Notes under the pieces: model-generated
Told to the model about the DNA's origin: nothing
Databases searched by the model: none
The model's input: only the letters and a program-made list of their open reading frames with translations
Shown here: one piece after another, positions 1 through 64,000 of the stretch
Layout: each line of letters begins with the position of its first letter
Position numbering within the stretch: the stretch's first letter is position 1
Program-made: the position numbers and the translations under genes
Assembly (NCBI RefSeq): GCF_030464345.1
Contig: NZ_VCYH01000002.1
Location: 62,001 to 126,000, forward strand
DNA from: Methanoculleus frigidifontis
Lineage (GTDB): Archaea > Halobacteriota > Methanomicrobia > Methanomicrobiales > Methanoculleaceae
Length of the DNA: 64,000 bases
Direction: 5' to 3'

Positions 1-3000
1 GCAGTGGCGATCACGCACGCCGATTTCGCGAGTATCCAGATGCTCTACCCGGAACGCGGAACCGCAGGGGAACTCCGGCTCCTGGGCCACCGCGGGTTTG
101 CCGAGGAGGCCGCGCGGATCTGGGAGTGGGTGCATCCGGATTCCGAGAGCGCCTGCGGAATCGCTTTCCGCACCAGGCAACGGGTCATGATCCCGGATAT
201 CCGGCAATGCGAATTCATGACCGACAGCCCGGATCTGAAGGCCTACCGTGAGACAGGCATCCGGGCCGTTCAGACCACCCCGCTGGTATCCCGATCCGGC
301 ACGCTCCTTGGGATGCTCTCCACGCACTGGCGCCAGCCGCACGAGCCCACCGAGACCGAACTGCGGTCCTTCGATCTGCTGGCGCGGCAGGCCGCCGATC
401 TCATCTACCGCAACCAGTCAGAAAAAACGCTGCGCGAGAGCGAAGAGCGCCTTGTGTTAGCGAAAGACGCATCCCGGCTTGGCATTTACGATTACAATCT
501 CCGAACCGGCGCCCTCCAGTGGGATGCGCGGGTGCGAGAACTCTGGGGCGTCGGACGGGATGAGCCCATCACCTATGAAACGTTCCAGGCCGGCATTCAC
601 CCGGACGACTGTGAAGCAGTCCAACAGGCAACGGACATAGCACTCGATCCGGCCGGAGAAGGGAAGTATTTCACAGAATACCGCGTGATCAGTCGTGCAG
701 ACGGCAGTACCCGTTGGGTTGCATCAACGGGACAGGCCTTCTTCGAGAGAGGCCGGGCGATCCGGCTCGTCGGCACCGTTCAGGACATCACAGAACGCAA
801 GCAGGCGGAAGAAGCGCTCGCCAGATCCGAGGCAGAACAACGGCTCATTCTCGACTCGTCCGTCGAGCAGTTTGCATATTTTGATACCGACTTGCGGGTG
901 CTCTGGTGCAACCAGGCAATGGCCGATGCAATCGGCCAACCGGAAGAGGGTATCAGAGGAGAGTACTGCTACCGCCTCCGGCACCAGCGGAGCGAACCCT
1001 GCGAAGGCTGTCCGGTGATGAAGGCGCTCGCGACCGGAGAAGCACAGGAAACCGAGTTTGAAGCGCCCGATGGTCGGATCTGGTTCTGCAGGGGACAACC
1101 TATCCTGGACGAAACGGGAAACGTCGTTAACCTGATAGAGTTCTGCTACGACATCACAAAACGCAAGCAGACAGAAGAGACGCTCCTCAAGAGCGAAGAA
1201 AAATTCCGCACCATCGCCGCTTTCACCTACGACTGGGAGTACTGGCTCGGGCCGGACGGCAGGTACCTCTATGTCTCGCCCTCGTGCGAACGGATCACCG
1301 GCTACCGGGCAGACGAGTTCCTGGAAGATCCCGGCCTGATGATGCGCATTACTCACCCCGACGACCGCGCGCTTGTTGCCGACCATCTGGAACGGGGCGT
1401 GCCGGACAGCAACGACTGCGCGATCGATTTTCGCATCATCACCCGCAGCGGCGAGGTGCGCTGGATCGGACACTCCTGCCGGCCGGTCTACAACGCTGCA
1501 GGGCAGTACATCGGCGTGCGCGGGAGCAACCGCGACATATCCAAACGAAAACAGATGGAGGATGCCCTCAGGGAAGCGGGCGCCTACACCCGCAGCCTCA
1601 TCGAGGCGAGCCTCGACCCGCTCGTCACCATCAGCCCCGACGGGCGGATAACCGACGTGAACGCAGCCACCGAGGCCGTTACCGGCTATTCCCGCGACGT
1701 GCTGATCGGGACCGATTTCTCCGATTACTTCACCGATCCTGCGATGGCACGCGCCGGATACCAACAGGTCTTCAGGGACGGCCAGGTCCGGAACTACCCA
1801 CTTGAGATCCGGCACCGGGATGGGACAATCACCCCGGTGATCTACACCGCCACCGTCTACCGGGACGAAGACGGGAACGTTGCCGGCGTCTTTGCAGCGG
1901 CACGGGACATCAGCGAGCAGAAACGCGCAGACAACGAAAAAACCATCCTGACCCGGATCATCGACGCAGCACCGTGCTCCATCACCGTGAAGGATCTGGA
2001 GGGCAGGTTCCTGTACGCCAACCAGCGGACATACGATCTGCACGGCTACTCCCCGGAGGAGTTCTTCGCCATCAGCCTGCACGAACTTAGCGTCCCGGAA
2101 TCCGCCGAGCTCATCGAGCTTCGGACGCAGCAGATCTGCGAGACCGGCGAAGCAGTCTTCGAGGTCGCACACCGGCACAAGGACGGGACTGCGTTCCCGC
2201 TCCGTGTGCACGCCCAGACGGTCACCTGGGACGATAAACCTGCAATTCTGAGCCTGGCAGAGGACATCACTGAAGAGAAAAAGGCGGAAGCGGCGCTGCA
2301 GGAGAGCGAAGAAAGGCTCCGGCGGGCAGTGAAGAGTGCACGTGAGTTCCTCTTCAGAATTGAGTTCACCCCGGAACCGGCGTTCACCTACATCGACCCG
2401 GAAGTTGCGACGATCACAGGAATCAGTGCCGAAGAGTTTGCTGCGGATCCCTCCATCGCGTTTCGGCTGATCCACCCCGAGGACAGGGCTGCATTCGATA
2501 AAATGAGACGGGGTGAAACCAACCCCTCCAGACCTCTCACTCTCCGCTGGACCCGGACCGACGGACAGATGGTCTGGATCGAGCACTACCATACTCCATT
2601 CTATGACGCAGAGGGAAATCTCCGTGCGGTTGAAGCGATCGTCCGTGATGTTACACTCCAGAAACAGGCCGAAGAAGCACTCCGGCAGCGCACCGAAGAG
2701 CTTGAAAGACTCAATCAGCAACTCGAGGAGAGCAGGGAGCAGTACCGCTACCTCATCGAGCATGCTCCCGACATGATCGCCCTGCACGACGGAGACCGGT
2801 ATCACTACATCAACCCTGCAGGGCTGCGCCTCCTGCGTGCGCAAAATCCCGACGAGATCGTCGGAAAGTCCGTCATGACATTCCTTCACCCGGACTTCCG
2901 CAAGATGGTAAAGACCCGTAGCGACCAGATCGAGAGTATGGCCTCCGACGTTCCGCGGGTCGAAGAAAAGCTGATCGCCCTCGACGGGTCGATCGTCGAC

Positions 3001-3459
3001 GTCGAGGTTACAGCCCACCCCATGGAAAGCCAGGGAAAGCGATTGATTCAGGTCATCGCACGGGACATCACCGACCGCAAAAAAGCCGAAGAAGCGCTGC
3101 GCGAGAGTGAGGAGCGGTTCAGGTATATTGCCGAGCACAGCCCCGATATTCTCTACACCCTGGATCGCGAGGGGCGGATCACCTACGTATCACCGTCCAT
3201 CGAGCGGATCACCGGGCATACCCCGACGGAACTGATCGGAAAGAACTACATGGACTACATCCTCGAATCCGACATCCCAAAAGCATACCGGGCGCGGAAG
3301 AGAGCACTCGAGGGTGAAGAACTGCTCCAGCTTCAGCTGAACCTTGTCGGAAAGAACGGCGAGACCGTGCCGCTGGAATGCATCGCATCGCCGGCATACA
3401 AAAACGCCATTGTTATCGGCACCCTGGGGCTAGCCCGCAAAATCACGCCCGGAGAGTGA
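1..3459 (+). CDS. GAF/multi-PAS sensor protein, 5' end outside window
   Basis: The gene is open at the left edge, so its true start is not visible. The visible 1151 residues begin inside a GAF domain (about residues 1-135) and continue as eight consecutive PAS/PAC units (roughly 145-270, 275-390, 395-515, 520-645, 650-765, 770-895, 915-1030, 1035-1150). The units are joined by the short helical linkers (K/Q-AEEAL type) usual for archaeal sensor kinases. Unlike a typical histidine kinase it stops right after the last PAS unit: there is no HisKA H-box, no HATPase N/G boxes and no receiver or GGDEF domain. The next gene begins 7 bp downstream on the opposite strand, so no output domain can follow. 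It is probably a cytoplasmic ligand, redox or light-sensing scaffold acting on a partner protein; the signal is unknown. The missing N-terminus could hold an output or membrane domain. Confidence 0.85.
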   Translation, partial: AVAITHADFASIQMLYPERGTAGELRLLGHRGFAEEAARIWEWVHPDSESACGIAFRTRQRVMIPDIRQCEFMTDSPDLKAYRETGIRAVQTTPLVSRSGTLLGMLSTHWRQPHEPTETELRSFDLLARQAADLIYRNQSEKTLRESEERLVLAKDASRLGIYDYNLRTGALQWDARVRELWGVGRDEPITYETFQAGIHPDDCEAVQQATDIALDPAGEGKYFTEYRVISRADGSTRWVASTGQAFFERGRAIRLVGTVQDITERKQAEEALARSEAEQRLILDSSVEQFAYFDTDLRVLWCNQAMADAIGQPEEGIRGEYCYRLRHQRSEPCEGCPVMKALATGEAQETEFEAPDGRIWFCRGQPILDETGNVVNLIEFCYDITKRKQTEETLLKSEEKFRTIAAFTYDWEYWLGPDGRYLYVSPSCERITGYRADEFLEDPGLMMRITHPDDRALVADHLERGVPDSNDCAIDFRIITRSGEVRWIGHSCRPVYNAAGQYIGVRGSNRDISKRKQMEDALREAGAYTRSLIEASLDPLVTISPDGRITDVNAATEAVTGYSRDVLIGTDFSDYFTDPAMARAGYQQVFRDGQVRNYPLEIRHRDGTITPVIYTATVYRDEDGNVAGVFAAARDISEQKRADNEKTILTRIIDAAPCSITVKDLEGRFLYANQRTYDLHGYSPEEFFAISLHELSVPESAELIELRTQQICETGEAVFEVAHRHKDGTAFPLRVHAQTVTWDDKPAILSLAEDITEEKKAEAALQESEERLRRAVKSAREFLFRIEFTPEPAFTYIDPEVATITGISAEEFAADPSIAFRLIHPEDRAAFDKMRRGETNPSRPLTLRWTRTDGQMVWIEHYHTPFYDAEGNLRAVEAIVRDVTLQKQAEEALRQRTEELERLNQQLEESREQYRYLIEHAPDMIALHDGDRYHYINPAGLRLLRAQNPDEIVGKSVMTFLHPDFRKMVKTRSDQIESMASDVPRVEEKLIALDGSIVDVEVTAHPMESQGKRLIQVIARDITDRKKAEEALRESEERFRYIAEHSPDILYTLDREGRITYVSPSIERITGHTPTELIGKNYMDYILESDIPKAYRARKRALEGEELLQLQLNLVGKNGETVPLECIASPAYKNAIVIGTLGLARKITPGE

Positions 3460-3466
3460 TCGAGTC

Positions 3467-3853
3467 TCACTGCTGAAAGTACTCCGTCGGAAACCGTACA
3501 ACCCCGACTGCGATCAGCGCCCCGATGACCGCCGTATACAGAATGGAGATGAGGAGATCTTTCAGAAAATCCTTTCGGGTATACTCCTTCTCCTCACTGG
3601 TTGCAATATCGACGACGCCCTTGTGCAGGAGGATGAACCCGGCGATATTCGTGATCCAGTAGCCGACGATCATAGCGGGGAGAAAAAGATCCTCTGAGAC
3701 CATCCCGAACGGGATGGCAAATACATAGGCAAGCGGGATGTTGACGAAGAGATCGTTCCACCACGACAGGGGTGAGAGAATATAGCCTATCGTTGCCAGA
3801 ATCCCGCCCCGCACCTTTCGTTTGGGGGATTTGACAAGCGATTTGAGATCCAT
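3467..3853 (-). CDS. Small integral membrane protein, unknown function
   Basis: This 128-residue protein was not assigned to a family. It has a basic, cytoplasmic-looking N-terminus (residues 1-16), then hydrophobic segments at about 17-35, 38-55, 57-78 and 95-118, suggesting three or four membrane helices, with a charged loop rich in Glu and Lys at 83-95. The ATG at 3853 is the only good start. It lies tail-to-tail with the PAS protein (7-bp gap) and downstream of the UPF0173 hydrolase gene on the same strand, 119 bp away, so it may be expressed separately. Its function cannot be read from the sequence. Confidence 0.6.
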   Translation of the reverse strand: MDLKSLVKSPKRKVRGGILATIGYILSPLSWWNDLFVNIPLAYVFAIPFGMVSEDLFLPAMIVGYWITNIAGFILLHKGVVDIATSEEKEYTRKDFLKDLLISILYTAVIGALIAVGVVRFPTEYFQQ

Positions 3854-3972
3854 GCACGATCATCCCGCATCCCGATGGAGGATGAAGCCGGTATCGCAGG
3901 GAGGAAACAAAAAGATGATCCGGGATCCGCCCGGAACTGCGAGATCCGCCCAGGTCGCCGGGGCGGGGCGGA

Positions 3973-4647
3973 TTACCTGCCAAGCTGTGCCGGATCGAGG
4001 TCGAGAGACGCCCCCGGATCGAGAACCTCCACCCGGATCGATGTCGTCCGTTCGATAGCATGCTTAAACGGATCAAGGTCCTGCTCGATGTACGGGAATG
4101 TATCGTAATGGATCGGAACCACCACCTTCGCGCCGATGTACTGCGCCGCGAGCATCGCCTCCTCAGGCCCCATCGTATAGCGCCCGCCGACAGGCAGCAG
4201 CGCCACGTCGGGCCGGTAGAGATCGCGGATCAGCTGCATGTCCGAGAAGAGCCCGGTATCGCCGGCATGGTAGACCCGTATGCCGTCCATCCCGATGACG
4301 TAGCCTGCAGCGACGCCGCCGTAGAAGCCCGGCTCTTCATCCTCGAGCCATGATGAATGGAGTGCCGGCGTCATGGTGAACCGGATGCCGTCCACGATGA
4401 TGGTACCGCCGATGTTCATCGGCTCTGCCGGGATGTCATGCCGGGCAAGGTACTTCGCAATCTCATTTATGGCGACGGTCTTTACCCCAAGCTGCACCGT
4501 CACCCCCAGGTGGTCGGCGTGTGCGTGGGTAACGGCGACGATATCGGGCTGCACGGCGAGGTCTCCCGACGGCACGAACGGATCGATAAGAATCTTCTTC
4601 GAACCCTCAAGGAGGACACAGGCGTGGCCTAGCCAGGTCAGCTTCAT
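3973..4647 (-). CDS. UPF0173 metallo-beta-lactamase-fold hydrolase
   Basis: The protein has 224 residues, the usual size of the UPF0173/UlaG-like metal-dependent hydrolases. The zinc-binding motif HAHADH lies at residues 41-46, directly after a VAVT strand, and the fold's later metal ligands are visible as the HAGDTG motif near residue 128 and the VPIHYDTFP segment near 176. It starts with the family-typical MKLTWLGHAC. These proteins are cytoplasmic and bind two metals. The physiological substrate of the family is unknown, although relatives hydrolyse phosphodiesters or lactones. No operon partner is evident. Confidence 0.85.
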   Translation of the reverse strand: MKLTWLGHACVLLEGSKKILIDPFVPSGDLAVQPDIVAVTHAHADHLGVTVQLGVKTVAINEIAKYLARHDIPAEPMNIGGTIIVDGIRFTMTPALHSSWLEDEEPGFYGGVAAGYVIGMDGIRVYHAGDTGLFSDMQLIRDLYRPDVALLPVGGRYTMGPEEAMLAAQYIGAKVVVPIHYDTFPYIEQDLDPFKHAIERTTSIRVEVLDPGASLDLDPAQLGR

Positions 4648-4813
4648 CGGAAACTATTGTCGGCGGCGGATACATAAAATGTTTGATTCCGGCGGCAGAA
4701 ACCTGCTACCGCAGGATTGCCGGTGAATTCTCGTAGGAATGCAAAGATATTTTCAGTTCAGAGCGCAATCCCCGGTACTGGAGATTTCATCGCCATATAG
4801 CCCTCTTCCAGGC

Positions 4814-5725
4814 ATGGGAATCGCTGCATGCCTCACAATCCTCATTTTTGCAGCAGGATGTACGATTTTTCCGTCGGCGACTCCGGGTTCGCCATCAGTT
4901 TTTCCGAGCCTGCACCGCCGCACGACCCCCCTGCCGACACCGAAACCGTTCGCATCGGGGCGTTTAACGTCCAGGTCTTCGGAGAGACCAGGGCTGCAAA
5001 GCCGGAGGCCATGGAAGTGCTTGCACGGATCGTCCGCACCTACGACATCGTTGCCGTGCAGGAGATCCGCGACGGGTCCGGAACTGCGCTGCCTGCTCTC
5101 ATCGATGCGGTGAACGCCGAAGGCTCGCGGTACGCCTGTCTCGAAGGACCGAGGCTCGGAAGGACGAGCAGCAAGGAGCAGTACGTCTATCTCTATGATA
5201 CTCGCACCACCGAACCGGCGGGGAGCGCAATCACCTACCCCGAACCCGACGGGTTCGACCCCTTCCACCGGGAACCCTGCATCATGCCGTTCAGGGTCAC
5301 AAACGGCACGTTTGATGCCGTGCTGATCGTCATCCACACCGATCCCGACGAAGCGACCGAAGAGACCGATGCCCTCACCAACATGGTGCCCATCGCCGGG
5401 ACGACGTATCGCGCCGAGGAGGACTTCATCATCATGGGAGACCTGAATGCCGACGGCTCATGCTTCGATGAAGACGGAGCATCGACGCTCCGGCACGAGG
5501 ACTCCATGTGGCTCATCGGTAAACGACCTCGACACCACTACAAAAGCCACCGAGTACACCTACGACAGGATCGTCATAACCGAAGGCGCCATAGCCGACT
5601 TTTCCGGGGCTGCGGGCGTTTTCCGGTTTAATTCGGAATATGGGCCGACCGAGAACGAAACGTGGGCAGTCTCGGATCACTATCCGGTGTATGCTATCTT
5701 CAGAACCGGCATCGATACCGATTAG
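4814..5725 (+). pseudogene. Lipoprotein endonuclease/exonuclease/phosphatase-family gene with two apparent frameshifts
   Basis: Three pieces of one coding sequence sit in alternating frames. From the ATG at 4814 there is a lipoprotein signal peptide with a hydrophobic core and an FAAGC lipobox at about residues 12-16, in frame 2. Near 4895-4905, at a run of T residues, the sense passes to frame 1, which carries the DNase-I-like domain (VRIGAFNVQ, the catalytic VAVQEIR, LIVIHTDP, and the metal/phosphate site IIMGDLNADG). Near 5515-5525 it returns to frame 2 for the C-terminal part, with the YTYDRIV strand and the catalytic SDHYPVYA motif. Together the pieces give a full-length secreted, lipid-anchored DNase-I-fold protein. 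As it stands the gene cannot make it, so it is either a recent pseudogene or carries two sequencing errors. It ends 4 bp before a dispersed repeat element. Confidence 0.7.
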
Positions 5726-5729
5726 CGGG

Positions 5730-6019
5730 TAGTGCTCCAGCATATACCTGATACGTTACCTCAGAGCATGCCCTCATGCCGTGAACCGTGGTGGCTATCG
5801 CCATGGGGGTGGGGCTGACTGGGAGGGGTCCCCCCGTATCTCCCCGAAGATCCACAGACATTATCAACCCCACCCGGCCTCCGGCCTCCTCCCCCGCCCC
5901 CAGGGGTGGGGGCAGTCATGGCGATACCCAGGGGAAAGCCGTGCTCCGGGGTGCAATCAATCGGGAACGCCCGGACGCGATCGCAACAAAGGGAGTATCA
6001 GTTGTTTCGCAGGGCTCTA
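5730..6019 (+). repeat. MITE-like dispersed repeat, copy 1 (short form)
   Basis: This non-coding element is about 290 bp and starts with TAGTGCTCC and ends with AGGGCTCTA. It matches copies at 22218-22684 (inverted) and 50131-50589. All three share the left end (GCATATACCTGATACG), a C-rich middle and a right end reading (T)GTTTCGYAGGG. Compared with the other two it lacks roughly 170-190 bp of the left interior. The flanks (CCGATTAGCGGG and CCGAATATTCGG) are only weakly alike, so no clear target duplication remains. Inverted arms with TATCGCCATG inside the element could fold. It fills nearly the whole gap 5726-6076. Open frames across it are not conserved between copies and I do not call them genes. 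Confidence 0.75.
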
Positions 6020-6076
6020 CCGAATATTCGGATGAGCAACCAGGAAAAGAAAATTTGATAGGGAATCCCGAAGCAG

Positions 6077-6685
6077 TCAGAGCTCTGACATGTCAATGGC
6101 TTCGGCGATATCAATGGCCTCGCTCAGGCCGTCGTTCGCGACACCGCGTGTCATCTGCTCGGAGAGATCGCGATCCTCCATGACATCCCTGATCCGCTCG
6201 AGGTAGGGATCCAGCGTGGTGTCTGCCTCCTGTTCAATCACGTGACGGTACTCACGAAGCGTGGAGGGACTCACGTCGAGCTCTTCACTAACCTCCTTCA
6301 TGGTCTTCCCTGACTCCAGGAGCTCCTCCATACCGTACCGGTCAAAGGGCATCTTAAAGTCAAGGTCCCTGAAGAGCTTGAGACGAACCCGGGCACGTGC
6401 CATCGTTTTGCTCAGCTTTTCGTCGCCGAGAGCCCTCGCAATCTCAGTATCGTTCTTGCCGTCATAGTACGCAACGACCAGATTCGCCAGCTGCCGCGGG
6501 GAGAGTTTCGTCTTGAACTGTCCCTGATCGAGGATCTCTCGCATAATCAGGGCGATCTCCCGCTCAATGGCCTCCTGATCCCGGAGCGTACCGTGAATCT
6601 TTTTCATCGGCTCAACGATCTTCGTCTTGCTCGTGATGTTTGTGAACAGCTCAAGGAGCTGTTTCTTGCGGGTGTCTTCTGGCAT
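6077..6685 (-). CDS. Cmi4-like HTH protein (conditioned medium-induced protein 4 family)
   Basis: This 202-residue cytoplasmic protein resembles, from memory, the archaeal conditioned-medium-induced protein 4 family first named in Haloferax. It has two helix-turn-helix-like segments: one at about 75-105 (LANLVVAYYDGKNDTEIARAL, as in sigma/LuxR-type regions) and one at about 125-150 (GKTMKEVSEELDVSPSTLREY). The C-terminus is acidic and ends in an AEAIDMSEL tail. That arrangement suggests a DNA-binding or transcription-associated role, but the family has no firm biochemical function. The ATG at 6685 is preceded by a modest GAAG-rich stretch. It is divergent from glyS, with about 305 bp between the two start codons. 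Confidence 0.6.
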   Translation of the reverse strand: MPEDTRKKQLLELFTNITSKTKIVEPMKKIHGTLRDQEAIEREIALIMREILDQGQFKTKLSPRQLANLVVAYYDGKNDTEIARALGDEKLSKTMARARVRLKLFRDLDFKMPFDRYGMEELLESGKTMKEVSEELDVSPSTLREYRHVIEQEADTTLDPYLERIRDVMEDRDLSEQMTRGVANDGLSEAIDIAEAIDMSEL

Positions 6686-6954
6686 GACCCTTCTCTCTTC
6701 TCTTGATCCGTTCAGGCATTTCGAGTGGCTTTCACTGCTGCCTATCGTATTTAAGTTTATCCCATTTCCGGGACGTAACGTTCCCTACATTACAACTCAT
6801 CAGATATATAACTTTCCATATCCTGCACCAGGAGTGAAACCCGGTTTCCGTCGATGAGAGGAATCTGATCGGGTTTGGCATGATTTTTAGGGAAATCAGG
6901 GAGGAAATATCCAATCTAAAGGAAGAAATTTCCGGCCGGGCAGATGGAATTACC

Positions 6955-6986
6955 CTTATAATCATCTGCAGTCAACTATACTGCAG
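6955..6986 (+). promoter_or_regulatory. glyS promoter with flanking inverted repeat
   Basis: A TATA-like CTTATAATC at 6955-6963 lies about 30 bp before the glyS ATG at 6991, the spacing expected for a leaderless or nearly leaderless archaeal transcript. An inverted repeat, CTGCAGT at 6966-6972 and ACTGCAG at 6980-6986 with a 7-nt spacer, sits between the TATA box and the start codon, where a bound repressor would block initiation. The rest of the 6686-6990 gap holds AT-rich sequence suitable for the divergent promoter of the Cmi4-like gene and nothing else I recognise. Confidence 0.4.
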
Positions 6987-6990
6987 AACT

Positions 6991-8721
6991 ATGACCACGA
7001 TGAGCGATATTTACGAAAACGTCATGGAGGTGGCAAGGCGCCGCGGCTTCGTCTGGCCGTCCTCCGAGATCTACGGATCCGTCGCCGGATTCATCGACTA
7101 CGGCCCTCTCGGAGCGATGATGAAGAGAAACGTCGAGAACGTCTGGCGAAACTTCTACATCATTCAGGAGGGCTACTACGAGATCGAGTGCCCCACCGTC
7201 GGGGCGGAGGCGATCTTCGTCGCATCGGGTCATGTAAAAGAGTTTGCCGATAAGATGTGCCAGTGCCCCCACTGCGGAGAATACCTGCGGGCGGACCATA
7301 TCGCAGAGGAGCACGGGGTCGAAGGGGCGGGCGCCCTCTCCGCCGAGATGCTCAAAAGCAGGATCTACGAACTCCCCTGCCCCGCATGCGGGGAGACGAT
7401 GGGCGAGACCGATGTCTTCAACTTCAACCTGATGTTCGAGACCACTATCGGCCCCGGGTCGCAGCGGAGAGGATATCTCAGGCCCGAGACGGCACAGGGC
7501 ATCTTCACCGATTTCGCACGTCTGCTGCGTTTCTACCGCGACAAACTTCCCTTCGGCGCCGTCCAGATCGGCAAGTCGTACAGGAACGAGATCTCACCCC
7601 GCCAGGGCATGATCCGGCTGCGTGAGTTCTCGCAGGCGGAAGCCGAGATCTTCGTCCACCCCGAGGAGAAAAAGCACCCCGTCTTCCACCGGTATGCGGA
7701 GTACCAGGTCCCGCTGCTCACCTACGGCCTGCAGGAGACAGGAAAGCCCCCGGTGCAGAAGACGATGCGAGATGCCGTGGACGAAGGCATCGTGGCGAAC
7801 GAGTACGTCGCATACTACATCGCCCTTACCCACGAACTCCTGGTGACGATCGGTGTCGACCCGGAAAAACTGCGGTTCCGCCAGCATATGCCGGACGAGC
7901 GTGCCCACTACGCAATGGACTGCTGGGACGCGGAGGTCTTCTCCGGGCGCTTTGGGTGGGTGGAGATCGTCGGCATCGCCGACCGCACCGACTACGACCT
8001 CCGGGCACATGCTGCAAACAGCGGATCGTCCTTCACCGTCTTCATCCCCTTCGAAGAGGCGCGGAAGGTCTCCAGAAAGAGGATCGTGCCGGACATGGGC
8101 GTCCTGGGCCCCCGGTACCGCGGCAGGGCAAAGGCGATCGCCGATACCATGGCAGAGGCCACACCCGGCGAGGCCGGCGTCACCGTCGAGGTCGACGGCG
8201 AGGAGATCTTCATCCCCGCAGAGCAGTACCAGATCCGGGAGGAAGAGGTAGAGGTGCGGGGCGAGGAGGTCATGCCGCACGTCATCGAACCCTCGTACGG
8301 GATCGACCGGATGATGTACGTCGTCCTCGAACATGCCTACGCCGAAGAGGAGGTCGAGGAGGAGGTGCGCAGGGTGCTCCGCCTGCCGCCCGCCGTCGCC
8401 CCGGTGCAGGCAGCGGTCTTCCCGCTGATGAACCGCGACGGACTCGACCTGATAGCCAGGCAGATCGCGGACACCCTCGCACGCCGCCAGATCGTTGCCC
8501 AGTACGACGATTCCGGGGCAATCGGCAGGCGTTACCGCCGGCAGGACGAGATAGGGACGCCCTTCGCCGTCACGGTCGACTACGACACCAAAGAGGACGA
8601 CACCGTCACCATCCGCGACCGCGACAGCATGGAGCAGGTCCGGATCCCGGTCGACCAGGTCGCAGACGTCGTCTGCTCACTCATCGCCGGCACCATGACG
8701 TTCCGTGACCTTGCTGCATGA
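6991..8721 (+). CDS. glyS: Glycyl-tRNA synthetase (archaeal/eukaryal alpha2 type)
   Basis: The enzyme attaches glycine to tRNA-Gly in the cytoplasm. The reading frame is open back to 6880, but the ATG at 6991 gives the family-typical N-terminus (MTTMSDIYENVMEVARRRGF) and fits the TATA box at 6955. The 576-residue product has the class II catalytic core with the FIDYGPLG motif near residue 34, a Cys-rich zinc-like insertion (CPHCGEY and CPACGE), motif 2 around RPETAQGIF and NEISPRQGMIRLREF, and motif 3 at EPSYGIDRM. A C-terminal HGTP anticodon-binding domain follows from about residue 465. The stop overlaps the hef start codon (ATGA), implying translational coupling. Confidence 0.95.
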   Translation: MTTMSDIYENVMEVARRRGFVWPSSEIYGSVAGFIDYGPLGAMMKRNVENVWRNFYIIQEGYYEIECPTVGAEAIFVASGHVKEFADKMCQCPHCGEYLRADHIAEEHGVEGAGALSAEMLKSRIYELPCPACGETMGETDVFNFNLMFETTIGPGSQRRGYLRPETAQGIFTDFARLLRFYRDKLPFGAVQIGKSYRNEISPRQGMIRLREFSQAEAEIFVHPEEKKHPVFHRYAEYQVPLLTYGLQETGKPPVQKTMRDAVDEGIVANEYVAYYIALTHELLVTIGVDPEKLRFRQHMPDERAHYAMDCWDAEVFSGRFGWVEIVGIADRTDYDLRAHAANSGSSFTVFIPFEEARKVSRKRIVPDMGVLGPRYRGRAKAIADTMAEATPGEAGVTVEVDGEEIFIPAEQYQIREEEVEVRGEEVMPHVIEPSYGIDRMMYVVLEHAYAEEEVEEEVRRVLRLPPAVAPVQAAVFPLMNRDGLDLIARQIADTLARRQIVAQYDDSGAIGRRYRRQDEIGTPFAVTVDYDTKEDDTVTIRDRDSMEQVRIPVDQVADVVCSLIAGTMTFRDLAA

Positions 8722-10982
8722 CCTGCATCTCCCACCCGCTGATCCGGCCCGAGAGCCTCGAGGAACGCCGCTACCAGCTCTCGATAGCTCTGCGGGCGCT
8801 CGACGGCAACACGATGGTCGTTCTCCCGACGGGGCTTGGAAAGACTGCCGTGGCGCTCCTCGTCGCCGCATCGCGCCTCTACTCGCACGACGGGCGGGTG
8901 CTGATGCTGGCTCCCACAAAACCGCTTGTGGAGCAGCACTGGCGCTTCTTCAGGAAATTTCTCCTCGTCTCTGCGGAGAGCGAACCGGATGACGCGGATT
9001 ATGCGATGTTTACCGGTGAAACACCGCCCGAAGAGCGTGCAGCGGCGTGGGAGCGGTGCCGGATCTGCTTTGCCACGCCCCAGGTGATCAAGAACGACTG
9101 TATCGCAGGCAGGTACTCGCTCGCCGACGTCTCACTTTTGGTGGTGGACGAGTGCCACCGGGCGGTCGGCAACTACGCCTACGTCTTCCTGGCACAGCAC
9201 TACATCACGAACGCCGCCGACCCCCTCCTGCTGGCGATGACCGCCTCGCCCGGCGGTGATGCGGCCAAAGTGCAGGAGGTCTGCACCAATCTCGGCATCG
9301 CTGCCGTGGAGTCACGGGTCGAGTCCGACGAGGACGTCCGCCCCTACATCCACGAGCGCGACGTACAGTATATCGACGTCCTCCTGCCGGAAGAACTGCA
9401 GGAGGTGCTCACACTTCTGCGAAAACTCGTTGAGTCGCGGCTGCAGAAACTTGCCGGCTTCGGCTTTCGCGTCCCGAAACCGCAGAGCCTCTCCATGCGA
9501 GCGCTCAACCAGCTGAATGTCCAGATCCAGGAGCGGATTCGGACGCGCGAGCCGACAGCGTTCATGGCCGCCTCGCTTTATGCGGAGTGCATGAAGCTCC
9601 GTCACGCCGTCTCCCTTGCCGAGACACAGGGCAGCGTCGCCCTGCGCCTCTATCTCGATCGCCTCGGGGCGGAGGGCCGATCGACTGCCGGGAGCAAGGC
9701 AGCCAAACGGCTGGCGAACGACGCGGCATTTCTGGAAATCGTGAAACGGTCACGGGCGTGGACTGCCGAGCTCCACCCGAAGGCGGGCATTACGCTCGAA
9801 CTCGTCCGCGCCCAGCTCACAGCATACCCGGAGAGCAGGATCATCGTCTTTGCCACCTACCGCGACACCGTGCAGAGCCTTGTCGATCACCTCTCCGCCG
9901 GAGGCGTTGCCTGCGAGCGGTTCGTCGGCCAGGCAACGAAGGATGCCGAAAAAGGGCTCTCCCAGAAGCAGCAGATCGAGACGCTCACCCGGTTCCGCGC
10001 CGGGGAGTTCAAGGTGCTCGTCGCCACGTCCGTCGGGGAAGAGGGGCTCGACGTCCCCTCGACCGACATGGTCATCTTCTACGAGGCGGTTCCCTCCGAG
10101 ATCCGGAGCATCCAGAGGAAGGGGCGGACCGGCCGGAGCGGTGCCGGGAAGATCATCGTCCTGGTGACGAAAGGAACCAGCGACGAAGCGTTCCGGTACG
10201 TCAGCCAGAACAGGGAGAAAGCGATGATCTCAGGCATCCAGAACCTCCGCTCCCCGCTGCGCGACGGCCAGGCACCGGCCGTCCCCCCCCTCCCGTCGGC
10301 AACGAGACAGACAGACTTCACTGCATTTCCTGCACGTGCACCGGCAGGCCCTGCCGTCACCGTCGACGATCGGGAAACGGCCTCACGGGTGGTGGAGGTG
10401 CTGCACAATCTCGGCGCCGCAATCGACCTCCGGCGGCTCGACCAGGGGGACTACGCCATCGGCGATCGCATCCTGGTCGAGCGAAAGACCGTCCGCGACT
10501 TCGTCGACACCCTGGTGGAACGGGATCTCTTCGGCCAGATCAAAGCACTTGCCGAGGCCGTTCCCCGCCCGGTCCTGATCGTCGAGGGGGACGATCTCTA
10601 CACTGCCCGGAACATTCAGCCGAACGCCATCCGTGGCACGCTCGCCGCAATAACGGTCGACATGGGAGTAACGCTGCTCTTCTCACGCGATGCGGAGGAT
10701 ACGGCGAACATGCTCTATGTCCTGGCGCAGCGGGAAGAAGGGGAGCGCCGGGAGCGGAAGATCCACCCTCGCAAATCATACCGCTCTCACCATGAGGAGC
10801 AGGAGTACGTTATGGCGGCATTCCCGAATATCGGGCTGAAACATGCCCGCCTGCTCCTCGAAGAGTTCGGATCGCTGAAAGCGGTGATCGAGGCGGATCT
10901 CGACGACCTCATGGCGGTGCGGGGAATCGGGGCAAAAACCGCAGAGGCGATCTGGGACCTCGCACGGCGTCCCTACCGGTGA
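8718..10982 (+). CDS. hef: Hef-type helicase/structure-specific nuclease
   Basis: Hef processes stalled replication forks and branched DNA. The 754-residue protein joins an SF2 helicase to an XPF-family nuclease. Helicase motifs visible are PTGLGKT (residues 37-43), DECH (144-147), TASPGG (about 174-179) and GRTGRSG in motif VI (about 471-477). The ERCC4 nuclease core follows at about 555-690, with its catalytic VERK at 587-590 and downstream D residues. A tandem helix-hairpin-helix DNA-binding domain (AVRGIGAKTAEAI) ends the protein. Length and domain order match full-length archaeal Hef, orthologous to eukaryotic FANCM and XPF. Its ATG overlaps the glyS stop, and its last 10 bp overlap the convergent p27-like gene. 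Confidence 0.95.
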   Translation: MTCISHPLIRPESLEERRYQLSIALRALDGNTMVVLPTGLGKTAVALLVAASRLYSHDGRVLMLAPTKPLVEQHWRFFRKFLLVSAESEPDDADYAMFTGETPPEERAAAWERCRICFATPQVIKNDCIAGRYSLADVSLLVVDECHRAVGNYAYVFLAQHYITNAADPLLLAMTASPGGDAAKVQEVCTNLGIAAVESRVESDEDVRPYIHERDVQYIDVLLPEELQEVLTLLRKLVESRLQKLAGFGFRVPKPQSLSMRALNQLNVQIQERIRTREPTAFMAASLYAECMKLRHAVSLAETQGSVALRLYLDRLGAEGRSTAGSKAAKRLANDAAFLEIVKRSRAWTAELHPKAGITLELVRAQLTAYPESRIIVFATYRDTVQSLVDHLSAGGVACERFVGQATKDAEKGLSQKQQIETLTRFRAGEFKVLVATSVGEEGLDVPSTDMVIFYEAVPSEIRSIQRKGRTGRSGAGKIIVLVTKGTSDEAFRYVSQNREKAMISGIQNLRSPLRDGQAPAVPPLPSATRQTDFTAFPARAPAGPAVTVDDRETASRVVEVLHNLGAAIDLRRLDQGDYAIGDRILVERKTVRDFVDTLVERDLFGQIKALAEAVPRPVLIVEGDDLYTARNIQPNAIRGTLAAITVDMGVTLLFSRDAEDTANMLYVLAQREEGERRERKIHPRKSYRSHHEEQEYVMAAFPNIGLKHARLLLEEFGSLKAVIEADLDDLMAVRGIGAKTAEAIWDLARRPYR

Positions 10983-11338
10983 CGCAGGATCGCGAGTGCC
11001 TCGGCACCGGTTTTAACGGCCTGCATCAGGCAGAGGCATTCGTCGGGGCGCGGTTCGTTCCGTATGCGGTCACAGAGAGCGATCAGAGTCTGTTCCACCG
11101 CACCGGAGAGTGAATCGTGCGACACCTGCGGAGCAGCAGGAGCGGCATGCTTTACGGGCATATCAGGAGCAGCAGACGCGGATTCTGCCGTTTCGGGTTC
11201 TATGGGACAGACGACACAGATCGTTTCCCCTTTATATTCAAAGAGAGGAAAGCCGCACTTTTTACAGCTCTTTGAGAGCATTTTACCTCCTTTCAGGAGG
11301 TATTCGGCCATTATCTCATCAGCCTTCTCTGCAGTCAT
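10973..11338 (-). CDS. Sjogren's syndrome/scleroderma autoantigen 1 (p27)-family zinc-ribbon protein
   Basis: This 121-residue protein has the family's N-terminal helix with the YLLKGGKML motif (residues 13-21), followed by a short zinc ribbon with CKKCGFPLF and CVVCP cysteine pairs (about 25-45). An Ala/Pro-rich linker leads to a C-terminal helical segment. The archaeal members have no established function; the human relative is an autoantigen associated with mitosis. The ATG at 11338 keeps the complete conserved helix. A strong GGAGG sequence precedes an internal ATG at residue 20, but starting there would remove the conserved N-terminal helix, so I kept the longer form. It is convergent with hef, with a 10-bp overlap. 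Confidence 0.8.
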   Translation of the reverse strand: MTAEKADEIMAEYLLKGGKMLSKSCKKCGFPLFEYKGETICVVCPIEPETAESASAAPDMPVKHAAPAAPQVSHDSLSGAVEQTLIALCDRIRNEPRPDECLCLMQAVKTGAEALAILRHR

Positions 11339-11403
11339 GGCGATAAACTTCCTTTATCAACTTATTTATGTCGGGATGGAATTAATAATAAAGGGGTGAT
11401 ACA

Positions 11404-11667
11404 ATGCCAAATCCCGATGAGACAATACGAATTTGTATCCAGATGTTACAAAATATCAACGAAGATAGCACCATTCCACGCAACATCCGTCGTGTGGCGG
11501 ACGAAACGAAATCCGTTCTTCAGGACGACTCAAAGAGCATCGGCCTTCGCGCCGCAACGGCCATCTCCATGATCGACGAGATCAGCAACGACCCCAACAT
11601 GCCCGTCCACGCCCGGACCCGCATCTGGGAACTTGTGTCACAGCTCGAGACAGTCCCGCTCGACTAA
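11404..11667 (+). CDS. UPF0147 family protein
   Basis: This is a small, entirely helical 87-residue protein matching the archaea-specific UPF0147 family. It carries the characteristic stretches [10 protein letters not shown] (about residues 23-32) and [14 protein letters not shown] (about 62-75), and its length is typical. The function is unknown; members form compact helical bundles. A GGGGTGAT ribosome-binding site lies just before the ATG. It is divergent from the p27-like gene, with 65 bp between the two starts, so the two promoters must be back to back in AT-rich sequence at 11345-11395. Confidence 0.85.
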
Positions 11668-11775
11668 ATAGCCTGACCATCTTTTGTACAGGATTGATGC
11701 GTGCGGGAAGAGCACGCGCTCAAGGACGGGTCAACTCCCATACCTTCATTTTCCGCCGCAGCAGTCGGGGCATCT

Positions 11776-12189
11776 TTAGCCCGTAACCGTGACGATGATC
11801 GACCGGTTTCTGCTCGGACGGACATCCAGCTCCAGAAGGACGATCTGCTGCCATGTCCCGCACCCGAGATCGCCGTCGATCACCGGGACGGTGACCGAAG
11901 GTCCGACGACGGCGGCTTTCACATGGGAGCGGCCGTTGCCGTCGCCCCATGCCCGGTCGTGCGCATAGGAAGCAGTGTCGGGAGCAATCACCGAGAGCGC
12001 ACGCTTCAGATCGGCAAGAACTCCCGCCTCGTACTCTATCGTCGTCACGGCAGCGGTGGAGCCGGGAACGAACACGTTCACCAGACCATCCACAACACCG
12101 CTCTCATGTACACTACGCGCCACATGCGGTGTGAGATCGACGATCTCACCCTCACCCTGCGTCTCGATACGAATGGTTCTTCGAAACAT
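11776..12189 (-). CDS. YjbQ/UPF0047 family protein
   Basis: The frame is open to 12354, but the ATG at 12189, preceded by a GGGTGACG ribosome-binding site, gives a 137-residue product that starts exactly where the family does (MFRRTIRIET). Conserved blocks are VNVFVPGSTAAVTTIEYE (about 37-54), the WGDGNGRSHVKAAVVG active-site-like block (about 83-98) and GTWQQIVLLELD near the C-terminus. Family members are trimeric, and some bacterial ones have been linked to a weak secondary thiamine-phosphate synthase activity. The archaeal variant replaces the bacterial His-Thr-Ser motif with PGST, so that activity should not be assumed. Confidence 0.85.
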   Translation of the reverse strand: MFRRTIRIETQGEGEIVDLTPHVARSVHESGVVDGLVNVFVPGSTAAVTTIEYEAGVLADLKRALSVIAPDTASYAHDRAWGDGNGRSHVKAAVVGPSVTVPVIDGDLGCGTWQQIVLLELDVRPSRNRSIIVTVTG

Positions 12190-12404
12190 CTGCTCGTCAC
12201 CCGGACCCGGCACTGCGGATGCACTCTCCTTCTTCTGCATGCTACAAAAACCTCGCGGATCCGGCACCTGCCACCCCCGAACCCCAAGAGCAGGAGCGGA
12301 AAACCGCATGCAGGTAGCGGGGGTGAGAGGAGGAAGCGTTCTGGACAGAGTCACTTTTCATCGGTCGAACCTGCGATCGACATGCCTTCAGCGACAAGCT
12401 ACCG

Positions 12405-12418
12405 GAACATGTATGTTC
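12405..12418. promoter_or_regulatory. Inverted repeat in divergent gap
   Basis: The sequence GAACAT-GT-ATGTTC is a 6-bp-arm inverted repeat lying inside the 416-bp gap 12190-12605 between the yjbQ-like gene (minus) and the 71-residue gene (plus). It is flanked by CCG and CGG, which extend the symmetry imperfectly. It could be a regulator site. Apart from this and the TATA box at 12557, I see nothing else in the gap. Confidence 0.3.
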
Positions 12419-12555
12419 AGCCGGCATGCGTGTCACCCCTATGAACCCACCATTGATTTTCCAAAGCCTATCAGAGAGAAAATCCGTGCAATAGAGAGTA
12501 TTCCTGCCCGGAACCGGATGAGGAACCCGGGTTTCGGCAGTCAGGAGCATCCGCA

Positions 12556-12565
12556 CAAATATTTA
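12556..12565 (+). promoter_or_regulatory. TATA box for the 71-residue protein gene
   Basis: AATATTTAAT is the only strongly AT-rich hexamer-like element in the region and lies about 45 bp before the ATG at 12606. This predicts a leader of about 20 nt that includes the GAGGTGG ribosome-binding site. Confidence 0.5.
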
Positions 12566-12605
12566 ATAGCAGAGTCCGCCACATACCCCATAGAGGTGGC
12601 CAGGG

Positions 12606-12821
12606 ATGCCCTACCGATGGAATGACAAAACAGATGTGGATGAGGCGATCGTCGTCGTCATGAACACAATGGATCAGAATCAGGAGATTAAAGGGTGGCT
12701 GACGCGGACCATACAGCAGGCCGTCAACGACTCCCCGCCCGAACTGTCACAGTACTTCTTCCGGGAGATTGAGCGGCACCGGCCGCAGGCGCTCATATAC
12801 TTCCAGAAACCGACCTACTAA
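12606..12821 (+). CDS. Small conserved-looking protein, unknown function
   Basis: The product has 71 residues, is soluble and mostly helical, with an acidic N-terminal half (TDVDEAIVVVMNTMDQ) and a basic C-terminus (FFREIERHRPQALIYFQKP). It has no signal peptide, cysteines or membrane segment. A good GAGGTGG ribosome-binding site and a TATA box at 12556 support real expression. I do not recognise the family. It is convergent with gyrA, with 63 bp between the ends that include a T-rich stretch suited to termination. Confidence 0.6.
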   Translation: MPYRWNDKTDVDEAIVVVMNTMDQNQEIKGWLTRTIQQAVNDSPPELSQYFFREIERHRPQALIYFQKPTY

Positions 12822-12884
12822 TCTATTTTTCTCACAGAAGCGCCGTGGCGACGCACCTGAAAAAAGAGAACAGAAAGGAAGCGT

Positions 12885-17298
<4,414 letters not shown>

Positions 17299-17337
17299 CT
17301 AAAAGAGAAGCGTCCTGAATCGCAACCGTAATTCACA

Positions 17338-17348
17338 CTATATATTAG
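17338..17348 (-). promoter_or_regulatory. gyrB promoter TATA box
   Basis: On the minus strand the sequence CTAATATATAG lies about 52-62 bp upstream of the gyrB ATG and is the only clear TATA element in the 17287-17392 gap. It is embedded in an AT-rich stretch (17330-17365). Confidence 0.55.
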
Positions 17349-17392
17349 TTTTATAAGCACTTATAGGTGTCCGCCGATCGGAAACGGCGGTA

Positions 17393-17701
17393 TCAGTCGT
17401 ACTTTCCGACGTCGGGATCGGGGACTCCGAGGTGCTTGTCGATCGCAACGGCAATCCGGTTGATCAGCCTTCGGACGTCTGCAGCGTCCTCCTTGTCCAT
17501 GGTGCCCGGTTGATGCCAGATCACCTGTTTGCGGAGCCGCTCCACCAGCAGATCGATCTCGGTGCCCCGGAACACTTCGGGTACAATCAGGTCGTCGAGG
17601 TGATCAGAAGCGCCGTAGAATGCCTTCTCGGGTGGCAGCCCGAAGTGTTTGGAAAGCAGCATCAGGTTGACCACAAACCCTCTCCCGAATTCGCTCGTCA
17701 T
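17393..17701 (-). CDS. Conserved-looking protein of unknown function
   Basis: This 102-residue soluble protein was not assigned to a family. A TTG at 17707 would add two residues, but I chose the ATG at 17701. The N-terminal half holds a short hydrophobic stretch (FVVNLMLLSKHFGLPPEKAFYGASDHLDDL). The C-terminal half is helical and acidic (DKEDAADVRRLINRIAVAIDKHLG). It lies upstream of gyrB on the same strand, but a separate promoter lies between them. Its own upstream region carries a perfect palindrome at 17857-17870. Confidence 0.6.
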   Translation of the reverse strand: MTSEFGRGFVVNLMLLSKHFGLPPEKAFYGASDHLDDLIVPEVFRGTEIDLLVERLRKQVIWHQPGTMDKEDAADVRRLINRIAVAIDKHLGVPDPDVGKYD

Positions 17702-17836
17702 AGGCAAAAGATGGACGCCGGGGACAAAAAAAGGTAGTGATCGACCCTCTCCGTGGCCAACACGGCCGGAGGCCCTGCCGGTGCAGGACCGGAAGTGAGG
17801 TCCGCGGCGGCCTGTGCCGCTTCATGGTCAAGTAAC

Positions 17837-17870
17837 GCTTAAATATCAGCAATCCTGGCCGAATTCGGCC
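17837..17870 (-). promoter_or_regulatory. TATA-like element with perfect 14-bp palindrome
   Basis: In the 419-bp gap 17702-18120 the minus strand carries a TATA-like ATATTTAA at about 17839-17846, immediately preceded by the perfect palindrome GGCCGAATTCGGCC at 17857-17870. The arrangement would place a regulator next to the BRE/TATA of the gene starting at 17701, leaving a leader of about 110 nt that contains a potential hairpin (CTCCGTGGCC with GGCCGGAG, about 17750-17772). The rest of the gap holds two copies of CGCCGATATGRCCCT (17958-17972 and 18062-18076). Confidence 0.4.
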
Positions 17871-18120
17871 GATTTCCGACCCCCACAGAAGCCCGTAGAC
17901 GGCCGATCCCGGGGCGGGCCATAGTAACCACCCTGCGGAAATTACCTGCCCGCATATCGCCGATATGGCCCTCGAATCCTGCCGGTTTTCAAGGATCGGA
18001 GTGCAATTCCCGGGTCATTTGCGGTGCCGGGATCCGAAGCCGGCGGTAAAATCGAAAAATACGCCGATATGACCCTTTTTCGGAACGGAGAGGGGGCGAC
18101 CCAAACCCCCCGGGCCGCGG

Positions 18121-18936
18121 TCACGGAGCCAGATAGATGACAATCGTGACCGTGACGATGAAGAGGATCGAGCAGGCGAGGAAGGCAGCCTCCCGCAGGT
18201 GCAGCGGCCTTCTCCGGAGGTGCATCCCGGAGTCATTGCCATAGCCGCGGCAGAGCATGCTCGTATACGTGCGCTCCCCCTGCTCGTACGACCGGACGAA
18301 GATCATGCCGATGGTGTAGCCTATCTGGAGGAGCCGGTAGCGGTACGGGAGACGGCGATCGAGCGGATCGAAACAGCGTGTCTCCAGAGCGGAGCGGATC
18401 TTCAGGAACATCTCTGCAAAGACGAAGAGGTAGCGGATCATCATCCCAAGCGGCAGCGTGAACTCTTTCGGAAGGCCGAGCCGTCCCGACGCCTCGACGA
18501 GGTCCTGCATCCTCGTCGTGGATGAGAGCAGGATGATAAACGATATGCAGACGATGAACTTGGCAAAGAGGATCGAAGCGAACTCGACCGATTCCGCATA
18601 GATCTCGATACCGAACGGGAGGGAGACGATCGGGTGGAAGATGTCATAGTAGCGGTTCTTGACAAAGATCTGGAAGATGATGAGGAAGATACCGAACGGA
18701 AGGATCAGCACGAGCCTCTGTGCATAAACCTGCACCGGGAGCTGTGAGACCGCCCAGAGTGCCGCAAAGAAGAGGAAGAATACGACCGCGAGATCGATGA
18801 CCTTCGGCGAGTACGGAACGGCGACGGCAGCGATGATGACGGCGAGGGTCAGCAGGAGCTTGACCCGGGCGTCGAGCCGGTGGATCGGGCTTGTGCGGTA
18901 CGCGTACTTCTCGATCGAGAAGAGATCGTCGATCAT
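18121..18936 (-). CDS. cbiQ: ECF transporter T component, CbiQ/NikQ family
   Basis: This is the transmembrane coupling subunit of an energy-coupling-factor importer for cobalt or nickel ions. The 271-residue protein has about five or six hydrophobic segments. The C-terminal cytoplasmic coupling helices include the ARG-like signature (YTSMLCRGYG, about 226-235) that contacts the ATPase. It overlaps cbiO by 4 bp and is the last gene of the cbiM-PDGLE-cbiO-cbiQ operon. Confidence 0.9.
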   Translation of the reverse strand: MIDDLFSIEKYAYRTSPIHRLDARVKLLLTLAVIIAAVAVPYSPKVIDLAVVFFLFFAALWAVSQLPVQVYAQRLVLILPFGIFLIIFQIFVKNRYYDIFHPIVSLPFGIEIYAESVEFASILFAKFIVCISFIILLSSTTRMQDLVEASGRLGLPKEFTLPLGMMIRYLFVFAEMFLKIRSALETRCFDPLDRRLPYRYRLLQIGYTIGMIFVRSYEQGERTYTSMLCRGYGNDSGMHLRRRPLHLREAAFLACSILFIVTVTIVIYLAP

Positions 18937-19766
18937 CGTCTCCTCTCGTACGCGTCCGTGAGCGCCCGGCGGGCGTCGCCGAAGGTATACGCCATCTCGA
19001 CGTCGACCCCGTCGTCCCGCAGAGAACGGAGCAGTTTCGGGATCACCGGGACGTCCAGCCGGGTGCGGGCAAGCAGGTCGTCCTTGACGAATATCTCGGC
19101 GACGCTCCCCTGCGCGACGATCTCCCCCTGGTCCATGACGTAGACAGAGTCAGCTATCTCGGGGACGAGCTCGACATGGTGCGTCGAGAAGATCACGGTC
19201 ATACCGTACTTCTGCGGCAGAGTGTTGACAAACTCGACAAGGCTCGCGACACCCTGCGGATCGAGCCCGGCGGTCGGCTCGTCGAGCACCAGCACCTGCG
19301 GCTCCATCGCGAGCACGCCGGCGATGGCGACACGCTTCTTCTCCCCGCCGGAGAGGTGGTGGGGCACCCGCTCGCGCAGGTGCTCGATACCGAGAAGGGA
19401 GAGCGCCGCATCGACCCGGTGGGCAACGGTCTCCTCGTCAAGCCCGAGGTTCATCGGTCCGAAAGCGATATCCTGCTCCACCGTCGGCGAGAATATCTGG
19501 TCGTCCGGGTTCTGGAAAACAAGACCGACCGATTTTCGGATCTCCCGGATGTTCTCACGGGTCACGGCCTCTCCCCGGATCAGCACCTCTCCCGAGGTGG
19601 GCTTGAGAATCCCGTTGAAATGCTTGAAGAGCGTGCTCTTCCCGGCGCCGTTCGCCCCGATAACGGCAATACGGGACGCCCTCTCCGCAATAAAGTTGAC
19701 ATTGGAGAGAGCGGCAACACTCCCGCGGTAGACGTACGAGAGATTTCGCGTCTCGATCAGGTGCAT
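18933..19766 (-). CDS. cbiO: ECF transporter ATPase, CbiO/NikO family
   Basis: This ABC-type ATPase energises the Co/Ni importer. In its 277 residues the Walker A GANGAGKST lies at about 36-44, the Q-loop at FQNPDDQIF, the ABC signature LSGGEKKRVAIA at about 137-148, Walker B and D-loop at VLVLDEPTAGLDP, and the H-loop at STHH. The QNPDDQ stretch is typical of ECF ATPases. It follows the PDGLE-subunit gene by 27 bp and overlaps cbiQ by 4 bp. Confidence 0.93.
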   Translation of the reverse strand: MHLIETRNLSYVYRGSVAALSNVNFIAERASRIAVIGANGAGKSTLFKHFNGILKPTSGEVLIRGEAVTRENIREIRKSVGLVFQNPDDQIFSPTVEQDIAFGPMNLGLDEETVAHRVDAALSLLGIEHLRERVPHHLSGGEKKRVAIAGVLAMEPQVLVLDEPTAGLDPQGVASLVEFVNTLPQKYGMTVIFSTHHVELVPEIADSVYVMDQGEIVAQGSVAEIFVKDDLLARTRLDVPVIPKLLRSLRDDGVDVEMAYTFGDARRALTDAYERRR

Positions 19767-19793
19767 TACAAAAAATGAACAGAGATAGGTATT

Positions 19794-20144
19794 CTACTTA
19801 TCGGGGCGTGCCGAGATCCGTGAGATGCCGAAGGCTATCCCGAAGATCAACAGGGTCCCGATGACGACGGCGAGAACTTCGCCCAGCGTATCCATACCCG
19901 GGACCGTATAGTCAGGGAGAGGAGATTCGTATGCGAAGTCGTTGCCGGTCACCTCGACCACCCGTTCCTCCGCCGCTCCGGCCGCCTCCTCATCGAGCTC
20001 GTCGCCGGTGTAGGATTTGGCATCATAGATGCTGAAGAAGGCGCTCTCGAGGCCGTCAGGGTTCCCGGACGCGAGGAACGGCGCGGCGACGGCGATGATG
20101 AGAGCGACGGCGATGCCGGCGATGATGAATGTCATCCGGTCCAT
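19794..20144 (-). CDS. PDGLE-domain ECF subunit (NikN/CbiN-like)
   Basis: This 116-residue membrane protein has an N-terminal helix (about 5-27), a PDGLE motif directly after it (residues 29-33 within SGNPDGLESAF), an acidic extracytoplasmic loop and a second helix near 90-108. Two-helix proteins of this layout are the small accessory subunits of metal ECF importers, needed with CbiM or NikM for transport. The PDGLE motif is better known from nickel (NikN) systems than from CbiN, which leaves the metal ambiguous. The start codon overlaps the cbiM stop by one base. Confidence 0.8.
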   Translation of the reverse strand: MDRMTFIIAGIAVALIIAVAAPFLASGNPDGLESAFFSIYDAKSYTGDELDEEAAGAAEERVVEVTGNDFAYESPLPDYTVPGMDTLGEVLAVVIGTLLIFGIAFGISRISARPDK

Positions 20145-20782
20145 CAGCCGGTCACCCCCTGCGGCCGCTCAAGGATGTCAGGGCGTGCGGACGTTATCAG
20201 GTAGAGTGCTATCGCAGTGATGCCTCCCTCGATCACACCGATGATGGCGTGGTAACCGCCCATAAAGAGCAGGCCGAGGTCGAGCGGGAAGGTTCCGGCA
20301 ATGGCAAGTTCGACGGCGCAGAGGACTGCGGAGATGAAGAGCGACGCCCATCCTGCAACGAATGCGGCGACGTACATGTTCCCGATGAGCCGGCTCACCG
20401 CCTGATAGCCGTAGAACCCGACGAACCCGCCGACGACGCCCATGTTGATGATATTCGCACCCATCACGGTGATACCGCCGTCCCCGAAGATGAAGCCCTG
20501 CACCAGCAGCACCAGCGTCAGGACAAAGACTCCGGCATACGGCGACCCGAGGACGATGGCGGCGAGGGCAGCTCCGACCATATGCCCGCTCGTACCCCAC
20601 GGGATGGGAATGTTCAGCGCCTGAATAGCAAAGATCCCCGCAGCCAGCACGGCCACGAGCGGGACTCTCTCCTCGCCCATCGATCGTCGCGCCCACCGCA
20701 GGGCGAGTGCAATGAAGATCAGGGCGATAACCCAGTAGACGATCGCCTGGGGAAACGGAATAAAGGCATCCGGTATATGCAT
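20144..20782 (-). CDS. cbiM: ECF transporter S component, CbiM/NikM family
   Basis: This is the metal-binding, substrate-specific subunit of the importer. The 212-residue protein begins MHIPDAF, the family's N-terminal metal loop in which the amino group and His2 bind Co or Ni. It continues with about six membrane helices and the conserved [13 protein letters not shown] block at about 69-81. It is first in the operon. Upstream a TATA-like CTTTTATA (about 20815-20822) and a weak dyad containing AACACCTGTT (about 20803-20812) could be the promoter and a metal-regulator site. In a methanogen, either Ni (for F430 and hydrogenases) or Co (for cobamides) would make sense. Confidence 0.9.
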
Positions 20783-20824
20783 TGTAGCACCAGACAGAGA
20801 GTAACACCTGTTGGTATAAAAGTA

Positions 20825-22006
20825 TTACTGAGGAACACGTTTCGTTTCATTCTTCAGAACATCACGGAGCCCCGACGCAAAAACTATCCCCATTGCTCTG
20901 ATCACTGCCGGTTTTAAGGCCAGTTTCCGCACCAGAGTGCTCGGGCGATCCATATCCCCGTACCGCACGATCGTCTCGAGGACGTCGGGATCGTTTAAGA
21001 CCCTGCAGAGATGGTCGATATCCTCAGGCGTCATCTTCTGCCGCATTCTGAGGAGTTTGAGACCCATAGAGAGTTCGTGGCCGAAATCCTCCCGCCAGAG
21101 CGTCTCGTACTGCCGGAGAGCGTCGTCACCGAACGCTCCGCGCTCGCAGCAGCGGGCCGCCACGGCAGCGGCATGCCGGGCCGACCGGACACCAGTGTAG
21201 ATGCCGCCACCCGAGGTGGGCTTGGCGAATCCGGCCGCATCCCCCACAAAGAGCGTCTTCTGCCCGTACGTCCGGGGCATCACCCCGAGCGGGATGGTGC
21301 CCGAGACGAGATGAACGCAGCCCGGAGGGAACTTCGCGATGAACGCATCGAACCGCTCCTTCGTGTACCGGCCGCTGCAGAGGCCGATCCGTGCCCGCCG
21401 ATTCGTAACCGGAATCACCCACCCGAAGAAGTCCGGAGCGGCGTTCGGGTGGAGTTCGACGTACCTGGTGTCGACCTCGCACGGTACGTCGGCCTGCACA
21501 CCGGAGAGGTAGATGGGCGAGCGCTCCATCCCGAGCATGCGGGCGATGGAACTTCTAGGCCCGTCCGCGGCGATGAGGAGCCTGAAGGGGATCTCGCCGC
21601 GGCCGTCTACCCCGCGGGTCAGGAGGCGACCGTCACGGACTGCGGAGACATAGGTCCGGAGCCGCAGCTCCGCCCCGGCACGGACGGCCGCTTCGGCCAT
21701 CTCCCGGTCGAGCACCGCCCGGTCGACGACATAGGCTTTCGTCCGCCCGGCATCGAAACAGAGCTCTGCGCCGAGGTCCGACACCATCCGGGCACCGCGG
21801 ACCTCGTTCAGCACCGATCGGCGGGAGACGCTGCAGACCTCGAAGGCCGATGCGCTCAGGAGCCCGGCGCACTGGACCGGGTTGCCGACTGCGGCATGCT
21901 CCTCAACAAGCATCGTCTTCAGCCCGAGCCCGGCACATGACCGTGCCGCAGCACTCCCGCACGGGCCTGCCCCCACCACCACAACATCGTAGACCAGAAC
22001 CAGCAC
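20825..22006 (-). CDS. Geranylgeranyl reductase family FAD oxidoreductase
   Basis: The 393-residue flavoprotein has an N-terminal Rossmann FAD site (VVVGAGPCGSAAA, about residues 8-20), the family's NPVQCAGLLS segment (about 42-51) with its conserved Cys, and the second FAD motif FVGDAAGFAKPTSGGGI near 266-282. Members reduce isoprenoid double bonds, typically those of archaeal membrane lipids (digeranylgeranylglycerophospholipid reductase) or of quinone-like compounds. The exact substrate cannot be told from the sequence. The frame starts at a GTG (22006) behind GGTGGG; a slightly shorter start is possible. Confidence 0.85.
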   Translation of the reverse strand: MLVLVYDVVVVGAGPCGSAAARSCAGLGLKTMLVEEHAAVGNPVQCAGLLSASAFEVCSVSRRSVLNEVRGARMVSDLGAELCFDAGRTKAYVVDRAVLDREMAEAAVRAGAELRLRTYVSAVRDGRLLTRGVDGRGEIPFRLLIAADGPRSSIARMLGMERSPIYLSGVQADVPCEVDTRYVELHPNAAPDFFGWVIPVTNRRARIGLCSGRYTKERFDAFIAKFPPGCVHLVSGTIPLGVMPRTYGQKTLFVGDAAGFAKPTSGGGIYTGVRSARHAAAVAARCCERGAFGDDALRQYETLWREDFGHELSMGLKLLRMRQKMTPEDIDHLCRVLNDPDVLETIVRYGDMDRPSTLVRKLALKPAVIRAMGIVFASGLRDVLKNETKRVPQ

Positions 22007-22047
22007 CCCACCGTAGCAGTTCTCGGGGCGGAATCAACCGTCCCGTA

Positions 22048-22064
22048 TCACGGTAGTACTGTGA
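22048..22064 (-). promoter_or_regulatory. Imperfect dyad upstream of the geranylgeranyl reductase gene
   Basis: TCACGGTAGTACTGTGA has near-perfect twofold symmetry, and outer CCCG and CGGG arms extend it. It lies about 42 bp before the GTG start, where an operator or leader hairpin would act. The rest of 22065-22133 shows no other feature. Confidence 0.3.
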
Positions 22065-22217
22065 CGGGGTGAGGCATAAAAGGGCGGTTGCCGGGCCGCA
22101 ACGACCGGACCAAACGGGGACAGGTAAACCCGCTTATCCGCCCATATGGTGCCGGAGCGATCTGCCCGCCTCACGCATCAGCAGGACGATGAAGATGAAC
22201 GTCAGAACAATCAGCGG

Positions 22218-22684
22218 TAGTGCCCTACGAAACAACTGATACTCCCTTTGTTGCGATCGCGTCCGGGTGTTCCCGATTGATTGCACCCCGGGGGCACGGC
22301 TTCCCCCTGGGTATCGCCATGACTGCCCCCGCCCCTGGGCCGGGGGAGGAGGCCGGAGGCCGGGCGGAGTGGGGTTGACGATGTCTGGGGATCTTCGCAG
22401 GAGACAGGGGAGGAGAAAACCCCTCGCCGTCAGCCCCACCCGGGGGCGGTTAGCCACCACGGTCCACGGCATGGGGAGACGCCCGGGAAAACGGTCGTCC
22501 CCGGCACCAGCCCGGTTCGGCACCGATCTCGTCAGGGAAGCATGACAGCCGGAATAGGGCTTCACCAGAGCCCGATAATGGAAATCTTCTCCCCATGGCA
22601 TTTTTTCATGAGCGCGGGTTGGTGGATAGCGGAATTTCGGTCGGATTCTCTGAGATCACGTATCAGGTATATGCTGGAGCACTA
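22218..22684 (-). repeat. MITE-like dispersed repeat, copy 2 (long form, inverted)
   Basis: This copy is about 467 bp in reverse orientation, from TAGTGCCCT to GGAGCACTA. It matches copy 3 along its length, including the segment missing from copy 1 (the stretches around CCGACCGAAATTCCGC and GGGAGAAGATTTCCA, read on the minus strand). The flanks do not show an obvious direct repeat. Immediately beyond its right edge lies an extra, oppositely oriented terminus. It occupies most of the 925-bp gap 22007-22931. Frames across it are not conserved and I do not call them. Confidence 0.75.
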
Positions 22685-22707
22685 CCCATCGCCGGGTAGT
22701 GCTCCAG
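22674..22707. repeat. Perfect hairpin formed by two opposed element termini
   Basis: CTGGAGCACTACCC at 22674-22687 and GGGTAGTGCTCCAG at 22694-22707 are perfect 14-bp complements separated by 6 nt. The left arm is the terminus of repeat copy 2. The right arm is a second terminus in opposite orientation with no element attached, so this may be the remnant of a nested or excised copy. It could also act as a strong RNA hairpin. Confidence 0.6.
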
Positions 22708-22931
22708 CGGACTCCTTGTGCAGGTGATTGAGAGGTCGTGCCGCCGCAGCCCCATCTCCCCGATACCGGGAACAAGAGCGGCAATCGCATGGAGGAGGGG
22801 GCACGCTCCCCGCCCGCCCTCACCCCGGATCCGGTATTTGAGAATGCCAAAAACCATCCAGGAACTGCACCGGCATCACTATCCATCAGGTAAAAGCATA
22901 TTTGACGGATAACCTCAGAGGTACATACGAG

Positions 22932-23294
22932 ATGCCGGAGATACCCGATTTTACGTGGAAACAGTGTCTGATCGTGAGAAACGACATCAAGATGAGTTGC
23001 GGCAAGAAGTGCGCCCAGATTGCCCACGCAGCCGTCGGAGCCTATGAGAAAGCCGATAAGATCGCGAAGAAGCACTGGCTCGACGAAGGGCAGAAGAAAG
23101 TGGTGCTGAAAGCGATCTCTGAGCGGCAACTCTTCGAACTCAAGACGATAGCAGAACAGGCCGGCATTCCGGCATCGATCATCCAGGACGCCGGGCTGAC
23201 CGAGATCCCCCCCGGCACGGTCACCGCGCTCGGGCTTGGGCCTGCCAGAAGCGAGGCGCTCGACCGGATAACCAGCGATCTCTCACTCCTATGA
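22932..23294 (+). CDS. pth2: Peptidyl-tRNA hydrolase, archaeal/eukaryal type
   Basis: Pth2 releases tRNA from peptidyl-tRNA dropped by ribosomes. The frame opens at a TTG (22902), but the ATG at 22932 follows an AGAGGT ribosome-binding site and gives the typical size of 120 residues. Family features are KQCLIVRNDIKMSCGKKCAQIAHA, with the conserved K, GK and H residues of the active site, and the C-terminal TEIPPGTVTALGLGP block. Its last 4 bp overlap truD, so the two RNA genes form an operon. Confidence 0.93.
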   Translation: MPEIPDFTWKQCLIVRNDIKMSCGKKCAQIAHAAVGAYEKADKIAKKHWLDEGQKKVVLKAISERQLFELKTIAEQAGIPASIIQDAGLTEIPPGTVTALGLGPARSEALDRITSDLSLL

Positions 23295-24559
23295 TGCAGT
23301 CCCCCTACCCTCTGGAAGTCGAGCTCGGTATGCGCTACTACGGCAGCGATACGCCCCCGATCGGCGGCCGGCTCAGGGCGGAGCCCGAAGACTTCATCGT
23401 CGAGGAGATCCCGCGCGAGTACGGGGACGCAGGGTCGCACCTGCTCGTGCGGCTGACCAAGAAGAACTGGGAGCTCCAGCGGGCGGTCAAGGAGATCGCA
23501 AAACGCCTCGGGATCAGCCACCGGCGGATCGGATGGGCGGGGACAAAGGATAAGAACGCCGTGACGAGCCAGATCATCTCGATCTACAACGTCACGCCCG
23601 AGGCGGTCGAGGCGGTGCGCCTGACCGACATCACGCTCACCGTCGTCGGCAGGGCTCCCGAACCCCTCGCACTCGGCGCACTCGAAGGAAACCGGTTTGC
23701 CATCGTCATCCGTGACTGCGACCGGACCTGCCTTGCAGAACGGGTCGAGCGGGTCACCGGAACTGTGGCGGAGGGCATTCCGAACTACTACGGCGTTCAG
23801 CGGTTCGGGGTCGCCCGTCCGGTGACGCACCGCGTCGGGGAACATATTCTGCAGGGTGATTATGCGGGAGCAGTGACGCTGTACGTCGGAGCCGCCTGCC
23901 CGGGAGAGGCGGAAGCCGCACAGCGCGTCAGAAGCCGGTTCACCGAGACGGGCGACGTGCACGAAGCGCTTGCGACGTACCCCGTACAGATGACCTACGA
24001 GCGCGCCATGCTCCATCACCTCGCGGCGCACCCGGACGATTATGCCGGAGCGCTGCAGCAGCTCCCCCCAAAACTGCTCTCACTTCTGGTGAGTGCTTTC
24101 CAGTCGTACCTCTTCAACTGCGCTCTCTCACGGCGGCTCGACGAAGGCCATACCCTCTCCGACCCCATACCGGGCGACCGCCTGCTCTTTGCGAACGGCC
24201 GGGAGGACATCGCAACCGAACGAAACCTGCGGACGGCAGTGCAGCACCTCAGCCGCGGCCGGTGCCGGATCGCCCTCTTCATCCCCGGTGCAGAGCCGGC
24301 GGCGGTGCACGGCCGGATGGATGAGATCCTCCAGGAGATCCTGGCGAGAAGAGAGATCAACAGAGAGAGCTTCAAGGAAGCGTCCCGGTTCGTGCAGATG
24401 CGCTATTCGGGGGCGCTCCGCCCGATCGCGCTCTCCACCGAGGTCGACGCCGGCGTTTCGGACGACACCGTCACCCTCCGGTTCACACTGCCGCCCGGGC
24501 ACTACGCAACGACGGTCTGCAGGGAGTACATGAAAGCCGAACCCCTGCGGATGATCTGA
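23291..24559 (+). CDS. truD: tRNA pseudouridine synthase TruD
   Basis: TruD makes pseudouridine at tRNA position 13. The 422-residue protein has the family's signature GWAGTKDKNAVT with the catalytic aspartate D87, an RNA-contact NYYGVQRFG block near 165, and the inserted TRUD domain with SAFQSYLFN at about 261-269. Length is typical for archaeal TruD. It begins with two ATGs at 23291 and 23294; the first overlaps the pth2 stop. It is convergent with arfC, with a 9-bp gap. Confidence 0.95.
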   Translation: MMQSPYPLEVELGMRYYGSDTPPIGGRLRAEPEDFIVEEIPREYGDAGSHLLVRLTKKNWELQRAVKEIAKRLGISHRRIGWAGTKDKNAVTSQIISIYNVTPEAVEAVRLTDITLTVVGRAPEPLALGALEGNRFAIVIRDCDRTCLAERVERVTGTVAEGIPNYYGVQRFGVARPVTHRVGEHILQGDYAGAVTLYVGAACPGEAEAAQRVRSRFTETGDVHEALATYPVQMTYERAMLHHLAAHPDDYAGALQQLPPKLLSLLVSAFQSYLFNCALSRRLDEGHTLSDPIPGDRLLFANGREDIATERNLRTAVQHLSRGRCRIALFIPGAEPAAVHGRMDEILQEILARREINRESFKEASRFVQMRYSGALRPIALSTEVDAGVSDDTVTLRFTLPPGHYATTVCREYMKAEPLRMI

Positions 24560-24568
24560 CCGGGCCGG

Positions 24569-25273
24569 TCAGTCATCCGTATCCGGTTCGTCGCCGTACC
24601 GGACACGCCACTCGGTGACCAGATTGCTCCCGCACAAGTAATGCTGCTTGAGGGTGAGCCGGATCATCTCCTCCTCAGACTCGATGTGCATGCCCCCGAC
24701 GAGCGAGGGGGTATCGGCGCCGCCGACGATGAACGGCAGGTGGATCAATCGGATCTCGTCGACGAGGCACTGCCTGAGCATCGCCCAGTTCAGGGTCGGG
24801 CCGCCCTCGATCATCAGGCGGCGGACGCCGTACTCCTCACGGAGGACCTGCAGGAGCCGGGTCAGATCCACCTGATTTTTCCCGGCAACAACAACATCGA
24901 CGCCCTTCTCCCGAAGCGCGGCAATCTGATCGGCGGATGCCGCTTCGCTCACGGCGATCACCGTCGGGGCGTCGCCGCCGAGCACGTTGGCATCGAGCGG
25001 AATATCGCCGCGGCTGCTGGGTATGACGCGCAGCGGGCTTTCTCCTTCGACGAGGCGAACGGTGAGAAAGGAATTATCGATGCGTATGGTGTTCGGCCCG
25101 ACCATAATGGCGTCGTACTCCGCACGTGTCTTGTGGAGCAGTATCTCGGTCTCATGAGCCATGTATTTCATGAGAATTTTGCTTGAAGCGCCCTTTTTCA
25201 GGGTAAGCTTCCCGTCGGCGGTGATCTCCGACATCATGAGCACATGGGGCCTGCTGCATTCTGACATGAACAT
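24569..25273 (-). CDS. arfC: 2,5-diamino-6-ribosylamino-pyrimidinone 5'-phosphate reductase
   Basis: This NADPH-dependent reductase converts the ribosyl side chain to ribityl in archaeal riboflavin and F420 precursor synthesis. Its 234 residues match the RibD C-terminal fold: an N-terminal MMSEITADGKL strand-helix, the MVGPNTIRIDN motif around residues 57-67, and IEGGPTLNWAML (about 154-165), the signature that binds NADPH. A second ATG at 25267 has equally good spacing from a GAAGG sequence, so the first two residues are uncertain. No other riboflavin genes are adjacent. Confidence 0.88.
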   Translation of the reverse strand: MFMSECSRPHVLMMSEITADGKLTLKKGASSKILMKYMAHETEILLHKTRAEYDAIMVGPNTIRIDNSFLTVRLVEGESPLRVIPSSRGDIPLDANVLGGDAPTVIAVSEAASADQIAALREKGVDVVVAGKNQVDLTRLLQVLREEYGVRRLMIEGGPTLNWAMLRQCLVDEIRLIHLPFIVGGADTPSLVGGMHIESEEEMIRLTLKQHYLCGSNLVTEWRVRYGDEPDTDD

Positions 25274-25455
25274 CCTTCATTAACTATTCAGGGCAGCACA
25301 TTAAAGAAGTTGGTGCTGCACCAGGAACCCCCGCCGCGCTTTCGAAGTGCTTTTTCAGGGATGGAGAGAGGTATTTTCGATGCTTTTGCGTTTTATCCGG
25401 CATTCCGGCGTATGAGTAAAAGTTAAACTCTATCCTGACCGATTGAGTATGAGAT

Positions 25456-26088
25456 ATGAATATAACCTCTCTGCGGCCTCGGATGATGCAGTACACCGAG
25501 CCGCTTGCATCTCTTTTTATCAGATTCGGGGTTACGGCAAACCAGGTCTCCCTGCTCTCCCTGCTCTTCGGGCTGCTCTGCGCCATCGCATTTGCAGAGC
25601 GCTTTTTCCTCGCCGGCGGCCTTCTGCTGTTCATCTCGGCGGTGCTCGATCTGGTGGACGGGAATGTCGCCCGGAGAAACAACACCGAGAGCGACTTCGG
25701 GGCGGTCTTTGACTGGATCGCAGACAAATACGTCGATGCCGCAGCAATCCTCGGCGTAGGATTCTCGGGCGTTCCGATCATCAGTCATCTGATCGCCGTG
25801 CCGCCGCTCTGGGACTTCGGCGTGGTTGCCCTGGCACTCTTCGGCTCCATGATCAATACCTTCATCAAGCCGGTCGTGTATGCGGAGATCGGATACAGCG
25901 AACGCGTTGCAGGGAAGATCGAAGATCCCCTTGAGGGGATCGGATTCTTCGGAAGGCCCGAGACCGTGCTCTTTCTGGTGCTCGGCGCGGTCACCGGCTA
26001 CATCTGGGTCGCCGTGCTCATCGTTGCCGTCTGCACCAACCTCTCTGCGGTGCAGCGGGTTGTCTACCTCTATCGCAGATATGCGTAA
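25456..26088 (+). CDS. CDP-alcohol phosphatidyltransferase (archaetidylserine or archaetidylinositol-phosphate synthase type)
   Basis: This membrane enzyme transfers a polar head group onto CDP-archaeol. The 210-residue protein contains the complete catalytic motif D-x2-DG-x2-AR-x8-G-x3-D-x3-D, with D65, D68, G69, A72, R73, G82, D86 and D90 all in place. About six membrane helices surround it. The alcohol substrate (serine, inositol phosphate or glycerol phosphate) cannot be read directly. The nearby artA gene favours the archaetidylserine synthase role known from haloarchaea, but this is inference. The 25274-25455 gap upstream holds AT-rich promoter-like sequence only. Confidence 0.85.
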   Translation: MNITSLRPRMMQYTEPLASLFIRFGVTANQVSLLSLLFGLLCAIAFAERFFLAGGLLLFISAVLDLVDGNVARRNNTESDFGAVFDWIADKYVDAAAILGVGFSGVPIISHLIAVPPLWDFGVVALALFGSMINTFIKPVVYAEIGYSERVAGKIEDPLEGIGFFGRPETVLFLVLGAVTGYIWVAVLIVAVCTNLSAVQRVVYLYRRYA

Positions 26089-26133
26089 GGGTCTTCCCCA
26101 ATAATTTTGCGCTCTTTGCCGCGATACGGGCTC

Positions 26134-26619
26134 TCAGAAGAGCCACTTCTCCATCCGGAACCTGAGCAGCTCGACGCCGTGGAGCGTCACCGTATCTTCT
26201 CCCAGGCACCGGTAGCTACGACGCTCGAAGAACGGCCGTGCCGTGATGCTCGCATATGTCCGCAGTACCGCAAGGCCACGGCCCTGCGCCTCCTTCTCGA
26301 GGACCGCCAGGAGGCCTGAACCGATTCCCCATCCCTGACAGTCCGCCCGCACATACAGCATGTGCAGGTATCCTTCACGGGTCAGGTCGCCGAATCCGAC
26401 GGCCGAACCTTCGATCTCTGCACCATATACACTGTTCTCTGCCAGGAACCTTTGCCACCGTTCCCGGTCGGGCGTCTCGGGCGCCCAGGCATCAAGCTGC
26501 TCCTCGGTGTAGTCACGACGGTTCACGGTATGGACTGTTGCAACGAAGATTCGGAGAACAGCGTCGAGGTCTTCCGGCGCATACGGGCGGATCACCCAAC
26601 GTTCCGGAGCAGGGTGCAT
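26134..26619 (-). CDS. GNAT family N-acetyltransferase
   Basis: The frame is open to a GTG at 26664, but starting at the ATG at 26619 gives 161 residues and avoids running into artA. The acetyl-CoA fold is clear: an N-terminal IRPYAPEDLDAVLRIF strand-helix, the central MLYVRADCQGWGIGSGLLAVLE block, which is motif A with Q-x-x-G-x-G (about 90-110), and the C-terminal PFFERRSYRC motif typical of GNATs related to putative acetyltransferase YafP. It probably acetylates a small molecule or protein. It lies 14 bp downstream of artA on the same strand and may be co-transcribed with it. Confidence 0.8.
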   Translation of the reverse strand: MHPAPERWVIRPYAPEDLDAVLRIFVATVHTVNRRDYTEEQLDAWAPETPDRERWQRFLAENSVYGAEIEGSAVGFGDLTREGYLHMLYVRADCQGWGIGSGLLAVLEKEAQGRGLAVLRTYASITARPFFERRSYRCLGEDTVTLHGVELLRFRMEKWLF

Positions 26620-26633
26620 GGCAGAGGATGGAT

Positions 26634-27470
26634 TTACCGGGCGGATGAGCTCTCCCGCTTCCACCCCACGAGATCGGCAAGGTCATTGCGATAGAGCCTG
26701 AAGAGATCGTCTGCAAACGCCCCGAGCCCGGGGATGATCATAAAAAGACCATATGCAATTGCAATCAGCAGTATGAGCGCCCCGAGCTCGCAGAGCACGT
26801 TGTGCGCCCAGAAGAAGCTCTCGTACCCGAGCTCCCCGTTTCCTGCAATCTCCGGAAGATACGGAAACCACTGCTGCGTGTACGCCGTGACGACGAAGAC
26901 GTTCCGGAGGATGTTCAGGACGTATATTGTCGGGAAGACGAGGAGAAATGCAAGCACCTTCTGCCGCAGCGTCGTCTTGACGCCGGCGGCAACCCCCAGC
27001 ATGATGGCGATGCTCTGGATGCCGGTGCAGGCGAGGATTATCTCGGTCTGGAAACCGTTCCGGGAGATGATATTCCAGGTGACGTGGGAGACGGGATAGC
27101 CGACAGAACTCAGCATCCACGAGGTCTGTCCAACGACCGTGGCGATGAGCCAGTCGCCGAGCGGCACGACATATGCAAACGGAGCGTAGATTAAAAACGC
27201 AACGGCCGCGATAGTCGAGAGCTGGAAGACCCTGGAGTCCTCGCGCAGGAGAGCCCGCAACGTCACGTACAGGAACGGCAGCGATAGAAGAGCTATCGTC
27301 GGGTACATGAAGTTATTGATGGAAAAGTAATACGGCAGCTCCGCAAAAAGGAATCCAACGATGCTCACCCAGCCAACGACAGCAAAATATTTGCGGAATC
27401 GGGTATTGGGGATGAGGAAAGCAAGAAACGCGATGCAGGATATCAGCACCAGGTACTCTTTCATTACCAT
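26634..27470 (-). CDS. artA: Archaeosortase A
   Basis: ArtA is a membrane transpeptidase-like enzyme that cleaves PGF-CTERM tails of exported proteins and links them to lipid, mostly the S-layer protein. The 278-residue protein has about eight membrane helices and the exosortase/archaeosortase catalytic triad: Cys148 in ACTGIQS, Arg189 in NILRNV and His223 in FWAHN. A GGTGGAG ribosome-binding site 6 nt before the ATG at 27470 decides the start against an upstream frame at 27482. No PGF-CTERM substrate gene is visible in the window. Confidence 0.9.
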   Translation of the reverse strand: MVMKEYLVLISCIAFLAFLIPNTRFRKYFAVVGWVSIVGFLFAELPYYFSINNFMYPTIALLSLPFLYVTLRALLREDSRVFQLSTIAAVAFLIYAPFAYVVPLGDWLIATVVGQTSWMLSSVGYPVSHVTWNIISRNGFQTEIILACTGIQSIAIMLGVAAGVKTTLRQKVLAFLLVFPTIYVLNILRNVFVVTAYTQQWFPYLPEIAGNGELGYESFFWAHNVLCELGALILLIAIAYGLFMIIPGLGAFADDLFRLYRNDLADLVGWKRESSSAR

Positions 27471-27586
27471 ACATATCTCCACCGGAGGTCATAAAATATT
27501 GCGGCGTTTCCGCTCGATCGGCTCTCAATCTCCCGGTGCACCGCAGCATCCAAGGGTTAATCATACCTGCAGACGAACGTTTATGA

Positions 27587-27901
27587 ATGATGTTTTGTCC
27601 ACAGTGCAAGGGTCTGATGATATCGTCCGGGGGGCAGATGAAATGCAGAAAGTGTGGCTGCATCCGCGAGATCACAGATGAGCACAAGCTCAAAAAAACG
27701 GACAAGCGCCTCGAGAAGGAGATCACCATCGTAGAAGATGAAACAAAGGTCGCAACGCTGCCGACGGCAACCATCAAATGTCCGGACTGCGACAACACGA
27801 CGGCATACTGGTGGCTACGGCAGCTGCGGGCTGCAGATGAGAGTGAGGTGCGATTTTTCCGCTGCACCGCCTGCGGTAAGACCTGGCGGGAATACGACTG
27901 A
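27587..27901 (+). CDS. tfs: Transcription factor S (TFIIS/RPB9-like)
   Basis: TFS rescues backtracked RNA polymerase by stimulating transcript cleavage. The 104-residue protein has an N-terminal zinc ribbon (CPQC near residue 4 and CRKCG near 20) and a C-terminal TFIIS-type ribbon (CPDCD near 66 and CTACGKTW near 93). The acidic hairpin DE (in RAADESEVRFF) needed for cleavage is intact, so this is a cleavage-competent TFS, not an inhibitory paralogue. Two ATGs in a row (27587, 27590) make the first residue uncertain. Confidence 0.93.
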   Translation: MMFCPQCKGLMISSGGQMKCRKCGCIREITDEHKLKKTDKRLEKEITIVEDETKVATLPTATIKCPDCDNTTAYWWLRQLRAADESEVRFFRCTACGKTWREYD

Positions 27902-28067
27902 ACAGTTTTGTCATCCCAGAGCGGGCGGAGAGCCGCCCAGAATACCTCTTTTCTCCAATGCGTCAGGCAGAAGACGCCGCTCATCCCGTTCTGCCGACGC
28001 GGGCGCATCCGGCATGCACGCCACCCTGATAACCTCCGGGCGATCACGGAGCACTACAAACGATTCC

Positions 28068-28150
28068 TTTATATATACTCACGGAGAACCACAAAATATC
28101 CCCGAAACCCTACCAGAATGTTGATATAGCAATCCTCATTATTAATAATG
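28068..28150 (+). promoter_or_regulatory. acs promoter and leader palindrome
   Basis: TTTATATATA at 28068-28077 is a strong TATA box, predicting a start near 28100 and a leader of about 65 nt. In that leader CATTATTAATAATG at 28137-28150 is a perfect 14-bp palindrome just before the ribosome-binding region, suited to an operator or RNA hairpin. The rest of 27902-28067 shows nothing I recognise. Confidence 0.5.
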
Positions 28151-28166
28151 TAGAATAGGGGATACG

Positions 28167-30065
28167 ATGGCTGAAGATTTTGATGTTAACCTCGATACTC
28201 CGAAGTATTACACCCCAAGCGCCAAATGCACGGAAAATGCCTGGGCAGGAGACTATAGCCAGCGATATCAGGAGTTCCTGGCAGATCCGACCGGGTTCTG
28301 GGAAGATATTGCCCGTGAACTCGAGTGGTACCAGGACTGGGATGAGGCTCTTGAGTGGAACTATCCGTACGCAAAATGGTTCCTGAACGGAAAACTGAAC
28401 GTCACCACGAACTGCCTCGACCGCCATGTCTTCAACCAGCGCCGGAACAAAGTCGCCCTCATGTGGCGGGGCGAGACCGACGACGAGGAGCGGATCTACA
28501 CCTACAAGCAGCTCTACCATGCGGTCTGCCGCTTTGCAAACGGCCTCAAGAGCCTCGGGGTTCAGAAAGGCGACCGTGTCTGCATCTACATGCCGGTCGT
28601 ACCCGAACAGCTCATCGCCATGCTCGCATGCGCCCGTATCGGGGCGGTTCACACGGTAGTCTTCGGTGGTTTCGGCGTGAGCGCACTCAACCAGCGCATC
28701 CGGGCTGTCGGAGCCAAGATCGTTGTTGCCGCAGATGTTACCGTCCGGCGCGGCAAGGCGATACCGCTCAAGACCATCGTTGAAGATGCGGTCGTGAACG
28801 CCCCGAGTGTCGAGCGCATCGTCGTGCTGCGCCGGGAAGAGACGAAGCCGGTCGAGCTGCATCCCGAGATGGAGATCGACTTTGAGGACCTGATGGAGAA
28901 CCAGCCCCGGGAATGCCCTGCTGAGCCGATGGATGCGGAAGATCCCCTGTTCATTCTCTTTACCAGCGGTACGACCGGTGAGCCCAAGGGCATCGTCCAT
29001 GCCTGCGGCGGCTATATGGTCGGCACCTACTATACGACCAAGCACGTCTTCGACGTCAAGGACAACGATGTCTACTGGTGCACCGCCGACCCCGGCTGGA
29101 TCACCGGGCACAGCTACGGCGTGTATGGCCCGCTCCTGACCGGGGCTACCTGCCTCATCACCGAGACGACACCGGACTATCCCGATGCCGGGATCTGGTG
29201 GAATCTGATCGAAGAGTACGGCGTGACGATCTTCTACACCGCCCCGACCGCCATCAGGATGTTCATGCGCGTCGGCGAAGAGTGGCCGAAGAAGTATAAC
29301 CTCTCGTCGCTCCGGGTTCTCGGATCGGTCGGCGAACCCCTCAACCCCGAAGCCTTCGAGTGGTTCTATCATGTGATCGGGGGTGCGAAGTGCCCGATTG
29401 CGGATACCTGGTGGCAGACCGAGACCGGGATGCATATGATCACCACCATGATCGGCGAGCCGATGCGCCCCGGTTTTGCCGGTAAACCCGTCCCGGGTAT
29501 CGTTGCCGACGTGGTTGATTCTGATGGGAATTCGGTGCCCCCGGGTACCGGCGGGCTTCTGGTGGTGAAGGGACCCTGGCCGTCCATGATGCGGACGATC
29601 TGGGAGAACGATGAGCGCTACCGGAAGTACTGGGAGACCATCCCCGGCTGCTACACCGCAGCCGACCTTGCGGTAAAGGATGAGAACGGCTACATCATGG
29701 TCATCGGCCGCTCCGACGACCTGATCGTCGTCGCCGGACACAACATCGGTACCGCAGAGGTCGAAAGCGCTCTCGTCTCCCACAAGGCGGTGGCAGAGGC
29801 GGCGGTCATCGGGAAACCCGACCCGCTGAAGGGCAATACCATCAAAGCGTTCGTCATCCTCATTCAGGGTCATCAGCCGACCGAAAAACTGAGAAACGAG
29901 CTCGTGTACCACGTGCGGATGACGCTCGGCCCCATCGCGATCCCGTCCGAGCTGGAGTTCGTAGAATCCCTCCCGAAGACGCGTAGCGGAAAAATAATGC
30001 GTCGTGTCCTGAAAGCGAAGGAAATGGGCATGGATCCCGGGGATATCTCCACCCTCGAGGACTGA
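28167..30065 (+). CDS. acs: Acetyl-CoA synthetase (AMP-forming)
   Basis: The enzyme activates acetate with ATP and CoA to acetyl-CoA, the route by which hydrogenotrophic methanogens assimilate acetate. The 632-residue protein has the AMP-binding motif FTSGTTGEPKG (about 264-274), the acetate/CoA loop YWCTADPGWITGHSYG, the WWQTETG motif near 416-422, and the catalytic, acetylation-prone lysine in RSGKIMRR at position 609. A GGGGAT sequence precedes the ATG. No Pat-type acetyltransferase or sirtuin is next to it. Confidence 0.96.
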   Translation: MAEDFDVNLDTPKYYTPSAKCTENAWAGDYSQRYQEFLADPTGFWEDIARELEWYQDWDEALEWNYPYAKWFLNGKLNVTTNCLDRHVFNQRRNKVALMWRGETDDEERIYTYKQLYHAVCRFANGLKSLGVQKGDRVCIYMPVVPEQLIAMLACARIGAVHTVVFGGFGVSALNQRIRAVGAKIVVAADVTVRRGKAIPLKTIVEDAVVNAPSVERIVVLRREETKPVELHPEMEIDFEDLMENQPRECPAEPMDAEDPLFILFTSGTTGEPKGIVHACGGYMVGTYYTTKHVFDVKDNDVYWCTADPGWITGHSYGVYGPLLTGATCLITETTPDYPDAGIWWNLIEEYGVTIFYTAPTAIRMFMRVGEEWPKKYNLSSLRVLGSVGEPLNPEAFEWFYHVIGGAKCPIADTWWQTETGMHMITTMIGEPMRPGFAGKPVPGIVADVVDSDGNSVPPGTGGLLVVKGPWPSMMRTIWENDERYRKYWETIPGCYTAADLAVKDENGYIMVIGRSDDLIVVAGHNIGTAEVESALVSHKAVAEAAVIGKPDPLKGNTIKAFVILIQGHQPTEKLRNELVYHVRMTLGPIAIPSELEFVESLPKTRSGKIMRRVLKAKEMGMDPGDISTLED

Positions 30066-30076
30066 ACACCCAACCA

Positions 30077-30085
30077 TTTATATAC
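30077..30085 (+). promoter_or_regulatory. tbp promoter TATA box
   Basis: TTTATATAC lies 22-30 bp before the tbp ATG at 30107, predicting a leaderless or nearly leaderless transcript. It separates tbp from acs despite a gap of only 41 bp. Confidence 0.55.
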
Positions 30086-30106
30086 TGTTTTAAGCATTTT
30101 ATAAAT

Positions 30107-30670
30107 ATGAATGAACGCAGACCGGAAGAGTCTCTCAAGATAGAAAATATCGTTGCTTCCGCAAAAGTGACGGATTTCCTCGATCTGCCCTCACTTGCCT
30201 CACAACTCAAAGACGCCGAGTATAATAAGAAGCGGTTTCCCGGTGTCGTCCTCCGAATGCAGGATCCGAAGATCGCAGCCCTCGTCTTCGGCTCCGGCAA
30301 AGTCGTGCTCACCGGTGCAAAGAGCATCGACAGCCTTAACAAAGGCCTCCAGATACTCGGCGACCAGCTCCGTGCACTGAATATCGACATCCCCGAAGAA
30401 CTCAGCTACAAGATCCAGAATATCGTAACCTCAGCGGATCTCGGCACCCCGATCAACCTGAACAAGATAGCCGTCGGTTTCAACCTCGACAAGATCGAGT
30501 ACGAACCGGAACAGTTCCCGGGTCTCGTCTACCGGCTCGACGATCCGAAGGTCGTCGTCCTGCTCTTCGGTTCAGGCAAGCTGATCATCACCGGAGGCAA
30601 AGTGCCTGAAGACGCCAGGCGGGCAGTGCAGCGGATCCTCTCCGAACTATCGAACCTCGGGCTCATTTAA
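30107..30670 (+). CDS. tbp: TATA-box-binding protein
   Basis: TBP nucleates archaeal transcription initiation at TATA boxes together with TFB. The 187-residue protein is the typical pair of direct repeats of about 90 residues (repeat 1 from KIENIVASAKV near 11, repeat 2 from KIQNIVTSADL near 102). Each ends in the conserved FPGxxxRxxDPKxxxLxFGSGKxxxTG block. Length and spacing are normal. Confidence 0.97.
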   Translation: MNERRPEESLKIENIVASAKVTDFLDLPSLASQLKDAEYNKKRFPGVVLRMQDPKIAALVFGSGKVVLTGAKSIDSLNKGLQILGDQLRALNIDIPEELSYKIQNIVTSADLGTPINLNKIAVGFNLDKIEYEPEQFPGLVYRLDDPKVVVLLFGSGKLIITGGKVPEDARRAVQRILSELSNLGLI

Positions 30671-30709
30671 GCAGAAACTATTTCCCGATCTTGCTTCACT
30701 CACAAAATC

Positions 30710-30715
30710 TTTTTT
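30710..30715 (+). terminator. T-tract terminator after tbp
   Basis: A run of six T about 40 bp after the tbp stop, with a further TCTTTTCC just downstream (30721-30729), fits archaeal oligo-T termination. No strong hairpin precedes it. Confidence 0.4.
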
Positions 30716-30805
30716 CGGCCGATCTTTTCCGGAGACCCTGTCCGATCCGCCGCGTGTCGCCGGCAACACACAACAGCTAAAGGATTGCCCAGAATTTCGC
30801 GTTTT

Positions 30806-30870
30806 CCTATACCGCACGTGTAAAGATTCATTATTGCAAAATCTCGTATAGGAATAATAATATTTTTATA
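30806..30870 (+). promoter_or_regulatory. Promoter of the HTH regulator gene with CCTATAC/GTATAGG arms
   Basis: CCTATAC at 30806-30812 and GTATAGG at 30846-30852 form perfect 7-bp inverted arms, 33 bp apart, just upstream of a TATA box (TTTTTATA, about 30863-30870). Transcription would start near 30895, and a GGGTGA ribosome-binding site precedes the ATG at 30913. The same inverted heptamer pair occurs upstream of fdhC. Confidence 0.45.
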
Positions 30871-30912
30871 GTCAGATTTAAAACACTACATGCAACAATA
30901 AAGGGTGAACGG

Positions 30913-31293
30913 ATGAGGTCAGATAAGGTAAAATATTTCACGCCAAAAGAGGAAGAACTCGCCGAGTTGCTCATGGGCATCGGAATCAAGCGCAACGTCT
31001 CCAAAGTTCTCGTCTACCTGGCAAGCACCGACGAGGCAACGTCGCGTGACATCGAACGGGGTACCGACCTTCGTCAGCCCGAGGTCAGCATTGCGATGCG
31101 CTACCTCAAAGAATGCAAATGGATAGAGACCCGGGAGAGCAAATCCGAGAGCAAGGGCAGACCGGTCAAGATCTATACGCTATCCCGTCCGATAACCGAA
31201 ATTATGGATACAATAGAAAAAGAGAAGAAACAGGAAGCCCGGCACCAGCTCGACCTTATCCAGAAGATGCGCGAAACGATCTCACTGCAGTGA
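30913..31293 (+). CDS. Winged-helix HTH transcriptional regulator
   Basis: This 126-residue DNA-binding protein has a winged-helix domain at about 12-98: helices around residues 14-36 and 40-48, a recognition helix in the segment DLRQPEVSIAMRYLKEC, and a basic wing (SKSESKGRPVKIYTLS). The C-terminal 25 residues form a charged helix, probably for dimerisation. It resembles the predicted ArsR/TrmB-like regulators common in methanogens. The ligand and targets are unknown. Paired heptamers in its own promoter suggest autoregulation. Its last 12 bp overlap the convergent rpiA gene. Confidence 0.8.
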   Translation: MRSDKVKYFTPKEEELAELLMGIGIKRNVSKVLVYLASTDEATSRDIERGTDLRQPEVSIAMRYLKECKWIETRESKSESKGRPVKIYTLSRPITEIMDTIEKEKKQEARHQLDLIQKMRETISLQ

Positions 31294-31977
31294 GACAATA
31301 CGGAACTCCCGCCCTTCACCCACCACGACGCGTATCTTTCCTGAAAAGGTGGTAAAGAGTCCGGAACCGAGCACGCCGGGTATACCGGCGATCTGCCGTT
31401 CGAGCGACACGGGGTCGGGAATCTCTCCGAAATCAGAATCGATGACGAAATTGCCGTTGTCCGTGATGATGGGGCCATCTTTTTTCACCCCTTCCCGCAG
31501 GGCCGGCAGCCCTCCAAGATCTTTCAGTCTCCTCGAAACAAGCCCGCACGCAAACGGCAGCACCTCGACCGGCACGACGGCATCCAGCCTGCCGGTCATC
31601 TTTGCAGCATCGATGACGATGATCACCGCATCCGCCGCATCCGCTACGCACTTTTCCCGGAGATGCGCGGCGCCGCGCCCCTTGATCAGGCAGAGCCCGG
31701 GATCGACCTGGTCGGCACCGTCGATGGCGAGTGCAATCTCCGGGTGTTCGTCCAGCGTGGTGAGCGGGATACCGTACTCCCGCGCCCGCTGCGCCGCCTG
31801 ATACGACGTCGGAACGCCCGCGATAGAGAGGCCGTCACCGATCCGCTCACCGAGCCGTTCCATGGCGAAAAAGACCGTCGACCCGGTGCCGAGCCCGATA
31901 ACCGTGCCGTCCTCGACCATCTCTGCAGCCCGGTACCCGGCAGTGCGTTTCGATTCAGCAAGAAGGGATGCATCCAT
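31282..31977 (-). CDS. rpiA: Ribose-5-phosphate isomerase A
   Basis: RpiA interconverts ribose 5-phosphate and ribulose 5-phosphate for nucleotide synthesis. The 231-residue protein has the phosphate-binding GLGTGSTVFF (about 28-37), the catalytic IDGADQVDP region (aspartates near 85-88) and the KGRGAAHLREK motif (about 98-108) with the catalytic lysine and glutamate. A GGAGGTG ribosome-binding site lies 12 nt before the ATG. It is convergent with the HTH regulator gene. Confidence 0.95.
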   Translation of the reverse strand: MDASLLAESKRTAGYRAAEMVEDGTVIGLGTGSTVFFAMERLGERIGDGLSIAGVPTSYQAAQRAREYGIPLTTLDEHPEIALAIDGADQVDPGLCLIKGRGAAHLREKCVADAADAVIIVIDAAKMTGRLDAVVPVEVLPFACGLVSRRLKDLGGLPALREGVKKDGPIITDNGNFVIDSDFGEIPDPVSLERQIAGIPGVLGSGLFTTFSGKIRVVVGEGREFRIVSLQ

Positions 31978-32142
31978 GCAGGACAGGTGGCACCTCCCAT
32001 CATATCAATCCTCATCTTCGGTTGCGAGCGGCGATGGGGAATGCCGCTTCCCGCCGGAAAACCGGCATCTCAGGAAGGTGCAGAGAAAACAGCGACACAG
32101 TACCCGCAGCCCGGCACGAGATCCGTTCGCATCGCCGAAAAA

Positions 32143-32922
32143 TCAGGGGAATATATCGTTCAGCCTGGCGGCGGCACGAAACGCCGTGCAGTCGAGGGTT
32201 ATCGGGGTGATCGAGACATTCCCCTTCCGCACGGCGTGCACGTCTGTCCCTTCTTCGGCATCCGCGTAGAGCGGACCGTCGATCCAGTAATAGGGGCGGC
32301 CGCGCGGATCGAGCCTCTTCTCGACACCGGTATGGAAGAGCTTCTCGCCGAGCCGGGTCACCTCGTATCCGCCCGTCACGCGCGACGGGATGTTCACGTT
32401 GATGACGTCCGCGTCTTCGGGGAAGCCGTGCTCAAAGATCCGTTCACAGACATCGCGCACGATGCGCCGCGTCTCCTCGAACTTCTGGGTCGCCCGCGAC
32501 GGGTCGTCGAACTTATCGCCCTGGTCTTCCACCTGCAATGAAAACGCGATCGACCGGACTCCCTGGTTTGAGGCCTCCAGCGCGGCGCCGACCGTGCCGG
32601 ACGTCATAATAGACTCATATGAGAGATTTTCACCGATATTGACGCCGCTGACAACGAGATCGGGTTTCAGGTTGAGGGAGTACAGCCCGATGATGACCGC
32701 ATCGGTCGGTTTTCCGCCGACCGAGTAGGCAGGCACCCCGTTCAGGGTGATCTCGTAGGTGCGGATAGGTTCGAAGATTGAGATCGACCTCCCCACCGCG
32801 CTCTGCTGCGTCGCGGGGGCTACGACAGTGACGTCCGCAATGGCAGAGAGGGCCTCGTAGGCAGCCCAGAGCCCGGCAGACGTAACACCGTCGTCATTGG
32901 TAAGCAGTATCTTCGGCTTCAT
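32143..32922 (-). CDS. surE: 5'/3'-nucleotidase SurE
   Basis: SurE is a metal-dependent nucleoside monophosphatase. The ATG at 32922 gives the standard start MKPKILLTNDDG with the metal-binding pair D9-D10 (LLTNDDG), followed by VVAPATQQSAVG (about 39-50) and the VVSGVNIGENL motif (about 90-100) that completes the active site. The frame is open upstream to 32967 without a better ribosome-binding site. The 259-residue length is typical. It is divergent from mfnD. Confidence 0.92.
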   Translation of the reverse strand: MKPKILLTNDDGVTSAGLWAAYEALSAIADVTVVAPATQQSAVGRSISIFEPIRTYEITLNGVPAYSVGGKPTDAVIIGLYSLNLKPDLVVSGVNIGENLSYESIMTSGTVGAALEASNQGVRSIAFSLQVEDQGDKFDDPSRATQKFEETRRIVRDVCERIFEHGFPEDADVINVNIPSRVTGGYEVTRLGEKLFHTGVEKRLDPRGRPYYWIDGPLYADAEEGTDVHAVRKGNVSITPITLDCTAFRAAARLNDIFP

Positions 32923-33006
32923 CGTCGCCAGGTACATCTGGCCGCAGGAGAGATAATACCTGACCAATCGTCAGGGTGAAGTCATCCTCCTGCCAACATA
33001 TACGTG

Positions 33007-33894
33007 ATGAAGGCGTTCCTCGCTGAGTATACCGTCTGCAACGAGCCACAGCTGGCTGCCGAAGGGGCCGCCATGCTCTCCGTCCTGCAGCAGAGCTTCG
33101 AAGCCTCCGGATATGCGGTCGTATCTCCCGAAGGCAGCGATTTTGCGGCCGAGATCCGGAGACGTGCACCGGAGTGCGATCTCGGTCTCGTCATCGCTCC
33201 CGATCATCTTCTCTTCAGGTTCACCCATCTGCTCGAACAGTTCACCCACAACATCGGCTGCGGCAGCATGAACGCAGCAGTCTGCGCGAACAAACGCCGT
33301 ACGACAGATATCCTGATGCGCAACGGCATCGCTGTCCCTGAAGAGGTGACGGCAGGGAGGAAGATCATCAAACCGATCACCGGATGCGGTGCGATGGGTG
33401 TTCGGCTCTCCGCTGACGAGCCCGGGGAGGGTGAATTCGGACAGCGGTACATCGAGGGCGAACACTACAGCGTAAGCCTCGTCGGGAGCCGGGTCACCGG
33501 CAACGTCTGCGAGAACTATACCGGACGGCCGCCGCTCCTGCTCACCGTAAACAGGCAGGAGATCGTAGTCGGCGAGGACGGAGCGCTCATGTATCTCGGC
33601 GGGGAGACACCGGTCCACCCACCCCGGGAGAGGGAGATCGTCGAGGTTGCGACGAATGCGATGAACGTCCTCGGCTGCCAGGGGTACGCCGGCATCGACG
33701 TGGTCGTCGCAGACAGCATCTACGTCGTCGACGTCAACCCCCGTCCGACGACGAGCCTGGTCGGCATCGCCGCGGTCATGGAAGAAGAGATCGCCGGGAT
33801 CCTGGTGGCGGCATCCCATGGCGGCGGGCCCGAGGCGGTGCATCTCACCGGCCACGTGCGGTTCGATAAGGACGGGAGCGTGCAGCCCGTATGA
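33007..33894 (+). CDS. mfnD: Tyramine-L-glutamate ligase (ATP-grasp), methanofuran biosynthesis
   Basis: MfnD joins glutamate to tyramine in methanofuran synthesis. The 295-residue protein has the ATP-grasp fold: a lysine-rich nucleotide site KRRTTDILMRNGI and KIIKPITGCG (about 98-125), the carboxylate-binding GYAGIDVVV, and the metal motif VDVNPRPTTS (about 244-253), all in family positions. The neighbour mfnF, acting later in the same pathway and overlapping by 4 bp, strongly supports this over other ATP-grasp ligases. I chose the ATG at 33007 over the GTG one codon earlier. Confidence 0.87.
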   Translation: MKAFLAEYTVCNEPQLAAEGAAMLSVLQQSFEASGYAVVSPEGSDFAAEIRRRAPECDLGLVIAPDHLLFRFTHLLEQFTHNIGCGSMNAAVCANKRRTTDILMRNGIAVPEEVTAGRKIIKPITGCGAMGVRLSADEPGEGEFGQRYIEGEHYSVSLVGSRVTGNVCENYTGRPPLLLTVNRQEIVVGEDGALMYLGGETPVHPPREREIVEVATNAMNVLGCQGYAGIDVVVADSIYVVDVNPRPTTSLVGIAAVMEEEIAGILVAASHGGGPEAVHLTGHVRFDKDGSVQPV

Positions 33895-34814
33895 TCGGGG
33901 TGGACATCGGCGGTGCGAACCTCAAGGTCGTGGATGAGGACGGCGTGCATATCCACTACTGCCCGCTCTGGCAGGAGGCGCCGCTCGCCGCGCATCTCAG
34001 CGAATACGCAGGAGAGGCCGCCGTGGTGATGAGCGGGGAGCTCGCCGACAGTTTTTCGAATAAGATGGAAGGCATCGCCTGGATCGTCGACCAGGTCAGG
34101 CAGGCCCTTCCCGAAGCACAGTTCTACGGCACGGATGCTGCGTTCCACACCACACCGGTGCCCGCGCTTGCGGCGGCAAACTGGCTCGCGTCCGCCGATT
34201 ACCTCCGCGAGGAGTATGCGGACGCGGTACTCCTCGACGTCGGGAGCACGACCGCGGACGTCATCCCGCTCGGCTGCTTCGAGTCGCTCAAGGGACTGAC
34301 CGATATCCTGCGGCTCCAGCGCCGGTACCTCGTCTACACCGGCATGCTGCGGACGAACGTCGCGACGCTGCTTGGGTCGGCCGTCATCGACGGGGTGGCG
34401 ACGCCGGTGAGCACAGAGTACTTTGCCGCCAGCGCGGATGCCCATCTCGTCCTCGGCACTATTGCTCCTGAAGCGTATACCTGCCCCGCACCGGATCAGG
34501 GGGAGAGATCTCGTGCAGGAGCGCTCCGGCGGCTCGCCCGGGTGGTCTGCGCCGACGTCGAAGAGATCGGCGAGGCTGCGGCAGCAGATATCGCAGCGCA
34601 GTTCTGGGCCGTCCAGAAAAGACTGGTTGCAGAAGCGGTGGAGCAGGCGATGGAGACGTCCGGTGCCGGGAGAGTTGTTACCGCCGGGATCGGTGCGGAT
34701 CTCTTTGCAAAAGAGCTCTGTGGCACGACGCTGCGCAGGAACCTCGGCAGCGTCGTGGATGCCCTTCCGGCGTACGCGGTTCTGGAGGTGGCACGACGAA
34801 CCGCTGGCTCCTGA
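33891..34814 (+). CDS. mfnF: MfnF, methanofuran aryl-ether/amine synthase
   Basis: MfnF condenses gamma-glutamyltyramine with the activated aminomethylfuran to build the methanofuran core. The 307-residue protein belongs to the hydantoinase/oxoprolinase-like ASKHA group, with the phosphate-1-like VDIGGANLK at residues 4-12, DVGSTTADVIP at about 119-129, and VVTAGIGADLFA near 260-271. It starts within the end of mfnD (ATGA-type overlap). Methanofuran is the first C1 carrier of methanogenesis, so the pair confirms a methanogenic host. Confidence 0.87.
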   Translation: MIGVDIGGANLKVVDEDGVHIHYCPLWQEAPLAAHLSEYAGEAAVVMSGELADSFSNKMEGIAWIVDQVRQALPEAQFYGTDAAFHTTPVPALAAANWLASADYLREEYADAVLLDVGSTTADVIPLGCFESLKGLTDILRLQRRYLVYTGMLRTNVATLLGSAVIDGVATPVSTEYFAASADAHLVLGTIAPEAYTCPAPDQGERSRAGALRRLARVVCADVEEIGEAAAADIAAQFWAVQKRLVAEAVEQAMETSGAGRVVTAGIGADLFAKELCGTTLRRNLGSVVDALPAYAVLEVARRTAGS

Positions 34815-35038
34815 CCCTCGTCCTGCTCTGCGGTTCGGTCGTCATCACCGCGGTTTCGCTGCTGCTAGGGTTTCCCTTCTTCTTTCTGTTTCTCTTTATC
34901 CCGCTGATCCCGCTCTTTGGAAAGCCCCCTCTCCTGAAGCGGTGCCCGGTCTGCGGCTGGGAAACCACAGGCAGCGAGCGCTTCTGCCCCTACGACGCGA
35001 CGCCCCTTACTTCCGACGGCGGAGAGCGAGAGGTTTAA
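34796..35038 (+). CDS. Small membrane zinc-ribbon protein lacking a canonical start codon
   Basis: From about 34796 to the TAA at 35036-35038 one frame reads two hydrophobic segments (LTLVLLCGSVVITAVSLLLG and FFFLFLFIPLIPLFG) followed by a zinc ribbon (KRCPVCGWE and ERFCPYDATPL). This is a convincing small membrane protein of about 80 residues. No ATG, GTG or TTG exists in frame for at least 100 bp upstream. A strong GGAGGTGG sequence at 34784-34791 sits 4 nt before an ACG at 34796, so either ACG initiates or one base has been lost or gained near the end of mfnF. It is too short and startless to be found by standard calling. Confidence 0.45.
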   Translation, partial: TNRWLLTLVLLCGSVVITAVSLLLGFPFFFLFLFIPLIPLFGKPPLLKRCPVCGWETTGSERFCPYDATPLTSDGGEREV

Positions 35039-35488
35039 GAGCGAGAGAGGGAGCGGCACCCCGAAGAGTTCGGTGTAGGGGACACGCGGCAGGTCTCGTG
35101 CGGCGTAGTTCCGTATCGTTCCCCGGTCGACGACGATGCCCATCGCTTTCAGGAGACGGCTCGCCCGGTGGTACGGCATCCGTGCAGCAAGGAGGAGGGA
35201 AAGCTCGACTACCGGCGAGCCGAGGCGGGTGTCAGGATAGAATGGCTCCTCCGCATAGCAGAGGCTCCCGCAACGGGTGCAGTAGAACCGCTTGACGAAG
35301 ACGTGGATCACACGGCGCTTTCCGTCTTCCAGGAGAACGGCGAACCGCTTTTTCCGGAGGTCATGGACGGTCAGCGCTCCCCCGCACGACGGGCAGGCAT
35401 CGCGCTCTGTGAATGTCACGCCGTCCATCGACGCGAGGGCGCTTCCGACCAGATCGATGAGCATCGGCGGGAGCAGAACTTTCTTCAT
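34865..35488 (-). CDS. Transposase-like zinc-ribbon protein, truncated or orphan
   Basis: From the ATG at 35488 the 207-residue frame reads a CPSCGG and CTRCGS zinc ribbon (about 30-72) and a helix-turn-helix-like segment (YHRASRLLKAMGIVVDRGTIRNYA). These resemble the N-terminal part of zinc-ribbon transposases (ISL3/IS66-like), without any DDE catalytic part. From about residue 150 the frame runs antisense through the small zinc-ribbon gene and becomes a low-complexity basic/acidic tail ending in EKQKEEGKP. The conserved part probably ends near 35040. It may be a decayed transposon remnant or a domesticated DNA-binding protein. Confidence 0.5.
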   Translation of the reverse strand: MKKVLLPPMLIDLVGSALASMDGVTFTERDACPSCGGALTVHDLRKKRFAVLLEDGKRRVIHVFVKRFYCTRCGSLCYAEEPFYPDTRLGSPVVELSLLLAARMPYHRASRLLKAMGIVVDRGTIRNYAARDLPRVPYTELFGVPLPLSLLNLSLSAVGSKGRRVVGAEALAACGFPAADRAPLQERGLSKERDQRDKEKQKEEGKP

Positions 35489-35771
35489 TGTCAGATCCCA
35501 CTCTATGACTCTACCATTATTAACATCTCCGCGCACATCGGGGTAGCCGGAAGTGACCCCTGTCACCGGTTCGGTATGCTGCTATGTGGCATACCGGAAA
35601 AATACTCCCAGTGAAATCAGCCCGATAGCATTTCTATTAAATATACCCTTTGAACCTGCCGCCGAACCGCGCTCCGGAACGTCTCTGTTTCTGCTCTGGA
35701 AACACAGAGGGAAGAAGAATCACAGCAGCAGCACAGAGAGTGCCCGGGAAGGTAAACGGGTTAACTAACAT

Positions 35772-35816
35772 CATTTAAGTAGCTTGACAGAATATAGCCG
35801 CATATCCATAAGGAGA
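35772..35816 (+). promoter_or_regulatory. fdhA1 promoter and ribosome-binding site
   Basis: A TATA-like ATTTAAGTA at 35773-35781 and an AGGAGA ribosome-binding site at 35811-35816 precede the ATG at 35826. A stronger-looking TATA (ATTAAATATACC, about 35635-35646) lies 180 bp upstream and could give a long leader. The fdhA2/fdhA3 element ACCCACCGATATTC is absent. The rest of 35489-35825 has no recognisable gene. Confidence 0.45.
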
Positions 35817-35825
35817 ATCAAAAGT

Positions 35826-37892
35826 ATGACCATGAAGTATGTGGCCACCACATGTCCGTACTGCGGAACCGGCTGTAGCTTCAATCTTGTCGTCCAGAAC
35901 GGCAAGGTTATCGGAACAGCACCCTACCAGCGTTCGCCCGTCAATGAGGGGAAAGTGTGCCCGAAGGGCACCTACGCCCACGAATTCGTGAACCGCGAAG
36001 ACCGCCTCACAAAGCCGCTCATCAAGAAGAACGGCACATTTGAGGAAGCGACCTGGGACGAGGCATACGACCTGATCGCCGAGAAGTTCAAGTCGTATAA
36101 GCCCGACGAGTGCGCAGTGCTCTCATCCGCCCGTACCTCCAACGAGGAGAACTACGCGCTGATGAAGTTCGCCCGCGGCGCACTCAAAACCCGTCACATC
36201 GACCACTGTGCCCGTCTCTGCCACGCGTCCACCGTCGCCGGCCTTGCGGCATCCTTCGGCTCAGGTGCGATGACCAACTCCATCGGCGACATCGCCGAGT
36301 CCAAGTGCCTCTTCATCCTCGGCAGCAACACATTCGAGCAGCACCCCCTGATCGGGCGCAGGGTTGCCCAGGCGAAGAAGGCCGGCGCCAAGATCATCTA
36401 CGCCGACCCGCGCTACACCGCAACCGGCAAGCAGGCCGACCTCTACATGCAGTTCGTCTCCGGCAGCGACGTCGCGATTCTCAACGGCCTGATGCAGGAG
36501 ATCATCAAGAACGGCTGGGAGGATACGGAGTTCCTCAAGAACCGTGTTAAGGGATACGAGGAGCTCAAGGCGACGGTCATGAAGGAGGACTACAGCCTCG
36601 AGAACGTCTCCAAGATCTCCGGCATCCCGGTCGAGCAGCTCAAGACCGCAGCAGAGTGGATCGGCACCGCCGAGTCGGCTGCGATCCTCTACTCGATGGG
36701 CATCACCCAGCACACCGTCGGTGTCGACAACGTCAAGTCGATCGCCAACCTCCAGATGCTCACCGGCAACCTGGGCAGGCCCGGCACCGGTGTTAACGCA
36801 CTCCGTGGCCAGAACAACGTCCAGGGCGCCTGCGACATGGGTGCGCTCCCGGTCGTCTTCACCGGCTACCAGAAGGTCATCGACGAAGCCGCCCACAAGA
36901 AGTTCGCCGACGCATGGGGCTTCCCCGACGGCATCAGCGAGCCCAAGAACGGCTACGAGGTCACCGTCATGATGGACGTCCTCACCGACAACCCCGGTGA
37001 GCTGAAGTGCATGTACATCATGGGCGAAAACCCCATGCTCTCCGATCCGGACCTCACCCACGTCGAGCACGCCATCAAGAACCTCGAGTTCCTGGTCGTG
37101 CAGGACATCTTCATGACCGAGACCGCAGAGCTCGCCGACGTCGTCCTCCCCGCAGCCTGCTACGCAGAGAAGGACGGCACGCAGACCAGCACCGAGCGGC
37201 GTGTCCAGATGTGGCGCAAAGCGCAGGACCCCCCCGGCGAGGCAAAAGACGACTGGAAGATCATCGCAGAGATCGCCGCCAAGATGGGCTACGCAGACCA
37301 GTTCGCGTGGGAGACTGCCGAGGACATCTTCAACGAGATCGCTGCCGTCACCCCGTCTTACCACGGCATGAACTACGAGCGCCTGAACCGCCCCGAGGCG
37401 CTCCACTGGCCCTGCCCCGCAGAGGACCACCCCGGCACGCCGATCCTGCACGGAGCGAAGTTCGCCCACCCCGACGGTTTCGGCGTCATGCACGCGATCG
37501 ACTGGAAACCGCCCGCGGAAGTCCCCGACGCAGAATACCCCTACGTCTTCACCACCGGCCGTATCCTCTTCCACTGGCACACCGGCACCATGACCCGCCG
37601 CTCTGCCACGCTCGACAACGAAGTCCCGACCGGCTGGATCGAGATCAACCCCGAGGACGCCAAGGATCTCGGCATCAAGGACGGCGAAACCGTGAAGGCG
37701 AGCAGCCGCCGCGGATCGATCATCGTCCCCGCACGGGTGACCAAAGACATCATGAAGGGTGTCATGTTCATGCCGTTCCACTTCAAGGAATGCGCGGCAA
37801 ACATCCTGACGAACAACGCACTCGACCCCATCGCCAAGATCCCTGAGTTCAAGGCGTGTGCTGTAAAGGTCGAGAAGATCACGGAGGCCTAA
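35826..37892 (+). CDS. fdhA1: Formate dehydrogenase alpha subunit 1 (F420-type)
   Basis: FdhA is the molybdopterin (Mo or W) catalytic subunit oxidising formate to CO2; electrons pass to FdhB and F420. The 688-residue protein has an N-terminal 4Fe-4S motif (CPYCGTGC and CPKG), the active-site Cys in RLCHASTVAG (so not a selenoprotein), and the C-terminal molybdopterin-dinucleotide-binding domain (TGRILFHWHTGTMTRRS). A frame open to 35784 is shortened to the ATG at 35826 by the AGGAGA ribosome-binding site. From codon 51 on it appears identical to fdhA2, including the DNA, while codons 1-50 differ. Confidence 0.95.
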   Translation: MTMKYVATTCPYCGTGCSFNLVVQNGKVIGTAPYQRSPVNEGKVCPKGTYAHEFVNREDRLTKPLIKKNGTFEEATWDEAYDLIAEKFKSYKPDECAVLSSARTSNEENYALMKFARGALKTRHIDHCARLCHASTVAGLAASFGSGAMTNSIGDIAESKCLFILGSNTFEQHPLIGRRVAQAKKAGAKIIYADPRYTATGKQADLYMQFVSGSDVAILNGLMQEIIKNGWEDTEFLKNRVKGYEELKATVMKEDYSLENVSKISGIPVEQLKTAAEWIGTAESAAILYSMGITQHTVGVDNVKSIANLQMLTGNLGRPGTGVNALRGQNNVQGACDMGALPVVFTGYQKVIDEAAHKKFADAWGFPDGISEPKNGYEVTVMMDVLTDNPGELKCMYIMGENPMLSDPDLTHVEHAIKNLEFLVVQDIFMTETAELADVVLPAACYAEKDGTQTSTERRVQMWRKAQDPPGEAKDDWKIIAEIAAKMGYADQFAWETAEDIFNEIAAVTPSYHGMNYERLNRPEALHWPCPAEDHPGTPILHGAKFAHPDGFGVMHAIDWKPPAEVPDAEYPYVFTTGRILFHWHTGTMTRRSATLDNEVPTGWIEINPEDAKDLGIKDGETVKASSRRGSIIVPARVTKDIMKGVMFMPFHFKECAANILTNNALDPIAKIPEFKACAVKVEKITEA

Positions 37893-37956
37893 CCATGGTA
37901 GCAAAAGGAGACATGGTCTACGCATGGGCAGCCGACGCAGCCGTTCAGGAGAAGGG
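35976..37956 (+). repeat. Near-perfect 1.98-kb direct duplication, copy 1
   Basis: This block covers fdhA1 from codon 51 through the first 62 bp of fdhB1 and matches 39571-41551 with a constant offset of 3595 bp. Not only the FdhA frame but translations of the other frames agree across it, so the DNA itself is essentially identical. It begins after a T/C difference at 35975 and ends at an A/C difference at 37957. The pattern is typical of recent gene conversion. Confidence 0.85.
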
Positions 37957-39049
37957 AGAGTGCGGAGGAGCGATCACTGCTCTGCAGCAGTACGCCCTGA
38001 AATCCGGCATGGTCGACGCCGTCCTTGCCGTCAAGAAGGGACAGGATCTCTACGATGCCGTCCCGACGCTTATCACCGACCCGGTGGATCTGGCGGAGAC
38101 CGCAGGTTCGCTCCACTGCGGAACTCTGCTGCTCTCAAAAGTGGTAAAGAAGTATCTGGAAAGCACCGAGAACACCAGGGTCGGAGTCACCGTGAAAGGC
38201 TGTGATCTCATGGGCCTCATCGAACTCGCAAAGCGTGATGCAGTGGATATGGACCGACTCCTCCTGATCGGCGTCAACTGCGGCGGGTCCGTCAGCCCCG
38301 TCTCGGCCCGGAAGATGATCGCCGAGAAGTTCGGTGTCAACCCCGACGACGTCGTCAAGGAGGAGATCGACAAGGGTCAGTTCATCATCGTCACCAAAGA
38401 CGGTGAGCACAAGGGCATCTCGATCGACGAACTCGAAGAGGAAGGTTACGGCCGCCGCTCCAACTGCCGCAGGTGCCTGTACAAGGTTCCGCGCCAGGCA
38501 GATCTCGCTGCCGGCAACTGGGGTGTCATCGGCGATAAGGCCGGCAAGGCCACCTTCGTCGAGGTCTGCTCCGAGAAGGGTGCAGAGTTGCTGAACAAAG
38601 CAGCGGCTGCAGGAGCACTTGAGACCAGCGCGGCAATCCCGAAAGGCATCGAGATCCGCGGCAAGGTCGAGAACGCCATGCTCAAACTCGGCAACAAGTG
38701 GCGGAAGAACGACTTTAACGCACTCAGTTCCGACCTCTGGGGGACTATCGAAAGGGAGACCGCACGGTGCATAAAATGCTATTCGTGCATTGAAAACTGT
38801 CCGGTCTGCTTCCCGGCCTCAGAAGACCTCAAGGGAAATTCCAGGATGGTCACCACCGGTGAGATTCCGCCAAACCCGATGTTCCATCTCAGGCGGTTCG
38901 CCCACATCTCCGACTCCTGTGTCAACTGCGGTCAGTGCGAAGAACTCTGCCCGATGGACATCCCGCTGGCACTCTTCTCGCACGCCATCAGATCCGAGGG
39001 AGACGCCGCTTTCCAGCCAAAACTGGGCAGAGCGCCCTACAAAAACTAA
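37895..39049 (+). CDS. fdhB1: Formate dehydrogenase beta subunit 1, divergent (F420-reducing)
   Basis: FdhB carries FAD and iron-sulfur clusters and reduces F420. At 384 residues it is 28 shorter than FdhB2. The FrhB/FdhB N- and C-terminal domains and two ferredoxin motifs (CIKCYSCIENCP and CVNCGQCEELCP) are present. Differences from FdhB2 and FdhB3 are striking: Cys206 of the DLACGNWG motif is Ala here, the CYCxxC pair after the first ferredoxin motif is replaced by CFPASEDL, and the tail ending in QIFNIFS is missing. It follows fdhA1 by 2 bp with a CGGAGG ribosome-binding site. A central patch (about 38290-38445) is nearly identical to fdhB2. Confidence 0.9.
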   Translation: MVAKGDMVYAWAADAAVQEKGECGGAITALQQYALKSGMVDAVLAVKKGQDLYDAVPTLITDPVDLAETAGSLHCGTLLLSKVVKKYLESTENTRVGVTVKGCDLMGLIELAKRDAVDMDRLLLIGVNCGGSVSPVSARKMIAEKFGVNPDDVVKEEIDKGQFIIVTKDGEHKGISIDELEEEGYGRRSNCRRCLYKVPRQADLAAGNWGVIGDKAGKATFVEVCSEKGAELLNKAAAAGALETSAAIPKGIEIRGKVENAMLKLGNKWRKNDFNALSSDLWGTIERETARCIKCYSCIENCPVCFPASEDLKGNSRMVTTGEIPPNPMFHLRRFAHISDSCVNCGQCEELCPMDIPLALFSHAIRSEGDAAFQPKLGRAPYKN

Positions 39050-39051
39050 TC

Positions 39052-39057
39052 TTTTTT
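39052..39057 (+). terminator. T-tract terminator after fdhB1
   Basis: Six T residues start 3 bp after the fdhB1 stop and fit archaeal oligo-T termination. Together with a separate promoter before fdhA2 this makes fdhA1B1 its own transcription unit. Confidence 0.45.
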
Positions 39058-39332
39058 GATTATCCGCCCTGCCGACGACGCACCTCCTGCAGGCCGCCTG
39101 TTCCCCACCTGTGTGGCGACGATCACCACAATCCATCGTATTCCGGTCACCATTACCGCAGATATATTCGCAGAAAACAGATCGATGCGCCCATTCGTAC
39201 CTGCCATACAGCAGCACCGGGACGGGAAGATGCAGTGCGCATGAGCATATAGACAGCGATAATGACATTAAATGATAAAAGGACATCAATTTGATGTTTT
39301 CAATCTGCTCCAGGAAAATGACCCCACCTAAA

Positions 39333-39384
39333 ACCCACCGATATTCCCCAAAACCGCGACAGTTAATCAGTACAATTAAATATA
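39333..39384 (+). promoter_or_regulatory. fdhA2 promoter with element shared with fdhA3
   Basis: ACCCACCGATATTC at 39333-39346 recurs exactly upstream of fdhA3. It lies 30 bp before a TATA box (TTAAATATA, 39376-39384), with a CAGTTAATCAGTA stretch between. The ATG at 39421 follows about 37 bp after the TATA box, so the leader is short. The position suits an activator site. The rest of the 371-bp gap 39050-39420 is otherwise featureless. Confidence 0.55.
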
Positions 39385-39420
39385 CCTAACTTCGAAAATC
39401 TATGTATCCGAGGTTTTACC

Positions 39421-41487
39421 ATGGAACTCAAGTACGTACAGACCACGTGCCCCTACTGCGGCACGGGATGCAGCTTCAACCTCGTGGTGAAGGACGGCAA
39501 GGTTGCCGGTGTGCAGCCCTACCAGCGTTCACCCGTTAACGAGGGAAGAGTATGTCCGAAGGGCACCTATGCCCACGAATTCGTGAACCGCGAAGACCGC
39601 CTCACAAAGCCGCTCATCAAGAAGAACGGCACATTTGAGGAAGCGACCTGGGACGAGGCATACGACCTGATCGCCGAGAAGTTCAAGTCGTATAAGCCCG
39701 ACGAGTGCGCAGTGCTCTCATCCGCCCGTACCTCCAACGAGGAGAACTACGCGCTGATGAAGTTCGCCCGCGGCGCACTCAAAACCCGTCACATCGACCA
39801 CTGTGCCCGTCTCTGCCACGCGTCCACCGTCGCCGGCCTTGCGGCATCCTTCGGCTCAGGTGCGATGACCAACTCCATCGGCGACATCGCCGAGTCCAAG
39901 TGCCTCTTCATCCTCGGCAGCAACACATTCGAGCAGCACCCCCTGATCGGGCGCAGGGTTGCCCAGGCGAAGAAGGCCGGCGCCAAGATCATCTACGCCG
40001 ACCCGCGCTACACCGCAACCGGCAAGCAGGCCGACCTCTACATGCAGTTCGTCTCCGGCAGCGACGTCGCGATTCTCAACGGCCTGATGCAGGAGATCAT
40101 CAAGAACGGCTGGGAGGATACGGAGTTCCTCAAGAACCGTGTTAAGGGATACGAGGAGCTCAAGGCGACGGTCATGAAGGAGGACTACAGCCTCGAGAAC
40201 GTCTCCAAGATCTCCGGCATCCCGGTCGAGCAGCTCAAGACCGCAGCAGAGTGGATCGGCACCGCCGAGTCGGCTGCGATCCTCTACTCGATGGGCATCA
40301 CCCAGCACACCGTCGGTGTCGACAACGTCAAGTCGATCGCCAACCTCCAGATGCTCACCGGCAACCTGGGCAGGCCCGGCACCGGTGTTAACGCACTCCG
40401 TGGCCAGAACAACGTCCAGGGCGCCTGCGACATGGGTGCGCTCCCGGTCGTCTTCACCGGCTACCAGAAGGTCATCGACGAAGCCGCCCACAAGAAGTTC
40501 GCCGACGCATGGGGCTTCCCCGACGGCATCAGCGAGCCCAAGAACGGCTACGAGGTCACCGTCATGATGGACGTCCTCACCGACAACCCCGGTGAGCTGA
40601 AGTGCATGTACATCATGGGCGAAAACCCCATGCTCTCCGATCCGGACCTCACCCACGTCGAGCACGCCATCAAGAACCTCGAGTTCCTGGTCGTGCAGGA
40701 CATCTTCATGACCGAGACCGCAGAGCTCGCCGACGTCGTCCTCCCCGCAGCCTGCTACGCAGAGAAGGACGGCACGCAGACCAGCACCGAGCGGCGTGTC
40801 CAGATGTGGCGCAAAGCGCAGGACCCCCCCGGCGAGGCAAAAGACGACTGGAAGATCATCGCAGAGATCGCCGCCAAGATGGGCTACGCAGACCAGTTCG
40901 CGTGGGAGACTGCCGAGGACATCTTCAACGAGATCGCTGCCGTCACCCCGTCTTACCACGGCATGAACTACGAGCGCCTGAACCGCCCCGAGGCGCTCCA
41001 CTGGCCCTGCCCCGCAGAGGACCACCCCGGCACGCCGATCCTGCACGGAGCGAAGTTCGCCCACCCCGACGGTTTCGGCGTCATGCACGCGATCGACTGG
41101 AAACCGCCCGCGGAAGTCCCCGACGCAGAATACCCCTACGTCTTCACCACCGGCCGTATCCTCTTCCACTGGCACACCGGCACCATGACCCGCCGCTCTG
41201 CCACGCTCGACAACGAAGTCCCGACCGGCTGGATCGAGATCAACCCCGAGGACGCCAAGGATCTCGGCATCAAGGACGGCGAAACCGTGAAGGCGAGCAG
41301 CCGCCGCGGATCGATCATCGTCCCCGCACGGGTGACCAAAGACATCATGAAGGGTGTCATGTTCATGCCGTTCCACTTCAAGGAATGCGCGGCAAACATC
41401 CTGACGAACAACGCACTCGACCCCATCGCCAAGATCCCTGAGTTCAAGGCGTGTGCTGTAAAGGTCGAGAAGATCACGGAGGCCTAA
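39421..41487 (+). CDS. fdhA2: Formate dehydrogenase alpha subunit 2 (F420-type)
   Basis: This 688-residue catalytic subunit differs from FdhA1 only within the first 50 residues (for example MELKYVQTT against MTMKYVATT, and KDGKVAGVQ against QNGKVIGTA). It has the same cofactor motifs: N-terminal CPYCGTGC cluster, active-site Cys in LCHASTV, and MGD-binding C-terminal domain. The ATG at 39421 directly follows the promoter, with little leader. It is coupled to fdhB2 by a 2-bp gap. Confidence 0.95.
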   Translation: MELKYVQTTCPYCGTGCSFNLVVKDGKVAGVQPYQRSPVNEGRVCPKGTYAHEFVNREDRLTKPLIKKNGTFEEATWDEAYDLIAEKFKSYKPDECAVLSSARTSNEENYALMKFARGALKTRHIDHCARLCHASTVAGLAASFGSGAMTNSIGDIAESKCLFILGSNTFEQHPLIGRRVAQAKKAGAKIIYADPRYTATGKQADLYMQFVSGSDVAILNGLMQEIIKNGWEDTEFLKNRVKGYEELKATVMKEDYSLENVSKISGIPVEQLKTAAEWIGTAESAAILYSMGITQHTVGVDNVKSIANLQMLTGNLGRPGTGVNALRGQNNVQGACDMGALPVVFTGYQKVIDEAAHKKFADAWGFPDGISEPKNGYEVTVMMDVLTDNPGELKCMYIMGENPMLSDPDLTHVEHAIKNLEFLVVQDIFMTETAELADVVLPAACYAEKDGTQTSTERRVQMWRKAQDPPGEAKDDWKIIAEIAAKMGYADQFAWETAEDIFNEIAAVTPSYHGMNYERLNRPEALHWPCPAEDHPGTPILHGAKFAHPDGFGVMHAIDWKPPAEVPDAEYPYVFTTGRILFHWHTGTMTRRSATLDNEVPTGWIEINPEDAKDLGIKDGETVKASSRRGSIIVPARVTKDIMKGVMFMPFHFKECAANILTNNALDPIAKIPEFKACAVKVEKITEA

Positions 41488-41551
41488 CCATGGTAGCAAA
41501 AGGAGACATGGTCTACGCATGGGCAGCCGACGCAGCCGTTCAGGAGAAGGG
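39571..41551 (+). repeat. Near-perfect 1.98-kb direct duplication, copy 2
   Basis: This is the partner of 35976-37956. It includes the fdhA2 3' part, the intergenic CGGAGGCCTAACC and the first 62 bp of fdhB2. Such a repeat, 3.6 kb apart in direct orientation, could also recombine to delete or amplify one fdhAB pair. Confidence 0.85.
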
Positions 41552-42728
41552 CGAATGCGGAGGAGCGGTCAGCGCTCTTCTGAAGTACGCCCTCGAGAGC
41601 GGCACAGTCGACGCAGTCCTTGCCATCAAGAAGGGACAGGACATCTACGATGCCGTCCCGGCACTCATCACCGATCCCGCAGAGATCGCAGAGACATCCG
41701 GGTCGCTTCACTGCGGAACCCTGCTGCTTGCAAAACTCTTCAAGAAGTACCTGGACGGCGCGAAGGACATGAAGATCGCCGTCCCGGTGAAGGGCTGCGA
41801 CGCGATGGGTCTCTACGAGCTCGCGAAGCGCAACCAGGTAAACCTGGACAACGTCTACATGATCGGCCTCAACTGCGGTGGCTCCGTCAGCCCCGTCTCG
41901 GCCCGCAAGATGATCGCCGAGAAGTTCGGCGTCAACCCCGACGACGTCGTCAAGGAGGAGATCGACAAAGGCCAGTTCATCATCGTCACCAAAGACGGTG
42001 AGCACAAGGGCATCTCGATCGACGAACTCGAAGAGGAAGGCTTCGGCCGCCGCGCCAACTGCCGCCGCTGCAAGATGAAGATCCCCCGCCAGGCAGACCT
42101 CGCCTGCGGAAACTGGGGTGTCATCGGCGACAAAGCCGGCAAGGCAACCTTCGTCGAAGTCTGCTCCGAGAAGGGCGCCGACCTCGTGAACGGCGCCGCA
42201 AAGACGGGCGCTCTCGCGACCGAGGCCCCGAACCCCAAGGGTATCGAGATCCGCGGCAAGGTCGAGAACGCCATGCTCAAACTCGGCGACAAGTGGCGCG
42301 CCAAGAACTTCGACGAACTCGGCGAGGGCAAAGAACGCCTCCAGAAGATCATGGAGGAGACGAGCCGCTGCATCAAGTGCTACCAGTGCATTGAGAACTG
42401 CCCGATCTGCTACTGCGTGGAGTGCAGCACCAAGAAGCCGCACCTGGTCACACCAGGCCAGATTCCGCCGGACTTCATGTTCCACCTGATCCGGTTCGCC
42501 CACATCTCCGACTCCTGTATCAACTGCGGTCAGTGCGAGGAGAACTGCGCGATGGACATCCCGAACGCGCTCTTCATGCACGCCCTGCAGGTCGACCTCG
42601 AGGAGATGTTCGGCCAGAAGCCCGGTGTGGACATGACCCTGCCGATCCTGGCACTTGTCGATGAGAAGACCGAGAGGAAGCGCCTGAACGATACCGGCGA
42701 CGACCAGATCTTCAACATCTTCAGTTAA
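41490..42728 (+). CDS. fdhB2: Formate dehydrogenase beta subunit 2 (F420-reducing)
   Basis: This 412-residue FAD/iron-sulfur subunit has all expected features: the N-terminal half with GSLHCGTLL, NCRRCKMKIPRQADLACGNWG including Cys206, two ferredoxin motifs (CIKCYQCIENCP and CINCGQCEENCA), an extra CYCVEC cysteine pair, and the complete C-terminal tail ending QIFNIFS. It is the reference against which FdhB1 looks reduced. It follows fdhA2 by 2 bp with the same CGGAGG ribosome-binding site. Confidence 0.95.
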   Translation: MVAKGDMVYAWAADAAVQEKGECGGAVSALLKYALESGTVDAVLAIKKGQDIYDAVPALITDPAEIAETSGSLHCGTLLLAKLFKKYLDGAKDMKIAVPVKGCDAMGLYELAKRNQVNLDNVYMIGLNCGGSVSPVSARKMIAEKFGVNPDDVVKEEIDKGQFIIVTKDGEHKGISIDELEEEGFGRRANCRRCKMKIPRQADLACGNWGVIGDKAGKATFVEVCSEKGADLVNGAAKTGALATEAPNPKGIEIRGKVENAMLKLGDKWRAKNFDELGEGKERLQKIMEETSRCIKCYQCIENCPICYCVECSTKKPHLVTPGQIPPDFMFHLIRFAHISDSCINCGQCEENCAMDIPNALFMHALQVDLEEMFGQKPGVDMTLPILALVDEKTERKRLNDTGDDQIFNIFS

Positions 42729-42747
42729 ACCACAAAAACCACAACCA

Positions 42748-42753
42748 TTTTTT
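42748..42753 (+). terminator. T-tract terminator after fdhB2
   Basis: A run of six T lies 20 bp after the fdhB2 stop. With the separate promoter before fdhA3 it suggests an independent unit. Confidence 0.4.
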
Positions 42754-42854
42754 CTCCGCCTCCGAATATCCCGGAGACGCGAGGAAGGCTGTGGTATCAC
42801 GGCACAGATCTTGCCGGGACTCACCGTCCCGGTTTTGCGGACGCCGGTTGCCGC

Positions 42855-42905
42855 ACCCACCGATATTCTTCAGTTTTTTTGCAGTAACCATGAGTATTAA
42901 ATAAT
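42855..42905 (+). promoter_or_regulatory. fdhA3 promoter with element shared with fdhA2
   Basis: The exact 14-mer ACCCACCGATATTC at 42855-42868 is followed 29 bp later by a TATA box (TTAAATAAT, 42897-42905), nearly the spacing seen at fdhA2. A CAGTAACCATGAGTA stretch between them also resembles the fdhA2 sequence. The ATG follows at 42938. Confidence 0.55.
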
Positions 42906-42937
42906 CCAAGCGCGGTCTTCCCGTCCGAGGGAGAACC

Positions 42938-44995
42938 ATGGATCTCAAGTACGTGTCGACCACGTGCCCCTACTGCGGCACGGGATGCGGCTTCAACCTT
43001 GTCGTCCGGAACGGCAGGGTCGTCGACGTCGCCCACTGGCAGCGTGCCCCGGTGAACGGAGGAAAACTCTGTCCGAAGGGACGCTACGCCCACGAATTTG
43101 TCAACAGTCCCGATCGCCTTACAAAGCCGCTCATCAGGAAGGACGGAAAGTTTGAAGAGGCTACCTGGGACGAGGCATACGACCTGATCGCCGGAAAGTT
43201 CAGGTCGTACAAACCCGAGGAGATGGCCTGCCTCTCGTCAGCCCGCGTCTCCAATGAAGAGAACTACCTGATGCAGAAGTTTGCCCGGGCCGTCCTGAAG
43301 ACCCCGCACATCGACCACTGCGCCCGCCTCTGCCACGCGTCCACCGTCGCGGGCCTCGCCATCGTCTTCGGCTCCGGTGCGATGACGAACTCCATCAAGG
43401 ACATCGGTGACGCGAACTGCATCTTCATCATCGGCAGCAACACATTCGAGCAGCACCCCCTGATCGGACGCAGCATCGTTCGTGCGAAAGAGAAGGGCGC
43501 AAAAGTCATCTACGCCGACCCGCGCTACACCGCAACCGGCAAGCAGGCCGACCTTTACATGCCGTTCGTCTCCGGAACCGACGTCGCCATCTTCAACGGC
43601 CTGATGCAGGAGATCATCAGAAACGGCTGGGAGGATACGGAGTTCATCGAGAAGCGCACGAAGGACTTTGAGAAACTGAAAGAGGTCGTCATGAAGGACG
43701 ACTACAGTCTCGAGAATGTCTCGAAAGTCTCCGGCATCCCGGCCGAGAGCCTCAAAACCGCAGCAGAGTGGATCGCAAAGGCCGAGGTGGCAACGCTGAT
43801 CTACTCGATGGGCATCACCCAGCACACCGTCGGTGTCGACAACGTCAAGTCGACCGCCAACCTGATGATGCTCACCGGGAACATGGGCAAACGCGGCGGC
43901 GGCGTGAACCCGCTCCGCGGCCAGAACAACGTCCAGGGCGCCTGCGACATGGGCTGCCTGCCGAACGTCTACACCGGCTACCAGAAGGTCACCGAAGAGG
44001 CCGCCCAGCAGAAGTTCGCAAGCGCCTGGTGCTGCGGCATCGCCGAGGGACGGGTCGGCTACACCGTCACCGAGATGATAAACGTCCTTGCAGATGAACC
44101 GGGCAAGCTCAAGGCGATGTACATCATGGGCGAAAACCCCATGCTCTCCGACCCTGACCTCACCCACGTCGAGCACGCCATCGAGAACCTCGAGTTCCTG
44201 GTCGTCCAGGACATCTTCATGAGCGAGACCGCCGAGATGGCGGACGTTGTGCTGCCGGCCTCCTGCTACGCAGAGAAGGACGGCACCCAGACCAACACCG
44301 AGCGGCGCGTCCAGCGATTCAGAAAAGCCCAGGAGCCGCCCGGCGAGGCGAAAGAGGACTGGAAGATCATCTGCGAACTCGCCGCCAGGATGGACATGGG
44401 CGACCAGTTCGCCTTTGCGAATCCCGAAGAGGTCTTCACCGAGATCGCCGCCGTCACCCCGTCCTACCACGGCATGAGCTACGCCCGCCTCGACCCGGAC
44501 GGGCTGCACTGGCCATGCCCGACCGAGGACCACCCGGGAACACCGATCCTGCATACCGAGAAGTTCGCCACCCCCGACGGACTCGGCATCTTCTCGCCCA
44601 TAGAGTGGAAACCCCCTGCGGAGATCCCTGACGAGGAGTACCCGCTCGTCCTGACCACCGGCCGTATCCTCTGGCACTGGCATACCGGCACCATGACCCG
44701 CCGGTCCTGGGATCTTGAGAAAGAGGCACCGATCGGCTGGATCGAGATCAACCCCGGGGATGCACAGGACCTCGGGATCAAAGACGGCGAGGTCGTAAAG
44801 GCGAGCACCCGCCGCGGGTCGATCGAGATCCCGGCAAAAGTCACGGCAGAGATCAAGAAGGGCGTCACGTTCATTCCCTTCCACTACAAGGAACATCCGG
44901 CAAATGCTCTGACGAACAACGCCCTCGACCCGGTTGCCAAGATACCGGAGTACAAGGCGTGTGCTATAAAGGTCGAGAAGATCACGGAGGCTTAA
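42938..44995 (+). CDS. fdhA3: Formate dehydrogenase alpha subunit 3 (F420-type)
   Basis: This third catalytic subunit has 685 residues and is clearly homologous to but diverged from FdhA1 and FdhA2 over its whole length (for example GKRGGGVNPLRGQNN against GRPGTGVNALRGQNN). Cofactor motifs are intact: CPYCGTGC, CPKG, the active-site Cys in LCHASTVAG, and the MGD-binding TGRILWHWHTGTMTRRS. It was not included in the recent conversion that homogenised fdhA1 and fdhA2, apart from short identical stretches. It is coupled to fdhB3 by a 2-bp gap. Confidence 0.95.
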   Translation: MDLKYVSTTCPYCGTGCGFNLVVRNGRVVDVAHWQRAPVNGGKLCPKGRYAHEFVNSPDRLTKPLIRKDGKFEEATWDEAYDLIAGKFRSYKPEEMACLSSARVSNEENYLMQKFARAVLKTPHIDHCARLCHASTVAGLAIVFGSGAMTNSIKDIGDANCIFIIGSNTFEQHPLIGRSIVRAKEKGAKVIYADPRYTATGKQADLYMPFVSGTDVAIFNGLMQEIIRNGWEDTEFIEKRTKDFEKLKEVVMKDDYSLENVSKVSGIPAESLKTAAEWIAKAEVATLIYSMGITQHTVGVDNVKSTANLMMLTGNMGKRGGGVNPLRGQNNVQGACDMGCLPNVYTGYQKVTEEAAQQKFASAWCCGIAEGRVGYTVTEMINVLADEPGKLKAMYIMGENPMLSDPDLTHVEHAIENLEFLVVQDIFMSETAEMADVVLPASCYAEKDGTQTNTERRVQRFRKAQEPPGEAKEDWKIICELAARMDMGDQFAFANPEEVFTEIAAVTPSYHGMSYARLDPDGLHWPCPTEDHPGTPILHTEKFATPDGLGIFSPIEWKPPAEIPDEEYPLVLTTGRILWHWHTGTMTRRSWDLEKEAPIGWIEINPGDAQDLGIKDGEVVKASTRRGSIEIPAKVTAEIKKGVTFIPFHYKEHPANALTNNALDPVAKIPEYKACAIKVEKITEA

Positions 44996-44997
44996 GC

Positions 44998-46263
44998 ATG
45001 GCAGCAAAAGGAGATCTCCTCTACGCGTGGACGACCGACGACGCCCTGCTGGAGAAGGCGGAGACGGGCGGTGCGGTCTCGGCCCTGCTCCGGTACGCTC
45101 TCGAGAGCGGTATGGTCGACGGCGTTTTTGCGGTCAGGAAAGGTGCGGATGTCTATGACGCGGTGCCGACGCTCATCACCGACCCGGCGGAGATAGCAGG
45201 TGCCGCGGGCTCGCTCCACTGCGGCACGCTCCTCCTCCCCAAGCAGATGCGGCGGTGCCTGCTCGCAGTCGAACCCGACATGAAGATAGCCGCCGTGCTG
45301 AAGGGCTGCGACGTCAAGGCCATGTACGAGATGGCAAAGCGCAACCAGGTCAACCTGGATAACGTCATCATGATCGGCCTCAACTGCGGCGGCACCATCC
45401 GGCCCGAGACCGCCAGAACCGTCGTCAGGGACAAGCTCGGCCTTGACCCGGACGATGTCGTCAAGGAGGAGATCGATAAGGGCAAGTTTATTGTCGTCAC
45501 CAGAGACGGCGAGCACAAAGGGATCTCGATCGACGAGCTCGAGGAGGGGGCCGAAAACCTGCTCGGCGACGAGGGGCTCGGCCGCCGCAGCAACTGCCGC
45601 CGCTGCAAGATCAAGATCCCGCGCCAGGCAGATCTCGCCTGCGGAAACTGGGGCGTCATCGGCGATAAGGCCGGGAAGGCCACCTTCGTCGAAGTCTGCT
45701 CCGAGAAGGGCGCAAACCTCCTGAACGGCGCAGAGAATGCCGGCGCCGTCCAGACAGAGGCGCCGCCGGAGAAAGGCATTGCCATCCGCGGCAAGGTCGA
45801 GAACGCCATGCTCAAACTCGGCGACAAGTGGCGGGAGCGCTACTTCAGTGCGCTCGGCGAGGGGAAAGAGCGCCTCCGGACGATCATGGAGGAGACGAGC
45901 CGCTGCATCAAATGCTACTCGTGCATCGAGAACTGCCCGATCTGCTACTGCAAAGACTGCAGCACAAAGCGGGACTATCTGGTCACGCCCGGCCAGGTCC
46001 CGCCGCCGTTCATGTTCCACCTGATCCGTTTCGCCCACATCTCCGACTCCTGTGTCAACTGCGGCCAGTGCGAAGAGCTCTGCCCGGTGGAGATCTCAAA
46101 CTCCGTCTTCATGCATGCCCTGCAGGTCGATCTCGAGGAACTCTTCGGCTTCCACCCCGGCGAAGACATGACGCCGCCGGTGCTGGCTCTCGTCGAAGAA
46201 AAGACGGAGCGAAAGCGCCTTGAGGCGACCGGAAGCGATCAGATCTTCGATATCTTCGGCTGA
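44998..46263 (+). CDS. fdhB3: Formate dehydrogenase beta subunit 3 (F420-reducing)
   Basis: This 421-residue F420-reducing subunit has the complete cysteine set (NCRRCKIKIPRQADLACGNWG, CIKCYSCIENCPICYCKDC, CVNCGQCEELCP) and the full C-terminal tail ending QIFDIFG. A short insertion (GAENLLGDEG) lies before the NCRRC motif compared with FdhB1 and FdhB2. It ends the fdh array and is convergent with the ClC channel gene. Confidence 0.95.
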   Translation: MAAKGDLLYAWTTDDALLEKAETGGAVSALLRYALESGMVDGVFAVRKGADVYDAVPTLITDPAEIAGAAGSLHCGTLLLPKQMRRCLLAVEPDMKIAAVLKGCDVKAMYEMAKRNQVNLDNVIMIGLNCGGTIRPETARTVVRDKLGLDPDDVVKEEIDKGKFIVVTRDGEHKGISIDELEEGAENLLGDEGLGRRSNCRRCKIKIPRQADLACGNWGVIGDKAGKATFVEVCSEKGANLLNGAENAGAVQTEAPPEKGIAIRGKVENAMLKLGDKWRERYFSALGEGKERLRTIMEETSRCIKCYSCIENCPICYCKDCSTKRDYLVTPGQVPPPFMFHLIRFAHISDSCVNCGQCEELCPVEISNSVFMHALQVDLEELFGFHPGEDMTPPVLALVEEKTERKRLEATGSDQIFDIFG

Positions 46264-46298
46264 CCGGCGGTCAGCCCTCAACTATCGATTCCTTTTTT
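46261..46298. terminator. Hairpin plus T-tract between fdhB3 and clc
   Basis: TGACCG-G-CGGTCA at 46261-46273 is a perfect 6-bp-arm hairpin that includes the fdhB3 stop, followed by a six-T run at 46293-46298. It could terminate the fdhA3B3 transcript. It lies over the 3' end of the convergent clc gene. Confidence 0.4.
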
Positions 46299-48163
46299 CC
46301 ATCAGGGCTGCTTTCTGCAGTCTTAGCGGGTTCGATCAGGGTAATGTTCCCGGTATGGCGCCGCTCTCCCGCCGACTGCGACGCTCTCCTGACATAGGCC
46401 TTTATGATATCCGTACGGCTGACGAATCCGGAGAGCATCCGTGGATCTTCCGCCGGGACGACGGGCAGATGATGGATATCGTGCTCGGTCATCAGATCCA
46501 GGGTTTCACGCAGCGTGCACGCATGGTGAACGGTGAATACCCGTGAGCTCATGGCATTCCTCACCAGTACTTCATGCTCGCCATTCGCCCGATTATCCCT
46601 GACGTCGTCGAGAGCGATGATGCCGACGAGCCTCCCTTCCCCGTCGAGCACCGGAAATCCGGTATGCAGCGTCTCGTCGATCAGGCGGAGCACCCGCCCG
46701 ATGGAATCATCGGGCGATACCGTGACGACCCGGTCGCGGGGCACCATCACATCACTCACCCGGATATCCTGGAGGATCTCGACCATATACTCGTCCCGGT
46801 GAGCGGCGGACAGAGACCGGTTCAGCACCTGTTCGCGGAAGATGGTGGACTGGCCGATGAGAATGACCGCCACCGAAACGGCACCCATCGCCGGCACGAG
46901 CAGAGAGAAATCACCGGTCATCTCGACGACCATGATCATGACCGCGATCGGTGCGTGGGAGATTGCACCGAAGAAGGCGATCATCCCGACGACAAAGAAG
47001 ACCGGCACCGACTCGACGGGCACAATACCGGGAAGCGCAATATGCAGCAGGGACCCGAAGGCACCTCCCGTCGCCCCGCCGATCACCAGTCCCGGCGCGA
47101 AGACGCCACCGCTCCCTCCGGAGCCGATGGTGAGTGATGTCGTCAGGATCTTCGCAACCGGGAGAAAGAGCAGCACCCCGAGCGGCAGCATGTTATAGAG
47201 CGCAAGCTGTGCAAAGCCGTATCCGGTTCCGAGGCTGCCGAGCCCGACGATTGCCGCTTCGGGAGAGATGGCTGCAAGAGCGAGAACGAACGTCCCGGTG
47301 AGAAAGGCACCGACAAGGGGTTTTATGTGGTTCGGCAGGTTGAAACGGCTGAAAATGGTCTTAAAAACCCGCTGTGTCCCGTAGAAGGTATGTATATAGA
47401 GGAGGCCGACAGCCGTCGAGACCACGCCGAGGAGGATAAAGAATGGGATCTGGCTGATGTTCCAGGAGGTCGGGCAGGAACCGAAGACCGACTCGAAACC
47501 TTCAATGAAACCGAAGATGGCATATCCGATGACGGAGGCGAGAAAAGCGGGAACAATTGCTTCGGTCTCGAAATCCTGCTTGTAGAGGATCTCCGCACCG
47601 AGGATGGCACCGCCGAGGGGCGCCATAAAGATCGTGCCGATTCCGGCACCGACACCGGTGGCGAGAGCAAGCCTCCGCTCACGGTCGGAGAGCCCGAGCA
47701 GGTCGGCGGCGATCGAACCGAAGCCGGCCGACATCTGGGCGGTCGGCCCTTCACGCCCGGCACTCCCGCCGGTCGAGATGGTCAGGACCGCAGTGACCGC
47801 TTTGAGGAGGGGGACACGCCAGCGCACCCGTCCCTCCCCATGAAACGCCCGGATCGCCGCATCGGTTCCGTGACCTTCGGCCTCCGGAGCAAACGTATAG
47901 ACCAAAAGGCCGGAGAGGAGACCTCCGAAGCAGATGACAGGAAGGATCAGCCAGAGGGTGTCGGGAGGAGCCCACTGGCTGATATCCGCAATGGTCTGCC
48001 CTTCCTTCGGCAGATGGAACCCGACGATGCCTTCCATAAAAAACGCAGTTCCAAGTTTCAATCCTTCAAAAAAAAGCAGGGCACCGATGCCGGAGATCAC
48101 CCCGACGATGACAGCGATGAGTATGATCCTCCGATACGGAGTGACGGTTTCCTCGATCTGCAT
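46271..48163 (-). CDS. ClC-type chloride channel/antiporter with CBS pair
   Basis: This 630-residue membrane protein has the ClC core (about residues 10-440) with the selectivity motifs GSAGREGP (gating glutamate in REGP) and GGSGGVFAPG, and two C-terminal CBS domains (about 485-610: VMVPRDRVVTV and AMSSRVFTVHH), which usually bind adenine nucleotides. It moves chloride, or chloride against protons, across the membrane. Its place inside the formate block, between fdhB3 and fdhC but on the opposite strand, hints at a link to anion or pH balance during formate uptake, though this is inference. Confidence 0.92.
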   Translation of the reverse strand: MQIEETVTPYRRIILIAVIVGVISGIGALLFFEGLKLGTAFFMEGIVGFHLPKEGQTIADISQWAPPDTLWLILPVICFGGLLSGLLVYTFAPEAEGHGTDAAIRAFHGEGRVRWRVPLLKAVTAVLTISTGGSAGREGPTAQMSAGFGSIAADLLGLSDRERRLALATGVGAGIGTIFMAPLGGAILGAEILYKQDFETEAIVPAFLASVIGYAIFGFIEGFESVFGSCPTSWNISQIPFFILLGVVSTAVGLLYIHTFYGTQRVFKTIFSRFNLPNHIKPLVGAFLTGTFVLALAAISPEAAIVGLGSLGTGYGFAQLALYNMLPLGVLLFLPVAKILTTSLTIGSGGSGGVFAPGLVIGGATGGAFGSLLHIALPGIVPVESVPVFFVVGMIAFFGAISHAPIAVMIMVVEMTGDFSLLVPAMGAVSVAVILIGQSTIFREQVLNRSLSAAHRDEYMVEILQDIRVSDVMVPRDRVVTVSPDDSIGRVLRLIDETLHTGFPVLDGEGRLVGIIALDDVRDNRANGEHEVLVRNAMSSRVFTVHHACTLRETLDLMTEHDIHHLPVVPAEDPRMLSGFVSRTDIIKAYVRRASQSAGERRHTGNITLIEPAKTAESSPDGKKESIVEG

Positions 48164-48182
48164 GGCGATGTATACACTATAT

Positions 48183-48212
48183 CCATTTAACCACTTATGT
48201 AAACCGGTTTAC
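48183..48212 (-). promoter_or_regulatory. clc promoter with perfect 14-bp palindrome
   Basis: Read on the minus strand, a TATA-like TTAAATGG at 48183-48190 lies 20-27 bp from the clc ATG (48163), suggesting a leaderless transcript. Directly upstream of the TATA box, GTAAACCGGTTTAC at 48199-48212 is a perfect palindrome, a likely regulator site. A half-site-like GTTTACCGG recurs at about 48365-48373 in the same 378-bp gap. Confidence 0.45.
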
Positions 48213-48448
48213 TTCTTTTGCTGCAGCGGCAGGTAAAAGGCTGCAGATAACCGTCAGATGCCCGGCGCGCCTCTTCGTTTCCCGGCCTCCCGGCACCCTC
48301 GGAACCGGGGTAAAATGCGTGCAGGACGATTTGCGCCAAAAATTTTAATTGTCATATAGACATTGTTTACCGGATTGCATTAACTCGGAACGTGTAAAAT
48401 GATAAAATACGGCCAATTATTCAGAGAATCCTGCGCACAATCCGAAAG

Positions 48449-48515
48449 ATATTAATAGCATTCTCCAATTACTCTAATTTGAACCTATACAGACAAGATT
48501 ACTCGCTGGTATAGG
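48449..48515 (+). promoter_or_regulatory. fdhC promoter and CCTATAC/GTATAGG inverted arms
   Basis: ATATTAATA at 48449-48457 is the best TATA candidate, predicting a start near 48482. CCTATAC at 48484-48490 and GTATAGG at 48509-48515 form perfect 7-bp arms 18 nt apart at or just after that start, so they could be an operator or a leader hairpin. The same pair stands upstream of the HTH regulator gene at 30913. A GAGGTG ribosome-binding site precedes the ATG at 48542. Confidence 0.45.
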
Positions 48516-48541
48516 TAGGACGTTTAGAGAGGTGTTAAAAA

Positions 48542-49411
48542 ATGGTATTCCATCCTCCAGTTGCTATTGTGGCAAAAGCCGCAGATGCCGGGAAATACAA
48601 GACCGGCCTGCCGGCATGGAATATGCTTCTCCGTGGACTCATGGCAGGATCCTACATCGCCATGGGTGGTGCCCTTGCAACGGTCTGTAGTACCGGTGTA
48701 GCGGCATTCCTCGGTGCAGGTTTCGCAAAACTGATTCTCGGTGCTGTTTTCCCTGTTGGGCTTATTATGATCGTGCTGACCGGTGCAGAACTCTTCACCG
48801 GCGATGCAATGCTCGCCCCGATGGCGGCCTTCATCCACAAGATCAGCTGGGCTAGCGTACTCAACCTATGGGTCTGGGTATACATCGGCAACCTGATCGG
48901 TTCGATCCTGTTCGCATATATCATGGCCTACGGCCCGCTGACATCCTTCAGCGCAACGGGAGCTGCGACCGTCAACGCGTTCGGTCTCACTGCCGTGAAC
49001 ATCGCGATCGGCAAAGTATCCTACATCGGTGCGCTTGCACAGTGGTCGCTCTTCCTGAAGGCAATCGCCTGTAACTGGCTCGTCAACCTGGCAGTCCTGC
49101 TGGGTATCTGTGCCGACGACCTGATCGGCAAGTTCTTCGGAATCTGGTTCCCGATCATGGCCTTCGTCTCCACCGGATTCGAGCACTGTGTCACGAACAT
49201 GTACTTCATCCCCACCGGTCTCTTGACCAGCGGCATGCTGAGCCCTGAACAGGTCGCTGACATCGGTGCCAAGCTGCAGAACCTGTCCTGGGTGACGATG
49301 TGGACCAACAACGTCATCATGGCAACCATCGGCAACATCGTCGGCGGTCTGTTCTTCGTCGGTGTCCTCTACTGGGTCGCCTTCAGGAAGGAGATCGCGG
49401 CACTCAAGTAA
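48542..49411 (+). CDS. fdhC: Formate/nitrite transporter family channel
   Basis: FdhC imports formate for the three dehydrogenases upstream. The 289-residue protein has the FNT layout of six membrane helices in two inverted repeats, with the conserved LMAGSYIAMGG near residue 30, the LFTGDAML segment near 81-88 (the omega-loop region of FNT channels), and NWLVNLAVLLG and FEHCVTNMY motifs in the second half. It is the classical formate transporter position in methanogen fdh clusters. A membrane/OB-fold gene follows by 11 bp. Confidence 0.93.
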   Translation: MVFHPPVAIVAKAADAGKYKTGLPAWNMLLRGLMAGSYIAMGGALATVCSTGVAAFLGAGFAKLILGAVFPVGLIMIVLTGAELFTGDAMLAPMAAFIHKISWASVLNLWVWVYIGNLIGSILFAYIMAYGPLTSFSATGAATVNAFGLTAVNIAIGKVSYIGALAQWSLFLKAIACNWLVNLAVLLGICADDLIGKFFGIWFPIMAFVSTGFEHCVTNMYFIPTGLLTSGMLSPEQVADIGAKLQNLSWVTMWTNNVIMATIGNIVGGLFFVGVLYWVAFRKEIAALK

Positions 49412-49422
49412 AGAGATACCAG

Positions 49423-49953
49423 ATGAGAATCGGAACCATCAATGTGAAGATATCGGCCATATCCCTGGCCGTTTTTGGTATCTTCACAATTATTTTACTC
49501 GGTACGGTTATCGCCACAGGAGAGACGTCGATCCTTCTCTGGGGAGTCCCGATACTCGCCCTGCTCCTGATCATCCCGGCGGCGCTCAACTACATGAGCC
49601 AGCAGCAGTATGCTTCCCTTGTGCCGATGTACGAGCAGGAGGCAAAAACGGTCCGGATCCGGACGATCAACCTGAGCATGCTCGGCGAGCCGGTACGTAT
49701 TCAGGGGATCGTCGAGCGGGTGCATTTCCAGTTCCTCAACCGCCCGCAGTACCTCGTCGCCGATCGCACCGGAGAGATCTCGGTGAAGATGTTCACCAAT
49801 CCTCAGGAAGACGTGAAGGTGAACGACAAGGTCGAGGTGCTCGGCTCGGTGGTGAAGCGTTATATCCTGAGCGGGGATGCGGTCATAAACTGCATCTCGA
49901 TCCGGAAGATTACCGAAGAGAGTGCTCCCGAACAGAAGAAGAAAAAATCCTGA
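49423..49953 (+). CDS. Membrane-anchored OB-fold protein, fdhC partner of unknown function
   Basis: This 176-residue protein has two N-terminal membrane helices (about 8-30 and 36-55) followed by a soluble domain that reads like a nucleic-acid-type OB fold (VRIQGIVERVHFQF, YLVADRTGEISVKMF, VKVNDKVEVLGSVVKRY), and a basic tail. The ATG at 49423 lies 11 bp after fdhC, implying co-transcription. Membrane-anchored OB folds (as in NfeD) organise membrane proteins, so a role in assembling or tuning the formate transporter is possible but not shown. Confidence 0.75.
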   Translation: MRIGTINVKISAISLAVFGIFTIILLGTVIATGETSILLWGVPILALLLIIPAALNYMSQQQYASLVPMYEQEAKTVRIRTINLSMLGEPVRIQGIVERVHFQFLNRPQYLVADRTGEISVKMFTNPQEDVKVNDKVEVLGSVVKRYILSGDAVINCISIRKITEESAPEQKKKKS

Positions 49954-50118
49954 TTCAAGAACTTAATGGGAATACAGACGCATGGATCCTGTGCCGATCC
50001 CTGTCCGTCACCCAATCTTCCTGTTCCCCACGCAGAAAACAGCTCTTTTGAGATTCTCTACACCAATTTGAAGTGCAGCCAGTGAAAGGCATCCCGGATT
50101 GAAGGCGGTCCGGCCGCA

Positions 50119-50601
50119 CCGGAAAAAGAGTAGTGCTCCAGCATATACCTGATACGTGATCTCAGAGAATCCGACCGAATTACGTTATCCACCAACCCGC
50201 GTTCATGACAAAAATACCATGGGGAGAAGATTTCCATGATCGGGCTTTGGTGAAGTTCTCTTCCGGCTGTCATTCTTCCCTGACGAGATTGGTGCCGGAC
50301 ATGGCCTGTACCTGAGTTTGGCCTTTTTTCTCACGCATGCCCTCATGCCGCGGACCGTGGTGGCTCTCGCCATGGGGGTGGGGCTGACGGGGAGGGGCCT
50401 TGCCCTCCCCTGTCTTACGCAAAGACCCGCACGCCTCATCTCCCCACCTCGCCCGGCCTCCGGCCTCCTCCCCCGCCCCCAGGGCGGGGGCAGTCATGGC
50501 GATACCCAATGGAAAGCCGTGCCCCGGGTTGCAACCTATCGGGGATGCGATCTCAACAAAGGTAGTAGCAGGTGTTTCGTAGGGCACTACCGGAAAAAGA
50601 G
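50119..50601 (+). mobile_element. MITE-like element, copy 3, with 12-bp target-site duplication
   Basis: The element (50131-50589, 459 bp) starts TAGTGCTCC and ends AGGGCACTA, so its termini are inverted repeats matching at 7 of 9 positions. It is flanked on both sides by the perfect 12-bp direct repeat CCGGAAAAAGAG (50119-50130 and 50590-50601). It carries no transposase and is homologous to copies 1 and 2. The perfect flanks argue that this is the youngest insertion. It takes up most of the 686-bp gap 49954-50639; the left 165 bp of that gap show nothing recognisable. Confidence 0.7.
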
Positions 50602-50639
50602 GGATCAACGGTGCCAGGACCGTTCCACGGCAGATCGTT

Positions 50640-52250
50640 TCAGTACGACCAGTCCAGCCCCTCGTCGATGGGCTTTTTCACCGGCACCCTTCCAAGGTCG
50701 TCGATGTACTCCTCGAAGAGGTGAATGCGGGTGCTCACCGGAAAGGGAATGTTCAGGGTGCTGATCACCGCTTCACCCGGCTCAAGCGTCTGGATCTCGG
50801 TATCGAGGCGCGAGAGGTCCTGCTTTGCACTGCTTGCGATGATATCGCGGTCACCATGGTCGGAGAGCCCCATCACAACGAACGTGTTGAGCTGGGCGAG
50901 CACCCGGGCATCGATATTCTTCGGCTGCTGGGTTACGACGCAGAGACCGACCCCGAACTTTCTCCCCTCCATTGCACACTCGCGGAAGATCTGCGTGCTC
51001 CCGGTACCGGAGCCGAGTACACGCTGTGCCTCCTCGATGCTGATGAGCACCTGCCGCCGCTGGACCGGGTCTTCTGCGTCCCCGGCCCCGTCGTCCCCCT
51101 GGTGCTGCCGGAGAATCCTGCGGGTGATGATCGAAAGGACGAAGAGCTCACTCTGCTCCCCCATGCGGGGGATATCGATGAGAACGACCTGATTGTCGTG
51201 AAGCGCCCGGATGATATCAGGGATCGATGAGCCCTTCCGCCGGAAGAAGGCGCCGTTGCGCTTCAGCATTCCCTGGATGCGCCGCTGGATGACGGTGAGC
51301 GTGCTGGTCGAGAAATTTCGGAGGTCGCGGGCGATATAGGGATACTCACCATCGTAGGTCTCGGCATCAAATGTCCCAAAATCGGTCTTGGTGAAGAAGT
51401 CGATCACCGCAGACCCCGGCGTGCTCTCGAGCATCTCCACGACCTCACGCTGCGGCGGCGAGTGCTCATAGAGCAGGAGCAGATCCGGCGCCCGGAAGTC
51501 ATCATGTTCGAGCCAGAGGCGGTCCAGAAGATACTTCTTCCGGAATTGTTCGTCACGTATGGTGAAGACCGAAAGGCCTTCCCGCCCTGCCTGGTAGTGG
51601 ATGAGACCCCGGGTGTTCTGCCCGGTCGACGACATGCCCCCGGCAACGTACTCGCCGTGCGGGTCGACGATCAGCAGCCCGAACCGGCGGACGGCCATGC
51701 AGGATGCGCAGAAGACCTTCATAAAGTTGCTCTTCCCCATCCCGGTGGTGGCAAAGACGCCCATATGCTGCCGCATAACAGCGGAGTGGAGCGATACCCG
51801 CACATCCTGCAGGACGTCCTGGCCGGTCTTCATGACACCGACCTCGATATCGCCCATCACCTGCCGGAGAAACGCAAAATCCTCCGAACCCGGCCGCTCG
51901 ACCTTTGAGAACTTCGCCGGGATCGTCCGCGGCTTCTTGAAACGGCCGTCCGTCCCGACGTACCCGAGCGGTATCGCCTCCACAAGGATGTAGACGTCCT
52001 CACCGAAGGTATAGAAGTGCCCGGTATGGGGGCGCCGGTCCCACTTCGGGTCGGCAAAGTTGCTGTCGTGGACAAGGTCGCTCACTTTCGCGAAGAAGAC
52101 GAGCCCCTTGATCGGATCGGTGATCTTCAGGATATCCCCGATATACAGCTCGTCGTCGTGCGGAACCGCGAACAGATAACTGAGCACCCGGTCTCCGATC
52201 AGCCGGAACTTGGACGTATCTTCCGTATCAATATCGATCAAACTCGTCAT
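50640..52250 (-). CDS. herA: HerA-family hexameric DNA helicase/translocase
   Basis: HerA pumps DNA while NurA degrades it during DNA end resection. The 536-residue protein has an N-terminal HAS barrel (about 1-150), Walker A TTGMGKSN (about 168-175), Walker B VLISIEEAQ near 398-406, and a C-terminal segment with the arginine-finger region. Its length is typical. It overlaps nurA by 23 bp and is last in the mre11-rad50-nurA-herA operon. Confidence 0.93.
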   Translation of the reverse strand: MTSLIDIDTEDTSKFRLIGDRVLSYLFAVPHDDELYIGDILKITDPIKGLVFFAKVSDLVHDSNFADPKWDRRPHTGHFYTFGEDVYILVEAIPLGYVGTDGRFKKPRTIPAKFSKVERPGSEDFAFLRQVMGDIEVGVMKTGQDVLQDVRVSLHSAVMRQHMGVFATTGMGKSNFMKVFCASCMAVRRFGLLIVDPHGEYVAGGMSSTGQNTRGLIHYQAGREGLSVFTIRDEQFRKKYLLDRLWLEHDDFRAPDLLLLYEHSPPQREVVEMLESTPGSAVIDFFTKTDFGTFDAETYDGEYPYIARDLRNFSTSTLTVIQRRIQGMLKRNGAFFRRKGSSIPDIIRALHDNQVVLIDIPRMGEQSELFVLSIITRRILRQHQGDDGAGDAEDPVQRRQVLISIEEAQRVLGSGTGSTQIFRECAMEGRKFGVGLCVVTQQPKNIDARVLAQLNTFVVMGLSDHGDRDIIASSAKQDLSRLDTEIQTLEPGEAVISTLNIPFPVSTRIHLFEEYIDDLGRVPVKKPIDEGLDWSY

Positions 52251-53265
52251 GGTAGTCTCCGAAATACTGTATATAGTCGACGTGGCTCATGCCCTGCTCT
52301 GCCATCCCCTGCATGAGATCCTGGCGGACCTGATCGACGGTGTCCTTCCCTATCTTCGTGGTCAGGTGCGCCTCGAGGAGTGGATACGGGTATCCCGTAA
52401 TCCGCCCGTCGTCGGCATAGGCAGCAAGCCCCGAGAAGGTCTGCTCCACCATATCGCGATTCATGTGCCCGGGCACCTCCACCTTGAATGCACGCGGGGA
52501 ACGGCGATGCAGCCGGGTGATGTACTGCTCGCCGCGCTGCTTCCAGGGGTGCGACACCTCCCGGTCGACGAGATCGTCCCTTCCCGATATGCGGACGGCC
52601 CAGGGCTCGGGAACCGCGAGTTTCCGAGCGAGCCCCTCGGTTGCAGGCACGATCGGATGTCCGCCCCCCCAGGTAAGCGCCGTCCGCTTCGTCACCGCCG
52701 CAAGAAGAATGCCCCGGAGGCTGCAGAGGTTCATCAGCCTGACCAGAATTTCATCGTGGCTGGCATGCCTGACCCGGAGTGTCCCGTCGATCAGGATGAG
52801 ATCGCCGGCATCGAGGTTTTCTGCCATCTCCATTGCCACCCAGTACTCCAGGGTATCCCGCATGACGGCGGCGTTTCTGACCGGATCATCGTGTTCGAGC
52901 GGAGCCTTCGGGAGAGATGCGAAGCAGTCGGAGAAGAGCGCCGCAAAATCCTCGTTGCACCCTCCCTGATGCACGGCGACGGTGTACAGGGGTGTCGTCA
53001 CCCTGCACTGCCGCGTGCCGCCGCGATACGAACTTGCCGACGCCCTGATGGCGGCAACTGCAAAACTGCCGCCGTCGGCGAGAAGTGCGTTGCTCCCATC
53101 GACGGCGCATACGGCCCCATCAAATGCGGATGGAAAAGTGAGGAACGATGCCGGGCGAAAGCCGCTGGACGCTGCAAACCGCTCGCCGATATCCGGGGGC
53201 GCATACCTCCGGATCTCTCCGGCGATCCGCTGTACCGATGCACGGTACTCATCATGAGAGTCCAT
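52228..53265 (-). CDS. nurA: NurA 5'-3' nuclease
   Basis: NurA is the toroidal dimer nuclease working with HerA. The 345-residue protein has the RNase-H-like core with the acidic metal residues visible in AVDGSNALLADGG (about 51-63) and ILIDGTLR (about 158-165), plus the C-terminal segment MNRDMVEQTFSGLAAY. Its ATG overlaps the rad50 stop (TGATG), indicating coupled translation. Confidence 0.9.
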   Translation of the reverse strand: MDSHDEYRASVQRIAGEIRRYAPPDIGERFAASSGFRPASFLTFPSAFDGAVCAVDGSNALLADGGSFAVAAIRASASSYRGGTRQCRVTTPLYTVAVHQGGCNEDFAALFSDCFASLPKAPLEHDDPVRNAAVMRDTLEYWVAMEMAENLDAGDLILIDGTLRVRHASHDEILVRLMNLCSLRGILLAAVTKRTALTWGGGHPIVPATEGLARKLAVPEPWAVRISGRDDLVDREVSHPWKQRGEQYITRLHRRSPRAFKVEVPGHMNRDMVEQTFSGLAAYADDGRITGYPYPLLEAHLTTKIGKDTVDQVRQDLMQGMAEQGMSHVDYIQYFGDYHDEFDRY

Positions 53266-56200
53266 CAGCAGATCTCCTTCACGCTGCTCGTCCGATCAGC
53301 GCCCATCTCCACCAGCAGTGTCGAGGAGAACTCGTCCTGCACCTCCGCAATATGCGAGATAAGAAAGATCTGGGGGAAATAACTCTCCTGTGTCCGCAGA
53401 GCGCGAACCAGGTTGCTGCGCCGGCCTTCGTCCTGGCTCCCGAATATCTCGTCGAAGATCAGGAACGTGCTGTCGTGGAGCTCGTTCACCTCGGCGAGGA
53501 ATCGGGAGAGAGCGATCCGGAGAGCGATGGCGATATCGTCCTGTTCACCGCCGCTGAACCGGTCGGCCGGATAGTCCTCCCCCATATCGTTGACGAGAAC
53601 GGAGAAGTCGTCGTCCAGCAGCACCGTGTCGTACCTGCCGTCGGTGATCTCCCCGAGAATACGCCCGGCCTCGTCCTCTATCCGATCCCTGACGACCTGC
53701 AGAAGATAAACGATATAGTCGGCGATGGCTTTGCGGGTCAGGCGCAGGAGCTCGGCCTCTTCGCGGAGTGCATGGCACGACCGTGCAAGTTCCCTGATGC
53801 GTGCGAGCGCCTGCTCTGACCGCTCGATATCCCGCTCGATCCGGTGCACCTCACCCGTCATCCTGAGATGCTCCTCGACCTGCACCTGCAGGGCAGCCTC
53901 GCATGCCGCCAGGGCTTCCTCCGCGGCAGCCACCTGCCGCTCGTCGAATCCGAGACCGGCAATCTCCTGCCGAAGGCGAAGGCACTCCTCCTGCCGCAGC
54001 CGGAGATCGGCCTGTTTCTTCCCGAGCTTCGCGCTGAGCCGGGGGATCTCTCCGGTTCTGACCTCGAGTTCCGTCATACGCCGGCGCGCCTCCCCGGCAC
54101 GCCGGTACTCCTCCTGCAGCCGCAGGTACACGGCCGGATCGAACGCGAGCAGTTCCTGTTCTGCAGCAGCGTCCCGGATCGCCTGCTTCAGGGCATCGAT
54201 CCGCGCACCGACCGTCACACATTCCTCCCGCTGCTGCGGCATCCGTGCAACCAGCGCCTCGAGCCGGGTGTACTCACGGTATGCCGCCTCAAGAACCTCC
54301 CGCTCGTGCTCGAGACGCTGCTTTTCATCCGGGTCGAACCCGAGCGCCCCGAGATCCGCCTCCAGGGAATCCTTCCGGCCGAGGTACTCCTCGACCTCGG
54401 CAATAAGCCGCTTGCGCTCCTCGCGCAGCGCAGGCAGGCGGCTGCAGACTCCCCGGAGCCGGTCTGCAGCACTCCGCTGCTCCTCGAGCACCGCTAGCTT
54501 CCGCCGGACGCTCTCGTGCTCACCGGCATCATACCCCGCAAGCCCGAGGTCCCGGATAGCGGCATCCAGGAGGCCGTATTCATCCCGCCACTTTGCCAGG
54601 CGTGCGGCAACGTCGTCACGCCGTGACCTGCAGAGTGCCAGACCTCGCTGCAGGTCTTCCTGCTGCCGCCGCTGCTCCTCGAGGAGCGCGAGCTTTGCAT
54701 CGACTCCTGCGGACTCCTCCTTCGCGCAGGCGTAATCGCCGTCGATCGCCGCCAGCGACTCCTGCAGTGATGCGGCACCCGCCGCCAGATCGCCGAGCAG
54801 GTCGTCAAACCGCTCCCCGAGGTGCCGGTGGCACGTCGGGCAGGCACCCTCGGGCCCGGTGAGGAGGAGGTCTTCGCGGTTTCGCACCGTCTTCTCAAGG
54901 TCCTGCTGCAGTGCCTGCCGCCGTGCAGCAGCGAGAGAGATTATCGAACGCAGCTCCTCGCGCCGCCCGGAGAGCGAGGCGATCCGGCTCTCGATCTCGC
55001 CGGCACCGGCGCTCGCAGCCTCAAGATCCCGGATCTGCGCTTCGGCGTCGGAGACCTGCCGGGCAAGATCGTCGATCTCCCTGCGGCAGACCTGCTGCCG
55101 GTCGGCGTGCCCTGCCGCCCGGGCGAGGAGAGCGTCACGGGCGCGGAGTATCTCGTACTCCGCGCCCGCAGCCTCAAGAGCCTCCAGCCGCCGGCTCTGC
55201 GCCTCTGCATCGTCTATCTCCACGCGGACACCGGCAACCCGCCGCTCAACACTCCTGAACCGCTCATCCAGGCGCGAGAGTTCGTCCTTCACCGCCGCAT
55301 ATCCGGGTTCCGCCGCTTTCAGGCGTTCAAGCCGGCCGTTGACATCATCCCAACGTGCAAGCTGCTGCTCAAGCGCAGTCCTTTCTGCGTCACATTCCCG
55401 GAGGGCTGCAAGCTCCGCCTCAAGGCTGCCCCGCCGCTCTTCCTGCTGGCGCAGCTGCTCGGTCAGGTGTGCAATATCGGCCTCAAGCCGCTCGACGGCC
55501 GCCTTCTTTTCGGCATATCCGGCAACTTCCCGCTCGAGGTCGCCCTCCCTGGCGGCGAGGCCGGCAAGCCCTGCCATCTCGCCCCGGAGGCTCTCTGCAG
55601 CGGCAATCTCCGCCTCAAGCTCCCGGCATTCCTGCAGGAGGCCCTGCACCTCCTCCGAGCGCCGCACCTCGTCTGCAGTCAGCCGCAGGTGCTGCTGCCG
55701 CTGCTCCAGCACCCGGTCGCGTTCAGCCTTCGCCTCGTCGCGCCGGGCCGCCGCGCCGGAGCGAACCTCCTCGATGCGGGAGAGAGAGAGCCTCGCTGCC
55801 TTCTGCTCCTCCTTCAGTCGGTGCACCTCATCGCGGACTGCCGCATCGTCGAGTTCTTCGAGCCTTCCCGTCAGGTTGGCGAGTTGCTTTTCACAACCGC
55901 CGATCCGCTCCCGGAGTGCGTCCATGCTGTCCTTTTTGAGGTAGTCGAGCCCGAGCACCTGCAGAAACCAGTCGCGCCGCGACCCGGGCCGGCTCTCGAG
56001 GAGCGAGAGGAGGTCTTTCTGCCCTGCATAGATGGTATTCTTAAAATCGGTCGGCGCCATGCCGACTACCCGCTGGATACCGCGCTGGACGTTCTGCACG
56101 CCGTCGGCGTACTCCCCGAACGGACGGCCGTTCAGGAACATCCGTGCCTCGTGCAGTGCCGACGACGCACGCTTCCGGAACCTGCGGACAACGGCGTAGT

Positions 56201-56453
56201 CGTTTCCGCCGACCGAGAAGTCGAGGCGGATCTCACAGGAGTCCTGCGGGCCTGCAAAGGCGCTGACGATATACTCGCCGTCGAGTCCGGTTCCCGAGAG
56301 GCCGTAGAGCGCAAAGAGGATCGCTTCGATGATGCTGCTCTTTCCGGCACCGTTGTTCCCGACGACACCGGTGATCCCGTCGCAGAAGACGATCTCCTGG
56401 TCGCGGTAGCGTTTGAAGTTGCGCATCACCAGCTTATGGAGAAGCATCGTCAA
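53265..56453 (-). CDS. rad50: Rad50 ATPase (SMC-like), unusually long
   Basis: Rad50 tethers DNA ends with Mre11. The N-lobe Walker A GNNGAGKSS (about 33-41) and C-lobe signature FSGGEQDDIAIALR and Walker B FLIFDEIFGSQD near the end make the ABC ATPase head. Between them lie two long coiled coils meeting at a zinc hook CPTC at residues 538-541, almost exactly central. At 1062 residues it is longer than the roughly 850-900 usual in archaea, the extra length being coiled coil. Its start overlaps mre11 by 20 bp. Confidence 0.95.
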   Translation of the reverse strand: MTMLLHKLVMRNFKRYRDQEIVFCDGITGVVGNNGAGKSSIIEAILFALYGLSGTGLDGEYIVSAFAGPQDSCEIRLDFSVGGNDYAVVRRFRKRASSALHEARMFLNGRPFGEYADGVQNVQRGIQRVVGMAPTDFKNTIYAGQKDLLSLLESRPGSRRDWFLQVLGLDYLKKDSMDALRERIGGCEKQLANLTGRLEELDDAAVRDEVHRLKEEQKAARLSLSRIEEVRSGAAARRDEAKAERDRVLEQRQQHLRLTADEVRRSEEVQGLLQECRELEAEIAAAESLRGEMAGLAGLAAREGDLEREVAGYAEKKAAVERLEADIAHLTEQLRQQEERRGSLEAELAALRECDAERTALEQQLARWDDVNGRLERLKAAEPGYAAVKDELSRLDERFRSVERRVAGVRVEIDDAEAQSRRLEALEAAGAEYEILRARDALLARAAGHADRQQVCRREIDDLARQVSDAEAQIRDLEAASAGAGEIESRIASLSGRREELRSIISLAAARRQALQQDLEKTVRNREDLLLTGPEGACPTCHRHLGERFDDLLGDLAAGAASLQESLAAIDGDYACAKEESAGVDAKLALLEEQRRQQEDLQRGLALCRSRRDDVAARLAKWRDEYGLLDAAIRDLGLAGYDAGEHESVRRKLAVLEEQRSAADRLRGVCSRLPALREERKRLIAEVEEYLGRKDSLEADLGALGFDPDEKQRLEHEREVLEAAYREYTRLEALVARMPQQREECVTVGARIDALKQAIRDAAAEQELLAFDPAVYLRLQEEYRRAGEARRRMTELEVRTGEIPRLSAKLGKKQADLRLRQEECLRLRQEIAGLGFDERQVAAAEEALAACEAALQVQVEEHLRMTGEVHRIERDIERSEQALARIRELARSCHALREEAELLRLTRKAIADYIVYLLQVVRDRIEDEAGRILGEITDGRYDTVLLDDDFSVLVNDMGEDYPADRFSGGEQDDIAIALRIALSRFLAEVNELHDSTFLIFDEIFGSQDEGRRSNLVRALRTQESYFPQIFLISHIAEVQDEFSSTLLVEMGADRTSSVKEIC

Positions 56454-57582
56454 CCTCCCTGTGCCGCGCGATCACCGAACGCAGAACATCAGCGCCCTCT
56501 CTCTTCACGTACTCCTCCTGCTTCTGCCCGAGGTGCAGGTTCTCCACGAACCGCTCGAACTCGAGGACGTAGTCCACCCCGACCAGCGTCCGTTCACGGA
56601 GGATCGGTGACGACTCCTCGGCCGCGAGAATCCGGAACTTGAGATCGAGCAGCCGTGACCTCGCCTCGTTCAGCCGTCGCTGGTCGAGAGCCCGGAGCGT
56701 ATCACGCCGCACGCCGTCGAGGGTGATCTGGCACATCGACCGCGCGGGGATCCCCTCCTCCGGGACGAGATCGAGGATCCCCTCCAGAATCTCGTTCGCC
56801 GTCCTCCCGTCGCAGGCAACCCGGCCGAGGTCATGCATGGGGGTGCGCGGCAGATCGATATGCTCCACGCTGCCGCCCGCAAGGTCGACGAGAAGCCCGC
56901 CCTTGGCATCCCGGATCTCGCCGTAGGTGCAGAACTCCACCGAACCGCTGTACCAGGCGTTGTCTGCGACCTGGCTCTGGCCGTGGAAGTGGCCGAGAGC
57001 AATGTAATCGAACTCCTCCGAGAGCATCGTGGTGTCGATCTCGTGCTCTGCCACAGTATGCAGCCTTTTCTCCTTGAGCGCACTTGCAAGCCCGTGAGTG
57101 ACGAGGACATTATGTCCGGGTCCGGGCTCGATCTCCTCGAATGCCGCCCGGTAGCCGCTCACCTGCAGCATATTCGGGATCAGGTGAAAAACCGTATCGC
57201 CAAGCTCCACGCGGTGGTAGCGGTGCCGGTAGGCCGCATGGACGTCTGCGGTATGATATTCCAGCACCTCGAGCGGCGACGTCGTGTAGCGCGTCTTGGC
57301 CATGCTGTGGTTCCCGGCGATGACGACGAAGGGTATGCCAGCCTCGTCGAGCCGCCGGAGAGCCTCGAGAACGGTTGTATACGCGCGGGTCTTGGGTTTG
57401 ACCTGGTGGAAGAGATCGCCCGCATGCACCAGCACGTCGGGTCTGAGGCATACAATCCGGTCGATGGCGGCGAGGAAATTATCGTATATCAGCCTCTCCC
57501 GGAGGTTCATCCCGGTTTCGGGATCGATTTTGTTGAATGCCGAAAGGCCGAGGTGCGTATCCGCGATATGAACGATCTTCAT
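56434..57582 (-). CDS. mre11: Mre11 nuclease
   Basis: Mre11 is the Mn-dependent nuclease of the DNA double-strand-break complex. The 382-residue protein has the phosphoesterase motifs IADTHLG (D8, H10), HAGDLFH (D56), AGNHS (N91, H92), VLVTHG and ALGHFHG. The Rad50-binding helices lie at the C-terminus. It is the first gene of the operon, divergent from the small gene at 57712, with 129 bp between the two start codons holding an AT-rich stretch (about 57672-57712) that must serve both promoters. Confidence 0.95.
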   Translation of the reverse strand: MKIVHIADTHLGLSAFNKIDPETGMNLRERLIYDNFLAAIDRIVCLRPDVLVHAGDLFHQVKPKTRAYTTVLEALRRLDEAGIPFVVIAGNHSMAKTRYTTSPLEVLEYHTADVHAAYRHRYHRVELGDTVFHLIPNMLQVSGYRAAFEEIEPGPGHNVLVTHGLASALKEKRLHTVAEHEIDTTMLSEEFDYIALGHFHGQSQVADNAWYSGSVEFCTYGEIRDAKGGLLVDLAGGSVEHIDLPRTPMHDLGRVACDGRTANEILEGILDLVPEEGIPARSMCQITLDGVRRDTLRALDQRRLNEARSRLLDLKFRILAAEESSPILRERTLVGVDYVLEFERFVENLHLGQKQEEYVKREGADVLRSVIARHREVDDASP

Positions 57583-57711
57583 GCCCGATGGATCACCTGA
57601 TTGCTGTTCTTAAAGTCCTGACGGACGGAGCGCGAAAGTAACGGAAACGTTTCCGCTGCAATCCGATCAGATCTATCTATATATCATAGCTGATATTAGT
57701 ATGGTGATTAT

Positions 57712-57894
57712 TTGTCCAGACGAGCCGTAGATGCAATTTTTCAGGCACTCTTCAACCTCTCCGACCTGCGGGCGCTCATGCGTGAGACCGCTCCCGATCA
57801 CGATATGGACGAGGAGCAGAAGCAGCGCGCCGCAAAATACATCGAGAAGGCGAAGCGGCAGCTCGCGATCATCGAGAAGGAGCTGGTCGAATGA
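57712..57894 (+). CDS. Small helical protein overlapping pscS
   Basis: This 60-residue, fully helical, charged protein (ALFNLSDLRALMRETAPDHD; KYIEKAKRQLAIIEKELVE) starts at a TTG and ends 4 bp inside pscS (ATGA overlap). The coupling with pscS and lack of any other feature in the gap suggest a functional partner. I do not recognise the family. In class I methanogens a longer bridging protein, SepCysE, links the Sep-tRNA enzymes. Whether this short protein plays that role here is speculation. Confidence 0.6.
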   Translation: MSRRAVDAIFQALFNLSDLRALMRETAPDHDMDEEQKQRAAKYIEKAKRQLAIIEKELVE

Positions 57895-59069
57895 AATGCG
57901 CGCTGGATATCGATGTCCGTGACGTCGAAGAGATGTTCATCAACATCGACCCGATTCAGGCAGGCGGGCGGCTGACCGCCGATGCCATGAAGGCGGCGAT
58001 CGCCTACGGCGACGGCTACTCTGTCTGCGACAACTGCCTGAGCCCCTTCAGGCTTGACTATATCAAAAAACCGCCGATCGCCCAGTTCCATGCAGAGCTT
58101 GCAGAGTGGCTGCATATGGATCAGGTGCGCGTCGTTCCGGGAGCCCGCCGCGGGTTCCAGGCGGTCGCGAGCACCTATGTCGAGAAGGGAGACCCCGTCA
58201 TGCTCACCTCCCTCGCCCACTATACCGAGTTCATGGCCGTCGAGGAGGCGGGCGGCATCCCGCGGGAGGTCCCGAAGGACGAGCGGAACCACATCACACC
58301 CGACGCCGTCGCCGCCCGGATTGAGGACGTGATCCGTGAATTCAACCGCACGCCGCCGCTGATGTTCCTCGACCACGTCGACTACCAGTACGGGAACGTC
58401 CACGACGCGAAAGCGATCGCACGGGTAGCCCGCCAGTACGACATCCCCATCGCCCTGAACGGGGCATACTCGGTCGGGATCATGCCGGTCGACGGCAGCG
58501 AGCTCGGCGTCGACTTCGTGATCGGCTCCGGCCACAAGAGCATGGCTTCCCCCGCCCCCTCAGGCCTCATCGCCGCAACCGCCGAGCACGCCGAAAGGAT
58601 CTTCCGGACGACACAGTCCAAAGGCGATATCACCGGGCGGACGTTCGGGATCAAGGAGGTCGAGATGATGGGGTGCACCCTCATGGGCGTCACCGTCATC
58701 GGGATGATGGCCTCGTTCCCCCACGTGAAAGAGCGGGTGCAGCACTGGGATGCGGAGGTCGAGCGCTCCCGGATGGTCGTCGACGCCCTTCTCTCGATCG
58801 ATGGGACGGAAGTGCGCTCCGACTACCCGCGGGAGCATACCCTGACCCGCATCGATACCCGGGGCTCCTTCGACAAAGTTGCCCAGGAGCATAAGAAACG
58901 GGGATACTTCCTCTCAAGCGAGCTGAAGAAGCGGGGGATCACCGGCGTCATCCCCGGCTCCACCAAGGTCTGGAAGTTCAATACCTACGGCCTCTCCGAA
59001 AAGCAGGCCCGGCACGTCGCCGATGCACTCGTGGAGATAGCCCGGGAGAACGGGCTATCCGTCAGCTGA
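57891..59069 (+). CDS. pscS: O-phosphoseryl-tRNA:Cys-tRNA synthase (SepCysS)
   Basis: This PLP enzyme converts phosphoseryl-tRNA-Cys to cysteinyl-tRNA-Cys, giving methanogens their cysteine. The 392-residue protein has the fold-type I core with the catalytic PLP lysine K216 in GSGHKSM, and Cys residues near the N-terminus (CALDIDV at 3 and CDNCLSP near 46-49) that are expected to carry the persulfide sulfur. The partner SepRS is not in the window. It is convergent with thiI (8-bp overlap). Confidence 0.93.
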   Translation: MKCALDIDVRDVEEMFINIDPIQAGGRLTADAMKAAIAYGDGYSVCDNCLSPFRLDYIKKPPIAQFHAELAEWLHMDQVRVVPGARRGFQAVASTYVEKGDPVMLTSLAHYTEFMAVEEAGGIPREVPKDERNHITPDAVAARIEDVIREFNRTPPLMFLDHVDYQYGNVHDAKAIARVARQYDIPIALNGAYSVGIMPVDGSELGVDFVIGSGHKSMASPAPSGLIAATAEHAERIFRTTQSKGDITGRTFGIKEVEMMGCTLMGVTVIGMMASFPHVKERVQHWDAEVERSRMVVDALLSIDGTEVRSDYPREHTLTRIDTRGSFDKVAQEHKKRGYFLSSELKKRGITGVIPGSTKVWKFNTYGLSEKQARHVADALVEIARENGLSVS

Positions 59070-60240
59070 TCTCCACAAGCGTGCCGCTTTGGGCACGCCT
59101 TCGCACGACTTTTTCCACAGCCGCAGAGACCAGCTCCTCCATACCGAGGAGTTTCTCGTACTCCGCGATGATCTCAGCCCGTGCAGCTATCGAGGGGTGC
59201 TTCGGGGCGACGGTGCACCCGAGTTCTCCCTGCACCGGATCAAACGTCCCGATCATCCGCGCCTGGGCGACGATCTCTTCCTTGTCAAACCCGATCAGCG
59301 GTCTGAGCACCGGAACGGTCGCGGCGGGCGCGATCACCGCCATATTCTCGAGCGTCTGCGACGCCACCTGCCCGAGATTGTCGCCGCTTACGATGGCGTG
59401 CGCCGCATGCCGCCGGGCGACCTCGCTCGCCACCTTCAGCATAAACCGTTTGCAGAGAATGCACCGGTACCGCGGCTCCTTCAGCCGCACCAGCGCCTCG
59501 AAGAACGGTTCCATCTCCACGACGAAAAGGTCGAGGGGATATCCCGGGCACCAGCGCGAGATCTGCGCGTGGTGCCGAAGCGCCGTCTCCTCCACGTCGC
59601 CGCCGGCGAACCGGCCGCCCCGCATATGCAGGTGGATCATGCCGCAGCCCCGCCGCATCATCAGCCATGACGCGACGGGCGAGTCGATCCCCGCCGAAAG
59701 CAGGGTCAGCACCCGCCCTTGCGTCCCGAACGGCAGTCCACCGGGGCCCGGCTGGCGGGAGTCGTAGACAAACCCGCCGAAGTCCCGCGCCTCGACAAAG
59801 ACCTCGTAATCGGGTTTCGAGAGGTTCACCGAGGCCTCCGGCACCGCCTGCCCGATAGCAGCGCCGACCGTTCCCGCGAGTTCCTGGCTGGAGAAACCCT
59901 CCACACCGGATCTCCGTCCCCGCACCGCAAAGGTCATCCCGGGCTGCAGGGCGGTCTTTGCACGCTCCACCGCCACGCCGGAGAGATGCGCAATATCCGG
60001 GGTCGTGACAGTAGCAACGCTCACGTCCACGACCCCGAAGATCCTGGTCACGGTATCGGCGATGGACGCCGGATCATCGCCGTAGATCAGGATCCTGCCC
60101 CGCGGCGTCTCGATACGGTGGCCGAGGGACGCAGCCTCGAGCGCCAGCCGAATATTCTTGGCCATCTGTGCGATGAATCGCCGTTTGACCTGCTCGCTCT
60201 TCAGAAAGACCTCGCCGTAGCGCACCATCACTGCTTCCAT
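59062..60240 (-). CDS. thiI: tRNA sulfurtransferase ThiI, archaeal type
   Basis: ThiI adenylates and thiolates uridine 8 of tRNA. The 392-residue protein has the N-terminal ferredoxin-like and THUMP domains (about 1-165), the PP-loop SAGIDSP (about 183-189) and a CILCKRFM Cys pair near 265-268, the archaeal sulfur or iron-sulfur site. It lacks the rhodanese domain of the bacterial enzyme. It overlaps larE upstream by 13 bp, so the two form an operon. Confidence 0.92.
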   Translation of the reverse strand: MEAVMVRYGEVFLKSEQVKRRFIAQMAKNIRLALEAASLGHRIETPRGRILIYGDDPASIADTVTRIFGVVDVSVATVTTPDIAHLSGVAVERAKTALQPGMTFAVRGRRSGVEGFSSQELAGTVGAAIGQAVPEASVNLSKPDYEVFVEARDFGGFVYDSRQPGPGGLPFGTQGRVLTLLSAGIDSPVASWLMMRRGCGMIHLHMRGGRFAGGDVEETALRHHAQISRWCPGYPLDLFVVEMEPFFEALVRLKEPRYRCILCKRFMLKVASEVARRHAAHAIVSGDNLGQVASQTLENMAVIAPAATVPVLRPLIGFDKEEIVAQARMIGTFDPVQGELGCTVAPKHPSIAARAEIIAEYEKLLGMEELVSAAVEKVVRRRAQSGTLVEIS

Positions 60241-60998
60241 GTGTCGGCACCTCCCTGCCGGTATCCCCCGGGAGCGAGGACGACCTCCTCAAACCCGAGT
60301 TCCCGGATCTTCCCGAGCATCGGCCTGATGCGGGGGTGCTCCGAAGGGTCTGCCTCAATGTACGCCCGCCGGTCGATGCACCGCACCCGGAGCATCCCCT
60401 CGACCTCGTCCCGGAGCATCTCCTCGGCCTCACGCACCATCCCGATGCACTCTGCTGTCAGATGCGTTCCCGCCGGGATACGGGTGGCGAGGCATGAGGA
60501 TGCCGGCCGGACAGAAATGCCCAGTTCACCGGCGAGGGTCAGAACGTCCCCTTTTCCCATACCGGCTTCTGCAAACGGGCTGACAATGCCGAGCTCCTGG
60601 AGCGCCGCCATCCCGGGCCGATCGCCGGGCAGGTCATCGGCATGGGTGCCGTCTGCCACCGTCGCATAGCCCCGCCGGTTCGCTTCGTGGATGACGGCAC
60701 GCATCATCTCCCGCTTGCAGACGTAGCAGCGGCGGGAAGTATTCTCCCGAACATCGGGAATCGCAAGCATGTCACGTCGTACAACAGCGAAAGGCACGCC
60801 GAGCCGGGCCGCAAGGGCTTCTGCAGCCGCAAGCTCGCCGGGCGGGTTCAGACCGGTATCGACGCTGATTCCCATCACCCGGATGCCGAGCCTCCGGGCA
60901 TATGCCAGGAGCACCGAACTGTCGGTTCCGCCCGAAAGAGCGACCGCCATGGGCTCGGAGGATTTCACTACATCATCAAGCCGCTGCACCGTCACCAT
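60228..60998 (-). CDS. larE: LarE-like ATP-dependent sulfur transferase
   Basis: This PP-loop enzyme has SGGTDS at residues 22-27 and the LarE signature cysteines C91 and C94 (RRCYVCKRE) and C169 (ASSCLATRIP). In LarE of lactobacilli a single Cys at the last position gives up its sulfur for the nickel-pincer cofactor. The three-cysteine set here is the pattern of LarE proteins that instead hold an iron-sulfur cluster. No larB, larC or larA is in the window, so the product in this organism is unclear. It is co-transcribed with thiI. Confidence 0.87.
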   Translation of the reverse strand: MVTVQRLDDVVKSSEPMAVALSGGTDSSVLLAYARRLGIRVMGISVDTGLNPPGELAAAEALAARLGVPFAVVRRDMLAIPDVRENTSRRCYVCKREMMRAVIHEANRRGYATVADGTHADDLPGDRPGMAALQELGIVSPFAEAGMGKGDVLTLAGELGISVRPASSCLATRIPAGTHLTAECIGMVREAEEMLRDEVEGMLRVRCIDRRAYIEADPSEHPRIRPMLGKIRELGFEEVVLAPGGYRQGGADTWKQ

Positions 60999-61113
60999 CT
61001 GCTCTCTGTATGCTCGTTTGATCTACATGAATCTTCGGGAAATTGCGGGAAAAGCCGCCTTCGACGGTATAGAGAAAAATACTTTTAATGCAGGCAAACC
61101 GATGAGTACTGGT

Positions 61114-61740
61114 ATGGCGAAGAAAAAGAGCAGCAAAGAAGCAGAGCCGATGAAGCTCTTTTATATTTTTTACAACCAGGAGCGCTGGAATAACTGGATA
61201 CAGTCACTGGAGAACGCAAGCTTCGAGCCGCAGCCGGATGAGGAGGTCTCCGAAGGCCTTCAGATCCTCTACAGCTTCACCGAGGACGTCACCATCTCGG
61301 TGCTGAAGATCATCCGCCTCTACCAGAACGGCCGGTTCACAAAGGACGAGGCGCGGGAGAGACTCGACGAGGTGGAGATGATCGTCATGACCGGCCTGCC
61401 TGAAGGCGAACTTGCGGAGATCATCGGTTCGCTGCAACTGACCCTGCTGGTGCTCTTTACCTCCTGCCGGAAATACCTGGACGAGGAATACGATACCGAT
61501 ATCAAAGCCCTGGTCAAGAAGGGCAAGGCGTTCGGGGAGGACGACCTCGAGGACGCTCTGGACGTCGCCGCCCAGATCGGCGCAAGCGTCATCAACGGAG
61601 CCACCTGCTGCGCCCGGTACATCAAAGACGACCTGGAGAACCCCACCCTCTTTGAGGAGTGGCTCATCGAGATAGACACGATGGCAAACGCAGTGAAATC
61701 CCTCAGCAAGTTCGACGAAGAACCCGGAGAAGCCTCGTGA
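61114..61740 (+). CDS. DUF2150 family protein
   Basis: This 208-residue, acidic, mostly helical protein matches the archaeal DUF2150 family by its FYIFYNQERWNNWIQSL start region (about 13-30) and the central DEARERLDEVEMIVM segment. The frame is open far upstream, but the TATA-like TACTTTTAA at about 61080-61088 only permits a start at the ATG at 61102 or 61114; I chose the second. Its function is unknown. The downstream gene begins inside its stop codon (GTGA). Confidence 0.75.
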   Translation: MAKKKSSKEAEPMKLFYIFYNQERWNNWIQSLENASFEPQPDEEVSEGLQILYSFTEDVTISVLKIIRLYQNGRFTKDEARERLDEVEMIVMTGLPEGELAEIIGSLQLTLLVLFTSCRKYLDEEYDTDIKALVKKGKAFGEDDLEDALDVAAQIGASVINGATCCARYIKDDLENPTLFEEWLIEIDTMANAVKSLSKFDEEPGEAS

Positions 61741-62189
61741 TTGCGGACAAAGCCAGATTTCGCGCAGCACGACGGCTGGAGAGGGCGGCAGGGTTCAGGC
61801 TTTCCGATCATGCCTTTTCCGGAGCCTTCCTCGAATCGGTGGGAACGGCGATAAACTTCGAGCGCCTCGACAGGACGCTGCGGACACAGCTCCTCGCTTT
61901 TTTCGAGGAGTTCCTCGGCTGCAGATGCAAAGATGCACCCCTCTGCGGGTGTCCTGAGCGGAGGTTCGCCTTGCATATCATCGAGCTGCGGGAGCTCGGG
62001 CTCGATCACCGGCAGATCAGCGCTCACCTGCTCGACGAGTTCGGGATCGATCTCTACCCGGCCGACATCTTAAGTTACCTCGAAGACTCGGTTCACCTGC
62101 TCGAGTCGATCCGCGACATCGCCGAGCTGCAGGAGCGGGAGAAGCTGGCAGAGAACGCATACGACCACATCCGAAAGATAGAACACTGA
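61737..62189 (+). CDS. Cys-cluster protein resembling the helicase-associated DUF5814 region
   Basis: This 150-residue protein starts at a GTG overlapping the DUF2150 stop. A cluster of cysteines (CRCKDAPLCGCPERRF, about 61-76) is followed by helices with a conserved-looking YPADILSYLED block. The cysteine cluster and following helices resemble, from memory, the accessory region of archaeal DUF5814-type DEAD-box helicases, here without the helicase. The assignment is tentative. Co-expression with DUF2150 is likely, and a seven-T run follows. Confidence 0.5.
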   Translation: MIADKARFRAARRLERAAGFRLSDHAFSGAFLESVGTAINFERLDRTLRTQLLAFFEEFLGCRCKDAPLCGCPERRFALHIIELRELGLDHRQISAHLLDEFGIDLYPADILSYLEDSVHLLESIRDIAELQEREKLAENAYDHIRKIEH

Positions 62190-62192
62190 TAC

Positions 62193-62199
62193 TTTTTTT
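62193..62199 (+). terminator. T-tract terminator
   Basis: Seven T residues start 4 bp after the preceding stop codon and separate the DUF2150 operon from the DegT gene. Confidence 0.45.
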
Positions 62200-62260
62200 G
62201 GCCGCCTGCACCGGTCCGCCAAACCCTTATTGCCGGGAAGCACCCGAAGGGGGAGACGCC

Positions 62261-63622
62261 ATGCCGGGGTACGAACTGATCGGGGAGGAGGAAGCCTGCG
62301 CGGTCAAGGACGTCTTCACATACGGCGGTGTGCTCACCCGCTACGGACATGACCGGAAACGGAGAGGCATCTACCGCGTCGAGGAGTTCGAGCGGGCGTT
62401 TTCCCGGAGGATGGGCGTCCGCCACGCACTCGCGGTCTCCTCGGGCAGCGCAGCGCTCATCGTCGCCCTGCGGGCGCTCGGGGTCGGCGACGGCGACGAG
62501 GTGATCACCCAGAGTTACACCTTCGTCGCCACCCTTGAAGCGATTGCTGCGTGCGGGGGCGTCCCCGTCGTCACCGAGATAGACGCGACGCTGACGATGG
62601 ACCCGGATGATCTTGCAGCACGGATCACCGACAGGACAAAAGCGATCGTCCCGGTGCACACGATGGGCATCGGCGCCCGTATGGATGCGATCCTGCGGAT
62701 AGCGCGGGAGCACGGCATTCCGGTGCTCGAGGACGCCGCCCAGGCGTGCGGCGGCTCGTACCACGGCGAGCTGCTCGGGACGATCGGCAACGTCGGATGT
62801 TTCAGTTTCGATTTCGAGAAGGTGATCACGACCGGCGAAGGCGGCATGATTGTTACGGACGACGGCGCGATCATCGCCCGGGCGCGGGCGTGCGCAGACC
62901 ACGGCCGGGAGATGCAGGATCCGCACACGCCGGCAGATTCCGACCCGCACCCCTCTGGCGGCTTCAACTTCCGGATGAGCGAACTTTCGGGAGCCGTGGG
63001 GCTTGCACAGCTCCCAAAGATGGATACGGTGATCCGGCGGCAGCGGGAGATCAAACGACAGATACAGGAAGGCCTCTCCGACACTCCGGGACTCACATTC
63101 CGGGAGGTTCCCGATCCCACCGGCGATGCCGGGAACACGGCCGTCTTCTTCCTCGAGAGCCGGGAGGCGGCCGCGGCATTTGCCCGGTGCTGGAGGGAAC
63201 GGGGGCACGCAACACAGAACCTGCCCGACTCGCTCGCATGGGACTATGCCGCGGAGTGGAGCCATATCCTCGGCGGGTACCCCCGCTACCGGGGCAGGAA
63301 GATCAGCACCCTCTGGCCGCAATCACGGGCGATCCTGGAGCGGGGGATTGCAATCCCCCTGCAGGTCACCATGACCCCGGATGCGATCGACAGACTGATC
63401 GCCGCAGCCCGTGCGTGCGCCGGAACGGCCAATCTCAGAGCACGGCCGGCCAGGGAAGCCCGATCTTCTGCGTCAGATCCCGAAGCTCATCGTGGATTCC
63501 GCGGTCGAGCCGGAGCAGCACGATGCCGTAGACCGCTCCGCCGAGGAGCACGGCCCCGAGGACAAGGAAGACGTTCGTCAGCGGGACGGCGATCATATAC
63601 AGGCCGACAGCCGCAGCCATGA
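62261..63622 (+). CDS. DegT/DnrJ/EryC1/StrS-family sugar aminotransferase
   Basis: This PLP aminotransferase of sugar-nucleotide pathways acts in making amino sugars for surface glycans. The ATG at 62261 follows a GGGGGAG ribosome-binding site; the frame before it is open but unlikely. Family motifs are AVSSGSAALIVALRALGVG (about 48-66), EDAAQACGG (about 158-166), and the PLP lysine K187 in FDFEKVITTGEGG. Homology ends near residue 390. The last 60 or so residues are Arg/Pro/Ala-rich and run antisense through the 3' end of the flippase gene, so the natural stop may have been lost. Confidence 0.85.
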   Translation: MPGYELIGEEEACAVKDVFTYGGVLTRYGHDRKRRGIYRVEEFERAFSRRMGVRHALAVSSGSAALIVALRALGVGDGDEVITQSYTFVATLEAIAACGGVPVVTEIDATLTMDPDDLAARITDRTKAIVPVHTMGIGARMDAILRIAREHGIPVLEDAAQACGGSYHGELLGTIGNVGCFSFDFEKVITTGEGGMIVTDDGAIIARARACADHGREMQDPHTPADSDPHPSGGFNFRMSELSGAVGLAQLPKMDTVIRRQREIKRQIQEGLSDTPGLTFREVPDPTGDAGNTAVFFLESREAAAAFARCWRERGHATQNLPDSLAWDYAAEWSHILGGYPRYRGRKISTLWPQSRAILERGIAIPLQVTMTPDAIDRLIAAARACAGTANLRARPAREARSSASDPEAHRGFRGRAGAARCRRPLRRGARPRGQGRRSSAGRRSYTGRQPQP

Positions 63623-64000
63623 CGAGTGCAGCCGCGACGATGTTGCCGACCGGCCGCCGTTCGATCCCGACCGGCATGAACCGTGAGAGCGCCCGGTAAG
63701 CAAGGCCTGCGTTCAGCACCATCGTGGCGAGCGTGGCGACGGCGGCCCCGACGATCCCGAGCACGGGAATGAGGGCGATGTTCAGGCCGATGTTGACGGC
63801 GGCGGCGACGGCCGTCACCCGGAAGGAGTCCTTCGGCCGGTCGAGGGCGTTCAGGGTCATCGTCTGGAGGAACATAAAGACATTCGCCACCTGGACGACG
63901 AGCAGGATGGCGAGCGCCGGGGTGCCGGCAGCGAAGGACGCTCCGTAGAAGAAGTAGAGGAGCCGCTCGCCGAGCAGCCACCCCCCCGCAAGCACCGGGA
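63435..64000 (-). CDS. Flippase/polysaccharide exporter (Wzx-like), N-terminus outside window
   Basis: Only the C-terminal 188 residues are visible, because the gene runs off the right edge. They contain five or six hydrophobic segments with the arrangement of the MATE/polysaccharide-transport superfamily C-terminal domain, including FMFLQTMTLNALDRPKDSF and AAAVNIGLNIALIPVLGIVGAAVAT, which are typical of lipid-linked oligosaccharide flippases. With the adjacent DegT aminotransferase it marks the edge of a surface-glycan locus. Confidence 0.8.
   Translation of the reverse strand, partial: PVLAGGWLLGERLLYFFYGASFAAGTPALAILLVVQVANVFMFLQTMTLNALDRPKDSFRVTAVAAAVNIGLNIALIPVLGIVGAAVATLATMVLNAGLAYRALSRFMPVGIERRPVGNIVAAALVMAAAVGLYMIAVPLTNVFLVLGAVLLGGAVYGIVLLRLDRGIHDELRDLTQKIGLPWPAVL

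Follow-up and report, generated by a model that had tools for sequence, protein, structure and literature searches.

The window, a 64,000-nucleotide stretch of Methanoculleus frigidifontis DNA, carries three copies of a family of non-autonomous, transposase-less mobile elements (MITEs). Judging from the sequence of its ends and of elements in related genomes, this family was very probably mobilised in trans by a transposase of the IS1 type. The first-pass annotation had proposed a non-autonomous transposable element, and this reading is correct: the copies are numerous and have inverted ends and target duplications, relatives have sites free of the element, and a reading frame is restored on its removal. 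The Methanoculleaceae MITE family gains an identified partner type (IS1-like), and its misleading target-duplication length is corrected from 12 to 8 bp. It is also an example of a repeat family that lies within a second one and is spread by it.

Copy number and ends of the element family

Further copies were readily found in the genome from which the window is taken (G000; 3.17 Mb, 30 contigs; order Methanomicrobiales, in the family to which Methanoculleus belongs), as the first-pass annotation had suggested might be checked. A BLAST search with copy 3 returned 54 matches, and a 27-bp end pattern occurred 48 times at ≤3 mismatches; the reversed pattern, which served as a control, occurred 0 times. 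The abundance of the end pattern is far above chance. About 25 copies (in any case >20) run from end to end, most of them 136–470 bp long, a size that fits a MITE, i.e., a non-autonomous DNA transposon. No transposase homologue was found within the element.

Alignment of the copies together with their flanks placed the true ends at GGTAGTGC...GCACTACC, imperfect inverted repeats of 27 bp in which the left and right consensus sequences are identical at 20/27 positions. The inverted termini originally described as common to the three copies are real, but these GG...CC ends sit two bases further out on each side.

The three homologous elements are present where they were first placed. Copy 3 (50129–50591, + strand) is a complete 463-bp composite, AGTAGTGCTCC...AGGGCACTACC, in which the left terminal GG is mutated to AG; its 27-bp terminal inverted repeats were located by the end-pattern search at 50129–50155 (+) and 50565–50591 (−). 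Copy 1 (5728–6021, +) is 294 bp long and has an internally deleted left arm. Copy 2 (22216–22686, −) is full length at 471 bp and lies in reverse orientation, head to head with a 15-nt fragment identical to a left end (22694–22708, +).

The family as a whole has the defining features of MITEs: it is short and multi-copy, lacks a transposase gene, has terminal inverted repeats, and has duplicated its target at many independent sites. Relatives have sites that lack the element, and also autonomous elements with ends in common with it. In a routine annotation such copies would appear as spurious short ORFs or as intergenic repeats with no explanation.

Probable IS1-like partner elements in related genomes

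The earlier observation that no matching transposase lies in the window extends to the whole of G000, in which no IS1-type transposase gene was found with either the Pfam model PF03400 or a home-made profile, A2. The proposed search for a transposase flanked by the same termini consequently failed in G000 but succeeded in relatives, where IS1-like elements of this kind exist. PF03400 returned nothing over cut-off from the genome itself or from the order, a result that is unsafe as the sole negative because the partner transposase exceeds the cut-off in hmmscan. Profile A2 was built from two similar sequences and the zinc-ribbon sequence of genome G005, in which a MITE-type end directly precedes the start of the zinc-ribbon gene.

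IS1-like elements matched by A2 were present in 38 of the 231 genomes of the order. The complete elements are about 1.07–1.10 kb in length, with ends GGTAGTGTTCTAACTCATAACTGG in L221 (genome G063, from the same family as the window), GGTAGTGCCCTCCTCTACAACTGAATATGG in L220 and GGTAGTGCCCTGTTAGC in L225, which has 9 equal-score matches in G514. Exact 8-bp duplications (8/8) outside GG-starting ends were found for L218, L225, L226 and L235; L221, the closest intact element, reaches the end of its contig, and its own duplication is unreadable. The L221 transposase is a single open frame, and those of L220 and L225 are split into two, for which either decay or a programmed frameshift may be the cause. 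L221 scored 37.6 bits against a cut-off of 24.1 for the Pfam IS1 DDE model (PF03400) and 97.1 bits against a cut-off of 100, i.e., just under, for the NCBIfam IS1 model NF033558. The zinc-ribbon model NF050000 (IS1_IS1595_Zn) was above cut-off in both L221 and L220, and the InsA-type zinc ribbon PF03811 was detected in the partner below cut-off only. The predicted partner proteins and their elements thus combine a zinc ribbon, an IS1-type DDE domain and GG ends with an 8-bp duplication, features by which the IS1 family is recognised.

Similarity between the MITE and these elements is confined to about 27 bp at the ends. Over this length, 14–20 of 27 positions were identical in elements that came from the protein search alone (L220, L221 and L225), and up to 23/27 in elements found by the end pattern, for which (L185–L188) the similarity is partly selected and the adjacency to transposase coding sequence is not. 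Shuffling gave p values for the end similarity from 0.016 to 5e-5. In G017, G019 and G032, the 3' end of an IS1-like transposase gene directly abuts a MITE-type end (decayed right ends with the C-terminus), and in G005 it is the 5' end of such a gene that does so. Two ends in G032 that together span 1813 bp were considered as one element and rejected, as they are separate remnants. A scan of viral contigs for the end pattern found nothing. IS1 elements found with PF03400 elsewhere in the phylum have ends GGCATTGTTAATTAAACATAG, similar in style and more distant.

In the proposed mechanism, the transposase of a full IS1-like element (~1.1 kb, GGTAGTGYYCY... ends, zinc ribbon and DDE domain) would bind the ends of the MITE and insert its DNA at a staggered cut, and repair would turn the cut into the 8-bp duplication. 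The failure to find an IS1-type transposase gene in G000 counts against this mechanism, under which the enzyme would have acted there in trans and would later have been lost from the lineage, or may be absent from the assembly. A 136-bp ancestral MITE would have gained a second dispersed repeat before the lineage amplified the composite.

Several families make 8-bp duplications, and it is possible in principle, albeit improbable, that the mobiliser belonged to another of them (IS1595, ISL3, IS256, IS6 or the ISM1 group) with ends that are similar by coincidence. IS1595 was the family compared among these candidates: its genes occur in 3 of 40 family genomes, but there is none in G000, and it was rejected as the partner on its ends, which differ (GGTGATTAGGTAACATCG...). 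In four genomes from this family, MITE-type ends lie at the border of IS1-like transposase sequence, which argues against the other candidates as well, and for the IS1-type enzyme.

Insertion sites and lineage-specific expansion

One copy (L011) sits inside an mscS-like gene, and removal of the element together with one 8-bp repeat restored an open frame that encodes an MscS beta-domain (E=4e-18). Gene order around copy 3 is conserved in the sister species G001 as well as in G010 and G011. In these three, the aligned flanks are 101–118 bp apart, as opposed to about 698 bp in G000; 471 bp of this difference is accounted for by the element and its duplication. The empty site predicted at copy 3 was borne out in that the sister species is element-free, but the single target copy expected there is unreadable, as the remaining intergenic sequence in the relatives is too diverged for it to be located. 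At the site of the L012 copy, the alignment with G001 runs through the junction and shows no insert there, and no match to the element was found anywhere in the G001 genome.

In a tree of the copies, for which the bootstrap was not fully converged, 18 of the 19 full-length copies from G000 form one star-like clade (support 98/91). As G001 lacks the element and the copies fall in this single clade, the family has expanded in this lineage, in a burst of at least 18 copies by which one or more genes were split.

These observations also bear on the proposal that the sequence is not mobile but is a structured RNA or an intergenic unit, fixed and passed on by vertical descent. The inner part is present in most Methanoculleaceae genomes and folds somewhat better than its shuffles (z=-2.1), as might be expected of such a unit, but it has no match in Rfam, and the 8-bp duplications, the element-free sites, the insertion in the mscS-like gene and the star-like copy phylogeny contradict the proposal as regards the outer element. 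It is considered very unlikely, and the mobile element remains the preferred reading.

Length of the target-site duplication

Target-site duplications were scored in 23 copies from G000, with the GG...CC ends taken as the element borders. In nine of the 23 the match was exact over 8 bp, and in no copy did it extend further; 13 matched at ≥7 of the 8 positions; random re-pairing of the flanks (2000 rounds) gave a mean of 0.7 copies at this level and a maximum of 6. In 9 of the 23 no duplication was recognisable, among them the window's copies 1 and 2 (4/8 and 2/8 positions, respectively), which is put down to decay or recombination.

The duplication of copy 3 is GGAAAAAG, found at 50121–50128 on the left and 50592–50599 on the right (both +). 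This copy is indeed bracketed by the perfect 12-bp sequence CCGGAAAAAGAG reported initially, and a repeat search extended the flanking direct repeat to 13 nt (ACCGGAAAAAGAG), since the last A of the element equals the base before the left repeat. The 12 matching bases comprise CC, GGAAAAAG and AG. The CC is genomic on the left and the element end on the right, and the AG is the mutated GG element end on the left and genomic on the right. Read in this way, the 12-bp figure is explained by two flank bases per side that equal the element ends (CC right, AG left) by chance.

The duplication that had been described as 12 bp, and as long for archaeal families, is therefore one of 8 bp, as in the IS1-type family with matching ends. 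The 12 (even 13) bases that are identical on the two sides of copy 3 would speak for a novel element whose duplication is unusual in being 12 bp long. This reading is already contradicted by a duplication of exactly 8 bp across the copies, never longer, and by the composition of the extra bases (element ends plus chance flank matches), and it is the least probable of all.

Composite structure and the inner repeat

An element of 135–138 bp, with the same ends and inner sequence, occurs on contig C10 of G000 and in other Methanomicrobiales across the order. In genomes other than G000, the short MITEs L195 and L197 have duplications matching at 8/8 or 7/8 positions, as do the longer forms L194 and L196. 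The ~460-bp form consists of the 136-bp short MITE with an insert of ~328 bp close to its right end, following TTTCCATTATC. By alignment, copy 3 has two arms homologous to the short MITE, one on the left (50129–50243, +; boundary uncertain by ~2 bp) and one on the right (50572–50591, +), with the insert of about 328 bp between them (50244–50571, +).

The middle of the insert is a second repeat, R2 (50325–50532, +, in copy 3), which is free of MITE ends at >15 loci in G000 and is a high-copy dispersed repeat in most Methanoculleaceae genomes. It is made up of two modules, each in part an inverted copy of the other, which alternate in clusters in one relative (L079), an arrangement that resembles paired REP sequences. 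R2 gave no match in Rfam, and its folding was moderately better than that of shuffles, at the z given above. The element may thus be a composite MITE with REP-like cargo, in which an IS1-type transposase spreads a second, also free-standing repeat, i.e., a DNA-transposon vehicle for palindromes in methanogens; this interpretation is tentative and is given slightly less than even weight.

Several copies have more elaborate forms. Versions of 650–700 bp (L015/L022, G000:C10:86726-87378; L008; L064) have duplicated inner segments, and their 8-bp duplications are intact or nearly so. At L036 (G000:C17:2500-5000), a 136-bp MITE, inner-repeat sequence and a second right end are flanked by one 8-bp duplication, GAAAACCG; because this duplication is single, two MITEs may have been mobilised as one unit through their outer ends. 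The copy at L031 (G000:C1:391500-397200, about 1090-4070) contains an insertion of ~3 kb after TTCATGACAAAAA, with the outer duplication CGATCGCG intact. The insertion carries two different IS110-family transposase genes in tandem, and the ~3-kb form was rejected as an autonomous element in favour of a nested insertion.

Comparison with known systems

The archaeal IS1 elements of Methanomicrobiales (L221, L220 and L225) resemble the MITE in their GG-starting inverted ends, which match over about 27 bp, and in their exact 8-bp duplications; as the probable partner they offer a transposase with a zinc ribbon and a DDE_Tnp_IS1 domain. They differ from it in being ~1.07–1.10 kb long and transposase-coding, so that the ends alone are in common. 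Elements of the L221/L220/L225 type may correspond to the ISMhu11 group.

Kamoun et al. described archaeal MITEs that resemble their IS at the ends only, none of which was assigned to IS1 (PMC3852290). The present family is like them in being short, non-coding and multi-copy, with IS similarity confined to the inverted ends. A 136-bp M. hungatei MITE from the same study is set apart by its description, as its 15-bp repeats and 4-bp duplication differ in length from those found here. A search for Methanoculleus MITEs found nothing relevant in the literature covered.

QMITE2 of Coxiella, described with IS1111 (PMC10969869), is an example of MITEs that contain REP-like palindromes or are targeted by way of them. 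It is alike in that MITE ends are combined with a palindromic dispersed repeat, and in the present family one copy has in addition taken up an insertion that carries two genes of the IS110 type. It is unlike the present family in sequence, partner and host, to all of which it is unrelated. The family, although real, represents a fairly ordinary type of mobile element, to which the nested repeat adds some interest over a plain MITE.

Other features of the window

On the minus strand around copy 2 (22134–23129), an open frame at 23129..22656 is followed by a short hydrophobic, C-terminal-like tail at 22217..22134, and copy 2 may have split a gene between the two. Elsewhere in the window, at 35784–41520, two near-identical reading-frame patterns (554, 702/688, 279 and 113 aa; both strands) lie ~3.6 kb apart, which suggests that a gene of about 700 aa has been duplicated in tandem.
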